DNA of 50,935 nucleotides from an uncultured Rhodospirillales bacterium (GTDB lineage Bacteria; Pseudomonadota; Alphaproteobacteria; Azospirillales; Azospirillaceae), in the NCBI GenBank assembly GCA_903927615.1, contig CAIYNU010000034.1, positions 1 to 50,935 of the forward strand, given 5' to 3'. This document shows, piece after piece, positions 1 to 50,935 of the stretch (position 1 is the stretch's first letter; every line of letters starts with the position of its first letter). The translations under genes were made by a program, and so were the position numbers. The notes under the pieces are model-generated. The model saw nothing but the letters and a program-made list of their open reading frames with translations, was not told the DNA's origin and ran no database searches.

Positions 1-633
1 AGCCTGTTCTTCAAGATAGGTTCCGACCCATTGCCGAGCCGCACCAAAATCAATTAATACTGGAGTGTTGTTGTTTCTTAAAATAATGTTGTCCGGTTTG
101 ATGTCACGATGGAGCATGCCACCGCGATGGACTTCATCCAATGCCCCCAGCAGGCTATCGACAATGCGCGCAAAATTTTCAAAATTTTCCCGTAATTCCT
201 TATTAACCTGAGTATTCGATAGGGATTGGCCTTCCTCGAAATCCATAACAAGGTAAGCCGTGCCATTTCCGGGAAAAAAGTCAAGAATGCGCACGATCGA
301 AGCATGTTTGAAGCGTGCAAGAGCCTGAGCTTCCTTGAGAAACCGATCCATTCCCCAATGGAATATTTTTTCCCAACGGCCAGACGAACGAAAGGTGACG
401 CTTATTTCCCGACGGATAGCAACTTGTGTCGGGAGATACTCTTTAATGGCCACCTGCCGAAGCAGTTTACTATCTTCGGCCCGGTAGGTGATGCCAAAGC
501 CGCCCCGGCCGAGCACCTGTGCAATACGATAGCGTTGGATATCATACCCGATGGGCAGGGCTTCACCGTATTCTTCATCCGCGGCCATCGGCTTGCCCGA
601 CTCTGTGTTACCATCGCCACCACAGGATGGCAT
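1..633 (-). CDS. Serine/threonine protein kinase (N-terminal part, cut by window edge)
   Basis: Eukaryotic-like (Hanks-type) Ser/Thr kinase catalytic domain, 211 residues visible, with the C-terminus beyond base 1. Seen directly: glycine loop LGRGGFG at residues 41-47, the ATP-anchoring lysine in VAIKEYLP (K64), catalytic loop HRDIKPDN (175-182) and DFG (195-197). All key residues are present, so an active kinase is expected. ATG at 633 was chosen because it is the first ATG after an in-frame stop at 706-708. A second ATG at 588 is possible, since the domain itself only begins around residue 30. Neither start has a strong Shine-Dalgarno site. Whatever follows the kinase domain (membrane anchor, sensor) is not in the window, so the target cannot be named. 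Confidence 0.93.
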   Translation of the reverse strand, partial: MPSCGGDGNTESGKPMAADEEYGEALPIGYDIQRYRIAQVLGRGGFGITYRAEDSKLLRQVAIKEYLPTQVAIRREISVTFRSSGRWEKIFHWGMDRFLKEAQALARFKHASIVRILDFFPGNGTAYLVMDFEEGQSLSNTQVNKELRENFENFARIVDSLLGALDEVHRGGMLHRDIKPDNIILRNNNTPVLIDFGAARQWVGTYLEEQA

Positions 634-734
634 AGGTTCCCAAGCGGTTGCAAGGAAACAATCAAGTGAGCACCATTGGCCCGATCGGCCGTTGGCGTCG
701 GGGTCTCACCACCTTTGCGCGTCGGGGACCGCGG

Positions 735-953
735 TCACATCCCACCGCCCCGGAAGGCCACGCCGGTGCCCAGCGTAATCATGTGCGCCAGCATCAGAAT
801 CGCCGTTACGGTGGCGATGCTTTTGACCAGGATGGGTGGCACCATCCTTGGGTGTTCCAGGTCAACCGGTCGTTTTTCGATCGCGTTGCCCCACAAAAAC
901 AGGGCGACGGCACAGCCGAAAATGACAACAGTCTCAATCCAGCCAAAATCCAC
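735..953 (-). CDS. Small two-helix membrane protein
   Basis: A 72-residue protein with two predicted membrane helices (about residues 7-23 and 44-62) joined by a short charged loop containing EKRPVDLEHPRM. The reading frame extends further upstream, but the GTG at 953 is preceded at about 10 bases by the strong ribosome-binding sequence AAGGAGG, and the peptide upstream of it is Pro/Gly/Arg-rich and does not look coding. No family is recognised. It sits alone between the kinase and the PAS-GGDEF-EAL gene, all on the minus strand. Function unknown; the small size suggests an accessory membrane subunit, but nothing shows this. Confidence 0.65.
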   Translation of the reverse strand: MDFGWIETVVIFGCAVALFLWGNAIEKRPVDLEHPRMVPPILVKSIATVTAILMLAHMITLGTGVAFRGGGM

Positions 954-1204
954 CGCCTGCGCCCTCCTTAAGCTGCCCCTGGGAATCGAAAATTCGGGAT
1001 GGTCCTGGTTTGCCCCCGGATGGCCGTTTGGTCGTCCGTCCCCTGGACGGGACAGAGGATCAAAGATGCCCAACCGGGTCAGCAGGCTCCCGGGACTATA
1101 GACCAAGCCAGCGCGCGGTTCGAGAGGATGTGCTCAGCGCCGTGCCTGTTTCAGGGGATCTCGACGGCCCGCTCGGCCGGTGTCGCCCCCCCGCAGTCTT
1201 TACT

Positions 1205-3286
1205 TTACCCCCGCGCCACCTCGGCATTGGCCAGCAGCGTCAGCAGTTCGTCTCCGGGGACGGGTGGGCTGTAGAGGTAGCCTTGGATTTCGTCGCAGCC
1301 GATGCGGCGGAGAGCAGCCAGTTGCTGGACGGTTTCGACGCCTTCGGCAACCACCCGGCGACGCAGGGCGTGGCCCATGCTGACGATAGCCTTGACGATT
1401 TCCGCGTTGTCGGGGTCGGTGGCCACGTCGGTGATGAACGAGCGGTCGATCTTGATGGTGTCCAGCGGCAAACGTCGGAGATGGCTGAGCGATGAATAGC
1501 CGCAGCCGAAATCGTCCATGGAGAGCAGGATGCCCATGTCGGCAATCTCGCGCAGCAGGCCCACGGCGGCCTGACCGTCCTTGACGATCACGCTTTCGGT
1601 AATCTCCAGTTCGATGTCCTGGGGTGCCAGATTGCTGGCGGCCAGGGCCGCCGACAGCGTGCCAAGGAATTCCCGGCGCACCTGATGGACCGACAGGTTG
1701 ATCGCCATCCGGACGTCCTCGAAGCCCGCCTCCTTGAGCAATCGGCGCTGGCGGCAGGCGGCTTGCAAAACCCAGCCACCGACTTCGGAAATCAGACCGG
1801 TGCGTTCCAGCACCGGCACGAAGTCGTCGGGCGGGACCGAGCCAAGGTCGAGATTGCGCCAGCGCAGCAGGGCTTCGACGCCCAGCACCTTCCAGCTCAT
1901 AATATCGACCTTAGGTTGATAGACCAGACTGAATTCGTGACGCTCCATGGCGCGGGACAGGCCGCTGTTGATGGCGACCCGATTCTTGACCAGTTGATTC
2001 AGGGCACCGGTAAAAAAGCGGTAGTTGATCACCGCGTCTTCCCGGGCGCCCAACAGTGCGGCGGCGGCGTTGCCGAGCACCGTCTCCGGGTCGCGGCCGT
2101 TGTCGGGGAAGGTCGCGATGCCGATGGCGGCCGGCACCACCACCTGATAGCCCGAGAGGTGGACCGGACGGCGCAGGTCGGCCAGGATACGCTCGGCCAG
2201 GGCGCCGGCATCGTGGTCGACGTCCAGGTGGTCGGATAGCACCGCAAACTCGGTATCGCCCAGCCGCGCCACCGTATCCCGGACGCGGACGGCGTCCGAA
2301 AGGCGCCGGGCGATTTCTTGCACCAACTCGTCGCTGGCGGTGTGGCCAAGACCCTCGCCGACGAAGCCGATGCTGTCGATGCTGATCAACAGCACTGCCC
2401 CTGAGGATCCCGGGGGGTCGGCGTTGAGCACCCGACTCAGGCGGTCCCGGAACAAAGCCCGGTTGGGCAGCATGGTGACCGGGTCATAAAAGGAATGCTG
2501 CTGGAGAATGGTTTCAACCCGCGTCGCCTCGGTGGTGTCGTGCGCCAACACCGCCAGTAACGGCATGGTATCGGACACCAGCAGATGCAGCCGCAGATCC
2601 ACCTCGTAGGTCGAACCGTTGCTCCGCTGCTGGATACTCGGCAGGGTAAGCTCGGCGGTGGGTCTGCTGCGCAAGGTGTCGTACAGCGCGGCCAGCCGGT
2701 CGGGGGCCAGGCCGGGGTTGAGATCAAGCAGAGTCAACCGGTCCAACTCGCCGGTGGTGTAGCCCAGATTGTCCCGGGCCCGCCGATTGACCATTTGGAA
2801 ACACCAACTGCCGGGGATCACCACGAAGATTTCGTCGTTGCTTTCCTCAATGATGGTCAGCAGTCGTTCGCTGCGCCGTTCCAGGGCGTCGCGCCCGGTC
2901 AGGTCACGCAGGATCAGCACCCGGGCGGCGGAGTCGGCAACATTCAGCCGGCTCACCGCGATGCCCAGCGGGAAGCTTTCTCCGGTCCGGTGCCGGCCGG
3001 TGACGGGAAAAACGTGACGGGGGTCGATGCGACCGCGGGCAGGTCCGCCCGACCAGTCGGGCAGCAACAACTCGACCGGCTGTTCCCGCAAGTCGTCGAC
3101 GCCGTAGCCGAACATCCGTGCCGCGGCGTCGTTGATGGTCCGGATGTCGTCGCCGGCAGCCAGCACCAGGAAAGCGTTGCCGGTCCCATCAAGCGCGTCC
3201 AGTGGCACCACGGCCGCCACAATCGCGTCATCGCGATAACGGCCGGCAAAGCCATCAACCGTGGGAAAAAGCGCCGGTTTGGTCAT
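1205..3286 (-). CDS. PAS-PAS-GGDEF(degenerate)-EAL cyclic-di-GMP phosphodiesterase
   Basis: A 693-residue signalling protein. Two PAS domains (about residues 30-130 and 145-265) are followed by a GGDEF-type domain (about 270-420) and an EAL domain (about 440-690). The GGDEF signature is replaced by LGDTEF near residue 343, so cyclase activity is not expected. The EAL domain keeps its signature residues: VEALLRW (E471), the ELEITES glutamate, MDDFG, KIDRSF and the EGVET glutamate, so c-di-GMP hydrolysis is predicted. There is no membrane segment, so a cytoplasmic sensor using PAS ligands or redox state is likely. ATG at 3286 follows a GGAGG site by about 10 bases. It is transcribed divergently from the transglycosylase gene. 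Confidence 0.95.
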   Translation of the reverse strand: MTKPALFPTVDGFAGRYRDDAIVAAVVPLDALDGTGNAFLVLAAGDDIRTINDAAARMFGYGVDDLREQPVELLLPDWSGGPARGRIDPRHVFPVTGRHRTGESFPLGIAVSRLNVADSAARVLILRDLTGRDALERRSERLLTIIEESNDEIFVVIPGSWCFQMVNRRARDNLGYTTGELDRLTLLDLNPGLAPDRLAALYDTLRSRPTAELTLPSIQQRSNGSTYEVDLRLHLLVSDTMPLLAVLAHDTTEATRVETILQQHSFYDPVTMLPNRALFRDRLSRVLNADPPGSSGAVLLISIDSIGFVGEGLGHTASDELVQEIARRLSDAVRVRDTVARLGDTEFAVLSDHLDVDHDAGALAERILADLRRPVHLSGYQVVVPAAIGIATFPDNGRDPETVLGNAAAALLGAREDAVINYRFFTGALNQLVKNRVAINSGLSRAMERHEFSLVYQPKVDIMSWKVLGVEALLRWRNLDLGSVPPDDFVPVLERTGLISEVGGWVLQAACRQRRLLKEAGFEDVRMAINLSVHQVRREFLGTLSAALAASNLAPQDIELEITESVIVKDGQAAVGLLREIADMGILLSMDDFGCGYSSLSHLRRLPLDTIKIDRSFITDVATDPDNAEIVKAIVSMGHALRRRVVAEGVETVQQLAALRRIGCDEIQGYLYSPPVPGDELLTLLANAEVARG

Positions 3287-3606
3287 TATTTCCGGTCCTC
3301 CCCCCGGCCCAACTGCTCGGTGCGAGGCTGGTTACGACCGACCGATGTGTTCACAGATTTGTATTTATTGCTTGGCAACATGCGAAAAGGCCATATTATA
3401 CTGCCGGTGTGGAAGCACAGTGTAGATTTTCGACCCGCAGCTCTTGGCCACCTTAATCAAATTGTTGCGAAAAGCCCACGTATTTTTGACCCTCGACGCT
3501 TTTCGGTTCTGGCCCGAGTATCCCGGCAGGGTTGGCATCATCCTTGCATATGGACTGCCGGGGGTTCTAGGGGATTCCTGGGTATTCGAGCGTTGAGAGG
3601 ACGACC
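3287..3606. promoter_or_regulatory. Divergent intergenic region
   Basis: 320 bases with no gene, between the leftward phosphodiesterase gene and the rightward lytic transglycosylase gene. The only clear element is the sigma-54 type promoter at 3533-3548. The stretch around 3355-3400 is A/T-richer than its surroundings and could carry the phosphodiesterase promoter, but no good -35/-10 pair was picked out. Confidence 0.5.
3533..3548 (+). promoter_or_regulatory. Sigma-54 (RpoN) -24/-12 promoter
   Basis: TGGCAT, five bases, then TTGCA. The invariant GG (3534-3535) and GC (3546-3547) are separated by exactly ten bases, as the sigma-54 consensus requires. It lies about 60 bases upstream of the ATG of the transglycosylase gene. 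Sigma-54 drives many flagellar genes in alphaproteobacteria, which fits a muramidase used for flagellar or envelope-spanning assembly. An enhancer for an RpoN activator was not identified. Confidence 0.6.
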
Positions 3607-4548
3607 ATGAGCATTCCGGCATCCAACGGAGCCTTGCTGAATCCCCAGGGGGCAGGTGCGGCCATTCCGCGCGGGGTCGAAACCGCGATCTCGCAGGCTA
3701 GCCGGGAAACCGGGGTCGATTTTGCCTACCTGATGGAAAAAGCTGCCGTCGAAAGCGGGTTTCAGCCGAACCTCAAGGCGACCACCAGCAGTGCCACCGG
3801 TCTTTATCAGTTTATCGACAGCACGTGGCTGTCGGCCATGAAGGCCCATGGCGCCGAGCATGGCTTGGGCCAGTATGCCGATGCCATCCAACGTCGTGGC
3901 GACGGGGGGTATTCCATCGCGGATCCGCAGATGCGTCGCCAGATTCTGGACCTGCGCAAGGACCCGAAAATCTCTGCCGAACTCGCGGCCGAGTTGACCA
4001 AGGACAATAAGGCCTATCTCGAGTCGAAGCTTGGCGGCCAGGTCGGCTCGACGGAACTCTATCTGGCGCATTTCCTGGGTGCGGCGGGGGCGACCCGTTT
4101 CCTGGCGGCCATGCGGCAAAATCCCAACCAAGCCGCCCGGGATGTTTGCCCCGATGCCGCGTCCAGCAACACGCCGATCTTCTATAACCGCCAGAGCGGG
4201 CAACCGACCACCCTGGCCCAGGTTTACGATCGCTTTGCCAAAAAGTTCGGCGATGCCGCCGTCGATGTCGTTAACGGCGAATCAGCAAGCAGTCGTACCG
4301 CCGGACTCCATCAGATCATTAACAGTGTCGCGAACGGCGCGAGCCTGATCTCGGGGCTGACCAATTCCCCGCTGTCCAACGCGACGGTGCTGGCGCTGGC
4401 GGCCCTCGAGACTCCGGATGAAGCCCGGCAGCGGGAGCAGCAGCAGACCGCCTACGGCAGTAGCCGGGTGGGGGCCGTGGGGGTTTCGGTCCACGCTGTT
4501 GCCGAGGCCAATGATGCCCGCAGCCGGGTGAGTCGCAAGGCGTCCTGA
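3607..4548 (+). CDS. Lytic transglycosylase (SLT domain), possibly flagellum-associated
   Basis: A 313-residue protein whose residues 20-170 match the SLT/lysozyme-like fold. The catalytic glutamate is seen in KAAVESGF (E49), followed by SATGLYQF and the FLGAAGATRFL helix typical of the family. It would cleave peptidoglycan glycan strands with formation of 1,6-anhydromuramic acid. There is no Sec signal peptide, unlike housekeeping transglycosylases, so export through another apparatus such as the flagellar type III system is possible. The C-terminal third (about 200-313) is Ala/Ser-rich with no recognised domain. ATG at 3607 follows GAGAGG. A sigma-54 promoter lies just upstream, which makes a role in flagellar or pilus assembly plausible but unproven. 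Confidence 0.85.
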   Translation: MSIPASNGALLNPQGAGAAIPRGVETAISQASRETGVDFAYLMEKAAVESGFQPNLKATTSSATGLYQFIDSTWLSAMKAHGAEHGLGQYADAIQRRGDGGYSIADPQMRRQILDLRKDPKISAELAAELTKDNKAYLESKLGGQVGSTELYLAHFLGAAGATRFLAAMRQNPNQAARDVCPDAASSNTPIFYNRQSGQPTTLAQVYDRFAKKFGDAAVDVVNGESASSRTAGLHQIINSVANGASLISGLTNSPLSNATVLALAALETPDEARQREQQQTAYGSSRVGAVGVSVHAVAEANDARSRVSRKAS

Positions 4549-4658
4549 ACGCGGGGAACCCAACCCTGCAAAGTTTTGGGCGATTGGGTTGTCACCGTTG
4601 GCACAAGTCTTAAAAAAATGTTATCACTGACCCTTCGGTGCGGGTCGGGAGAGACCTG

Positions 4659-5369
4659 ATGCTGCGTTGTCTCGTTGTCGTGGCAGTGATGGCCGCCGTG
4701 GGGTTGACTGCCGGTTTGACGGCGGCCAGCGAGGTGGTGCATCTGACCACCCAAGATTGGCCGCCCTACCAGATGCTTGCGGGTGACCGGATCGACGGTG
4801 TGGCTGTTCGGGTGCTGCGGTGCGTGTTCGGCCGGTTGGGGGTTGAGCCGCAAATCACCATGGCTCCCTGGCTTCGGGCGCAACAGGAGGTTCGGGAAGG
4901 CCGGGCCGACGGCTTCTTCGTGGCCACCGAGAATGCCGAGCGGAATTCCTATGCCACCCTGTCGGCGCCGATCGTTCCGGAAACCCGGCGTTGGTATTGG
5001 CGCCACGACCGTAACGTCGACGTGAGCGACAAAACCATTTCGGTGGCGGCCCAGGGCGGTACGGTCATGCACGAATGGTTGATCGCCGGCGGCTACACCA
5101 ATGTCCGGTCGATGCTGACCACCGACGACCTGATCCACAGTCTCGAGAACAACACCATCGATGCGGCGCTCGCCAATCAGTTGGTCTTCGACTGGAGTAC
5201 GGCGGTTGCCGGGATTCCCCCGGCGGCTTTTAGGTCGTCAACGGTCAGCGAGGTCGGGCTCGGCATTTATTTCCGCAACCGTTACCTTGCAGAGCATCCG
5301 GGGCTTTTGCAACGATTTAACGACCAGGCGGCGGATTGCCGGTTGGATGCTCACCTGTCGTCCGAATGA
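4659..5369 (+). CDS. Periplasmic solute-binding protein, family 3 (orphan)
   Basis: About 236 residues with an N-terminal Sec signal peptide (hydrophobic stretch up to about residue 23) and the two-lobe fold of family-3 amino-acid-type binding proteins. The TTQDWPPYQM start of the mature protein is characteristic, and the RADGFFVATENAER region follows the family pattern. ATG at 4659 is preferred over a GTG at 4638 because GGGAGAG lies just upstream. No ABC permease or ATPase gene is adjacent, so this may deliver ligand to a sensor or act alone. The ligand is unknown. It converges with purH. Confidence 0.85.
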   Translation: MLRCLVVVAVMAAVGLTAGLTAASEVVHLTTQDWPPYQMLAGDRIDGVAVRVLRCVFGRLGVEPQITMAPWLRAQQEVREGRADGFFVATENAERNSYATLSAPIVPETRRWYWRHDRNVDVSDKTISVAAQGGTVMHEWLIAGGYTNVRSMLTTDDLIHSLENNTIDAALANQLVFDWSTAVAGIPPAAFRSSTVSEVGLGIYFRNRYLAEHPGLLQRFNDQAADCRLDAHLSSE

Positions 5370-5388
5370 TCCCTGGGGCGGAATGACC

Positions 5389-5407
5389 CCGGGGCCTGAA
5401 GCCCCGG
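5389..5407. terminator. GC hairpin between convergent genes
   Basis: CCGGGGC, five-base loop, GCCCCGG, placed between the stops of the binding-protein gene and purH. The stem is perfect, but neither strand has a T run after it, so it is only a weak candidate bidirectional terminator. Confidence 0.35.
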
Positions 5408-5419
5408 AGGCGGTGCCTG

Positions 5420-7003
5420 TCAGTGCCGGAAATGGCGGATGCCGGTGAAGACCATGGCCAGGTTCCGCTCGTCCGCCGCGGCAATCACCTCGGCATCACG
5501 GACCGAGCCACCCGGTTGAATCACCGCGCTGGCCCCGGCTTCGGCCGCGGTGATCAGCCCGTCGGCAAATGGGAAAAAGGCGTCGGATGCCACCACCGAG
5601 CCCTGGGTCAGCGGTTGGGCGCGGCCAGCCAACCGGGCGGCGTCGGCAGCCTTGAGGGCGGCAACGCGGGAGGAATCCACCCGGCTCATTTGCCCGGCCC
5701 CGATCCCGACGGTGGCGCCGTCCCGGGCGTAAACGATGGCGTTGGATTTGGTGTGCTTGGCCACCCGGAAGGCGAACAGCAGATCGGCGAGTTCCTGCGC
5801 CGAGGGCGCGCGGCGCGTCACCACCTTGAGATCGTCCGGCAGGACCCGGGCCGCGTCACGGTTCTGGACCAGAAAGCCGCCGGCAATGGACCGCACCGTC
5901 AGTCCCGGGCCGCCGGCGTCGGGCATGGTGCGGGTGAGCAGCAGGCGCAGGTTCTTCTTGGTTCCAAGCACGGCCCGGGCGTCGGCGTCGGCGTCGGGGG
6001 CGATGATCACTTCAACGAACAGTTTGGCGATTTCGGTGGCGGTGGCGCCGTCCAGCGGGCGATTCAGTGCGATGATGCCGCCGAACGCGCTCACCGGGTC
6101 GCACAGCAGGGCGGCCCGATAGGCGTCGACCTGGCGGTCGGCCTCGGCCACGCCGCAAGGATTGGCGTGTTTGATGATGGCCACGGCCGGCCGCTCGAAC
6201 TCCGCCACCAACTCGTAGGCGGCGTCGGTGTCGTTGAGGTTGTTGTAGGACAGTTCCTTTCCTTGAACCTGAACGGCGTACCCGACTCCGGGCCGGGCCG
6301 GGCCGCCCAGATACAACGCCGCCCGCTGGTGCGGGTTCTCGCCGTACCGGAGTTCCTGGGCCAACCGGCCGCCAAAGGTCAGCAGGGGCGGGAAGGGGTC
6401 TTGGGCCTGTTGGGCGAACCAGCGGGAGATCGCGGCGTCATAGGCCGCGGTTCGGGCGTAGGCCAAGCCGGCAAGCCGGCGTCGCAATGCCGCCGTCGTG
6501 CCGCCATCATGGGCGGCCAGTTCGGCGATCAGGGCGTCGTAGTCGGCCGGAGCGGTCACCACCGCCACGAAGTCGTGGTTCTTGGCGGCGGCCCGGATCA
6601 GGGCCGGACCGCCGATGTCGATGTTTTCGACGCAGTCTTCGAAGACGGCCCCGCGGGCCACCGTTTCTTCGAACGGGTAGAGGTTGACCACCACCAGATC
6701 TATGGGCGGGATATCGTGGGCGGCCATCGCCTCCTGGTGGCTGGCGAGATCGCGCCGGCCCAGGATGCCGCCATGGAGCCGGGGATGCAAAGTCTTGACC
6801 CGGCCGTCGAGGATTTCCGGATGGCCGGTGAAGTCGGCGACCTCGATGACTGGAACCGCGCTGTCGCGCAGGCGCTGGGCCGAGCCCCCGGTAGACAGGA
6901 TTTCAACCCCCCGGGCCGCCAGCGCCTGGCCAAGGGCGACGAGGCCGGTCTTGTCGGAAACGCTGATCAGAGCCCGGGTGACGCGGAGGGATAAGGGGGA
7001 CAT
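5420..7003 (-). CDS. purH: Bifunctional AICAR formyltransferase / IMP cyclohydrolase
   Basis: A 527-residue enzyme catalysing the last two steps of de novo purine synthesis (AICAR to FAICAR with 10-formyl-THF, then ring closure to IMP). The N-terminal MGS-like cyclohydrolase domain is seen in [16 protein letters not shown] and [13 protein letters not shown] (about residues 69-80). The formyltransferase domain carries [12 protein letters not shown] with the catalytic Lys-His pair and ends with [10 protein letters not shown], the usual C-terminus. The length is normal for the family. It lies 72 bases downstream of the heparinase-family gene on the same strand, so co-transcription is likely; this order is common in Rhodospirillales. 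Confidence 0.98.
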
Positions 7004-7075
7004 GGCATGATCTCTGAAGACGACGGAGGAACAGGGCAGGGAGGTTTCGGCGGGTGGGCGGGTAGGGTCGCGGGT

Positions 7076-8749
7076 TTAGTTGGAGGGCCGCTCCCGGTGG
7101 AAGGCCCAACTCACCGATGCGGCCGCCGGACCCGCCTCGCCGTGGATCACCACCTGGAGCGTTGGGCGCGGTGTGCTGCCGGTGCCGCGATAGATGCTGT
7201 CGGTCAGTTCGATGGTACCGCCTTCGGCGGTGAATCGCCAAGTGGTGCCGCTCGCAGACCGCATGATCACCGCCGGTCCGTCGACGCCTTTGACCATTTG
7301 GGCCTGGACGGCGGGGTGCAGGTGAAACCGGATGGTGAATACCTGCATGGCGGGGGCGGTGCCCGTCACCGGTTCCAGGCCGTCCTCCCCGTGCAGGGCA
7401 TCGCCGTGTTGGTCCAGGTGCAGGGTCCGGCGATGGAGCAAGCCGAATTTGGGAACATAGCCGTTATGAGTCGCGACGATGGTGATTTCGTCGGCGGTTT
7501 CCCGGCGGGTGCTGGTCACCTGGCCGGGCGGGCGGATCAGGCCACCCCGATGCGCGACCTCGGACGAGTTGGTTTCGGCCAGAGTCAGGGTGGAATGGGC
7601 GGCGGTGCCGGCAAGCGCCGTGTGCCAGGGATTGTCGAATTCCGGGTGGGAACCGCAATTGACCACCAATCGCTCCCGACCGATGCTGAATTCGAAACTC
7701 AGGGTGCCGGCATGGGCCCGGCGGTCATAGCCCGGTGGCGGCGGGGGACCGGCATCCAGCATAACCAGCGCCCGGCCGCCGTGCAACCGCTCGAACCGAA
7801 GGTCAGGGGCGGTGCGCAAGGGGCGGGCGCGGGAGTCGGCGTGGGTCAGCACCGTCTCGATCAGCGCCGGGTCTTCCTCGCGACTGCCGTTGAACAGGGC
7901 CAGGCCACCATCGCCATACCGCAAAAAGCGAAGCGCCGGGGTCATGCGGTCAATGGCATTGGCCAGCTTTGGTGGGACCTCGGCCCGGGCGGCCCGGAAC
8001 GCCGAACGGATGTCGATCAGGTCGCGCAGCACCGCCAGGTGAATCGACGGATTGCGTTCGATGTGGCCGCCGTCGCCCAGAATTTCGGCGGTCAGGGTGC
8101 GGTCAAGCAGGCGTTTGACCTGGATCAGGCAGTTCTGGCTGTGGGGCAGACACAGACTGCCATAGGCCAGCCCTTTGATGGCCGTAACCAGCGCCGCGCC
8201 GCGCTTGCGACCCGGCAACACCCGGCGCAGGTGCCGGGTTTGGCGGCCGAGACTGTCGAAAATGCAGAATCGGAAGCCTTCGTCGGCGCTGGCGAAGAAG
8301 AAGTCGTGCAAACCGATCCAATTGGCAATGCGCGCCCCGGCCACGGCCGGCGCCCAGGAATCGCCGTTCCACAAGGCGTGGCAATAAAGCCAGCCGAACA
8401 CCAGCGCCCGGGCCTGCCGCCGGGCCTCGTCGCCCCCCAGGGCGCGCAGATCGCGCAGCCAATGAAAACTGTGCAGCCCGGCATACCAGGCGTCGGTGGC
8501 GCCGTTCGGTTGCCAGAACGCCTCGGTCATGGGCGAGCCGTCCAGGACCAGGGTTTGTTCGGCAAAATGGAATTCGCCGTCGAGAATCGCATTGCCGTTG
8601 CCGGCGTTGCCAGGCCAGGGGTCCAGCGGAACCGTGGTCAGAGCCGTAACGGTCCGCCCCCCCAGCATGATGTTGTAGAGCGGATTGCCGAATGTCAGCG
8701 CGTCCGCGCTATCCTTCAGCCAACTCCAGGCATTGCGTGAACCGCTCAT
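7076..8749 (-). CDS. Heparinase II/III family protein
   Basis: A 557-residue protein with the (alpha/alpha) toroid N-terminal half and the beta-sandwich C-terminal half typical of heparinase II/III-like polysaccharide lyases. The evidence is the FHWLRDLRALG, NWIGLHDFFF, GDGGHIERNPSIHLAVL and HAGTLSFEFSIGRERLVVNCG segments. No signal peptide is evident, so it may be cytoplasmic. The substrate in these bacteria is not established, and it should not be called a true heparinase. It is immediately upstream of purH on the same strand, an arrangement seen in other alphaproteobacteria. ATG at 8749 has GGGAG about 12 bases upstream. Confidence 0.88.
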   Translation of the reverse strand: MSGSRNAWSWLKDSADALTFGNPLYNIMLGGRTVTALTTVPLDPWPGNAGNGNAILDGEFHFAEQTLVLDGSPMTEAFWQPNGATDAWYAGLHSFHWLRDLRALGGDEARRQARALVFGWLYCHALWNGDSWAPAVAGARIANWIGLHDFFFASADEGFRFCIFDSLGRQTRHLRRVLPGRKRGAALVTAIKGLAYGSLCLPHSQNCLIQVKRLLDRTLTAEILGDGGHIERNPSIHLAVLRDLIDIRSAFRAARAEVPPKLANAIDRMTPALRFLRYGDGGLALFNGSREEDPALIETVLTHADSRARPLRTAPDLRFERLHGGRALVMLDAGPPPPPGYDRRAHAGTLSFEFSIGRERLVVNCGSHPEFDNPWHTALAGTAAHSTLTLAETNSSEVAHRGGLIRPPGQVTSTRRETADEITIVATHNGYVPKFGLLHRRTLHLDQHGDALHGEDGLEPVTGTAPAMQVFTIRFHLHPAVQAQMVKGVDGPAVIMRSASGTTWRFTAEGGTIELTDSIYRGTGSTPRPTLQVVIHGEAGPAAASVSWAFHRERPSN

Positions 8750-8885
8750 GATCGGGTCACTCCCGACGGTCGGCTGATCGGCATGGCGACTTCTTTCCTA
8801 CCAATTGACCGCCCCGGTCTTAAGATGCCGCACACTGCATTCGGCAGGTCCAGTCCTGCCGTTGCCCACCCCGGGGCACAATGAC

Positions 8886-8913
8886 CGCCGCCGGCCACTG
8901 GCCGACGGCGGCG
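8886..8913. other. Strong GC hairpin
   Basis: CGCCGCCG and CGGCGGCG form an 8-bp stem, with an inner GGCC/GGCC pairing, in the 245-base gap between the heparinase-family gene and the small exported proteins. It could end transcripts coming from the right (minus strand), but there is no T run. The rest of this gap shows nothing recognisable. Confidence 0.3.
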
Positions 8914-8994
8914 TCTTAAGCGGGGAGCCTGGGACACCGTCAACCGAATCGCCATGCGCGTGGTCGGTCGGCGGTGCCAGGACAGACCCCATGT

Positions 8995-9312
8995 TCACTT
9001 ACCGTAAAGCGCGCTGGCGATCCAGGCGCCGATGACACCCGAGGTGATGACGAAGATGCGGCTGGCAGCGGCGGCGGCCGGCGAAGCGATCGGGGCCGTG
9101 CTGACCATGCCGACCGACAGCGGGAGGGTTCCGACGCTGTAGGTGAGCACATTGACGGCGGCGACACCGGCAAGCGCGCCGGCTGCCAGCACCACCGGAT
9201 AGACATAGTCGGTTTGCGCCGGGGCCGGGGCCTGGGCTTTGGTCTGGGCAGAAGCGGTGAACGGCACCAGGCCGATCAGGGCGATCAAGGCAGCGAGGGC
9301 CAATCTGCGCAT
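8995..9312 (-). CDS. Small exported membrane protein, paralog 1 of 3
   Basis: A 105-residue protein. The N-terminal signal sequence (MRRLALAALIALIGLVPF then ASAQ) looks cleavable by signal peptidase I. After a short Ala/Pro/Gln linker come two hydrophobic segments (about 38-58 and 80-102). The frame is open further upstream, but ATG at 9312 has AAGGAG eight bases before it and the signal sequence starts there. It shares architecture and N-terminal sequence with the next two genes. Function unknown. It probably sits in the inner membrane facing the periplasm. Confidence 0.75.
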   Translation of the reverse strand: MRRLALAALIALIGLVPFTASAQTKAQAPAPAQTDYVYPVVLAAGALAGVAAVNVLTYSVGTLPLSVGMVSTAPIASPAAAAASRIFVITSGVIGAWIASALYGK

Positions 9313-9476
9313 GAGGGGGCTCCTTGGATAAAGAATGTCGGCGACGCGAAACGGCAAAGGCAGCCACCCGGAACGGGCCCGGCAGTCCATCGGCCCCGGG
9401 GCTGTTGCAGCCGGGGGCGCAAGACCGACGGGGGTGCGAGACGGGAAGCGGCTCTGGTTGCTGTTACGGCCCGTTA

Positions 9477-9809
9477 TCAGTTGGCGAACGCGGTATAGAG
9501 GTAATGGGCGGCCAGACCACCGGCACCGCCGGTCAGAGTGGCGAGAATCCGGCTGCCCAGCGCGATGTTGACCGGCGTCGGCGCGAGCGGACCGGCCACG
9601 AACGGCACGGAGCCGAAGGGGTACGTCAGCATGTTGAACACGACGATGCCGATGATGGCGCCAGCGCCGGCCGCGAGCAGGCGATGGTCGGTGGTGTCGG
9701 CGGCCGCGGTCGGCTGTTGAGCTTGAGCCTGGGCGAGGGCGTTGACCGGAAGCGTGAGCGGCAGGATGCCGATCAGGGCGATCAGGGCAACGAGCAGATA
9801 TCTGCGCAT
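9477..9809 (-). CDS. Small exported membrane protein, paralog 2 of 3
   Basis: A 110-residue protein with the same plan as its neighbours: signal peptide MRRYLLVALIALIG ending in a LAQAQ region, a Gln/Ala/Thr linker, then a glycine-rich helix (LLAAGAGAIIGIVVFNMLTY) and a second hydrophobic segment near the C-terminus (SRILATLTGGAGGLAAHYLY). ATG at 9809 has GAGGAGG five bases upstream, a strong ribosome-binding site. It is 164 bases downstream of paralog 1's coding strand start, so it is not tightly packed with it. No family is recognised. Confidence 0.75.
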   Translation of the reverse strand: MRRYLLVALIALIGILPLTLPVNALAQAQAQQPTAAADTTDHRLLAAGAGAIIGIVVFNMLTYPFGSVPFVAGPLAPTPVNIALGSRILATLTGGAGGLAAHYLYTAFAN

Positions 9810-9891
9810 GGTTCCTCCTCGGAGGGTCGTCAAAGGGCTAAGGGAGTTCGACGCGAAGCGCCGCGGGCATGGTCAGGCTGCGGGGTTAAGC

Positions 9892-10218
9892 CTAGTGGTC
9901 GTAGAGCCAGTTGGCGACCAACGCGCCCGTCACCGAGCTGGTGATGGCGAACATGCGGCTGACGCCGACCGAAATTTCCGGTGCGATTGCGACGCCCGGG
10001 GTGACGGTGCTGGCGAAGAAGGGGAACCCGGCCGCGCCGAACAGAATGTACTGGGCGCCCACGATACCGGCGATGGCGCCGAGGCCGACCACATACGGGT
10101 ACGGGGTTTCCGACACAGGCTTGGCTGGGGTCGGCAGTTGCGCCTGAGTCTGGGCATAGCCGGTCATGGGCATCACGCCGATGAGGGCGACGATAGCGGT
10201 GATCAACAGTTTGCGCAT
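9892..10218 (-). CDS. Small exported membrane protein, paralog 3 of 3
   Basis: A 108-residue protein, first of the three to be transcribed. Signal peptide MRKLLITAIVALIGVMP then GYAQTQAQ, Pro-rich linker, a glycine-rich helix (YVVGLGAIAGIVGAQYILFG) and a C-terminal SRMFAITSSVTGALVANWLY helix closely matching SRIFVITSGVIGAWIASALY of paralog 1. GGAG lies about eight bases before ATG 10218. The three genes probably arose by tandem duplication. They could form a hetero-oligomeric membrane assembly, but no function can be assigned. Confidence 0.75.
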   Translation of the reverse strand: MRKLLITAIVALIGVMPMTGYAQTQAQLPTPAKPVSETPYPYVVGLGAIAGIVGAQYILFGAAGFPFFASTVTPGVAIAPEISVGVSRMFAITSSVTGALVANWLYDH

Positions 10219-10606
10219 AGGCTTCTCCGTCCTGGAAATGTCTGGGAACAACCGGCCGGCAGATCATCTCCGCGAGGGGAGGGGCGACAGGCGCGACCGG
10301 TAGACAAGGTACTCTTGCGGGTACTTCCGACAGATAATTCGGGCAGGACCTTTTGGTTGGGGGGTATGGTGAGCAACCACGAGTGACCATACGGTTACGA
10401 CCGCCGCGCTGCCAAGCAGGATTTGCGTTTCAGTTGCTCACGGCTTCGTTTTTGGGGCCGGTTTACCCGGCGGGACGGTTTTGGGGCGATTGCGGGGTCT
10501 GGGGCCTGCGTTTGACGGTTCTGCATGCAGGAGGCGTGCGCTATGGTGCGCGGATGCCACCCCCGTAGGGGGCGCCGTGTCGGAAGCGATAGCCGCCAGG
10601 AAAACC
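10219..10606. promoter_or_regulatory. Divergent intergenic region
   Basis: About 390 bases between the leftward small-protein triplet and the rightward pseudokinase gene. It contains the inverted repeat at 10364-10392. There is also a short CCCCC-gta-GGGGG hairpin at about 10560-10571, just before the alternative GTG start of the pseudokinase. No clear -35/-10 pair was identified. Confidence 0.4.
10364..10392. repeat. Inverted repeat, possible operator
   Basis: GTATGGT and ACCATAC, a perfect 7-bp inverted repeat with 15 bases between the arms, in the divergent region between the exported triplet and the pseudokinase gene. The placement suits a regulator site controlling one or both directions. 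No known regulator consensus was matched. Confidence 0.3.
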
Positions 10607-12646
10607 ATGCCCAGTGATTCGCAAGGCGCCGATGCCAGCGTTGACGGAACTCTTGAGCCGTTGCGGCTGGGTGACCGTTTCGAAATACTGCCGTTGCAGC
10701 CGCTTCCGGCACTGGATGGCGTCTCCGGTCCGGCCTTCGGGGCACGCTCGGTTCGGGGGCGGAAGGTCGAATGTTTTGCTATTATTTGTAGTGGAGAAAT
10801 TCCTCCGCGCACGGATGTTCCGACAACCCTGTCGGCCATCGACAATCCGGGATTGGTCCGGTTCCTGGATCAGGGGTTGGTTCCCTGGGGCCAGGGCGGG
10901 GCGCGACGGCTGGCGATGGTGTTTGAACGGCCGTTGGGTCGCCGGTTGCGCGCCAATCTCGAGACGGTGCTTGAACCGATACCCGAAGATCAGATTCAGC
11001 GGGTCGTGATGCAATCCCTGGTGCCGGTGCTCAAGGATTTGGCCGGGCGCGGCGTTACCCATGGGAACATCCGGCCGACCAATTTGTTTTTGCGCGACGC
11101 CGGGGGCGCCGCGGGTCTGGTGCTGGGTGAATGCGCGTCGACGCCGCCGGGGATTGGTCAGCCGATGGCGTTCGAGACCATCGAACGGGCGATGGCCGAC
11201 CCTGCGGGCCGCGGTTTCGGGTCTCCGGCCGACGATCTGTTCGCTTTCGCCGTAACCTTGCTGTTTCTGGCCCTGGGCCGCAATCCGACCCAGGACCTTG
11301 ATGACGAGAGCCTGCTGACGGCCAGGATCGAGCGCGGCAGCTACGCCGCGCTGGTCGGGACCGCGCGTGTTCCCGCCCTGTTGGTGGAACCGTTGCGCGG
11401 TCTGATGATCGACGATCCCAAGCAACGCTGGGGCATGAACCAGCTTGAGTTATGGCTGTCGGGACGACGCCTCAGCCCCAAGCAGGCGCTGCTGCTCAAA
11501 CGGGCGGCGCGGCCGGTGGAGTTCGCGGGGCTGGAGGTTTGGCATTGTCGTGGTCTGGCGCGCGTCCTGGGTCGCAATGCCGGTGCCGCGGCGCTCCTGA
11601 TTGACGGCGGGGAACTGGACCGGTGGCTGCGCCGCGGCATGCTGGACGATGTGCTGGCCGAATCGGTGGCATCGGCGGCGGAAGGGGCGGTGGCGGGGGG
11701 GAGTCGGACCGCCATCGACCGGGTGGTGGCCAGAGTCGGCATCGCACTGGACCCCGGGGCGCCGATTCGCTACCGCGACAAGTCGGTGATGCCCGATGGC
11801 ATCGCCGTGGCGCTGGCGGATGCCTGTTTGCGCCGGGATAGCGCCCAGTCGCTGGCCGAAATCCTGGCCTGGCAATTGCCGACCTTCTGGATCCACGCTC
11901 AGGCGGAATTCCGCGCCGATCTGGTGCCGGTGATCCAGACGGCCGACGCCATGCGGGCGCTGTTGGAAAAAGCCGGACCGGGGTTCGGTCTTGAGCGGGT
12001 CCTGTATGAGATGAACCCGTACCTGCACTGCCTGAGTCCCGTGGTGATCGAGTACCGCGCCGTCACGCCGGTGGATTTGCTGACGGCGTTGGAGATTGCG
12101 GCAGGACGCCGGGACCGGCCGCGCGACCCGTTCGACCGCCATATCGTCGCGTTCCTGGCCACCCGTCATCGCCGCCTGGAAGATGCCGTCTTCGCCCAGT
12201 TGACCGTTTCCAGCGATCCGGTACGGTCGGTCTCGGCGATGCTGACGATCCTGGGGGACATCCAGGTCCGATTCTCGGTGGGACCGCTGCCGGGGCTGTG
12301 CCAGTGGCTGTGTACGCTGATCGAGCCGGCCTTTGCCCGGTTTTATAACCGCCCGTATCGGGAGGTGGCGCGCAAGCGGGTCGAAAAGGCCGCGGGGGAC
12401 GGCCGGTTGGTCGATCTGCTGCGCTGCATTGACGATCCGGAGGCGATCAGTAAGGATACCAGGGGGTTTGCCGGTGCCAGGCGTAACCACCGGGCGATCA
12501 CCCTCGAAATGGAGAAGCTGCGAGGGTTGATCGCTAAACCGGACGAAGCAACGGAAACCACCGGCCGGCAGATTGCAGCGGTCGTGTCCAGTGTGGTGGC
12601 GATCTTAGTCGGCACCGTGCTGTCGCTGATGTTGTTGTTACGGTAG
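10607..12646 (+). CDS. Tail-anchored pseudokinase (Ser/Thr kinase-like)
   Basis: About 679 residues. The N-terminal ~300 residues follow the protein-kinase fold, but the catalytic residues are gone. There is no glycine loop or VAIK lysine, HRD-K-N is replaced by HGNIRPTNLF, and DFG is replaced by GEC. The later kinase landmarks survive (ADDLFAFAVTLLFLALGRNP and GLMIDDPKQRWG). A long alpha-helical region of unknown type follows, and a single C-terminal helix (AAVVSSVVAILVGTVLSLMLLL) would anchor it in the inner membrane with the body in the cytoplasm. ATG 10607 (AGGA upstream) was chosen; GTG 10577 with AGGGGGG upstream is an alternative adding ten residues. It likely serves as a scaffold or sensor for another kinase or partner. 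Confidence 0.8.
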   Translation: MPSDSQGADASVDGTLEPLRLGDRFEILPLQPLPALDGVSGPAFGARSVRGRKVECFAIICSGEIPPRTDVPTTLSAIDNPGLVRFLDQGLVPWGQGGARRLAMVFERPLGRRLRANLETVLEPIPEDQIQRVVMQSLVPVLKDLAGRGVTHGNIRPTNLFLRDAGGAAGLVLGECASTPPGIGQPMAFETIERAMADPAGRGFGSPADDLFAFAVTLLFLALGRNPTQDLDDESLLTARIERGSYAALVGTARVPALLVEPLRGLMIDDPKQRWGMNQLELWLSGRRLSPKQALLLKRAARPVEFAGLEVWHCRGLARVLGRNAGAAALLIDGGELDRWLRRGMLDDVLAESVASAAEGAVAGGSRTAIDRVVARVGIALDPGAPIRYRDKSVMPDGIAVALADACLRRDSAQSLAEILAWQLPTFWIHAQAEFRADLVPVIQTADAMRALLEKAGPGFGLERVLYEMNPYLHCLSPVVIEYRAVTPVDLLTALEIAAGRRDRPRDPFDRHIVAFLATRHRRLEDAVFAQLTVSSDPVRSVSAMLTILGDIQVRFSVGPLPGLCQWLCTLIEPAFARFYNRPYREVARKRVEKAAGDGRLVDLLRCIDDPEAISKDTRGFAGARRNHRAITLEMEKLRGLIAKPDEATETTGRQIAAVVSSVVAILVGTVLSLMLLLR

Positions 12647-12717
12647 GTTGGGTTTCCGGGGCCGGGGGGGCGGGTGAGACGACCGATGATGATGGGGATG
12701 CAGGGGTTCATACCATC

Positions 12718-12748
12718 GAGCTTTTTTGATGATATCTTATCAAAGCTC
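12718..12748. repeat. Imperfect inverted repeat after pseudokinase gene
   Basis: GAGCTTTTTTGAT and ATCAAAGCTC flank GATATCTT, an A/T-rich imperfect hairpin in the 180-base gap before the next gene. It could be an attenuator or terminator for the pseudokinase transcript, but lacks a following T run. Confidence 0.35.
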
Positions 12749-12827
12749 CCGTCAAACGCCGGGCGGGAGCGTCGGCTCCCCTGGCTTTGCGCCCACGTCG
12801 GTATCACAAGGATATGGAGCGGTGCCG

Positions 12828-13358
12828 ATGGCGAGTGCTGATGCCCGTTCGCGCAAGCGGTCCGACAGTGGCGGTGGCGGTGGCGGTGCCATGGTTATCT
12901 TTCTCTTTGTGGTGGTTCCCGCTTCCGTGTTCGCGGCGCCGACGGCGCTGATGTTCGTGGTCGGTCTGATTCCGACCGTGGTTGCTGCGATCATCGACCG
13001 TGATCCCGAAAAAAGCGCGCCGTTGACGGTTGGTCCGCTCAATGTTTGCGGTGTCCTGCCATTCACCATGGAGATGTGGCGACATGGTCATACCCTGCCG
13101 GTTGCGATGCACCTGCTGACCGATCCCTTTACGTGGTTGGTGATGTACGGGGCGGCGGCGATGGGGTGGATTTTCTATTACATGATTCCGCCGATGGTGA
13201 CCAACTTCGAGGTTTTGCGCTGGCAGTCCCGAATCGAATCGCTGAGGGACAAGAAGGTGGCGTTGATCGAGGAGTGGGGACCAGAAGTGACGTTTGATGA
13301 TGAGGCTCTGGTGCAGCATCAGCAACAACTCGCCGCCGCGCAGGGCGCGCGGCGTTGA
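12828..13358 (+). CDS. Inner-membrane protein of unknown function
   Basis: A 176-residue protein with a short Arg/Ser/Gly-rich N-terminus, a hydrophobic pair of helices (about residues 19-53), a further membrane segment near residues 98-119 (FTWLVMYGAAAMGWIFYYM) and a charged C-terminal tail with probable coiled coil (about 125-176, RWQSRIESLRDKKVALIEEW). ATG 12828 is preceded by GGAG at eight bases. The longer frame from 12726 overlaps an inverted repeat and has no ribosome-binding site. It follows the tail-anchored pseudokinase on the same strand, so the two may act together at the membrane. No family was recognised. Confidence 0.65.
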   Translation: MASADARSRKRSDSGGGGGGAMVIFLFVVVPASVFAAPTALMFVVGLIPTVVAAIIDRDPEKSAPLTVGPLNVCGVLPFTMEMWRHGHTLPVAMHLLTDPFTWLVMYGAAAMGWIFYYMIPPMVTNFEVLRWQSRIESLRDKKVALIEEWGPEVTFDDEALVQHQQQLAAAQGARR

Positions 13359-13430
13359 ATTCGGTATGGACATCAATGGGAAACCGCTCTAGCACTACCG
13401 CGTCGGCGGTTCATCGGGGGGCGTCCAGCC

Positions 13431-13943
13431 ATGTATGTTGACGGCTTTGGTTCGTTTCTACCCTTTGGCGAAATTTCGCCGGGGACCTTGTTCCTGGACC
13501 AGTCGTCGGGCATGACGGCCGAGACCGCAATCCTGCTCAAAGTTGCCGACCCCGAACAACGGTACAATTGCATTCGTATTTTTGACCGGGCGCTGGTGGA
13601 AGCCGGCCACCAGATGCCGTCCGTCACGCCGTGCCTGTCACCGGACAAACCGGTGCTTGCGCTGCTGGATTTCTTTGTCGAAATCGAGAGTTGCATCGAT
13701 AATGTGGTTTGGGAATCCGATGTCAACTTCGTCAAGGCGGCTGTTCTGGCGGATGGCGGCGGTGTTCTGTGCATTAAAGCGTATCGTAATCGTAACAAGG
13801 ACGACTACGACTTTCTTTTGTTTCAGTTGATCGAGGGGTATCCGGTCGTTCGGTCCACAACGGCCGTAGGCTTCCGCCGTTGGTCGATTTTGTGCCGGAA
13901 TGACCACGGCGAACGGGTTGAGTTGTTCCGGTTTGATATGTGA
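13431..13943 (+). CDS. Hypothetical protein paired with an AAA/ABC-type ATPase
   Basis: A 170-residue soluble protein with no recognised family. It is mixed alpha/beta in character, with one acidic/aromatic core (LALLDFFVEIESCIDNVVWESD) and a strand-rich C-terminal half ending in RWSILCRNDHGERVELFRF. Its stop is only two bases before the ATG of the ATPase gene, so the two are translationally coupled and probably form one functional unit. The ribosome-binding site is poor. The lower G+C and different residue composition compared with neighbours hint at an accessory origin. Confidence 0.7.
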   Translation: MYVDGFGSFLPFGEISPGTLFLDQSSGMTAETAILLKVADPEQRYNCIRIFDRALVEAGHQMPSVTPCLSPDKPVLALLDFFVEIESCIDNVVWESDVNFVKAAVLADGGGVLCIKAYRNRNKDDYDFLLFQLIEGYPVVRSTTAVGFRRWSILCRNDHGERVELFRFDM

Positions 13944-13945
13944 TC

Positions 13946-15262
13946 ATGGCCGAAGCCCAGTTGAAGTTGCGGCGCTTGCGGGTGCATGGATTCAAGTCGC
14001 TGGATGGCTTCGACCTTCGCCTGCCCCGAGACACCACGATTCTTGTCGGCGCCAACGGGGCCGGTAAATCAACCCTATTGCAGTGTCTGGCTTTCATCCC
14101 CGACTTCGTCAAGGGTCGGCCGGCCAGCTTTTTCGACGACCGTCATTGGTGCGCCCGGGATATTCGCAGCCGATCCGGCCGTGGGAACGCGATGGTCAGA
14201 GTCGATATTGCCTTGGAAGGGGATGCCGAATGCCGCTATTTCTGGCATTTTTCCTGGGATGTTCAGACCGGGAGTCTCGTTTCCGAGATCATCACGCGAA
14301 GTTCAAAAATATCGGAAAAAATCGAGGTGCTGTTAGGCTATGGCGGTGGACGCGGCCTGTCCAAAGCCCAGGAGGCCTTTGCGGTGCCGGCCAACATCAA
14401 GCCAGTCGGCTCTTATTTATCGATTGTCGATTTTGAATCGTTGCCGGTCGGACAATCCAGCCACTTTCGTGCGATTCGTCGCTGGGCCGAAGGCATTCAA
14501 CCGCTGGAATTGCTTTGTCCCGGCGCCATGCGCCGGGGAATCCGGGGGCCGTCGGGCAGTATCGGCACCCAGGGCGAGCGACTGGCGGGATTTCTGTCGG
14601 CGCTCAAGCCCGATCAGAAAAAGCGATTGGTCGAGCGGCTGGGCCAATATTTTCCGCTGCTGGATTACGCCACGGTCAAAAAGGTCGCGGGCTGGATCGA
14701 TCTGCGAATCCAAGAACGCTACAGATCATTCGGTAACGTCAACGGCAGCCATATGAGTGATGGATTCTTGCGATTGCTCGGTATTGCCGCAATCCCCGAA
14801 TTCAGCGGCGAGGTTAGTTTGATCTTGTTGGACGAAATCGAGAACGGTATTGCGCCACATATTTTGTCCGAGCTGATTCACCGGGTGCTGAAAGCCGCTC
14901 CGGCTCAAGTCCTGTTAACGTCCCAGGCGCCAGCCCTGGTTAATTCTTTTGATCATGCCGAAATTTGTTTTGTTGTCCGAGATGACGACGGCCGTAGCGT
15001 TGCCGCCCGTTTCGACGAGATTAAGGAGTTGGAGCAACCGCCGGATACCGTCGGCGCCGGGGAATTCTGGTGTCGGACCAGTCCAACCGCTCTGGTCGGG
15101 ATGATTCGGTTGATCGATGCCCAAAGAAAGAAGGCAAAAGGCAGCCCGCTGGATCGGACATCCCGGCGGGAGGCGATCAGCCAGAGCGACGAGGGCGCGG
15201 TGCATCGCGGGCTTAACGAGCACCTGTTGGCCGTTATTCGTGACTTTATGGTGGCGATCTGA
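13946..15262 (+). CDS. AAA-family ATPase (RecF/SMC/OLD-like ABC head)
   Basis: A 438-residue predicted ATPase. Walker A GANGAGKST lies near residues 36-44. An N-terminal strand LRRLRVHGFKSLDGFDLRL is typical of RecF/SMC/OLD-like heads. A Walker B DEIENG follows LILL near residues 295-305, and a late LLTSQAPALVNSF segment matches the H-loop/switch region (the His is replaced by Gln, TSQAP for the usual TSHSP). No TOPRIM nuclease domain is seen at the C-terminus, unlike OLD proteins. ATPases of this type often work with a small partner in DNA repair, DNA sensing or phage defence. Here the partner is the coupled upstream gene. The specific role is unknown. Confidence 0.82.
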   Translation: MAEAQLKLRRLRVHGFKSLDGFDLRLPRDTTILVGANGAGKSTLLQCLAFIPDFVKGRPASFFDDRHWCARDIRSRSGRGNAMVRVDIALEGDAECRYFWHFSWDVQTGSLVSEIITRSSKISEKIEVLLGYGGGRGLSKAQEAFAVPANIKPVGSYLSIVDFESLPVGQSSHFRAIRRWAEGIQPLELLCPGAMRRGIRGPSGSIGTQGERLAGFLSALKPDQKKRLVERLGQYFPLLDYATVKKVAGWIDLRIQERYRSFGNVNGSHMSDGFLRLLGIAAIPEFSGEVSLILLDEIENGIAPHILSELIHRVLKAAPAQVLLTSQAPALVNSFDHAEICFVVRDDDGRSVAARFDEIKELEQPPDTVGAGEFWCRTSPTALVGMIRLIDAQRKKAKGSPLDRTSRREAISQSDEGAVHRGLNEHLLAVIRDFMVAI

Positions 15263-15469
15263 GGTTTCGGTCACCGGGGTCGGGGTGTCAGCCGGCGACA
15301 TCTGGTGCTGTGACGGGGAGAACGCGGGCGGCAGACAAGCCCGCGGCTGGACATGGCGACGGTAAGTCGCACCTTGAATCAGCGCCCTGAAATTGACAAA
15401 ACAGCGGGTCATAACCACATTCCGGGCGGTGCGCTGGCGGCAGTCCGGCGGAAAAGGGGGAAATTGACC

Positions 15470-15670
15470 ATGTCTTCGTCACAGGCCTTTGCCATTGAAG
15501 TTCACGGGAAATCCGCGGGCATCGTGGTGGCCGATCACGGCGGGTTCATGTTTTTTGCAGCGGACGGTGCGTTTCGGGCACTGGACCGCCGGGTGTTCAA
15601 GCAGGTTGGTCAGGCCGAACGGGCAGCGGTAGAAATCATCAATGATCGGGACCGGCACCGGTGGCGTTGA
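15470..15670 (+). CDS. Small conserved soluble protein
   Basis: A 66-residue protein. The pattern AIEVHGKSAGIVVADHGGFMFFAAD followed by a FRALDRRVFKQ motif is one I associate with short uncharacterised alphaproteobacterial proteins, though no function is known to me. ATG 15470 has GGGGG(AAA) upstream; the longer frame from 15353 has no such site. A strong terminator follows 48 bases after the stop, so this is the last gene of its transcript. Confidence 0.65.
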   Translation: MSSSQAFAIEVHGKSAGIVVADHGGFMFFAADGAFRALDRRVFKQVGQAERAAVEIINDRDRHRWR

Positions 15671-15718
15671 TGACACCCGACCGGGGGTGAAGCAACAAAA
15701 CGAGAAACCTCGAGAAAA

Positions 15719-15761
15719 GGTGGCAGCCAAAGCCATTGGGGTTGGCTGCCACCCTTTTTTT
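15719..15761 (+). terminator. Rho-independent terminator
   Basis: GGTGGCAGCCAA and TTGGCTGCCACC form a perfect 12-bp stem around an 11-base loop, followed directly by C and seven T. A textbook intrinsic terminator for the rightward transcript that includes the 66-residue protein and possibly the ATPase pair. Confidence 0.93.
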
Positions 15762-15999
15762 GCCGACCGGTCCCGATGACCCTTGGATTTTTGTGGCCGG
15801 TGTGGGTTTCCGTTAGGAAAGGCCGGCCATCAGGCTTATTCTTGACTGAACATTCTGGATACCCTGGTGATATCGCCTCGGTGATATCATCCCCATCGAC
15901 GGGTTCAGGCTCCTGTCGACAGGGTCGTGCGGGCGCTATGGTGCCCCGGGGCGGGAAGGGGAGTCTTTCTCCAGCCAGGGACAGGCGGGGGAGGCAGCC
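15762..15999. other. Intergenic region with GGTGATATC direct repeat
   Basis: No gene is supported. Two copies of GGTGATATC start 14 bases apart (15866-15874 and 15880-15888), about 110 bases before the next gene, and may be a regulator site. Otherwise nothing recognisable. Confidence 0.35.
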
Positions 16000-16278
16000 A
16001 TGACAGGGCAGACGGGTTACCTTGACGTCGCGGTGACGGTGAGCGGTTGGCGGCGTCGATTGCACAATGCCGTTGAAGCGCCGACGCTCGGTCAGTCTCT
16101 GTTGCGCCGGAACCTCATTACCGACGCACAACTTGCCAGGGCTCTTGCCATACAGCGACTGAGCGGCGAGCGTTTGGGCCATGTTCTGGTTCGGTTGGAG
16201 TCCCTAGCCGAAGCGGAGCTGGAACACAGCCTCCATCGGCAGCGGATTCTTCGCTGGTTGGCTCAATGGCTTGGTTGA
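16000..16278 (+). CDS. Small MshEN / T2SSE-N-like domain protein
   Basis: A 92-residue protein. Residues 28-85 follow the pattern of the N-terminal domain of type II secretion/type IV pilus ATPases (MshEN): LGQSLLRRNLITDAQLARAL, then IQ, SGERLGHVLV and a final LHRQ. Members of this domain class can bind c-di-GMP, and a free-standing copy in a window rich in c-di-GMP enzymes is suggestive. The full ATPase is absent. ATG 16000 follows GGGAGG. It is monocistronic and converges with the membrane-protein gene on its right. Confidence 0.65.
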   Translation: MTGQTGYLDVAVTVSGWRRRLHNAVEAPTLGQSLLRRNLITDAQLARALAIQRLSGERLGHVLVRLESLAEAELEHSLHRQRILRWLAQWLG

Positions 16279-16282
16279 AGAC

Positions 16283-16642
16283 TCAGGTGCCTGCGGCGTG
16301 TTCGATCGCCAGGGCCGGTGCCGGCTTTCCGGTCCAGGCCCGCCACTCGCCGTCGCTCCATTGGACGGTGGCGCGGGCAGCCGACGCAACGGCGCCAGCC
16401 AGCCCGCCATACGCGCAACCAAGGCCGGCCCGAACCATCATGACGCCGAGGCCGCCCATCCACATCCCGGCGACCGGCATAAAAACCACCGATAGGGCGC
16501 CCAGCGCCAGCCCACCCATGCAGCCGACCACCATGTAGCTGTGATCGATGAGCGGCGGCGGCGTTGTCGCCATTGTGGGTTCTGCCGTCGCAGGAAGGGG
16601 GGGCAACGCCAGAGTCGCCATCAGGGCTAGCACCAGCCCCAA
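16283..16642 (-). CDS. Small glycine-rich membrane protein downstream of TMEM43-like gene
   Basis: The frame is open from 16825 (ATG nine bases after the TMEM43-like stop), but the first 60 residues of that version are Pro/Arg-rich and do not look like protein. A hydrophobic signal-like stretch (LGLVLALMATLALPPLPATA) starts around 16642. The mature part has two glycine-rich membrane helices (MVVGCMGGLALGALSVVFMP and MGGLGVMMVRAGLGCAYGGL) and ends with a Trp-containing tail. The plan resembles the three small exported paralogs at 8995-10218. The start is uncertain: TTG 16642, GTG 16633, ATG 16621 or ATG 16825. Function unknown. Confidence 0.55.
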   Translation of the reverse strand: MGLVLALMATLALPPLPATAEPTMATTPPPLIDHSYMVVGCMGGLALGALSVVFMPVAGMWMGGLGVMMVRAGLGCAYGGLAGAVASAARATVQWSDGEWRAWTGKPAPALAIEHAAGT

Positions 16643-16834
16643 CCGGCCAAGGGTACGACTCCTGACAGCGAGCGTTAAGAATATCCCATCGGCCGGTACG
16701 GGGGGGCGCTGCCCCCTTGGGGTGTCCGTCTTTATGCCCGCCGGTATCGTGTGAGCGAGCGTCAGGCCACCGGGCCTCCGGTTTGGCCGATAAGGTGATG
16801 GTGTGCCGGTCGGGGGTGCGTCCATGTCCGTCTT

Positions 16835-18001
16835 TCAGCCGCGACGCAGATAGATATAGCCGCCGCCCACCGCGAGCGTGGCGAGGATCAGGGCGATGGA
16901 AACCAGCGGGTGGACGAACAACCACGCCACGGCAATGGCCACACTGCCGAGACTCAAGGCAAGCACAAAGGCGATGTCGGCGGTCAGACCTTCGGCGAGA
17001 GTGCCGAGGAAGGGGACGATGCTGACCAGGGTCGCGAGCGGCCCCAGCAGCAGCATAAACCCGATCCACATGACGACCACCCCGGCCAGCCGCAACAACC
17101 ACGTCAGTGTGGCCTGGGCATTCGCCTCGCGGTCGAGCAAGGTCTCGGCGCTATACTCGCCCACCGCGGCGAGCAGGAGGTTGACATTGCGGGCGAGGGG
17201 AAAATCAGTGAAGCCATCCCCACTCTGGCGCGCGACCACGGTCAGGGTCTGTCCCGCCGCCACCCCGGCATAGCGGAGGCGAACGTCACCGACGGCGGGC
17301 GCCACGGGATCCTGGCCCTGATAAAGCGCGCCGGTCCGGTCAAAGGCGAAGCCGGTCGGAGCCTTTTCTGGCCGGATCTCCTGGAATCCGGGGGGGAAGT
17401 CCGATTTCTCGCCCGGGCTGGGCGGGGTTTGGGCCAGGGCCGCCAGCGTGGTGGTTCCCAACCGAAAAGCCCCGAGTTTGGCATCGTCGGCGGCGAGGAT
17501 GGCCGACGGCGCGGGCATCGGCGGATTCAGGTGGCCTTGCGGAACCAGAAACGTTCCGGAATCCTGCCAGTCGGTGGACCAAACGTGGTCATATCGGGCG
17601 GTGGTGACGGTGCTTTGGCTGCCGCCCCAATTGGTGGTGGTCTTTTCGCTGCGCTGCTCCCGCCACTGGTACATCTCGACGCGACGCTGGGCGGCGATCA
17701 TGGCGGGCAGGGTCACCCCGAACGCCAGATCCTTAACCGCGGTGGCCGTGGCGGGGCCGACCACATGGACCAGATGGCCGTCATGGGTGGTGGCCAGGGT
17801 GGTTGCGGGAACCGTCACCACCGATTGGATGGCCTTTTCGATCGCCTGTTGAATCTCGACGTCCCGATGCTCGTTCCACCACAGCAGGGCGACCGGGAAG
17901 AAAATCAGCAGGATTCCCAGCGGAATCCCGATCAACGCGCCACCGAGTCGTTCGACGAGGCCGATTTCCTGGGTTTGAGTGTAGGCGGGATCGTAAGTCA
18001 A
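16835..18001 (-). CDS. TMEM43 family membrane protein
   Basis: A 388-residue protein with an N-terminal helix (about residues 20-42), a large extracytoplasmic domain containing the family hallmark RRVEMYQWRE, and three to four C-terminal helices (about 298-385). This is the layout of the TMEM43/LUMA family, known in animals as a nuclear-envelope and ER membrane protein and found scattered in bacteria with no settled role. The only start covering the first helix is TTG at 18001, with a weak ribosome-binding site. It is likely co-transcribed with the small glycine-rich membrane protein that follows. Confidence 0.85.
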   Translation of the reverse strand: MTYDPAYTQTQEIGLVERLGGALIGIPLGILLIFFPVALLWWNEHRDVEIQQAIEKAIQSVVTVPATTLATTHDGHLVHVVGPATATAVKDLAFGVTLPAMIAAQRRVEMYQWREQRSEKTTTNWGGSQSTVTTARYDHVWSTDWQDSGTFLVPQGHLNPPMPAPSAILAADDAKLGAFRLGTTTLAALAQTPPSPGEKSDFPPGFQEIRPEKAPTGFAFDRTGALYQGQDPVAPAVGDVRLRYAGVAAGQTLTVVARQSGDGFTDFPLARNVNLLLAAVGEYSAETLLDREANAQATLTWLLRLAGVVVMWIGFMLLLGPLATLVSIVPFLGTLAEGLTADIAFVLALSLGSVAIAVAWLFVHPLVSIALILATLAVGGGYIYLRRG

Positions 18002-18342
18002 CGGAACAAACCCCGGATCCAGGGTGGAAGATCAGGGTGAAAGATCGAGGCGAGGCCGACACCCCCGGTCACGAGCGTTTTCCAGGTGCCCGCTTTCCCG
18101 CACCGATGTCAAGCGCAAAGTATCGGCCTCGTGCCCGGCGGCGTCCGCCGTGCGGGAACGCCAAGACCGCATCACTTGTGGCCCTCGGAGCGGCGCCGCT
18201 TGGTGCTTCGCGATCACGCGCCAACGGGGTATTGCAAGATTTCGGTCATCATAGCGTCATGCGCCATAGTCATAATGGGGCTCACCGGATCTCGCCACTG
18301 ATTCGTTCTTATCAGAAGTTTCGGTCTCATCGGGAGCACGTC
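18002..18342. promoter_or_regulatory. Divergent intergenic region
   Basis: About 340 bases between the TMEM43-like gene (left) and a binding-protein gene (right). It holds a CGGCGG-cgt-CCGCCG hairpin at 18136-18150. No promoter consensus was identified with confidence and no gene is supported. Confidence 0.35.
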
Positions 18343-19125
18343 ATGATGCTGTGGACTTTGCGGTTTGTTGGCGTTGCTTTGACCTTCGCGGTGCTGGCGA
18401 TCACGCCCAAGCTCCATGCCGCCGAACAACCCATCAAACTGACGTCTTTGGAATGGCCGCCCTTCTCGGGTGTTCAGTTGCCGGGCCTTGGGGCCAGTGT
18501 TGCGGTTGCCCGGGCGGCTTTTGGGGCGGTTGGGACCGCGCTGGAGACCGAGTTTTATCCCTGGCAGCGGGCGGTCAAGACGGGGCTGGAGACATCCGGC
18601 TATGCGGGTTACTTCCCCGAGTATTATAGTGAAGAACTGACCAATAAGTGTCTGTTCTCTAAACCCGCCGGCGAAAGTCCGTTGGGATTTGTCGAGCGCA
18701 AGGATGCGCCGGTGGTTTGGAACAGCCTTGACGATCTGGCCTCACTGGCCATCGGAACCGTCAACGGCTATGTCAATACCGACGACTTTGACAAACGTGC
18801 GGGGGATGGTCGGCTTCAGGTCGAACCGGTGGTGGATGATATCACCAACATTCGCAAGGTTGCCAACGAGCGGGTCCGCCTGGCGGTCATCGATCGCAAT
18901 GTGTTTGAATATCTGCTGATGACAGATCCTTCATTGGCCGATATCCGAAGCAAGGTGCAGTTTAACGCCCATCCTTTGGAAATCAAGAAGCTATATATCT
19001 GCTTTCGTAAGGATTCCACGGGAATGGCCGCAAAGCGAGACTTCGACGAGGGGCTCGGCAAGATCGACATCCAGGCCATCATGACCGATGCGTTGCGCCA
19101 GACCAATCGGTCGGAGCGGCGATAG
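18343..19125 (+). CDS. Periplasmic solute-binding protein, family 3-like (orphan)
   Basis: A 260-residue protein with signal peptide (to about residue 27, ending KLHAAEQ) and a periplasmic binding-protein fold. LTSLEWPPFSG at the mature start parallels the TTQDWPPYQM of the binding protein at 4659, and EFYPWQRAVK, GYAGYFPEYY and IGTVNGYVN fit the family. ATG 18343 follows GGAG by seven bases; the frame is open far upstream without coding character. No transporter genes are adjacent. The next gene on the same strand is a chemoreceptor, so it could feed that pathway. Ligand unknown. Confidence 0.82.
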   Translation: MMLWTLRFVGVALTFAVLAITPKLHAAEQPIKLTSLEWPPFSGVQLPGLGASVAVARAAFGAVGTALETEFYPWQRAVKTGLETSGYAGYFPEYYSEELTNKCLFSKPAGESPLGFVERKDAPVVWNSLDDLASLAIGTVNGYVNTDDFDKRAGDGRLQVEPVVDDITNIRKVANERVRLAVIDRNVFEYLLMTDPSLADIRSKVQFNAHPLEIKKLYICFRKDSTGMAAKRDFDEGLGKIDIQAIMTDALRQTNRSERR

Positions 19126-19255
19126 CCGGAACCGGGGATCGGCAACGAACTTGTCAGCCGAATGTCATAAAACTGTTTTGACTGCCCACGTATTGTGTCC
19201 GGATGGTGTTGTGGTTTAGGTCTCTTAAAAACCACCGGTGGATGGGGAATTCGCC

Positions 19256-20825
19256 ATGATTCGTGTTCTGACCGGCAGTCTCATGGTGCGAGCGGTGGTG
19301 CCAATCTGCCTGCTGCTCTTTGCGACAATTATGCTCGCGGTGGTTGGGGCGGTCTATGTGACAACCCACGATGCTCGTCATGCCCTGGAGGCCCGCGCCC
19401 ATCTGTCGGTCGCCATGTTGTCGGGCGGCGCCGGCGAGGCGCTCTGGAATATGGACGAGAACGCGGCAAAGGTCCTGCTGGCGCCCTTGGGGCAAGACCC
19501 CGATTACGTCGGTAGCGTGCTGATTGGGCAGGATGGCAAGATATTCGCGCGTGATGGGGCAATATCAGACCCAACAGCTAACCTGATCGTGGAACGCCTG
19601 CCGATCCGTCGCGGCGCCGGGGGGCCAGGACGCCAGGCAGATCGGGACCCTGGAACTGGATATGACGTCATCGCGGGCGGATGCCGAGGTCACGCAACGG
19701 GCCTGGATGATCGTGGCCATCGGGGCCGGGGTGCTGGTTCTGGTTTGCGGCGCCCTGGCCATGATCATTCGCGGCGTCACCGGACCGATTCTTGAGCTGA
19801 ATCGCGCCATGGTGGCGCTCGCCAACGGGGCTCATGATGTCCCGGTGCCGGCTCTCGACCGTACCGACGAGGTGGGGCGGATGGCGGCGACGGTGGAGGT
19901 GTTCAAAGCCAACGCGATCGCCAAGGCCAGCCTGGAAGCCCAACAGGAAGAGATGAAACGACAGGCCGAGGTCGAGCGCAAGCGTTCGCTGCGTCAGGTG
20001 GCCGCTACTTTTGACGCCGAAGTCAAGACCGTGTTGGCGGCGGTGTCTCACACCGCCGAGGAAATGAATTCGTCGTCCCAGATCGTCGCCAATACCGCCG
20101 AGGACAACACGCGCCTGAGTTCCGCCGCCACCACCATTGCTGATCAGGTCAGCGCCAATGTTCAAACCGTCGCCACCGCGGTGGAGGAACTTGCGGCCTC
20201 GATTCGCGAGATCAGCCGTCAGGCTCAGACCTCCAATCAGGTCGCCGATGCCGCCAAGACCCGAACCAGCCAAACCGTGGCGCTGGTTTCCGGCCTGGTC
20301 GCCGCCGCGGCCCGGATCGGCGACGTTGTCACGTTGATTACCAGCATCGCGTCGCAGACCAACCTGTTGGCGCTCAATGCCACCATCGAAGCGGCACGGG
20401 CCGGAGAAGCCGGGAAGGGGTTTGCCGTGGTTGCCAACGAGGTCAAAAGCCTTGCCAATCAAACGGCCAAGGCCACCGAGGAAATCTCCAATCAGGTGCA
20501 GGCGATCCAGGCCTCGACCCAGGCCGCCGCCGCGGAGATCAATCATGTCACCGGGGTGATCGGTACCATCAGCGAAATCAGCACGGCAATCGCGGTCGCG
20601 GTCGAACAGCAGAATGCCTCCACCAACGAAATCGCCCGCGCCCTGTCCCAAGCGGCCCAGGGGTCAAGCCAACTGGGACAGACGGTCAAAGGTGTGGCCA
20701 GCGCCGCCGAGCGCAACGGCGAAGCCGCCGGGGTTCTGCTGGGGGCTGTTGACAGTTTGGGCCGGAGGTGTGGGGAGCTTCGCAACGAGGTCGATCGTTT
20801 CCTCGGCAAACTGACTGCCGCCTGA
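19256..20825 (+). pseudogene. Methyl-accepting chemotaxis protein, interrupted by one-base frameshift
   Basis: The two halves lie in different frames. The first frame (ATG 19256, GGGGA upstream; GTG 19238 possible) gives TM1 and most of a periplasmic sensor domain. The second gives the end of the sensor, TM2 ([20 protein letters not shown]), HAMP and a complete MCP signalling domain with the hairpin-tip pattern [20 protein letters not shown]. Removing one G from the G6 run at 19619-19624 joins them into one 522-residue receptor, and the joined sequence aligns with the sensor domain of the next gene. This may be a sequencing error, a real recent mutation, or a slippage switch. If intact it would signal to CheA/CheW. 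Confidence 0.88.
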
Positions 20826-20834
20826 TCGCCGGTG

Positions 20835-22412
20835 ATGGTTGCTGCCTGGAACCGCGCAGTTGCCGTTGTGACTGGAAACCTGACCGTCCGGACGGTGGCG
20901 TCAATCTGCGCGCTGTTGTCTTTGACCATCGTGCTGGCGGTGATCGGGGCGGTCCACGTCAGCACCCACGATGCGCATCGGGCCGTCGAGGAACGGGCAC
21001 AACTGACGGTGCAAATCCTGGCCGGTGGCGCCAGTGCGGCCCTATGGAATCTTGATGAAACCGCCGCCGATGCCGTGCTGGGCAGCCTGAGCCGTGATCT
21101 GGACTATGTCGGCAGCCAGATTCTTGACGAGACCGGTCGACTCTTTGTCCGACATGGGCAAGCCGGTGACCATGGCGACGGTTTGATTGTGGCGCGGGTC
21201 GAGTTGAATAAGAGTGTCGGCGATAGCGATAGCCGCGCGATCGGCATTCTTGAGGTGACGTTGAGCACCACCCGCGCCGACGCCCAAAGTGCGCGTCGGG
21301 GTTGGGCGATCGCGGGCGCGGGAGCAATCCTGCTGGTGGTGGTGTGCGGGGCGCTGGCCTGGCTCATTCGGGGCGTCACCCGCCCGATTCTCGGCATGAC
21401 CAGAGTGATCATCGACCTGGCCGACGGGCGGGTCGAGGTCCCGGTTCCGAACGTGCGCTTTACCGACGAGGTCGGGCGTATGGCCATGGCTCTGACGACG
21501 TTGAAGTCCCACGCCATCGAGCGGTTGGAGTTCATCACCCGCCAGGCCCGGCATATGGAAGACATCGAGCGGGCCGTCACCGAGCGGACCCGGGAGTTGA
21601 GCGAAGCCCTGGACACCCTGCGCCGTGCCCAGGATGAGTTGCTGCGGTCCGAGAAAATGGCGGCGCTCGGCAGCATGGTGGCGGCCATCGCCCACGAGAT
21701 CAATACCCCACTGGGCAACAGCCTGACCGTGGCGTCGACCTTGGAAGAGAAGGTTGCGGAGTTCAGCAAAATGCTGGCCGGCACCGAACTGCGCCGTTCG
21801 GTGTTGCGCGAGTTCGCGGAAAAGTTTAGTGCCGGCAATTACCTGCTGATCGCCAATCTGACCCGGGCCGCGGACCTGATCGGCAGTTTCAAACGGGTCG
21901 CCGTGGATCAGACCAGCGAGCGGCGCCGAACCTTCGATCTGGCGACCACCGCCACCGAAATCATCACGATGTTGCGGCCGACCTACAAACAGACCGGCCA
22001 TCGTATCGAGATCGACATTGCTGCTGGCATGGTCATGGACAGTTATCCCGGCGCGTTCAGCCAAGTCGTGACCAATCTGGTCGCGAACGCGGTGCTTCAT
22101 GCCTTCGATGGCCGCGAGGGTGGCGTCGTCCGGGTGGCGGCAAGCCCCGACGCGGACTCCGTCGTCACCCTGACCATTGCCGACGACGGCGCTGGCATTG
22201 CCGCCGATGTTCTGCCCCGGATTTTTGACCCGTTCTTCACCACCAAGCTCGGAACCGGGGGCAGCGGCCTGGGGCTCCATATCGTGTACGTGACGGTGAC
22301 GCGGATTTTGGGAGGGCGCATCTCGGTGGACAGCCAACCCGGAGCCGGCACCACCTTTACGCTCCGATTACCGCGCAACGCTCCGGATCACCAGGCGGTC
22401 ACCCCGGCGTGA
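20835..22412 (+). CDS. Membrane sensor histidine kinase (HAMP-HisKA-HATPase)
   Basis: A 525-residue protein. TM1 (about 19-40), periplasmic sensor, TM2 (157-178), HAMP (178-232), coiled coil, then a kinase core with H-box IAHEINTPLG (H287), N-box NLVANAVLHAF, G1 DDGAGI, F-box DPFFTTK and G2 GSGLGLHI. All needed residues are present. It begins nine bases after the chemoreceptor stop, and its sensor domain is clearly homologous to that receptor's (shared STHDA, ALWNLDE and DLDYVGS motifs). The two probably perceive the same kind of signal through separate outputs. No cognate response regulator gene is directly downstream; the REC-DUF3369 proteins nearby are candidates. Confidence 0.93.
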   Translation: MVAAWNRAVAVVTGNLTVRTVASICALLSLTIVLAVIGAVHVSTHDAHRAVEERAQLTVQILAGGASAALWNLDETAADAVLGSLSRDLDYVGSQILDETGRLFVRHGQAGDHGDGLIVARVELNKSVGDSDSRAIGILEVTLSTTRADAQSARRGWAIAGAGAILLVVVCGALAWLIRGVTRPILGMTRVIIDLADGRVEVPVPNVRFTDEVGRMAMALTTLKSHAIERLEFITRQARHMEDIERAVTERTRELSEALDTLRRAQDELLRSEKMAALGSMVAAIAHEINTPLGNSLTVASTLEEKVAEFSKMLAGTELRRSVLREFAEKFSAGNYLLIANLTRAADLIGSFKRVAVDQTSERRRTFDLATTATEIITMLRPTYKQTGHRIEIDIAAGMVMDSYPGAFSQVVTNLVANAVLHAFDGREGGVVRVAASPDADSVVTLTIADDGAGIAADVLPRIFDPFFTTKLGTGGSGLGLHIVYVTVTRILGGRISVDSQPGAGTTFTLRLPRNAPDHQAVTPA

Positions 22413-22439
22413 CCGGGCGTCGTGGGCTGGTGAGGCGGG

Positions 22440-24764
22440 TCACGTGGTGGCAAACACCCGCCCCTTCAGCCACGGGGCCAACTCCTCGGGCGGAATCGGG
22501 CGAGCGTAGAGGTAGCCCTGGACGCTGTCGCACCCCAGGTCCCGAAGCACCGATTCCTGGGCGATGGTTTCCACACCCTCGGCCAGGACCGAAAAACCCA
22601 GTTCGTGGCCCATCTTGACGATCATCGAAGCAATGGAGCGGCTATCGGCACGGGATTCAATGCCGTCCACGAACGAGCGGTCGATCTTGAGCATCGCCAC
22701 CGGCAATTGGCGCAATCGCGACAGCGAGGAATGTCCGGTGCCGAAGTCATCGATGGCAATGCGGAAGCCAAGGTCGCACAGAGCCTGAACCGTGGACACG
22801 ATGCGATCGCCGTCCATGGCGGTGCTTTCGGTGATTTCCAGTTCGATGTCGGTGGGGTCGGCGTTGCAGGCGACCAGAATGCGTTCCACCACCCGGGCGA
22901 ATCCGCGTTCGCGCAACTGCCGGACCGAGACGTTGACGGCAATGCGCAGCCGCCCGACGCTACCCTGCCGCCAGGCGACCTGTCGCATGCAGGCCTGTCG
23001 CAGCACCCATTCGCCAAGGCCGATGATGTGGCCGGAATCCTCGGCCGCGGGGATGAACGAGTCGGGTCGGATGAAGGTGCCGTCGGGTCGGCGCCAGCGC
23101 AACAGCGCCTCGGCCCCCAACACCGCCCCGTCCGAGAGGCGCAACTGCGGCTGGTAATAGAGCATCAACTGATTGTCGGCCTTCGCTTCGGCCAACTGGT
23201 TAACCAAAGTCAGACGGGTCTTGAGGTCTTCGGCCATGGTCGCGGTATAGCGGACGATCTGACCCCGGCCCTGACGTTTGGCGCGCTTGAGCGCCATGCC
23301 GGCACTCCGGATCGCGGCGGGGACATCACTGTCGGCGGGATCAACCACCGTGTAGCCGCCCGAGGCGGTCACGTTCAACGCATTGTCGCGGATCAGGAAC
23401 GAATCGGCGAAGCAAATCCCGATCAGGTCCAACAGGCTGGCTTCCTCTTCGAATCCGTACACCTCGGCCAGAATACCAAAGAGGTCACCGCTTAGGCGGC
23501 TGACCGCATTGGGCTGATCGAACGCCAAGCATAGCTCCCGGGCGACCTTGGTTAACACGGCATCGCCGGCACTGTGTCCCAGTCCGTCATTGATCATTTG
23601 GAAATGATCGAGATCGAGCAGGATAACGGCCAATTTTTTTTGTGTGCCGGTGGTCCGCATCTCTTCCAGTCGCCGGTTGATCTCGACCTGGAACTGGGTG
23701 CGGTTGGGCAGTCGGGTCAGCGGATCGAAAAAGGCCAAGTTACGGACATGCTCCAGCAGGCCGATATTGTCGAAGCCGACACCGATATTGGAACAAAACA
23801 CCTCGAGCAGCTTGCGGTTGAGCGGGCTGATGTCCTGGTGCGTGGCCAGGAAAATCGCCACATCGTCTCCGGACGGACCTGCAATGTGCAGGACCGTGTT
23901 TCCGGTTTCGAACAGGCTCTGGCGAAGTTCGAGGGATCGGGCCAGCAATGCCTTCAGCGATTCGTCAGGAATGTTTTTCAGCGGGGCGCCGGCCAGGTGA
24001 CGGAACGGCCCGGCGGCGGCCAGGATCACCGGCCCGGTCTCCGGCGTCTGGTCCCGGGCGCCGTGGAGGCGGACCAGAACGATGCCGTTGGTTTCCATCC
24101 CCAGCAGGCCGCCGAGTTGGATCAGGATGCCCTCGCAAAAGCCGGTCAGCGACCGGCGGCTGAACAAATCAGCCGAGGCGGCAATGATTTTTTCGAGTCC
24201 GTGGCGGCTGGTTTCCAGGGATTGGAGATGCACATAGGCCCGGAGTGCAACAAACAGCGAACTGAGCAAACGGGTGCGGGTCAATTCCGATTTGGTGCGG
24301 TAGTCGTTGATATCGTAATCCCGGATGACCGCCAGTTCCGGTGCATAGCCGGGTTGCCCCGTGCGCAAGATCAGACGCACGGTGGTGAGCCCCAGCTCCT
24401 CGCGGATCGCGCGGGCGGTTTTGAGGCCGGCGTCATCGGTCTCCATCACCACATCAAGCAGGACCACGGCGATGTCCCCGCCGCGCTGGCGCAAGATCTC
24501 CAACGCCTCGGCGCCGGAATGGGCGTGGAGCAACTCCAGGCGTCGCCCGAGTATCTCGACGCCTCCTAGCGCAAAAGTTGTGGTAGCATGGACTTCAATA
24601 TCATCGTCCACCACCAACAAGTGCCAGAACCGGTCAGGGGGCGCCATCGGCGCCGACCGTTCGGCATCGGCCCCGGCGATCCCATCATCCTCGATGACAT
24701 CAAGGATGTCGCCATCGGATCGGGTGTCCGTAAGGCCGTGTTCAACTTCGGCGATAAACGACAT
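22440..24764 (-). CDS. REC-DUF3369-GGDEF(degenerate)-EAL response regulator
   Basis: A 774-residue protein. The receiver domain (about 45-170) has acidic residues DDD 53-55 and phospho-acceptor D104 in LLDVVMETDD. A DUF3369-type region (about 190-345) follows, then a GGDEF domain with the signature changed to SGDLF (cyclase-dead) and an intact EAL domain (AEALLRWR, ELEITES, IDDFGTG, KIDRSF, EGVET), so a phosphorylation-controlled c-di-GMP phosphodiesterase is predicted. ATG 24764 has GGAGG upstream. It converges with the histidine kinase gene (28 bases between stops), the likeliest phosphodonor by position only. A close paralog lies at 26290-28635. Confidence 0.95.
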   Translation of the reverse strand: MSFIAEVEHGLTDTRSDGDILDVIEDDGIAGADAERSAPMAPPDRFWHLLVVDDDIEVHATTTFALGGVEILGRRLELLHAHSGAEALEILRQRGGDIAVVLLDVVMETDDAGLKTARAIREELGLTTVRLILRTGQPGYAPELAVIRDYDINDYRTKSELTRTRLLSSLFVALRAYVHLQSLETSRHGLEKIIAASADLFSRRSLTGFCEGILIQLGGLLGMETNGIVLVRLHGARDQTPETGPVILAAAGPFRHLAGAPLKNIPDESLKALLARSLELRQSLFETGNTVLHIAGPSGDDVAIFLATHQDISPLNRKLLEVFCSNIGVGFDNIGLLEHVRNLAFFDPLTRLPNRTQFQVEINRRLEEMRTTGTQKKLAVILLDLDHFQMINDGLGHSAGDAVLTKVARELCLAFDQPNAVSRLSGDLFGILAEVYGFEEEASLLDLIGICFADSFLIRDNALNVTASGGYTVVDPADSDVPAAIRSAGMALKRAKRQGRGQIVRYTATMAEDLKTRLTLVNQLAEAKADNQLMLYYQPQLRLSDGAVLGAEALLRWRRPDGTFIRPDSFIPAAEDSGHIIGLGEWVLRQACMRQVAWRQGSVGRLRIAVNVSVRQLRERGFARVVERILVACNADPTDIELEITESTAMDGDRIVSTVQALCDLGFRIAIDDFGTGHSSLSRLRQLPVAMLKIDRSFVDGIESRADSRSIASMIVKMGHELGFSVLAEGVETIAQESVLRDLGCDSVQGYLYARPIPPEELAPWLKGRVFATT

Positions 24765-24983
24765 AACGCCTGCCTCCGTCCCGAGCCGATATCATATCAG
24801 GACCGTACCCGCGCTCCCTAAAGCGCCTTCCCACCACATCAGATCGGGAATCACCTTAGGGAACTGATTTTAGAGCAGGCCGATGGACCGGAGCGTCTGT
24901 CCCGGTTTATGATCTGCTCCAGGCCTGATCCAGACCAGCCGTCATATTAGCCCGGCACAATGACTCTTTCATGACGACTTTTT

Positions 24984-25733
24984 CTAAAAACCGTCTTCGG
25001 CGCCATATCTGGTCTTGATCTCGGCGACTGTCCCGGCGTTTTCGCTCAGCCATTTATTGAACTGAGCAATGACCTCGGGGTGCTTGATCGAAGATAGGCG
25101 ATAGGAGTCCTTGGTGTAAGGAAGGTGTGCATTGAATACCAGGGCACCCGGCAGGTGCAACTGCTTCACATGATAGGCGACCACCGAGACGCTGGCATAG
25201 ATCGCATCGATCCGACCGGCGAGGGCCTGTTGGATCAATCCGTCAAAACTGGGGTTTTCCGCGACCGAAACTTTCTTTTGGGCAATCAGATCTTTGTATT
25301 CCCAGGGCGTAAAACCCAAAGGCAGGCCTAAGATATGAAGGTTGACTAGGTCATCGCGTTGCCGTGCCGGGATCATATTGGAGCCGTCGATATAAGTAAT
25401 GATCGGATCGCTATAAACGACGGTGACTCCGGCCTTGGTTTCCTGAGCCCATTTTTGATTGTCCGGGAATTTATAGTCAACCTCACCGGTGATCAGACTG
25501 CGGTACAACCGGGACACCGGATAGCGCTGGTAGACGATGGTGTGGCCGGCCGCCTTGGCAAACGTATTCAGGATTTCGGGACCGGCACCGGTATAATTAT
25601 CGCCCTCCGGTTGATAAATCGGATAGTATGGTTCGTCTTCGACACCGATGGTCAGCGTCTCACCCCGGGCCAAACCGGGCGTCAGTGCCGACAGGATGAA
25701 TAGAATGGGCAGAGCGAGGCGGTACCAGCACAT
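24984..25733 (-). CDS. Periplasmic solute-binding protein, family 3 (orphan)
   Basis: A 249-residue protein with signal peptide (MCWYRLALPILFILSALTPG, cut after about residue 24) and a family-3 binding-protein fold beginning LTIGVEDEPYYPIY. The internal GRIDAIYASVSVVAYHV stretch and the NKWLSEN...KTRYG C-terminus fit the family. ATG 25733 was chosen because GGAG sits six bases upstream, inside the codons of an alternative ATG at 25745. No permease or ATPase gene is adjacent. It lies between two REC-DUF3369-GGDEF-EAL genes, which suggests a role in sensing rather than transport. Ligand unknown. Confidence 0.85.
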   Translation of the reverse strand: MCWYRLALPILFILSALTPGLARGETLTIGVEDEPYYPIYQPEGDNYTGAGPEILNTFAKAAGHTIVYQRYPVSRLYRSLITGEVDYKFPDNQKWAQETKAGVTVVYSDPIITYIDGSNMIPARQRDDLVNLHILGLPLGFTPWEYKDLIAQKKVSVAENPSFDGLIQQALAGRIDAIYASVSVVAYHVKQLHLPGALVFNAHLPYTKDSYRLSSIKHPEVIAQFNKWLSENAGTVAEIKTRYGAEDGF

Positions 25734-26289
25734 GATCAGCTCCATCGCAGTGGGATGTCTTGATAGGTAGTCGACAGCAGAGTGGCCAATAAACCCCTGG
25801 TCTTAAAATAATCGACAGAGATTGGTGTTGATGGTTCCTTCGTTATATCATTTCGCAATAAAACCATCTCTTGAATACCACCCGATACCGAATTGGATCG
25901 CAGAAGTTGGGGTCTTGCCATCAGGACTGCCGGAGTTCTGACACTAACCGACAGTCCTCAGCCGATTTTGAGGTAAAACTTCGATGCTTTATGCGTTATC
26001 GGTGATGACAAAGACGTTTCAAATCAATGAATGTTTCTTATGGCCGGACCGGACGGCGAGCGGGGGATCAGGACGCAGTCGGGTCGGACCGCGGTGTCGG
26101 TACGGTTGACCGAGGCCCAAGGCCCAGTGGGAGCGCCGATGACGCATGTTCGCCTTGGGGTCGTCATAAATATTGAATACTCCTCTGGTACTTCTGATCG
26201 GACCCTGGGTTTGCGGAAATCTCCATTTACCGAGATTTCCCCAGACGGCGTCGGGTAGGTGACTCGGCGACGATGGTATTGACTGAACG
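25734..26289. promoter_or_regulatory. Divergent intergenic region (about 550 bases)
   Basis: No gene is supported; the short frames here lack coding character. The region is A/T-richer than the genes on both sides and should contain promoters for the leftward binding-protein gene and the rightward REC-DUF3369 gene, but no confident -35/-10 pair was found. The clearest element is the inverted repeat at 26215-26240. Confidence 0.45.
26215..26240. repeat. Perfect 9-bp inverted repeat, candidate operator
   Basis: GGAAATCTC, eight bases, GAGATTTCC, ending 50-67 bases before the two possible starts of the REC-DUF3369-GGDEF-EAL gene. The spacing fits a dimeric repressor or activator site. No known regulator was matched. 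Confidence 0.5.
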
Positions 26290-28635
26290 ATGATAGCGAG
26301 CGGATCAATGAACGACTCTGCCATGGATGACAAGCTCGTCGGGCGCGATCTTGAGGTCAGAGTCGGCGATGCTGATGAAGCCGAGGAAGATTTCATCGTC
26401 ATCGGTGACGATGACGAACTGGAACCCGCCAGCGCCGACCAAATCAGGCGCTGGTCGCTGTTGATTGTCGACGATGACCACGAAGTGCATGCGACGACTC
26501 GTTTTGCTCTTGATGACTTCACTTTTGATGGCTGTGGACTGCGCTTCATCAGCGCCTACAGCGCGGCCGAGGCCCGGGACATTCTGGTCCGAACCCCGGA
26601 TATCGCCGTGGTTTTGCTTGATGTGGTGATGGAAACCGACCAGGCCGGGCTTGACCTGGCCCGCACCATTCGCCGCGAGCTGGCCAACCCGTTTATCCGC
26701 ATCATCTTGCGCACCGGTCAGCCGGGGCAGGCCCCGGAACGGGACGTTCTGGTTCATTTCGACATCAATGATTACAAGGATAAAAGCGAGCTGACGGCGC
26801 AGAAGCTGTTTTCCGCGGTGCTGGGTGCCGTGCGCGCCTATACCCAATTAACGGCCCTGGAGATGAACCGGCTGGGGCTGGAGAAAATCCTGACCGCATC
26901 GACGTCTTTGTTCGAGCGGCGCTCCATTACCGAATTCATGGACGGGGTGGTGCTGCAAATCCGCTCCTTGATCAGCGACGCCCAGGGGGCGCTGCTGTGC
27001 GCCGTCGGCGAGCGCCACTTTTCCGGCCGGATTGAGGATGTACGGATCGTCGCGGGCGACGCCCGTTTTCCCTTGGAACTGGGAGCGCCCATCAGCCGCG
27101 CCCTGCCGCCGGCGATTTGCGGAGAAATCGCCAAGGCGTTCGAAGAGGGCAAGAGTATCTATGGTGAAGACCGTTGCGTGATCTTCTTTAAGACGCGCGA
27201 TCATGTGGCCAGCGTCGCCTATCTGTGCGGCCACCATACCTTGACCGAACTTGACCGCCGATTGCTGGAGGTGTTCTGCTCCAAAATTGCCATCGGCTTC
27301 GACAATGTTCATCTGCTGGAACAGATTCGCCACGACGCCAGCCACGACCGGCTGACCGGTTTGCTGAACCGGGTGGCTTTCGTCGAACGACTGGATGCCG
27401 CGCTCGCGGTGCCCGAGGCTGATTTGGTGGTGGCGCTGATCAATCTCGACCGCTTTCGGGACGTGAATGATTACTTGGGTCATGAGGCGGGGGACGTCTT
27501 CCTTCAGGAAATCGGTCGGCGCCTGACCGCTTTGGCCCGACCCGAGGATGTGGTCGCGCGCTTTGGTGGTGACGAATTCGCCATCGCCCACCTCGGGGCC
27601 GGAACCCGGGGCGGGGCGGCGTCGTTCGCAGATCGGGTGATGGCGGCCGTGACAGAGTCTCTGGTGGTCGCCGGCCGGGAAATCGTCCCGACCCTGGCCA
27701 TCGGACTGGCGCCGAGCAGCGAGGGACCGCCGTCCCGGCGTGCCGAGGACCTGATCGCCAAGGCCGACCGGGCGTTGCGGGGGGCCAAGCGGCTGGGTGG
27801 CGGGCGTCATGAAATCTTTGTTGAAGGCGTGCGCGTCGATGGCGAGGCTCGCCTGCTTTTGATCACCCAACTGATCCATGCCATTCGGCGCGAGGAATTT
27901 GAACTCCATTACCAGCCGATCGTCCACAGTGTGGACGGCCGGCTTGCCGGATTCGAGGCGCTGATCCGGTGGCGGCACCCCGAACGCGGCTTGCTGGCCC
28001 CCGGCGCCTTCATCGCGGTGGTGGAAACCACCGGTCTGATCCTGCCCATCGGCACCTGGGTGCTGGAAGAGGCGGCGCGCCAGTCCGCCGCCTGGCGCCG
28101 GGATTATCCTGGGTCGTCGTGCCTGCATATGAGTGTCAATGTCTCTGCCCGCCAATTCTTTAACCACGACTTGTCGGGTCAGGTTGCCGGAATTATTGCG
28201 GCCCACGGGTTGGACCCGAAACGGCTGAAGCTGGAAATCACCGAAAGCCTGATCATGACCGAACCCGATCACGCGGCGGCGGAACTGGCCCGGCTCAAGA
28301 CTCTGGGCGTCTTGTTGTCCCTTGACGATTTCGGCACCGGCTATTCGTCCCTGAGCTATCTTGACCGCTTTCCCTTCGACACGCTGAAGATCGACCGCTC
28401 GTTCGTCAGCGCCATGTTGACGCGCCAGGACTCCATGGAAATCGTCCAGGTGATCTGTCAGTTGGCCCATCGCCTGGGACTCGATATCGTTGCCGAAGGT
28501 GTGGAAACCGCGGCCGAGGCGGTCGCGCTTCGGGACTTGGGGTGCCAGTGCTGCCAGGGCTATTATTTCAGCCGCCCCGTTCCCGCGGCCCAGGCCGAAC
28601 GCCTGATCGCCCAAGCGTTTCCCGGCTCCGAGTGA
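26290..28635 (+). CDS. REC-DUF3369-GGDEF-EAL response regulator (both c-di-GMP domains intact)
   Basis: A 781-residue paralog of the protein at 22440-24764 with the same order: an acidic N-terminal extension, receiver domain (D111 in LLDVVMETDQ), DUF3369 region, GGDEF and EAL. Here the cyclase signature is intact (RFGGDEFAI), with the DRLTGLLNR start of the domain. The EAL domain also has all signature residues (FEALIRWR, KLEITES, LDDFGTGYSSL, KIDRSF, EGVET), so it may make and break c-di-GMP depending on phosphorylation. Start at ATG 26290, or more likely ATG 26308, which has GAGCGGA upstream. It converges with a histidine kinase gene. Confidence 0.95.
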   Translation: MIASGSMNDSAMDDKLVGRDLEVRVGDADEAEEDFIVIGDDDELEPASADQIRRWSLLIVDDDHEVHATTRFALDDFTFDGCGLRFISAYSAAEARDILVRTPDIAVVLLDVVMETDQAGLDLARTIRRELANPFIRIILRTGQPGQAPERDVLVHFDINDYKDKSELTAQKLFSAVLGAVRAYTQLTALEMNRLGLEKILTASTSLFERRSITEFMDGVVLQIRSLISDAQGALLCAVGERHFSGRIEDVRIVAGDARFPLELGAPISRALPPAICGEIAKAFEEGKSIYGEDRCVIFFKTRDHVASVAYLCGHHTLTELDRRLLEVFCSKIAIGFDNVHLLEQIRHDASHDRLTGLLNRVAFVERLDAALAVPEADLVVALINLDRFRDVNDYLGHEAGDVFLQEIGRRLTALARPEDVVARFGGDEFAIAHLGAGTRGGAASFADRVMAAVTESLVVAGREIVPTLAIGLAPSSEGPPSRRAEDLIAKADRALRGAKRLGGGRHEIFVEGVRVDGEARLLLITQLIHAIRREEFELHYQPIVHSVDGRLAGFEALIRWRHPERGLLAPGAFIAVVETTGLILPIGTWVLEEAARQSAAWRRDYPGSSCLHMSVNVSARQFFNHDLSGQVAGIIAAHGLDPKRLKLEITESLIMTEPDHAAAELARLKTLGVLLSLDDFGTGYSSLSYLDRFPFDTLKIDRSFVSAMLTRQDSMEIVQVICQLAHRLGLDIVAEGVETAAEAVALRDLGCQCCQGYYFSRPVPAAQAERLIAQAFPGSE

Positions 28636-28639
28636 GATC

Positions 28640-28668
28640 AGGTTTGGGCGGGATTAGGTTTGGGCGGG
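28640..28668. repeat. 13-bp tandem direct repeat between convergent genes
   Basis: AGGTTTGGGCGGG occurs at 28640-28652 and 28656-28668, spanning the junction of the two convergent stops. The second copy lies within the last codons of the leftward kinase, so one copy may be a small slippage duplication of the gene end. Confidence 0.5.
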
Positions 28669-29889
28669 GTCGGGGGCCTTGCGCGGCAGGCTCAGATGGA
28701 AGGCGGCCCCGGCCCCGGGGTTGCCGTCAACGGTGATCGTCCCACCCAGCCGGTAGGTCACAAGGTTGTAGACGATGTTGAGCCCGAGCCCGGTGCCGCC
28801 GCCGCCCCGTCGGGTCGTGAAAAACGGATCGAAAATACGCGGCAGAATTTCCGGGGAGATTCCCTTGCCATCATCGCGCACGATGATCGTCACCGAATCG
28901 ACGGCAGGGTTGGCCGTCAGGGTGATGGTTCCGGCCGCTTGGCCGTCCAGGCCGTGTTGCAGGGCATTCATCACCAGATTGGTAATGATTTGGACGAGGG
29001 CGCCCGGATAGCTGTCCAGGTCCACCGTGGCCGGGCAGGACAGGGGGGCGATGACGCCGGCCCGGCGCAGCCGGGGATGCAGGCTGGTCAGGGTGTCGTC
29101 CAGGCACTGGCGCAGGTTGAAGGTTCGGCGGACGTCGGAGGTCTGATCGACGGCGACTTGTTTGAAGCTGGTGATCAGTTCCCGGGCCCGCCCGATATTG
29201 ACTGAAATGTGATCACCGGCTTGAATCGCGGCCGCGACGAAACGTTCCAGGTCCGAGCGACGCATCAGGGCCCCGGCCGCCAAGCGGGAAAATATCTGGA
29301 CTTTTTCGCAAAAGGCGGTGGCCGCGGTCAGGGCCGAGCCGATGGGTGTATTGATTTCGTGGGCGATGCCGGCGACCAGTCCCCCCAACGCCGCCATTTT
29401 TTCCGCCTGAACCAAGGTCGCCTGGGCGTTGCGCAGGGACTCGTTGATGCCTGTGACATGCTCTAGCATGGCATGCAGCAGATCAATGCCCGCCGCGACA
29501 CCGGCATAGCGCCCGTTTCGGACCACGATGAACCCGGTCTGGAGGGCCTGGGGCTTGACCGCGTGAAGTTGCCGGCAAACGGCTTCCACCGTCATGTCAC
29601 AGTCAACCACCAGGGGGGCGGGATCCATGATCGCGCACACCGGCCTGTTCCCATAGAGGTCGCGTCCGTAAAGGGTGGCGAAGCGCGCCAGAAACCCCAT
29701 ACGGTCCACCAGTCCCACCGGTTGATCGCCGTCAACCACGGCGAAGGCCGGGGCCGTTGGCTGGTCTCGGAACAACTGAGCCAATTCCGATCCGGTGGTG
29801 GTTGGCGGAACACACAGTGCATGACGTTGCAGGCTGGAGGCGGTCGGTGACGCCTCGCCACCTGCCGTCGCCATGTCCACGGGCCTCAT
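28654..29889 (-). CDS. Cytoplasmic histidine kinase with CBS-like sensory region
   Basis: About 411 residues. The N-terminal ~140 residues resemble a CBS-pair-like module (AFAVVDGDQPVGLVDR and GFIVVRNGRYAGVAAGIDLL are the typical half-sites). Then come a helix and a kinase core: H-box IAHEINTPIG, N-box NLVMNALQHG, DDGKGISPEI, DPFFTTRRGGGGTGLGLNI. No membrane segment. The core is the same subtype as the kinase at 20835. ATG 29889 is one choice; GTG 29901 and ATG 29874 are alternatives, with no decisive ribosome-binding site. It converges with the REC-DUF3369-GGDEF-EAL gene, a plausible partner by position. Confidence 0.88.
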   Translation of the reverse strand: MRPVDMATAGGEASPTASSLQRHALCVPPTTTGSELAQLFRDQPTAPAFAVVDGDQPVGLVDRMGFLARFATLYGRDLYGNRPVCAIMDPAPLVVDCDMTVEAVCRQLHAVKPQALQTGFIVVRNGRYAGVAAGIDLLHAMLEHVTGINESLRNAQATLVQAEKMAALGGLVAGIAHEINTPIGSALTAATAFCEKVQIFSRLAAGALMRRSDLERFVAAAIQAGDHISVNIGRARELITSFKQVAVDQTSDVRRTFNLRQCLDDTLTSLHPRLRRAGVIAPLSCPATVDLDSYPGALVQIITNLVMNALQHGLDGQAAGTITLTANPAVDSVTIIVRDDGKGISPEILPRIFDPFFTTRRGGGGTGLGLNIVYNLVTYRLGGTITVDGNPGAGAAFHLSLPRKAPDPAQT

Positions 29890-30073
29890 GTTTTCGTCCA
29901 CGCCGTCCGACCCGATCAGCGGTTGCGTCTGACCTGTTACCCTGTTCCGACCGGCGGAGTTTATGGGGACCTGGACTGTTAACCGATGACGGAATCATGA
30001 AGTTTTGGCGACGGCCCCCAAGCCGAAGCGGTGCGGTGGCGGAAGGAGGCCTTGGCGCGCCTCGGGCGGGCGG

Positions 30074-30847
30074 TCAGGCGAGGATGTGATAGCCGCCGTC
30101 GATGAAGGCGATGGAGCCGTTCAGGGCCTTGGCGGCATCGGATGCGAGGAAGGCGGAGCAGGCGCCCACGTCCTCGATCGTCACCAGCTTGTCCGACGGC
30201 GCCCGGTCCGCGGCCCGTTGCAGCAATTCGTCGAAACGGTCGATGCCGGAACCCGCGCGGGTCTTCAGGGGGCCGGGCGATAGGGCGTGAACGCGAATGC
30301 CCTTGGGGCCCAATTCGGCGGCCAGATAACGGGTCGCGCTTTCCAGAGCGGCCTTGACCGGTCCCATCAGGTTGTAATGTTCGACCACCTTATCCGAGCC
30401 GTAGAAGGACACGGTTTGCAGGCAGCCGCCGTGGGTCATCAAGGGTTCGGCAAGGCGGGCCATGCGGATGAAGGAGTGACAGGACACGTCCATGGCCAGC
30501 ATAAAGCCATCCCGGGAACAATCGACGACTCGGGCGTGCAAGTCTTCTTTCGGTGCGAAGGCGATGGAATGAAGCAGGAAGTCGAGTCTGCCCCAACTGG
30601 TTTTGATGGCGTCGAACACGGCTTCCAATTGACCGGGCTCGCGCACGTCGCACGGCAGGACGATGGAGGCTCCCAGCGCGTCAGCCAGCGGCAGGACGTG
30701 GGATTCGGCCTTGGCGTTGAGGTAGGTGATGGCCAGTTCCGCCCCCAAGGCCTTGAAAGCGGCGGCGCAGCCGTAGGCGATGCTTTGGCGGTTGGCGATG
30801 CCCACCACCAGCCCCCTTTTGCCCTCGAGCGTGATCAAAGACGACAT
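30074..30847 (-). CDS. fabI: Enoyl-[acyl-carrier-protein] reductase (NADH), FabI type
   Basis: A 257-residue short-chain dehydrogenase-type enzyme that performs the final reduction of the fatty-acid elongation cycle. FabI features: the cofactor motif GIANRQSIAYG, CDVREPGQL, HSIAFAPKEDL, and the catalytic Tyr-X6-Lys in YNLMGPVKAALES, followed by PGPLKTRAGSGI. The C-terminus GGYHILA is normal. The frame extends to 30985, but ATG 30847 has GGAG nine bases upstream and matches the usual FabI N-terminus. It may be one of more than one FabI-like enzyme in the genome. Confidence 0.94.
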   Translation of the reverse strand: MSSLITLEGKRGLVVGIANRQSIAYGCAAAFKALGAELAITYLNAKAESHVLPLADALGASIVLPCDVREPGQLEAVFDAIKTSWGRLDFLLHSIAFAPKEDLHARVVDCSRDGFMLAMDVSCHSFIRMARLAEPLMTHGGCLQTVSFYGSDKVVEHYNLMGPVKAALESATRYLAAELGPKGIRVHALSPGPLKTRAGSGIDRFDELLQRAADRAPSDKLVTIEDVGACSAFLASDAAKALNGSIAFIDGGYHILA

Positions 30848-31014
30848 GACGGTTTCTCCATGGGGAGTCGATATTGCAGTGCAGCATATACCGCACCGGG
30901 AACGTGAACGGCTCATGCCGAATAAGCGGAACCGGTTCCCGTCTGCCGCGGCAGAAGGTCGGCGACTGGTGCGCTGGCGATACACATGCTACGGTGGACT
31001 GGGAATCACCGGAG

Positions 31015-31164
31015 GTGCGGGAGCGCGTTAGGTCCGACAGTCTAACGACGGCCTTGATCGGATTGGGCTGCGTTTTTGGCGGTGCCATGGTCGGCATGGC
31101 GATTAATGCCAGCTCTCCGGAGCCCCTGTTTCGCGCCCTGGCGCTGACCGCCACGGTGCCGTAA
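31015..31164 (+). CDS. Possible small single-helix membrane protein
   Basis: A 49-residue frame starting at GTG 31015 (or GTG 30994) with one convincing membrane helix (TTALIGLGCVFGGAMVGMAI) and a short polar end. It lies in the 376-base gap between fabI and the next leftward gene and points the other way. The ribosome-binding site is poorly placed. This could be real or a chance frame. The rest of the gap shows nothing recognisable. Confidence 0.3.
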   Translation: MRERVRSDSLTTALIGLGCVFGGAMVGMAINASSPEPLFRALALTATVP

Positions 31165-31223
31165 CCAAGCCGGCCTGGGGCCTTGAAGTCCTGAGGCGCC
31201 CGGATGACGGCTTGCGTTGACGA

Positions 31224-31766
31224 TCAGACCGTCATGCTGACCAGGCTGCTTGACCAAGCGGACGTGGGCAGAGCGGCTGCGCTTAAATAGGAACTGATGG
31301 CCGCCCGCCAAGGCTCGATGTGCAGGCCGGCGCCGATGGTCTCCTGGGACAGGCTTTGGGTGATGAAGCCGGTGTTGGCTTGGCCGGTGGCGCTGCCGAC
31401 GGTGACCCGGGGCTGGTTCGATGGCCCCTGACCGGTGCCGGTGGTCGACGCAAAGGCTGCGGTACGCTGGCCGACCGGGGTCGTTCCGGCGTCGGTACGG
31501 GTGGAGCCGCTACCGGTTCCGCCCTTATTGGCTTGGTCGCTTTCGGCTTCGGGCTGTTGGGGTTGCCGTGTGACCGGCGAAACCGGAGCCACCGGCGCCA
31601 ATTCGACATAGTCTTCGCTGTTGGTCTCCAGGGCTGAACCTGAAGCGGAAGCCGAACTGGAGGACGGTTTGCCCGCTGTCGGCCGGGCACCGCCCGGGCG
31701 AAAACTCGCGGGCGAGGGAAGCGCCAGATAGGGCTGGGCTGGCAGGGACGAGGATACGGTCGACAC
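31224..31766 (-). CDS. Ser/Thr/Gln-rich protein with a conserved C-terminal segment
   Basis: About 180 residues; the first ~140 are low-complexity (Ser, Thr, Pro, Gln, Gly) and probably disordered. The C-terminal stretch FITQSLSQETIGAGLHIEPW followed by RAAISSYLSAA resembles a short motif seen in uncharacterised alphaproteobacterial proteins near flagellar genes. That link comes from memory of the family pattern and was not checked. Start GTG 31766 was preferred to ATG-like starts further upstream because the upstream residues are Arg/Pro-rich; AAGG lies nine bases before it. No signal peptide or membrane helix. Confidence 0.6.
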   Translation of the reverse strand: MSTVSSSLPAQPYLALPSPASFRPGGARPTAGKPSSSSASASGSALETNSEDYVELAPVAPVSPVTRQPQQPEAESDQANKGGTGSGSTRTDAGTTPVGQRTAAFASTTGTGQGPSNQPRVTVGSATGQANTGFITQSLSQETIGAGLHIEPWRAAISSYLSAAALPTSAWSSSLVSMTV

Positions 31767-32005
31767 GGCGCGGCGCCTTCCCACCGGGGTTTGTGGGGGG
31801 CGCCCAACCCTTCGGACAATCCACCCAATGATCAATGATATTATCGCAAAACTTACGGGAGGTTAACAGCAAACTGGGGTTCCGCTCCCCTGTTAACGGT
31901 GTGACGGCCCTTGCCGTAGAATGTCCTGTGGCATAAGGTCTCAGGCCATAGGGTTGCGGGTAACGTCCGCAATACCAACCTCATGACGGATTCAGGAGAT
32001 CGATA

Positions 32006-32179
32006 ATGGCTGAAAATGGCTGCCCATGCAAAGGGCTGAAGAACGGGGTGATCCATCTGGCAGCCCTGTTTCTGGTGGTTTTTCTGGCAGTGACTGCGGC
32101 GATCTGCGCGGCCAATCAGTGCCCGTGGTGCCAGGGCAAGGTGATGGTGCCTGCGGCACCGGCCAGTGTGACCAAATAA
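32006..32179 (+). CDS. Small Cys-rich single-pass membrane protein
   Basis: A 57-residue protein with one membrane helix (about residues 15-34) flanked by two cysteine pairs: CPC before it and CPWC after it, plus one Cys in the helix end. ATG 32006 follows AGGAG at seven bases. CPWC has the thioredoxin-like CXXC spacing but no thioredoxin fold is possible at this size, and it is not a heme CXXCH site. The pairs could bind metal or handle thiol redox. A terminator follows 27 bases after the stop, so it is a stand-alone transcript. No family recognised. Confidence 0.7.
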   Translation: MAENGCPCKGLKNGVIHLAALFLVVFLAVTAAICAANQCPWCQGKVMVPAAPASVTK

Positions 32180-32206
32180 CGCCGGATTCGGTGTTGTGAT
32201 GATGCC

Positions 32207-32244
32207 GGGATCGGGGGGGCTCCCCGATCCCTTTCTGTTTTATT
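32207..32244 (+). terminator. Rho-independent terminator
   Basis: GGGATCGGGG and CCCCGATCCC pair perfectly around a five-base loop, followed by TTTCTGTTTTATT. It ends the Cys-rich small-protein transcript. It also argues that the exporter gene starts after it (ATG 32268). Confidence 0.75.
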
Positions 32245-32267
32245 GCTGGTTTGAGAGCCTGCCCGCC

Positions 32268-33089
32268 ATGCCGGATATGACTTTTTTATTCGTCCTCGCG
32301 CTGGCCCTATTGGGTGCCGGCCTCACGGCCGGCCTGATTGCCGGATTGTTGGGGGTGGGCGGCGGCATTGTTATTGTGCCGGTGCTGTTTCATTTATTTA
32401 CCCTGTTGGGCTTTGATCCCGCCATAACCATGCATCTGGCGGTTGGCACCTCGCTTGCATCCATTGTGCCGACCTCGATTTCAGCGGTTCGCTCCCATTT
32501 GCTCCGCGATGCCGTGGACGTGGTGCTGCTGCGCCGCTGGGCGCCGGCGGTGGTGGTGGGGGTGGTCTGCGGTGCGGCGGTGGCAAGTGCGGTGCAGGGC
32601 GCGGTGCTGACCGCGCTTTTTGGCACCGTCGCGCTAATGGTGGCGCTTTACATGACCTTCGTCCCCGACCGGGTGCGATTGCGCGACTCGTTGCCGGGGC
32701 CCGCGGTGCAGTCGGTGATGGCGGCGGTGATCGGTGCTTTTTCTGCGATGATGGGGATCGGTGGCGGCACCCTGACCGTGCCGTCCCTGGTGTTATGCGA
32801 CTACCCGATTCGGCGCGCGGTCGCCACCTCCTCGGCGGTCGGCATGATCATCGCGGTGCCCGGCGCCATCGGCTTCATGGTCGCGGGCGCCGGCATGCCC
32901 GGGCTGCCGCCATTCTCGCTCGGCTATGTCAGCCTGCTCGGCCTGGTCTTGATTGTACCGACCGCCATGATCACGGCCCCGATCGGCGCCCGTCTGGCCC
33001 ATTCCGTCAATCCCAGAGTGCTGAAGCGGGCCTTTGCCGTCTTTCTGGTCCTGACCTCCGCCCATATGTTTTATAGCCTGATGGGCTGA
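32268..33089 (+). CDS. TauE/SafE family membrane transporter
   Basis: A 273-residue inner-membrane protein with about eight helices in two repeats. Each repeat begins with a glycine-rich motif of the family (GLLGVGGGIVIVPVL near residue 24 and MMGIGGGTLTVPSLVL near residue 161). The family exports or imports sulfite, sulfoacetate or other organosulfonates; the substrate here is unknown. The frame is open from GTG 32196, but those codons overlap a terminator hairpin, so ATG 32268 is preferred. It converges with the leftward ParA-type operon. Confidence 0.9.
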   Translation: MPDMTFLFVLALALLGAGLTAGLIAGLLGVGGGIVIVPVLFHLFTLLGFDPAITMHLAVGTSLASIVPTSISAVRSHLLRDAVDVVLLRRWAPAVVVGVVCGAAVASAVQGAVLTALFGTVALMVALYMTFVPDRVRLRDSLPGPAVQSVMAAVIGAFSAMMGIGGGTLTVPSLVLCDYPIRRAVATSSAVGMIIAVPGAIGFMVAGAGMPGLPPFSLGYVSLLGLVLIVPTAMITAPIGARLAHSVNPRVLKRAFAVFLVLTSAHMFYSLMG

Positions 33090-33128
33090 CGGTGGGGGCG
33101 GTCCGCCGGTTACCACGGCTTACACGGC

Positions 33129-34481
33129 TCACTTCCCCGGCGATAACCCCGGGGTGACGGTCAGTCCGATCAGGCACGGCATTTGCCGGGGCAGGACCGG
33201 GCCATGGGTGAAGTCGGTGTGATCCAGGCAATCGGTCAGTTCGGGACTGGGATTGGCCAGCAGGGTGGCGGCCAGCAGCAGCAGCTTTTGTGCCCGCGGG
33301 TCGGCCTGGCCCAGGATGATGGTGCCGGCATCCCACGGAGAGCGGGTGCCGATGATGCTGGTCACCGCCTTTAGCCGCCAGTCCATGGGGGCCAGGCGGG
33401 CCAGGGTAAAGAACAGGATCGGCCCCAGCATCAGCGACGCCAGTACCAACGCGATGCCGATCCAGACCGGACGGCGCAGGCCGAAGGAGCGTTCGGCGGC
33501 TTCGGCCAGGGTGCTGGCGCGGAGTGCCGCCTGGTGCTCGGTGGTTGCCTCGGCATCGTAAAAGGGCGAGGTCGGATCGGTGACCCAACCCAGCAGTCGG
33601 GCAGCGATGGCCGCCTGCGACGCCACCGGGTCCCAGCCGTCGCCGATCGCCGCGCCAAGCGAACGGCCTTTGACTCGCCCGGCGGCTCGGGACTCCTGAT
33701 CCTGAAACCGTTGGACCAACTCGACGGTCAGGGCAATGAGGCCGCTGGCGGCCTCGGAGCGCGGCCGGTGCAGCAGCACCGGCTTGCCGAGCGCCGCGGC
33801 CGCGGCCAGGTCATGGCTCAAGGGGATCTCGGTGGTGAAAACCTGATCACCGAAACTGCGCCGCACCGTCGCCGCCAGGGTCTGGCTGCCGTGGGTGTCG
33901 CCCTCTCGGCGCTGCCGGGTCAGCAAAATGTCGATGGGCGGCTTGGTGCGGCGGGCACCCGCCGCCAGGGTGGTCAGGCTGTGATCCAACTGGTGCAGGC
34001 TCTGGACGGCATGAAGATCGTAGGGGAGCGGCACCAGTACCCGGTCCGCCGCCATCAGGGCGTTGATGGTGAGCAGATTGAGGGAAGACGGGCAGTCGAC
34101 GACCACATAATCGACCGGAGCCGGCAGGGTCTGGAGCGCGTCGGATAACAGCGTATGGCTGCTGGGGTGGGTGGCAAGTTCGGCTTCCAGCCTGATCAGA
34201 CTCATGCTGGCCGGCGCGAGGACCAGATCGGGAATGCGGGTCTGCCACAAGGCGCCTTCGCTGACCGCACCGTTCAGCAAGAGCTGGTATGCGCCGCGTT
34301 CGCTGAAGTCGGCGGTTCCGAAGCCGACGGTGGCGCTCGCCGTGCCCAGGGGGTCGCAGTCGATCAGCAACACCGCCCGTCCGGCCGCGGCCAGGGCCGT
34401 CGCCAGATTGACGGCGGTCGTGGTCTTGCCGACACCGCCTTTTTGGCTGGCGACGGTGATGATACGGGGCCGGTGGGCCAT
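33129..34481 (-). CDS. ParA/MinD-type ATPase fused to a C-terminal membrane segment
   Basis: A 450-residue protein. Residues 1-260 form a full ParA domain with deviant Walker A KGGVGKTT (14-21), the LLIDCDPLGTAS A' motif (38-49) and VVVDCPSSLN Walker B (127-136). Residues 261-335 are a linker, and a single membrane helix follows (about 339-361, WIGIALVLASLMLGPILFF) with a 90-residue tail. ParA proteins normally bind DNA or membrane reversibly as free dimers, so permanent anchoring is unusual. It is the last gene of a four-gene operon, 32 bases after the four-helix protein. ATG 34481 was chosen; SD GGA is weak. Confidence 0.88.
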   Translation of the reverse strand: MAHRPRIITVASQKGGVGKTTTAVNLATALAAAGRAVLLIDCDPLGTASATVGFGTADFSERGAYQLLLNGAVSEGALWQTRIPDLVLAPASMSLIRLEAELATHPSSHTLLSDALQTLPAPVDYVVVDCPSSLNLLTINALMAADRVLVPLPYDLHAVQSLHQLDHSLTTLAAGARRTKPPIDILLTRQRREGDTHGSQTLAATVRRSFGDQVFTTEIPLSHDLAAAAALGKPVLLHRPRSEAASGLIALTVELVQRFQDQESRAAGRVKGRSLGAAIGDGWDPVASQAAIAARLLGWVTDPTSPFYDAEATTEHQAALRASTLAEAAERSFGLRRPVWIGIALVLASLMLGPILFFTLARLAPMDWRLKAVTSIIGTRSPWDAGTIILGQADPRAQKLLLLAATLLANPSPELTDCLDHTDFTHGPVLPRQMPCLIGLTVTPGLSPGK

Positions 34482-34513
34482 GATGTTGGTCCGTTGCTGA
34501 CCGCTCCGCCGGG

Positions 34514-35365
34514 TCAGGTGCCCGGCGGCCGGAGATTGATTAAAGCCTCGAGGCCGACCCGTTTGCCGGCGCCACCTTGGGTGGTTCCGCCGGCGTCGGC
34601 CGATTCATCGGCCGGGTTGTTGTTCGGATTCAGAGAGGCGCCGAAAAGGGCCGTGCGCAAAGCGTCATTGGGGGCCGGGGGCGGGGGCGCCGGAGCCCTC
34701 CGACCGCTGGTTTCGGTTGCCGCCGGTGCGGCGCGTGGCGCCCGGGTGCGGCGTGGGGTGCCGGCGGCTTTGCCGTCATGGGCGGCCGGCAGCATCGGTC
34801 CCGCCGCCATCGGGTTCGACGCCGGCTGAGGCCAGGTTTCCTGACTGGTCAGGGTTTTGAGGTCGTTGATGTTGAGCCGGCGGTAAAAGATCAGGCGGCA
34901 CCGCCTGGAGAACACGACATAAGGTACGGCCAGGATGACCGGGATGCTGAGGATGGTGAACAGGGGCAGGCCGGCGGACAGGGTGCCGGTCAGCAGTCGT
35001 TCCGACAGGACGAAGGAAATCAGGACCATCAGGCTGGCCGCCACCGCCATGAAGGCGGCAGGAAAGCGGGGGTGCCTGGCAAGTCCCAGACCGGCGGTGA
35101 TCAGCGTCGCCGCCGACACCACGATCTGAATCAGGGAGCGCACCAGTTCGCCGAAGCTCAGGTCCGGGCCGAACAGATCCAGGGAAACCACCGGACCAAT
35201 CAGACCCGTCAGGCCGACCGTCACCAAAATGCCGATCGTTGCCAGCAGGACACCGCTGACCACGGCGTCGGGATGGGCGGCCGCCGTCAGCGAGTCCAGG
35301 GTCACGAAGCGACCGGAGGCCAGGGGGGATTTGAGGGCAGGCAGGGTGACGTGGAGTCGCGACAT
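34514..35365 (-). CDS. Four-helix membrane protein with disordered C-terminal tail
   Basis: A 283-residue protein. Four membrane helices (about residues 36-60, 73-95, 103-123 and 130-150) are followed by YVVFSRRCRLIFYRRL. The last helix plus this basic/aromatic segment recalls DUF2569-type small membrane proteins (weak resemblance). Residues 180-283 are rich in Ala, Pro, Arg and Asn and probably disordered in the cytoplasm. It starts 13 bases after the mitofilin-like gene stop (GAGG upstream of ATG 35365), inside the ParA operon. The function is unknown; it could be the membrane platform for the operon's ATPases. Confidence 0.8.
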   Translation of the reverse strand: MSRLHVTLPALKSPLASGRFVTLDSLTAAAHPDAVVSGVLLATIGILVTVGLTGLIGPVVSLDLFGPDLSFGELVRSLIQIVVSAATLITAGLGLARHPRFPAAFMAVAASLMVLISFVLSERLLTGTLSAGLPLFTILSIPVILAVPYVVFSRRCRLIFYRRLNINDLKTLTSQETWPQPASNPMAAGPMLPAAHDGKAAGTPRRTRAPRAAPAATETSGRRAPAPPPPAPNDALRTALFGASLNPNNNPADESADAGGTTQGGAGKRVGLEALINLRPPGT

Positions 35366-35378
35366 GGGCCGGGCACCT

Positions 35379-36593
35379 CTATTTTTCCGGGGCGACCGTC
35401 GGGTTCGAAAGAATGGCCTGCCGCACGGCGTTCAGGGCGGCCTCGGTCTCGAGCCGAACCCTGGCCGCAGCCAGCCATTGATCGACAGCCTCCGTGGGAT
35501 AAGGGCGGAGGTCCTCCAGTTGGCGCATCGCCGCCGAAAGGTCACCGAGGCGAAGGCTCGCACCAATGCTGGCCAGGACACCGTGAAAGTGTCGGGTCTC
35601 GGTGCTTTCAATCAATCCGAAGCCCGAACCGAGCCAGGCAAACACCCGGCCCACCGGTCCCTTGTCCGACCCGGTGAGCCGCGGCACCATCTGGTCGTAA
35701 CGATCGCGCAGCGCGGACAGGGTTGGGATGCCGGCTGCGGCATAACCCGCCAGACGGGTCATCAGCACCGTGAGCGCGGGATTGCCGCTGGCCGCAGGCG
35801 CCACCCGATCCAATTCGATTGCAAATGGTGAGCCCCGGTCTACCGCGCTTTGCAATTGGTTCATGGCCGCCGCCAGCCGGATCGCCTGCATGGTGGCGCC
35901 GAACCGGTTGTCCACGGTGGCGGTCAGGTCGCCAAGCTGGGTATCGATCTGGACCAGCCGTTTGGCGAATCGGGTCTGGTCGTGCTCAACCTCGTCAAGT
36001 CGGGCAGTCAGCGTCTCGGCGCCGGCGTCTCCCGGCGAACGGGCGGGCAACACCGTCAGCACGACCGCGGCAACGGCCGCGCCCGCCAGAACCAGCGCGG
36101 TGGCGGCGGCGGTGGCCAGGGTCAACCAGCGGATACCCGAGCGTGTCCGCCATCGGGACGGGGAGAGCGGGGCGGTCCCGGCTTCGGGATGTTGTGGATA
36201 GGGGTCGGGTTCCGCGAACTCTTGAGGGCCGTCGTGCTGCTGATCGTGGTCATGGCTATGGTCGGCCAGGGCATGATGCCCGTCAGCATCGGCGTGTCGC
36301 TCGTCCGACGGCGCCTCGGTGGGCAGAACCGCCGTCGCCTCCTCCGTCACCGGACCCATGCCGCCGCTACGGTCGGCGGCATCGGCCATGAGGACATGGG
36401 CGTTCAGGCTGTGGAACAGCACCAGATAATCCGCGTCCGCCAGCACCATCAGACGGGCATCTCTGGACTGGAACAGGCCCCAGCGTTCAGCCAGGGACAG
36501 CGCCAGCAAACCGTCGAGCATGGCCGCGCTTTCGTCGCGGCTCGCCATCCAACTGTCGGTGATCAGGCGATCGAGCGTATCGATCCACGACAT
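35379..36593 (-). CDS. Mitofilin (Mic60)-like membrane protein with His-rich N-terminal extension
   Basis: A 404-residue protein. N-terminal soluble region (1-80), acidic/His-rich linker (about 80-135, including HHALADHSHDHDQQH), one membrane helix (about 154-182), coiled coil (190-235), and a C-terminal domain. The last ~150 residues match the alphaproteobacterial mitofilin domain in pattern: AVDRGSPFAIELDRV, GIPTLSALRDRY, LRLGDLSAAMRQLEDL and QWLAAARVRLETEAAL. Mic60 bends inner membranes and contacts the outer membrane in mitochondria and purple bacteria. The usual bacterial Mic60 is beside heme genes; this copy is not. Its ATG overlaps the preceding ParA stop (TGATG), so the two are coupled. 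Confidence 0.8.
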   Translation of the reverse strand: MSWIDTLDRLITDSWMASRDESAAMLDGLLALSLAERWGLFQSRDARLMVLADADYLVLFHSLNAHVLMADAADRSGGMGPVTEEATAVLPTEAPSDERHADADGHHALADHSHDHDQQHDGPQEFAEPDPYPQHPEAGTAPLSPSRWRTRSGIRWLTLATAAATALVLAGAAVAAVVLTVLPARSPGDAGAETLTARLDEVEHDQTRFAKRLVQIDTQLGDLTATVDNRFGATMQAIRLAAAMNQLQSAVDRGSPFAIELDRVAPAASGNPALTVLMTRLAGYAAAGIPTLSALRDRYDQMVPRLTGSDKGPVGRVFAWLGSGFGLIESTETRHFHGVLASIGASLRLGDLSAAMRQLEDLRPYPTEAVDQWLAAARVRLETEAALNAVRQAILSNPTVAPEK

Positions 36594-37375
36594 CAGGCGG
36601 TCGGCCCGTTACCGGAGGTTTGGGTAATGGGGGCTAATGCTAGCGTAAGTTGTTTTAGCCAAGTCGCATAATCACCAGCCGCCCGGCGAGCCGCCAGAAT
36701 CCCAAGACCAGTAAGCGATGCTACGGTTTTGGCGTCCAGGGTGATGACCTTGGCGGGGGGGAGCTTCAGCCGTTCGAAATCGGTCCAGGCCTCGCTGACG
36801 CAACCGGTCATTTCGACGATGTAAAGGCCGCGGTCCCGCATGGCTTCGATGCGGCGAAATTCGGGAGTGCCGCCATAGGCGTCAAACGCCCCGGCTTTCT
36901 TGTTGAGGACCAGAATGCGCCGGCTGCTTGGGAAGATGCGCTCTACGGTTTCCAACACCTCGAGTCCAGACGTCACCGCCAGCGGCTCGGCGGTGATCGG
37001 AACGTAGACGTCCATGGTCACGCCCGAGTCGTCGAACAGGTCGTTCAGGTTGGATTTTTCCGCCCACGACAAAATCAAGCGGTCCATGTTGGCGCCGACG
37101 TCGACACCGGTATCCCGCTCGATGATTTCTTCGGCAAGCTGATCCCAATAGCTGTAGGCCAGGGACGGATTGGCGCGAATTTCATCAATGGAGGCACCCA
37201 GTTTAAGGGATAAAACCTGATCCGAGCCAATGAATTCCGCCAGTTTGGCCTTATCGTCGGCGTCAATCAGACGCAATGGCCGTCCCGATGCTTCATAAAT
37301 TGCGGCTAACGCCATCATCAGGACGGACTTCCCGACCCCACCTTTGCCGTTGGCGACCCAAACTGTGTGTGGCAT
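36593..37375 (-). CDS. MinD/ParA-type deviant-Walker ATPase
   Basis: A 260-residue soluble P-loop ATPase, first gene of the operon. Deviant Walker A GKGGVGKS (10-17) carries the signature lysine of the ParA/MinD/Mrp class, and LRLIDADD (34-41) is the A' motif. No membrane-targeting amphipathic helix is obvious at the C-terminus, unlike MinD. The rest is not close to well-known ParA, MinD or MipZ sequences and rather recalls plasmid mobilisation-type ParA proteins. ATG 37375 has AAGGAAG upstream and starts right before the P-loop; an upstream ATG at 37405 is less likely. It overlaps the mitofilin-like gene by one base. Confidence 0.88.
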   Translation of the reverse strand: MPHTVWVANGKGGVGKSVLMMALAAIYEASGRPLRLIDADDKAKLAEFIGSDQVLSLKLGASIDEIRANPSLAYSYWDQLAEEIIERDTGVDVGANMDRLILSWAEKSNLNDLFDDSGVTMDVYVPITAEPLAVTSGLEVLETVERIFPSSRRILVLNKKAGAFDAYGGTPEFRRIEAMRDRGLYIVEMTGCVSEAWTDFERLKLPPAKVITLDAKTVASLTGLGILAARRAAGDYATWLKQLTLALAPITQTSGNGPTA

Positions 37376-37828
37376 GGCGCTTCCTTTGCAACCTGTTGTA
37401 GTCAAGCCCTATTGTAGCGTTACCAATACCATTCAATTTGAATGCCGGTAGACCGCCCAATTCGAAACCGAACCTCGCTTTGGTTCACCACCATCACGAC
37501 GGAAACCGACCGGATATGAGGAGAGAGGCGCTTAACGACCTTCGTCACCCGGCTCCCCACGGTGCGGGGAGTCGCGCGGGCAGGCGAAATCCGCTTCACC
37601 GCTGCCGGGGTAATCATACCGGAGGCCTGTGCCGCGAACAATTCGAAAAACCTGGAACGGTTTCCGATCGGGTTGGATCGCCCCCGGGGGTGCGCATGGG
37701 CGCTAAGTTCGGCCCGAAATGCCGTCGGTTGGCGTTCTTTGGGCCGCGGGCATCCTTGCCCGCGTTCCTGGGACAAGTCCTATCCGAGTGCTGATGTCGG
37801 CTTTGGCTTGGCCCGGATCGCTAGCGGT
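37376..37828. other. 453-base gap with a possible gene remnant
   Basis: No confident gene. A minus-strand frame at 37420-37776 (118 codons) has a protein-like second half (FFELFAAQASGMITPAAVKR and a strand-rich end with VSVVMVVNQSEVRFRIG), but its first third looks like antisense or noncoding sequence and there is no ribosome-binding site. It may be a decayed gene end. A GCGGGC-atcctt-GCCCGC hairpin at about 37747-37764 lies within it. Confidence 0.35.
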
Positions 37829-38509
37829 TTAGCCATCAGAGACTTTGTCGGGGATCGCCGCCGCCGGCGTCCTCGCCTCTCTGGTGTCACCCTTGACCGT
37901 GCTCTTCCCCTCGGTCTTGGCCCGTTGCGGCTGGGTTAGCACCGTCACCCGGTTCATGAATTTGTCGGCGGCGCCGTCGGCCAGCAACGGAAAGGCCTCG
38001 GCGCAGGCCTCGAACAGGGGCTCCAGCCAGGGGCGATCGGCCTTGGCGAAGTCGTGCAGAACATAGCCGTGAACCAGTTCCCGGGCGCCCGGGTGACCGA
38101 TGCCGAGTCGGACCCGCCAGTAATCCTGACCAAGATGGGCATCAAGAGACCGCAAGCCGTTATGGCCGCCGGCCCCGCCGCCGCGTTTGACCCGCACGCG
38201 GCCAGGCGGCAGGTCCAGTTCGTCGTGGAACACCACCACCCGATCCGGCGGCAGTTTGAAGAACGAGGCGGCCTCAGCCACCGCCGGCCCGGACAGGTTC
38301 ATGTAATTTTGTGGCTCCACGGCCAGCACTTTTTCGGTACCGCCGCCGGGGAGACTGACCATGCCTTCGGCGGCTCGTGCCTGGAACCGCCGCCGCCACG
38401 GCCCGAAGCCATGGCGGCGGACGATTTCGTCCACCGCCATGAAGCCGATATTGTGGCGATGGCCCGCGTACTCCGCCCCGGGGTTGCCGAGACCGACCAG
38501 CAGTAGCAT
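37829..38509 (-). CDS. pth: Peptidyl-tRNA hydrolase
   Basis: A 226-residue enzyme that releases peptides from stalled peptidyl-tRNA. Family marks: [19 protein letters not shown] with the catalytic His in [38 protein letters not shown] and GGHNGLRSL. The C-terminal ~35 residues (Lys/Thr/Arg-rich) extend past the usual length. It starts 18 bases after the rplY stop, the usual L25-Pth pairing in bacteria. ATG 38509 has AGAGGT upstream. Confidence 0.97.
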
Positions 38510-38527
38510 GGACCTCTAACTCCAGGC

Positions 38528-39136
38528 TCAGGCCTTGGCGGCTTCGCCTTCCCCAGCCTCGGACCGAAGGCCGGACGGCGTGGCAATGGTGGCCACCGTA
38601 AAGTCGCGTTCGGCGATGGTGGTCGCCACGCCTTCGGGCAACTGGATGGAATGGAAGTGAACCGAGGCGCCAAGGTCAAGGCCGTCGAGATCGACCACCA
38701 CATGCTCGGGAATCGCATTGGCGTCGCACAACAACTCGATCTCGTGACGCACGATGTTCAACGCGCCACCCCGTTTGAGCCCCGGAGACTTGTCCTGGTT
38801 GATAAACAGCACCGGCACCGCCACGGTGATCTTGGTGTTGGCGGAAACCCGCATGAAGTCCACGTGGATCGGCACGTCGGTGACCGGGTCAAACGCCACG
38901 TCCCGCGGCAAGACCCGATGGCTGGCCCCGTCCAAGGTCAGATCGAACAGGTGGGTAAAGAACCCGGGTTTCTTGATCAGCTTGAAAAAGGCGTTGAGGT
39001 CCAGGGAAATCATCAACGGCTTTTCTTTATTGCCATAAATCACGGCCGGAATCCGGCCTGCCCGGCGGGTCTGGCGGGCGGTCCCCTTGCCGGCCCGCTG
39101 ACGCAGCTCGGCGGCCAGCGATACGATTTCAGTCAT
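38528..39136 (-). CDS. rplY: 50S ribosomal protein L25 (general stress protein Ctc type)
   Basis: A 202-residue two-domain L25/TL5/Ctc protein that binds 5S rRNA. The N-terminal L25 domain is seen in AGKGTARQTRRAGRIPAVIYG, and the C-terminal extension (after about residue 100) in GALNIVRHEIELLCDANAIP and the AERDFTVATIATP end. ATG 39136 has GAGGAGC upstream. It lies between prs and pth on the same strand, a common alphaproteobacterial order. Confidence 0.97.
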   Translation of the reverse strand: MTEIVSLAAELRQRAGKGTARQTRRAGRIPAVIYGNKEKPLMISLDLNAFFKLIKKPGFFTHLFDLTLDGASHRVLPRDVAFDPVTDVPIHVDFMRVSANTKITVAVPVLFINQDKSPGLKRGGALNIVRHEIELLCDANAIPEHVVVDLDGLDLGASVHFHSIQLPEGVATTIAERDFTVATIATPSGLRSEAGEGEAAKA

Positions 39137-39158
39137 ACGATACGCTCCTCACGGTCAA

Positions 39159-39179
39159 GACGGGCCTCACGGGCCCGTC
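39159..39179 (-). promoter_or_regulatory. Hairpin in the leader of rplY
   Basis: GACGGGCC, five bases, GGCCCGTC: a perfect 8-bp stem about ten bases upstream of the rplY ribosome-binding site, in the 135-base prs-rplY gap. It might limit read-through from prs or control L25 translation. There is no T run, so it is not a standard terminator. Confidence 0.45.
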
Positions 39180-39271
39180 GTAGTGGGACGTCGGCCTCCA
39201 GGGGTGCCGCCGCCACAACCGCCGCACCGCAACCACGGGCGACGATCATTCCAAAAGTCCAACCCCAAACG

Positions 39272-40210
39272 CTAGACGAACAGGCTCGAAACCGATCGCT
39301 CCTCGCTGATGCGCATGATCGCCTCAGCCATCAGTGGTGCGATGGTCAGCTGGCGGACGTTGCGGGCCACCCGCATCGCCTGGGTCGCGGGAATACTGTC
39401 GGTGGTGACCAGCATGTCGATGGGTGAAGCGCCGATCAGCGCCACCGCCCCGCCGGACAGCACACCGTGGGTGGTGTAGGCACTCACCGACACCGCCCCG
39501 GCCTCCTTAAGGGCTCGGGCAGCGTTGCAAAGCGTGCCGCCACTGTCGACGATATCGTCAATCAGGACGCATACCCGGTCCTGAACATTGCCGATGATGT
39601 GCATCACCTCTGACTCACCGGCCCGTTCCCGCCGTTTGTCGATGATCGCAAGGTCGGCTCCCATACGCTTGGCCAGGCCGCGCGCCCGCACCACACCACC
39701 GACATCCGGCGACACGATCACCAGTTCGCCACCGCTGACCGTGGTGGTTTCGCGAATATCCTTCTCGAACACCGGCCCGGCCATCAGATTGTCCAGCGGA
39801 ATATCGAAAAAGCCCTGAATCTGGCCGGCGTGTAGGTCCAGCGTCAACACCCGGTCGGCGCCCGCCACCGTGATCAGGTTCGCCACCAGCTTGGCCGAGA
39901 TCGGCGTGCGCGGGCCGGCCTTGCGGTCCTGCCGGGCATAACCGTAATAGGGAACCACCGCGGTGATGCGTCGGGCCGAGGCACGCCGCAGGGCGTCCAT
40001 GATGACCAGCAATTCCATCACATGGTCATTGGCCGGATAGCAGGTGGACTGGATGACGAAACAGTCTTCGCCCCGCACGTTTTCGAGGATTTCGACGAAG
40101 ACCTCCAGATCGGCGAACCGTCGGATATTGGCCTTGGTCAACGGTGTCGCCATGCAAGCCGAAATCGCTTCCGCCAGCGGTCGGTTGCTGTTGCCAGCGA
40201 TCAGCTTCAT
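39272..40210 (-). CDS. prs: Ribose-phosphate pyrophosphokinase (PRPP synthetase)
   Basis: A 312-residue enzyme making PRPP from ribose 5-phosphate and ATP, feeding nucleotide, His and Trp synthesis. Family marks: [49 protein letters not shown] and the PRPP loop [16 protein letters not shown] 40210 matches the usual N-terminus; the frame extends to 40324 without coding character. GGGAG is about 12 bases upstream. Confidence 0.98.
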
Positions 40211-40390
40211 GCGCGTCTGCTCTCCCTTGATCTGTCCCGGATTTTCCCAACCGGCGGCCTCCCGCCGGTCGGGCACCCCGGGACGGGGCCGGCCTGCCGC
40301 AACCCGGAAAACGGGCCGGACCATATCAGGGGCTCATGGCCCTGTAAATGTTTCAACACGAAGACGGTGACGGAAAAGCGTCGGTCCGGC

Positions 40391-41182
40391 TCAACTCACC
40401 GCCAGCAGGGTTTCCAGCAGGGCGCTGGCGCCGATCCGGAAGGTCGGGGGACCGGCCCATTCCGGTCCCATAATGGCATCGGCCAGCGCGAGATAGCGGG
40501 CGGCGGCGGCAACGTCGCGAATGCCGCCCGAAACCTTGAGGCCAACCCGGCCGCCGCGATCATGAATGGCGCCCAGCAGCACCGCCACCGCCGACAGGGT
40601 CGCTCCCGGAACCACCAGGCCGGAGGAGGTCTTGAGGAAATCGGCGCCGCTCGCCGCCACCTCGCGGGCCAGCCGGCCCAACAGTCGGCCATCCCGAAAG
40701 CACCCGGTTTCAAGAATCACCTTCAGCGTCACGTCCGGACCAGCCACGGCCCGGCACGCGGTCACCGCGGCCAGCGCCGCCTCATGGTCCCCGGCCAGAT
40801 AGCGCCGGTAGGGCAACACCAGTTCGATTTCATCAACGCCAGCCGCCACCACCTGAGCCGTTTCGGACCCGATCCGGGCGATATCATCGTCGCCGGCCGG
40901 ATAGTTGACCACCGTCGCGACACGGACCCCGCTACCGGCGCGATCCAGGCAGTTTCGCGCCACCGCGATGAACCGGGGGCGCACACACACCGCTGCAACC
41001 GGCCCGATTCGCGTCTCGGCCCGACGGCACAGGGTGGTCACGGCGGCTTCGTCGCAGTCTTCGTCGAGTCGCGTGAGATCGAGCAACGCCACCGCGCGTC
41101 GCGCCAACGCCGGCCCCGAGATCGGCCCGATGCCTTCGAACCGCTCAACCAGTGCCGACAGATTCGCGCCCAGTTCGATCAT
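40391..41182 (-). CDS. deoC: Deoxyribose-phosphate aldolase
   Basis: A 263-residue class I aldolase splitting deoxyribose 5-phosphate into acetaldehyde and glyceraldehyde 3-phosphate. Family marks: VATVVNYPAGDDD, GVDEIELVLPY, the ILETGCF region, and both lysine motifs TSSGLV (after DFLK) and GLKVSGGIR, where the second Lys forms the Schiff base. ATG 41182 has GGAGG upstream and lies inside the end of punA (38-base overlap), so the two are coupled and together degrade deoxynucleosides. Confidence 0.94.
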   Translation of the reverse strand: MIELGANLSALVERFEGIGPISGPALARRAVALLDLTRLDEDCDEAAVTTLCRRAETRIGPVAAVCVRPRFIAVARNCLDRAGSGVRVATVVNYPAGDDDIARIGSETAQVVAAGVDEIELVLPYRRYLAGDHEAALAAVTACRAVAGPDVTLKVILETGCFRDGRLLGRLAREVAASGADFLKTSSGLVVPGATLSAVAVLLGAIHDRGGRVGLKVSGGIRDVAAAARYLALADAIMGPEWAGPPTFRIGASALLETLLAVS

Positions 41183-42035
41183 CGCCCCAATCCTCCAAAA
41201 AGCCCGCCACCAGGCGCGCCACTTGTGCCGTAGCGGCCCCTGCGGCAGCCAGCGTCCGCTCATGATCCACCGGTTCACGCTCGGCCGTTTCGAGCCCCGG
41301 TTCCCCTTGCGCAAGGTTGGTAATGACCGCACAACCGACCACCGCCATCCCGCAATGGCGCGCAATCAAGCATTCGGGCACCATCGACATGCCCACCGCG
41401 TCGGCCCCCAGTCGCGCCAACATGCGGATTTCGGCCGGAGTCTCGAACGACGGCCCCGGCATCGCGGCGTAGACGCCCTCGGCCAGCGGCACGCCCTGGC
41501 GCGCCGCGACTCGCCGCAGCCGCGCCGACAGCCCGGCATCCCAGGCCCCGGCCATCGCGGGAAAGCGCGGCCCGAAGGCATTGTCATTGGGGCCGGTCAA
41601 CGGATTGGCGCCCAGCAAGTTGATGTGATCCACCACCATCATCAGCCGTCCGGCCCCGACCTCGGGCCGAAGCGAGCCGGCGGCGCAGGTCAGCACCAGC
41701 ATCTCGCAGCCGAGCCGGCGCAAGCAGCGGACGGCCACGGTCATGCCATCCAGACCGGCGCCTTCATACCAATGCTGACGCCCGGCGAGACAGGCCACCG
41801 GAACGCCGCCCAGTCGGCCCAGCACCAACCGACCCGCATGGCCCGAAACCGAAGGCACCGGAAAACCCGGCAGATCGCCATAGGGAATGACGGTCGCGTC
41901 GGCCAGGGCCGCGGTGACGCCGCCCAGGCCCGAACCCAGGATCATCCCGGCCCGGGGCGCCCAACCCGGTCGTCGGGCCGCGATCAGCGCCGCCGCCTGA
42001 GCCGGGGCACTACCGGTCGTGAGTCCCGGAGGCAT
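41145..42035 (-). CDS. punA: Purine-nucleoside phosphorylase (trimeric class)
   Basis: A 296-residue enzyme that phosphorolyses purine nucleosides. Family marks: GMILGSGLGGV (phosphate site), SVSGHAGRLVLG, and the GPSFETPAEIRML then GADAVGMSMVPE segment typical of trimeric phosphorylases; CAVITNLAQG carries the base-binding Asn. The C-terminus overlaps the deoC start. ATG 42035 has AAGGAG 12 bases upstream. Together with deoC it forms a purine deoxynucleoside salvage/catabolism pair beside prs. Confidence 0.93.
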   Translation of the reverse strand: MPPGLTTGSAPAQAAALIAARRPGWAPRAGMILGSGLGGVTAALADATVIPYGDLPGFPVPSVSGHAGRLVLGRLGGVPVACLAGRQHWYEGAGLDGMTVAVRCLRRLGCEMLVLTCAAGSLRPEVGAGRLMMVVDHINLLGANPLTGPNDNAFGPRFPAMAGAWDAGLSARLRRVAARQGVPLAEGVYAAMPGPSFETPAEIRMLARLGADAVGMSMVPECLIARHCGMAVVGCAVITNLAQGEPGLETAEREPVDHERTLAAAGAATAQVARLVAGFLEDWGDDRTGRESVGTG

Positions 42036-42155
42036 GGACGGTCAGCACTCCTTAACCAAAGGGCGACTCGTGTGCATGTGCCACAGAAACACCGCAACCG
42101 CAACTGCGTACCCATCAGACCCTTGGGAAGGCCGCCCGAAAGACGGGACCGCCGG

Positions 42156-42746
42156 TTACCACGGACGCCGGGCCTTCAGGGCCGCGGTCAGAGTTCCATC
42201 ATCCAGATAGTCCAACTCGCCGCCCAGCGGTACCCCCTGAGCCAGGCGCGACACCGTGACCCCGGCCCCCGACAGGCGGTCCGTCAGGACATAGGCCGTG
42301 GTCTGACCATCGACGGTGGCGTTGAGCGCCAAAATCACCTCGGTCACATCCGGTCGGCACGCCCGGGCCACCAGGCTCCCAATGGCCAGGTCTTCGGGAC
42401 CGACGCCGTCCAGGGCCGACAACGTTCCTCCCAACACATGGTAGACGCCGCGAAAAGCCCCGGTTCGTTCCAACGCCCACTGGTCCGCAACCTCTTCGAC
42501 CACGCAGATCACCGAATGATCGCGCCCGCCGTCGGTACAGAGGGCGCAAGGATCGCTGGTGTCGAGCGTCCCACAGACCGAGCAACGGCGAACCGTCCGT
42601 TCCACCGCCGCCAAGGCCTCGATCAGCGGAGCCAGCAGCGTGTCCCGCCGCTTGAGCAGCTGGAGGACGGCCCGGCGGGCCGACCGCGGCCCCAGCCCCG
42701 GCAGCCGTGCCAACACATGAACCAGCGCATCGATTTCCCGGCCCAT
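42156..42746 (-). CDS. recR: Recombination protein RecR
   Basis: A 196-residue protein of the RecFOR pathway that helps load RecA on gapped DNA. Order: N-terminal helix-hairpin-helix ([17 protein letters not shown]), zinc-type four-cysteine motif [22 protein letters not shown] domain starting [15 protein letters not shown], and C-terminal [19 protein letters not shown] 42746 with an alternative GTG one codon earlier. Here recR follows dnaA by 30 bases, rather than the more usual dnaX-ybaB-recR order. Confidence 0.97.
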
Positions 42747-42776
42747 CACCGCCGTTGTCCCCGACCGGCCGATCCC

Positions 42777-44336
42777 TCAGTTGGCCAGGGTACGGCACAA
42801 AAGCTGTATGTCTTCATCAAAGCTGGCATCACTCGCCCGCAATTCTTCCACTTTGCGTACCGCGTGCATCACCGTCGTGTGGTCGCGTCCTCCGAACTTG
42901 CGCCCGATCTCGGGTAATGACCGCGAGGTCAATTGTTTGCATAAATACATGGCCACCTGACGCGGCCGGGCGACCATCCGGCCGCGTCGGGTCGAATGCA
43001 TGTCGGCAAGCTTGATGTTGTAGTGTTCGGCGACTTTTTTCTGGATTTCGTCGATGGTCACGCGCCGGTCATTGGCCCGCAGCAGATCGTACAGCACCTC
43101 TTGGGTCGATTCGATGGTGATGGCCCGGCCGACCAGATCGGAATGAGCGACGATGCGGTTCAGTGCCCCTTCCAGCTCCCGGACGTTCGAGGTGATCTTG
43201 TGGGCCAGAAACTCCAGCACCTTGTCCGGAATCGGCGCCCCCAGCACCTCGGCTTTCGAATAAAGAATGCCCAGCCGTAGCTCGTAGGTGGTCGGATGCA
43301 GGTCGGCCACCAAGCCCCAGCCCAAGCGGGACCGCAGCCGCTCTTCCATCCCCTCCAGATCCGACGGCGACTTGTCCGCCGACACGATGACCTGGCGGTT
43401 TTGGTCCACCAGAGCGTTAAAGGTGTGAAAGAATTCTTCCTGTGTGCTGTCCTTGCCGGAAATGAATTGCACGTCATCAATCATCAGTACGTCCACCGAG
43501 CGAAAGAGCTGCTTGAAGGCCATGGTGTCCTTGAAACGCAGCGCCCGGATGAACTGGTACATAAACTTTTCGGCGGAAAGGTAAATCACACGCCGTTGCG
43601 GCTGACGGGAGCGAATGGACCAGGCGATGGCATGCATCAGATGGGTCTTGCCAAGCCCGACGCCCCCGTAAAGGAACAGCGGATTGAAGGTCGCCGTTCC
43701 CGCCTCGGCGACTCGCCGGGCCGCGGCATGCGCCAGTTCATTGGGCTTGCCGACCACAAAATTATCAAAGGTGAAACGCTGGTCGAGCGACGCCGAGATT
43801 TCCTCGCCCGCCTCGTCCTGGCCCCGCCCGCTTGTGGACTCGAACGGCTCCCGTGCCGCCGCCGGGGGATCACTGGCTCGGGCAACCGGACCGGCCGGAA
43901 CCTCGTAGCGGGGGTATTCGACGCGGGGATATTCGACGCGGGGGGATTCAAACCGCGATGGCTCAAGACGGGTCGTTTCCGCACGGGGCGCTTCAAATCG
44001 CGGGGGGGCGACCCGGGATGGCTCCGAGGCCGGCGTCCCGCCGCCGTCACCAGCCGACAGCCCACCAGCCAGCTTCGAGGGCGTCACCACGATGTCCACC
44101 GATTGCACCTGATTGTTTTCGGCGACCCACAAAGCACGGATCCGATCGGCGTAATGAGTCAGCACCCAATCGCGCATGAACCGTGTCGGCACACTGATGG
44201 AGGCCTCACTGCCGTTCAGACCCAGGAAGGTCAGCGGCTTTAGCCAACTCCGAAAGGCGGTTTCACCGACTTCGTCCTTAAGCCGGCTGCGGACCCGCGC
44301 CCATTGATCGTCCAACACCCCGATCTGGTTAGCCAT
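42777..44336 (-). CDS. dnaA: Chromosomal replication initiator protein DnaA
   Basis: About 519 residues. Domain I (1-~85, WARVRSRLKDEVGETAFRSW and LTFLGLNG), a long linker rich in PR(V/F)E repeats, AAA+ domain III with Walker A GGVGLGKTH and Walker B MIDDVQF, and domain IV with the DnaA-box-binding signature GGRDHTTVMHAVRKVEEL. ATG 44336 was chosen as the first ATG, with GAGG upstream. The frame continues to TTG 44513, which would add 59 hydrophilic residues; this longer form cannot be excluded. Strand and spacing put recR in the same transcript. Confidence 0.96.
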   Translation of the reverse strand: MANQIGVLDDQWARVRSRLKDEVGETAFRSWLKPLTFLGLNGSEASISVPTRFMRDWVLTHYADRIRALWVAENNQVQSVDIVVTPSKLAGGLSAGDGGGTPASEPSRVAPPRFEAPRAETTRLEPSRFESPRVEYPRVEYPRYEVPAGPVARASDPPAAAREPFESTSGRGQDEAGEEISASLDQRFTFDNFVVGKPNELAHAAARRVAEAGTATFNPLFLYGGVGLGKTHLMHAIAWSIRSRQPQRRVIYLSAEKFMYQFIRALRFKDTMAFKQLFRSVDVLMIDDVQFISGKDSTQEEFFHTFNALVDQNRQVIVSADKSPSDLEGMEERLRSRLGWGLVADLHPTTYELRLGILYSKAEVLGAPIPDKVLEFLAHKITSNVRELEGALNRIVAHSDLVGRAITIESTQEVLYDLLRANDRRVTIDEIQKKVAEHYNIKLADMHSTRRGRMVARPRQVAMYLCKQLTSRSLPEIGRKFGGRDHTTVMHAVRKVEELRASDASFDEDIQLLCRTLAN

Positions 44337-44597
44337 CCCGGCGGCCTCGCGAACGGTCTCCGAGGGCCGAATCGACTTGCCCTCGCCGCGACTGCCCGAC
44401 CGCCGAGCCGGAGCCGCCGTTGTCTGCGGCGAATCGCCCTGGTCCGCAGAGGCGTGGTCTCGACCCTGGCCGGACTCGCTCGATCCGCCTGCATGTGACG
44501 CCCGTTTTTTCAAGCTAGGTCATGCCCACAACAGCCGCGCCCGCGGTCCCCGGGATTGGTGCCCAGGCCTATCCGCCTCGATTTTAAAAGTAACCAC

Positions 44598-44612
44598 TGA
44601 CTCTTAGAGTCA
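44598..44612. promoter_or_regulatory. Palindrome upstream of dnaA
   Basis: TGACTC TTA GAGTCA, a perfect 6-bp inverted repeat with a three-base centre. On the minus strand it overlaps a TTGACT that could be a -35 element of the dnaA promoter, which would place a regulator site on the promoter. A convincing -10 at the right distance was not found. Confidence 0.4.
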
Positions 44613-44904
44613 ATGAACTCGCAGATTTCATACCTTTTTTGCAGCATCATCGGGCCAGACCTTAGTAATCTCCAGCCGTCATGCTTTCCGGTACAGAATT
44701 CAGCGATAATATAGACAAGTTACCAGGCGTGACCAGCAGGCAATCACCAGGAAAGCCGGCAACGCGCCACGATTGATGATTCAAGATAGCCGCTGAATCC
44801 TTTTAATGCAATAGGACAGAGCGGGAACACGAACCCGCTGCCTCTTGACCACCGACCATGGCATCCGGCGACCCCCGACGCATCCGGTCGTTTCTGCGGC
44901 TGAA

Positions 44905-44946
44905 ACGCAAAAAGGGTACAACCAGATACCGCCCCGCGGCATCTGG
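44905..44946 (-). terminator. Probable terminator of rpsT
   Basis: CCAGAT-n-CCGC-three-base loop-GCGG-n-ATCTGG (44922-44946), a strong hairpin downstream of rpsT in the direction of transcription, followed eight bases later by TTTTT on the minus strand. The spacing to the T run is longer than ideal. Confidence 0.5.
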
Positions 44947-45017
44947 CAGCGACCCGTCGAGTTCTTGATCAAAAAGCCCTTGATCGACAGCGCGCAGGCG
45001 TCCAATTACGGACGATT

Positions 45018-45278
45018 TTACAACGCCTTGATCCGCGCCGACATCCGCGACAACTTGCGCGACACGGCATTGCTTGGTAATACGCCTTTTGTTACACCCC
45101 GCATCAATTCGGGCTGAGCCTCTTTGAAGGCCTCGGCGGCGGCGGTCTTATCGCCCGCGGCAATGGCCGATTCGACCTTCTTGGTAAAGGTCCGAATCCG
45201 GCTTACCCGGGCACGGTTGACGGCGGTACGCCGTTCGGTCTGACGAAAACGCTTTTCGGCTGATTTATGATTGGCCAC
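45018..45278 (-). CDS. rpsT: 30S ribosomal protein S20
   Basis: An 86-residue small-subunit protein binding 16S rRNA. Sequence begins [17 protein letters not shown] and ends with the [14 protein letters not shown] helix, full length for the family. The start codon is GTG (45278), not ATG; S20 genes in other bacteria also use weak starts, which in E. coli is tied to self-regulation. GGGA lies about seven bases upstream. A clear promoter precedes it. Confidence 0.97.
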
Positions 45279-45327
45279 GGGTCGTCCCTGCTCTTTTTGA
45301 AGAGTCCCTCTTCGGAAGTGGGGTAAG

Positions 45328-45357
45328 CTTATAGCGCCGGCCGTTCCATACCGTCAA
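45328..45357 (-). promoter_or_regulatory. Sigma-70 type promoter of rpsT
   Basis: On the minus strand: TTGACG (45357-45352), an 18-base spacer, TATAAG (45333-45328), about 50 bases upstream of the rpsT start. Both boxes are near consensus and the spacing is right for a housekeeping promoter. Confidence 0.7.
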
Positions 45358-45398
45358 GTCCTCCCCGCGACCGTGTTGGCCACCACCGCGGCTTTCGC

Positions 45399-48300
45399 TT
45401 ATCCTTCGTCATCCAGGCCGATCAGGGCAAGGTTCCCGCCTGCCGCGGCGGTGTTGACCGACAGGGTTCGTTCGGTGACGTAACGAAGCAGCGTATGAGG
45501 TCCGCCGGCCTTGGGACCGGTCCCCGATCGCCCTTCGCCCCCGAACGGCTGTACCCCGACCACGGCCCCGACCATGCTGCGATTGACGTACCGGTTGCCC
45601 GCCGGCACCCGTTCGCAAATATGAGTCTGGGCATGCTCGATCCGGCTATGCACACCGAGCGTCAATCCATAGCCGGTCGCGCGAATCGTGTCCAGCACGG
45701 CATCCAGGCGGTCGGCTTGATAGCGGACCACATGGAGCACCGGACCGAACACTTCCTGTTCCAACCGGTCCACGCGATCAAGGGCGAACGCCAGCGGCGC
45801 CATGAAGCTGCCATGCTCACAACCCGACCCCAACGGCGCTTGAAACAGCGGTGGTCCGAAGTCGCGCAGGCGCCGGATGTGAAGGGTCAGATTGGCCCGG
45901 GCGGCGGCATCGATCACCGGGCCGATATCGGTCTCCAACCGGCTGGGGTCGCCCACCACCAGTTCCTCGGCGGCGCCAGCCAGCATGTCGATCACCCGAT
46001 CGGAAATCTCCTCTTGCAGGAACAGCACCCTGAGCGCCGAGCACCGTTGACCGGCCGACCCGAAAGCACTGGCGATGACATCGTCCACCACTTGTTCGGG
46101 CAGCGCCGACGAATCGACGATCATGGCGTTCAGGCCGCCGGTCTCGGCAATCAGCGGCGCGATCGGCCCCGGCCGCGCCGCGAGAGCCCGGTTGATCGTC
46201 CGCGCCACCTCGAACGAGCCGGTGAAGGCGACGCCGGCGACTCGGGGGTCCGTCACCAACCGCGCCCCTACCGAGGCTCCGGGTCCCGGCAGCAGGTGAA
46301 TCACGTCGGGCGGCACGCCGGCTTCAAGCAAGATCTGAACCGCCCGCGCCGCGATCAGCGGCGTCTGCTCGGCGGGTTTGGCCACCACCGGGTTGCCCGC
46401 CACCAGCGCCGCGGTAACTTGCCCCAGGAAAATGGCCAGCGGAAAATTCCACGGGCTGATGCAAACGAACACGCCACGACCGTGCAGCGACAACCGGTTC
46501 GTTTCGCCGGTTGGCCCCCGCAGCGTCACCGGCACGGCCAGGTCCGCGCGTGCCCGTGCGGCATAGTAGCGGCAATAATCCTCGGCTTCGCGCACCTCGG
46601 CCAAAGCGTCGGCAATGGTCTTGCCGCCCTCATGCACCAGCAACGCCATCAGCGCGATCCGGTCGCGCACCAGCAGCCCGGCGGCCCGGTCCAGCATTCC
46701 GGCCCGCCGTTCCGCCGGCACCGATGCCCAATCGGCGGCGGCGCGCGCCGCGGCGGCCAGAGCCGGTTCAATCTCGGCCACGGTCGCCTCGATCAGCGTC
46801 CCGACCCGACGCCGATGATCCGCCGGATCGTAAACCGGATGAGCACGGCCATGATCCGCGCCCAACGGTGCCCGGCCGGCGATGATCGGTGCGGCATGGT
46901 GCTGTCGCTGGGACGCCGTTTCCAGCCGTTCCAACAGGGACCGGGTGGTGGCGGGATCCGAGAGGTCCAGTCCCGCCGCGTTGCGACGTTCCGGCTGGTA
47001 CAAATCCACCGGCAACGGAATCCGCGGGTGCGGCTTGGCGGGAAGACTCGCCAACCGTTCCACGGGGTCGGCAATCAGGGTTGCCACCGATACGGCGGGA
47101 TCAAAGACCCGGTTGACGAAGGCATTGCCGGCGCCGTTTTCCAGCAGCCGACGCATCAGATAGGGCAGCAACTCTTCGGTGCCGCCCACCGGCGCGTAAA
47201 CCCGGCAGGGCGGCCCGCCCGGTCCCAGCAACAGGCGATAAAGAGCATCCCCCATGCCGTGCAGGCGCTGGAACTCGAAGCCGCCGGCACCGCCGGCCAG
47301 TTCCATCACCGCCGCGATGGTATGGGCATTGTGGGTGGCGAACTGCGGATAAAAGAGTTCCCGACGTTCCAACAACCGCCGGGCGCAGGCGATGTAGGCG
47401 GTATCGGTGGCCACCTTGCGCGTGAACACCGGATAGCCGTCAAGACCCCGTTCCTGAGCGCGTTTGATCTCGCTGTCCCAGTACGCCCCCTTGACCAGCC
47501 GCACGGTCAGACGCCGACCGCTCAACCGCGCCAGGGCCGCCAGCCAGTCGATCACCGCCGGTGCCCGCTTCTGGTAGGCCTGGACCGCAAGGCCGAAGCC
47601 CTCCCAGCCGGCCAGGGCCGGATCAAGCTGAATCGCCTCGACCACATCCAAGGTCAAGTCCAGCCGGTTGGCTTCTTCGGCATCGATGATCAGGGCCAGG
47701 CCGTGCAGCTTGGCCTTCAGCGCGAGAGACCGCATCCTCGGCAGCAGTTCCCGCATGACCCGCTCGCGCTGACTCCACTCCAGCCGCGGGTGCAAGGCCG
47801 ACAGCTTAACCGACAGGCCGGGACAGGCGAATCCGGCGGTGCGATCGCCCTTGGCGGTCCCCATCGCCTCGAGCGCCGCCATGTTCCGTTCCAGGTGGCG
47901 ATGGGCGTCAACCATGTTGCGCGCCGCCTCGCCCAACAGGTCGTAGGACAGGGCATACCCGAGCTGCTCCAACTCCCGACCCCGCTCCAGGGCTTCGGTC
48001 ATGGTCCGGCCCAGCACGAACTGGCCGCCGAGCATGCGCATGGCCTGGATCATCGCCTGACGGGCCACCGGTTCACCCAGTCGGGTAATGACCCGATCGT
48101 ACCAGGGGTGATCCCGGCGGCTGTCGTCACTGTCGCCGATCACCCGCCCGGTCAGCGCCAGCGCCCGGATGGAAGCGGTGACCAGCGAGCCGGTTCCGTG
48201 GCCCAGGTGACGCAGCCAGTCGGCGCCGCCGATTTTATCGCGAATCAGCCGGTTGGCGGTTTCGGCGTCGGGTATCCGCAACAACGCCTCGGCCAGACTC

Positions 48301-48572
48301 ATCAAGGCGATGCCCTCGCGGTCCGACAGGCCGAACTCCTTGAGAAACTCGTCAAGGGGGCTTTGGGACGCCATCTGCTCCCGGCGCAGTTCGACCACCA
48401 GGCGCGACGCTCGCGCTTCCACACGCCGGCGCAGATCCGGCGCCATCCGAGCCTCGGTCACCAGACGCTCCACCGCAGTCTGCTCGTCTTCCAGGCCAGA
48501 GCGAACAACCGCCGCGCGTAAGCCGGGTCGCGGATCGTCCACCGGTCCGCCCGCTTCAGGATGCAAAGCCAT
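45399..48572 (-). CDS. putA: Bifunctional proline dehydrogenase / glutamate-semialdehyde dehydrogenase
   Basis: A 1057-residue enzyme oxidising proline to glutamate, with FAD in the first half and NAD in the second. Proline dehydrogenase part (about 120-470): KLSALHPR, LALIIDAEEANRLDLTL, RLVKGAYWDSEI, FATHNAHTIA. Aldehyde dehydrogenase part (about 550-1040): ISPWNFPLAIFLGQ, the KPAEQTPL and ETGGLNAMIV motifs, catalytic Cys in GQRCSALRV, and PFGGEGRSGTGPKAGG. There is no N-terminal ribbon-helix-helix DNA-binding domain, so it should not regulate its own gene as E. coli PutA does. ATG 48572 has GGGAG upstream. Confidence 0.97.
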   Translation of the reverse strand: MALHPEAGGPVDDPRPGLRAAVVRSGLEDEQTAVERLVTEARMAPDLRRRVEARASRLVVELRREQMASQSPLDEFLKEFGLSDREGIALMSLAEALLRIPDAETANRLIRDKIGGADWLRHLGHGTGSLVTASIRALALTGRVIGDSDDSRRDHPWYDRVITRLGEPVARQAMIQAMRMLGGQFVLGRTMTEALERGRELEQLGYALSYDLLGEAARNMVDAHRHLERNMAALEAMGTAKGDRTAGFACPGLSVKLSALHPRLEWSQRERVMRELLPRMRSLALKAKLHGLALIIDAEEANRLDLTLDVVEAIQLDPALAGWEGFGLAVQAYQKRAPAVIDWLAALARLSGRRLTVRLVKGAYWDSEIKRAQERGLDGYPVFTRKVATDTAYIACARRLLERRELFYPQFATHNAHTIAAVMELAGGAGGFEFQRLHGMGDALYRLLLGPGGPPCRVYAPVGGTEELLPYLMRRLLENGAGNAFVNRVFDPAVSVATLIADPVERLASLPAKPHPRIPLPVDLYQPERRNAAGLDLSDPATTRSLLERLETASQRQHHAAPIIAGRAPLGADHGRAHPVYDPADHRRRVGTLIEATVAEIEPALAAAARAAADWASVPAERRAGMLDRAAGLLVRDRIALMALLVHEGGKTIADALAEVREAEDYCRYYAARARADLAVPVTLRGPTGETNRLSLHGRGVFVCISPWNFPLAIFLGQVTAALVAGNPVVAKPAEQTPLIAARAVQILLEAGVPPDVIHLLPGPGASVGARLVTDPRVAGVAFTGSFEVARTINRALAARPGPIAPLIAETGGLNAMIVDSSALPEQVVDDVIASAFGSAGQRCSALRVLFLQEEISDRVIDMLAGAAEELVVGDPSRLETDIGPVIDAAARANLTLHIRRLRDFGPPLFQAPLGSGCEHGSFMAPLAFALDRVDRLEQEVFGPVLHVVRYQADRLDAVLDTIRATGYGLTLGVHSRIEHAQTHICERVPAGNRYVNRSMVGAVVGVQPFGGEGRSGTGPKAGGPHTLLRYVTERTLSVNTAAAGGNLALIGLDDEG

Positions 48573-48755
48573 TTTGCGTCAGTCTCCCAGAGGCCAGCCA
48601 GTAGACGGAAGATACTCTCGGACCGGGCCGCGACGAAACCGTTACGGCATTCCGGGATCCCCGTTGTGCCTTTCTTTTTGCGTAAATTTTCGCTACCACT
48701 GCCGTCAACCAAGCCGGCGGCCAGGACACCGCGAGCGAAATCGGGGACAGGAAGC

Positions 48756-49307
48756 ATGACGCTCAAGCTGGACGCCATCCAGTCGCTGGCAGAGGTCGCG
48801 CGCACGGCCCTGCCGCTCGGAGTCAACGCGATCTTTGTGGACGAGGATGGTATCCTGGCCGTCTCGCGACCGCCCCGGCCGTCCAAACTCAAGTTCTTTG
48901 CCGAAGAGCTATACTTTAACGTCGCGGTCAGCGCCGACGCCGATGGTTCGCTGTGTCAGATTTGGGCCGACGTTGGATTCGTTCCCTACACCGTCGAATC
49001 GCCGGAGCGCCGCAGCCGGGTGACGGCCATCCTGCGCGCCGCCCAGGGGCTACCCAGGGCACGCTTCGCGGTGGAAAACGGACAGAAAATCCTGCTGGTC
49101 GCCGACTTCCACCATGCGGGCTCCGTTACCGCCGAACAGCTCATTTATCAGGTCGTGCTGTTGATCCAGGAGGCCCGTCCTTATCTGCGGTTACTGGCCG
49201 AACACATGCCGCCGCCGCCAAAAGGTCCCACGGTTAGGGGCGCCAGAGCCGCCGCCAGCCGCTCGGCCCAGGCCGCCGACCCGACGTCGCATCCCACCAA
49301 ATCCTGA
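48756..49307 (+). CDS. YbjN-like (type III chaperone-fold) protein
   Basis: A 183-residue soluble protein. Residues 45-150 follow the pattern of the YbjN/Tir-chaperone fold: FAEELYFNVAVSADADGSLCQIWADVG, RVTAILRAAQGLPRARFAVENG and the QLIYQVVLLIQEA end. Members are uncharacterised and often linked to stress or motility traits. ATG 48756 is preceded by AGGA at five bases; the longer frame from 48561 lacks a site. The Ala/Pro/Ser-rich last 35 residues overlap, antisense, the end of the next gene by 127 bases. It is transcribed away from putA. Confidence 0.6.
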   Translation: MTLKLDAIQSLAEVARTALPLGVNAIFVDEDGILAVSRPPRPSKLKFFAEELYFNVAVSADADGSLCQIWADVGFVPYTVESPERRSRVTAILRAAQGLPRARFAVENGQKILLVADFHHAGSVTAEQLIYQVVLLIQEARPYLRLLAEHMPPPPKGPTVRGARAAASRSAQAADPTSHPTKS

Positions 49308-50035
49308 CGGATTTCCACCGCAACCCCGGGCAGCCCAGCCTCGATGGCATGGGTTTCAAGAGTCCCGCCTTCGGGGTTGCGCGCTGAATAGGGCTGGTTG
49401 TCGCCGACCAGCAGGTCGCCCGGTGCCGCCAGTGCCGCCATCAGCGGCAGGGCCAGACCACCATCATCGTCCCATAGGACTCCCACATGCCAGGGCCGGG
49501 CCTGACCGGCCAGGACCGGCGTGAAGCTGTGGATGCCCACCAGGATCGGCGGCACGCCATAGCGCGCCCGCAGCCGGCACAGTTCCGACGCCACCGCCTG
49601 ATGCCAGGGCCGATGGAAGGCCTCGATCCGCTGCTGGCGCGCGGTGGGGTTCAAATTCCAGTTGCCTGGAATCGTCACGCCGTCACTGACCTCGGGAATC
49701 AGCGTCGGACAGTCCACACCGCGATTCAGGTCGATCACCAGCCGGGAATAGCCACCCAGCAACGCCGGGGCATCCAACAGCAGGGCCAACCGTCGTGTCA
49801 CCTCGGCGGCGCCGATATCATAGGCAATGTGGGTGGTGCGGGCAGCGGCCGGAACATCCAGAAACCCCAGGGCCGTCGGAAACGTTCGGGCAGCATGGTC
49901 GCACACCAGCAGGAGCGGCCGGCCGCCATCGACCCGGTCGCCATCGATATTGAATCGTTGAACCGCCGGCGGGTCGGTCGGACCCAGCAATGGTGAGGTT
50001 CCGAGGACGGCACAAGCGGACTGATCTGGTAACAT
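49181..50035 (-). CDS. N-formylglutamate amidohydrolase family protein
   Basis: About 284 residues. Family marks: LLLVCDHAARTFPTALG (metal-binding His), HIAYDIGAAEVTRRLA, YSRLVIDLNRG and VGIHSFTPVLAG. The family hydrolyses N-formyl-L-glutamate at the end of histidine breakdown, or acts on related N-acyl compounds; no hut genes are beside it, so the substrate is uncertain. The frame extends to ATG 50155, but those residues do not match the family and an A/T-rich stretch likely to be the promoter lies there. ATG 50035 is the better start, though its ribosome-binding site is weak. The 3' end overlaps the convergent YbjN-like gene. Confidence 0.88.
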   Translation of the reverse strand: MLPDQSACAVLGTSPLLGPTDPPAVQRFNIDGDRVDGGRPLLLVCDHAARTFPTALGFLDVPAAARTTHIAYDIGAAEVTRRLALLLDAPALLGGYSRLVIDLNRGVDCPTLIPEVSDGVTIPGNWNLNPTARQQRIEAFHRPWHQAVASELCRLRARYGVPPILVGIHSFTPVLAGQARPWHVGVLWDDDGGLALPLMAALAAPGDLLVGDNQPYSARNPEGGTLETHAIEAGLPGVAVEIRQDLVGCDVGSAAWAERLAAALAPLTVGPFGGGGMCSASNRR

Positions 50036-50334
50036 GGCACCCGAACCGAAGGGAAAAGGACTGTTATTTTCTGTTACAATATTTTGCAATACGGGGACAT
50101 ATTTTTGCTCCGAGTCCATGATATAAGAAGGGACGATCGAGAGCGGTCGAGCCATGACTGCCTAAGCGATCAGTCATCATGCTTCGATACGGATCCAAAT
50201 AAGAGTAAAATGCCGGACAATATACCGGTAGCGACGAGGCGGTGCGCGTGGACGTGGGCATCGGCAGGAATGGCGGTGTCCCGTGGCAGAAGCCGGTCAA
50301 TCACGTTGAACCTCTTAGAAGAATGGAGCAGACC

Positions 50335-50598
50335 ATGTCCATCAGCGGTATTTCCAGTTCCCCCCTGACGTCGCCGATCCCGTCGACGCCGACCACCCAA
50401 GCGGCGGTGTCGTCCCAAACCTCTGCGGCCGGTAGCCAGACGGCCCAGACCGCCGTGCATCACGGGCATCGGGGCGGCCACCACCACCCCGGTGGTGTCG
50501 CGCCCAGCCAAGGGAGCGCCGGTGCGACGCCGTCCGCCGGTAGCCCGAGCGCATCCACCACCACCCCGGGTTCGACCGGAACCAACCTTGTCGTGTAG
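50335..50598 (+). CDS. Small Ser/Thr/His-rich protein
   Basis: An 87-residue low-complexity protein: Ser/Thr/Pro-rich start (MSISGISSSPLTSPIPS), a central His/Gly cluster (HHGHRGGHHHPGG, about residues 42-54) and a Ser/Thr/Gly end. ATG 50335 has GGAG seven bases upstream. The His cluster could bind metal ions. No signal peptide or membrane helix; no family recognised. Ends with TAG at 50596-50598. Confidence 0.55.
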   Translation: MSISGISSSPLTSPIPSTPTTQAAVSSQTSAAGSQTAQTAVHHGHRGGHHHPGGVAPSQGSAGATPSAGSPSASTTTPGSTGTNLVV

Positions 50599-50779
50599 CA
50601 GAGTCTGTGTTGCGACGGATAGGGCGGACGCGTCCGGATCGGGGTTTTTCGGTTTTCCCGGTCCGGCGCCGTGCCCGTCGATCCCGACGGGGTCAGGGCT
50701 TCCGGTTTCGGCGGCGGCTTCTTGCGAATTACCGAGTTGATCTCTGAGAGCGAACGCCTGGAATGCCCCGCCAATTTGG

Positions 50780-50813
50780 TGACCTCTTCAGCGACGTGAC
50801 CTCATTCAGCGAC
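50780..50813. repeat. Short imperfect tandem direct repeat
   Basis: TGACCTCTTCAGCGAC at 50780-50795 and TGACCTCATTCAGCGAC at 50797-50813 differ by one inserted A. They lie just before the C15 run. Confidence 0.6.
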
Positions 50814-50829
50814 AACGTCAAATCCCTCG

Positions 50830-50844
50830 CCCCCCCCCCCCCCC
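50830..50844. repeat. Homopolymer run of 15 C
   Basis: Fifteen consecutive C (50830-50844) followed by GCCCGG. Runs this long are rare outside slippage-prone switches, and the length may also be an assembly or sequencing artefact. Confidence 0.85.
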
Positions 50845-50935
50845 GCCCGGTTCCTGGTTGGCGGTAGGGTCGGGGCCAAATCATTGCTGCCCTCTATCGG
50901 GTTGGGCGTCCGGACGAGGTCGCTTGGATGCTGAC

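Follow-up and report, generated by a model that had tools for sequence, protein, structure and literature searches.

A rare bacterial gene cluster combining two ParA/MinD-type ATPases with a mitofilin-like protein, and its possible role as a membrane-based positioning module

What could two ParA/MinD-type ATPases do when they are encoded next to a mitofilin-like protein and a further membrane protein? This question is raised by a locus of an uncultured Rhodospirillales bacterium, analysed here within a window of 50,935 nucleotides. Four open reading frames occupy the minus strand at 33129-37375. The first, P4 (36593..37375; 260 aa, ATG start), is a soluble MinD/ParA-like ATPase, for which an in-frame TTG at 37405 is another possible start. 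P3 (35379..36593; 404 aa) has one membrane helix and a mitofilin domain, P2 (34514..35365; 283 aa) has four hydrophobic segments according to hydropathy and alignment, and P1 (33129..34481; 450 aa) is a Soj/ParA-type ATPase (Pfam AAA_31, 3e-40). P4 and P3 overlap by 1 base, followed by gaps of 13 and 32 bases, and this spacing suggests a single transcript P4-P3-P2-P1. Both the layout and the gene content had been given in a preliminary description of this DNA and were confirmed here, the latter by Pfam and hydropathy. A scan of 32900-37900 returned no promoter-like sites and three terminator-like sites, with 3.5 expected. Homologous sets exist in other genomes, indicating that P1-P4 are genuine genes and not chance open reading frames. 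As a result of the search, 17 carrier genomes were found in Rhodospirillales, Chromatiaceae and Thiotrichales; the system is rare, and its carriers are few, distantly related water bacteria.

P3 is composed of a conserved N-terminal domain (residues ~1-72), a disordered linker, a membrane helix (~164-182), and a coiled coil with the mitofilin domain (~240-395), as supported by Pfam, an AlphaFold2 model and an alignment of 11 N-domain sequences. The Pfam Mitofilin match of the window P3 (1.2e-9) exceeded the family cut-off. A second mitofilin protein of 513 aa is encoded elsewhere in the same genome, and P3 aligned with it at 28% identity over 201 residues (E 5e-9; hhalign probability 95.8%), which upholds the mitofilin kinship proposed earlier. 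Structure comparison, used to look for the mitofilin fold, retrieved 7pv1_D at Z 7.0 (55 residues superposed with rmsd 2.6 and 27% identity), with helical bundles tying in Z; the VIA list for P3 consisted mostly of helical bundles at Z 5-7. Foldseek with P3 gave no matches at E 0.001, and the P3 profile retrieved no mitofilin chains from the PDB sequences.

The homology of the C-terminal half of P3 to Mic60 raises the possibility of a MICOS-like role, in which P3 would bend or scaffold the inner membrane like Mic60 and the ATPases would place intracytoplasmic membranes. Phototrophs build internal membranes, and many carriers are phototrophs, with the reaction-centre gene (PF00124) present in 9/17. 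However, the match was absent from the other eight, including all five genomes of the window's genus, and on these counts the intracytoplasmic membranes suggested earlier find no support in their photosynthetic form. Moreover, the genome already possesses another mitofilin protein, and the Pfam mitofilin model was matched by only five of ten P3 proteins (E 0.1). We consider this reading unlikely.

Cargo candidates were tested by co-occurrence. The photosynthetic reaction centre was rejected because of the distribution given above, and gas vesicles because PF00741 occurred in only 2/17 carriers. A DsrA-linked cargo was also rejected, since matches above the cut-off were confined to 11/17 carriers (ten gammaproteobacteria and genome G013), with none in the window's genus or in genome G011; 14/17 carriers had a DsrA match when weak matches below the cut-off were included. 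None of these three candidates spans all 17 carriers.

P1 comprises an ATPase domain (~1-265), a conserved linker, a membrane helix (343-361) and a C-terminal tail. By hydropathy, the 343-361 segment is strongly hydrophobic, and a second, borderline segment falls at 22-40 within the ATPase domain. Because P1 is anchored too, the cluster encodes three membrane proteins, P1-P3, and not two as previously counted. The closest structures to the ATPase domain were those of ParA/Soj (8ray, 2bek and 1wcv; 36-38% identity). Unlike these nearest solved relatives, none of the 13 P1 copies had Arg or Lys at the position of the non-specific DNA-binding residue (R238 of M. xanthus ParA), which is Lys in the genome's chromosomal ParA. 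Arg/Lys is likewise missing at the aligned position in three other ParA proteins of the genome; its absence is therefore no proof that P1 has lost DNA binding. The signature lysine was kept in seven P1 copies, including that of the window, and lost in six. Past residue 330, the pLDDT of the P1 model was about 37-66, too low to interpret. The tail of the window P1 matched Pfam DUF6118 at 7e-4 with a score of 19.5, below the cut-off of 27 and over model positions 135-225 of 245 only; this family was matched by eight of ten P1 proteins (E up to 0.1, best 2.4e-7). In a literature search, the name DUF6118 turned up in a single paper.

A SPOR domain was detected in two of the ten P1 proteins, and a MinD-type ATPase gene, FlhG-like by eye, comes after the cluster at two loci (L065 and L066). 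Both would be consistent with a septal or polar landmark that is fixed to the cell wall and positions a machine of the pole, for instance flagella or chemoreceptors. Such a role appears improbable to us, as most P1 proteins, the window copy among them, have no SPOR match and the extra ATPase gene is found at those two loci only.

P4 has no hydrophobic segment by hydropathy. It matched Pfam CbiA at 2e-7, and the Walker A motif KGGVGKS was kept in all 17 copies read. Its orthologues share 65-95% identity across Alpha- and Gammaproteobacteria. A derivative of conjugation or plasmid transfer, with a TraL/StbB-type P4 and the DUF6118 tail of P1, might still serve DNA transfer. In NCBIfam, P4 had weak matches that included TraL (18.3 bits for the window and 19.4 bits for L062, short of the cut-off of 360), one remote P4 relative sits amid genes that by eye resemble mobilisation genes, and an excerpt of PMC3098194 describes the deviant Walker A in StbB/TraL proteins as well. 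Nevertheless, the genes adjoining the clusters read, inspected by eye, included no recognisable relaxase or secretion gene. Plasmid relatives of P4 were only 24.5-29.8% identical and occurred in 5/72,556 records, and none of the best-scoring 5000 plasmid records covered at least 80% of P1, the matches being generic ParA. We therefore regard a role in DNA transfer as very doubtful.

The hydrophobic segments of P2 were placed by hydropathy at ~34-52, 78-96, 103-121 and 133-151, and no Pfam family scored above its cut-off. Gammaproteobacterial P2 proteins were identified via position and tail, and the three checked had one hydrophobic segment versus four in the window P2. The tail is long and proline-rich, ends in GKRVGLEALINLRPPGT, and is closed by a conserved basic-GLxxL motif. 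This motif was present in 15/15 complete P2 proteins, a count that is partly circular given how the gammaproteobacterial members were identified. The tail is regarded here as a conserved linear motif that possibly contacts an ATPase. A ParB-like, ParA-activating peptide was considered as well, by local alignment of ten P2 tails to the N-terminal motif of the genome's chromosomal ParB. It was rejected, as the tails ranked only 132-634 among 1508 C-termini and shuffled tails equalled the score in 70-543 of 1000 trials.

Rare co-occurrence of the four genes had been named in the preliminary description as evidence against a joint role. The counts obtained here do not refute that role: although rare, the set is coherent where present, with P4 and P3 together in all 17 carriers and the full cluster in 13. 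Starting from P4, the P3 N-domain was found in 10/10 P4 genomes searched, unlinked cases included; starting from P3, the N-domain was found in 5/116 genomes of the Thiocystis minor family, and all five contained P4. The flanking genes differ between clusters, and at both Thiocystis loci the order is changed to P4-P3 facing P1-P2; this variation and rearrangement point to a joint function. One genome (G011) encodes P4-P3-P2 without P1 across its whole 31 kb contig, suggesting that P1 may be dispensable. At L065, a separate gene at 11234-12049 is SPOR-like by eye, with no Pfam match at 0.01. That the genes are neighbours by coincidence, co-transcribed without joint function, would suit the fast divergence of P2 (21-61% identity) and P3 (24-69%) in the alphaproteobacterial set, but is highly improbable given that the clustering spans two classes, with flanks that change and a gene order rearranged once.

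We turn to a joint role at the membrane, and judge with roughly even confidence that the four genes specify a transmembrane positioning module of the ParA/MinD type, one that uses the membrane and not the nucleoid. From the composition, co-occurrence, hydrophobic anchors, motifs and absent DNA-binding residue read in the sequences, we infer the topology, binding pairs and movement of such a module as follows. P4 would be the working cytoplasmic ATPase, docking on and leaving a membrane assembly with ATP binding and hydrolysis. Recruitment and regulation of P4 or P1 would fall to two membrane-bound partners, P3 acting by its N-terminal domain and P2 by its disordered C-terminal tail. P1 would be a ParA in which the residue that relatives use for nucleoid binding was lost and a membrane anchor acquired; its matrix would then be the inner membrane instead of DNA. 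The module probably extends into the periplasm, where P3's mitofilin domain and P1's DUF6118-like/SPOR tail are probably located and would tie the assembly to the envelope.

More tentatively, the cluster might represent an undescribed, horizontally spread, self-organising machine spanning the inner membrane, in which a ParA exchanged the nucleoid for a membrane anchor and, together with another ATPase and a domain of the Mic60 type, places or organises an envelope structure. If true, it would be an integral-membrane version of ParA/MinD positioning linked to the crista-organising protein family. Such a module would show how cytoplasmic ATPase patterning can be coupled to the envelope, and it would place the mitofilin family in a setting beyond MICOS. 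Carriers available in culture include the purple sulfur bacteria Thiocystis minor and Allochromatium warmingii.

No description of such a membrane-anchored ParA/mitofilin module was found in the literature searched. With ParABS systems, the cluster shares a P1 ATPase domain nearest to ParA/Soj. The deviant Walker A and signature lysine of such ATPases are present in the window P1, but only 7 of the 13 P1 copies have the lysine. The cluster differs in the membrane helix and tail of P1, the absence of the DNA-binding Arg/Lys, and partners that are membrane proteins. No ParB family match was obtained for P2 or P3 (Pfam, NCBIfam) and the operon has no ParB-type gene; the four ParB genes of the genome adjoin other ParA genes, away from the operon. 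Alphaproteobacterial Mic60 has a mitofilin domain and one membrane helix in common with P3, whereas P3 carries an N-terminal domain of its own and is encoded next to two ATPases. P4 is like the TraL/StbB/MobD ATPases in its length and deviant Walker A, and is remotely similar to them; its orthologues instead form a tight group that occurs with P3 and retains at least 65% identity across classes, and no StbA-type DNA-binding gene was recognised beside them. According to an excerpt of PMC10241942, partners of ParA/MinD-class ATPases use a charged disordered terminus. In this pairing of an ATPase with a partner whose disordered end is charged, the present cluster resembles ParA/MinD positioning systems at large (ParC, McdAB, MinCDE, FlhG), whereas it differs in having three components with membrane anchors and, probably, domains in the periplasm.

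In the window (contig C34; genome size 4.57 Mb), four genes follow one another on the minus strand in the order P4 (36593-37375, a soluble MinD/ParA-like ATPase), P3 (35379-36593, a one-helix mitofilin-domain protein), P2 (34514-35365, a protein with several hydrophobic segments and a C-terminal tail) and P1 (33129-34481, a Soj/ParA-type ATPase with a membrane helix), with one shared base between the first two and then gaps of 13 and 32 bases. A TauE gene on the plus strand (32196-33089) is convergent with the cluster, and the P4 start lies 453 bases behind an open reading frame (37829-38509) which we take to be pth. The preliminary description had proposed an operon encoding a membrane-organizing machine, and its gene coordinates, spacings and family calls were confirmed by re-reading the open reading frames and by a family search. 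For P1, the ATPase family was correctly named, but a hydrophobic segment at residues 343-361, followed by a tail of ~90 residues, had been overlooked.

P4 matches were identified in 31 of the 59 genomes searched, including the window's own. Six were close orthologues (67-95% identity) from congeners G001-G004 and from two other members of the family, G011 and G013, and the remaining 24 genomes contained remote relatives only. Among 337 sampled alphaproteobacterial genomes, an E value of 1e-30 was reached in two, the window's own and one with a remote relative. A scan of the species collection returned 15 P4 loci, comprising six from uncultured Rhodospirillales/Azospirillaceae (Alphaproteobacteria), six from Chromatiaceae (Thiospirillum jenense, two Thiocystis, Lamprocystis, Halochromatium and Allochromatium warmingii) and three from Thiotrichales MAGs. 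The gammaproteobacterial proteins exhibited 65-69% identity with P4 of the window. One Thiotrichales MAG with a complete cluster (L064) also contained a second P4 gene (L063, 6405-7172) that adjoined no P3, P2 or P1. The window's own genome encodes a remote P4 relative on contig C22 (26% identity; L047, 8113-8934 with 9026-9829), located behind a gene whose conserved N-terminal domain reads ...TWAEIADLL... by eye; in L050 (6838-8445), both appear within one long open reading frame. They look like a chromosomal StbAB-type pair that has spread through this family.

The carrier set comprised 17 genomes (G000-G004, G011, G013, G368-G375, G422 and G460), all of which contained both P4 and P3. Because carriers were identified via either P4 or P3, the two counts are to be read separately: starting from P4, the P3 N-terminal domain was present in 10/10 genomes searched, and starting from P3, P4 was present in 5/5. 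Within the family that includes Thiocystis minor, 5 of 116 genomes had the P3 N-terminal domain, and its search yielded G422 and G460 as new carriers, both with the four genes side by side. The co-occurrence of all four elsewhere, proposed in the preliminary description as a check, was found as full clusters in 13 of the 17 carriers (the window, L055, L057, L058, L061, L062, L064, L065, L066, L067, L068, L098 and L099). As for the exceptions, the stretch from G002 (L056) stops within P2 and that from G013 (L059) 559 bases past P2, G011 has P4-P3-P2 with P1 absent from the entire 31 kb contig (L045, L095), and in Thiospirillum P4 and P3 are apart, with neither P2 nor P1 seen at the two places (L060, L094). 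Both Thiocystis loci carried P4-P3 on one strand and P2-P1 on the opposite strand. A search of six alphaproteobacterial stretches (L041-L046) recovered none of the window neighbours pth, rplY, prs and TauE; by eye, the flanks of three congeners were unlike those of the window, and two of them had a common upstream side. Since the genes have stayed together through relocation, rearrangement and a probable transfer between classes, their cohesion is most simply explained by a joint function. In Lamprocystis and Halochromatium, an extra MinD-type ATPase gene lies directly behind the cluster (L065, 12062-12847; L066, 12297-13082), perhaps encoding a third ATPase of the system.

The Walker A motif KGGVGKS was retained in all 17 P4 sequences read, which represent 16 carriers; P4 of L068 begins behind this motif. 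The P1 ATPase domain was nearest to ParA/Soj (36-38% identity), and its signature lysine was lost in 6 of 13 proteins (L061, L062, L064, L065, L067 and L068), three of which showed further loop changes. Judged from these sequences, P4 looks like the constant ATPase of the system, and in some lineages P1 resembles a structural relative fixed in the membrane. Non-specific DNA binding by M. xanthus ParA is described as needing R238 (PMC12462528). Hand counting on the 8ray alignment (offset 19, set by D60A), with which a multiple alignment agreed, mapped this residue to D224 of P1, and none of the 13 P1 proteins carried Arg or Lys there. In the window's genome, the equivalent residue was Lys in the chromosomal ParA and neither Arg nor Lys in three other ParA proteins. 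At E up to 0.1, the P1 tail matched DUF6118 in 8/10 proteins, with the window copy scoring below the family cut-off, and SPOR in 2/10, which we take from protein lengths to be those of L062 and L066. A protein of G033 above the DUF6118 cut-off (L083, 652-1857) has a C-terminal membrane helix and a two-cysteine tail that resemble the P1 tail by eye, and this tail type may be a reusable periplasmic module.

An AlphaFold2 model of P3, based on 10 sequences, showed a small helical domain at residues 1-60 (pLDDT 85-91), a disordered linker, and a region at 241-390 with pLDDT 78-95, but 53-56 at 311-330. The N-terminal domain contained 14 invariant columns across 11 sequences from both classes. Sequence comparison identifies the C-terminal half as a mitofilin domain: P3 matched Pfam Mitofilin at 1.2e-9 and a second mitofilin protein encoded by the genome (L048, 4997-6538; Pfam 6.6e-11) with 28% identity over 201 residues (E 5e-9; hhalign 95.8%). 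Other results were weaker or ran against this assignment. Only 5 of 10 P3 proteins matched Pfam Mitofilin at E 0.1, and Thiospirillum P3 had no family match at 0.01. The model aligned to Mic60 (7pv1_D) with Z 7.0, equal to that of helical bundles, and rmsd 2.6 over 55 residues; its 27% identity was the highest among the 50 matches listed. As the L048 protein is probably the ordinary Mic60, P3 looks like an additional, specialized mitofilin protein.

None of four scanned P2 copies scored above any family cut-off. The window copy has four hydrophobic segments, the three Chromatiaceae proteins that were checked have a single one each, and the copies of G011 and G013 (L069, 8813-10345; L059, 10050-11339), both phototrophic Azospirillaceae MAGs, carry a long extra N-terminal region with a signal-sequence-like start and conserved cysteines, for which no family match was found. 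The element common to P2 proteins was the C-terminal tail, with the motif [KR]x(0-2)GL[EDQ]xL[IVL] at most 45 residues from the C-terminus. It was present at 12 of 15 loci and nowhere else among 2126 segments; two further loci and the window brought the count to 15/15 complete P2 proteins, which is partly circular because P2 outside Alphaproteobacteria was identified by position and tail. Tested as a ParB-like peptide, the tail failed. Partners of ParA/MinD-class ATPases are said to dock via a charged, disordered terminal segment (PMC10241942).

Flanking positive charges and the ATPase domain predict that the P1 and P3 tails are periplasmic and the P2 tail cytoplasmic. The sequences themselves show gene presence, conservation, hydrophobic anchors and missing residues. 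From these we infer a cycle in which ATP-driven P4 would bind, and then leave, an assembly that P1, P2 and P3 form in the membrane, with the P3 N-terminal domain and the P2 tail as likely docking sites, and in which the mitofilin and DUF6118/SPOR parts would attach the assembly to the periplasm or wall. Reaction centres, gas vesicles and DsrA were considered as cargo, and none fits all carriers. Full-text searches of open-licence papers on membrane-anchored ParA, ParA with SPOR or mitofilin, and mitofilin-MinD operons brought up no description of such an operon. We call the four-gene set a variant within ParA/MinD positioning, whose new elements are the membrane anchor of its ParA and a partner of the mitofilin type.
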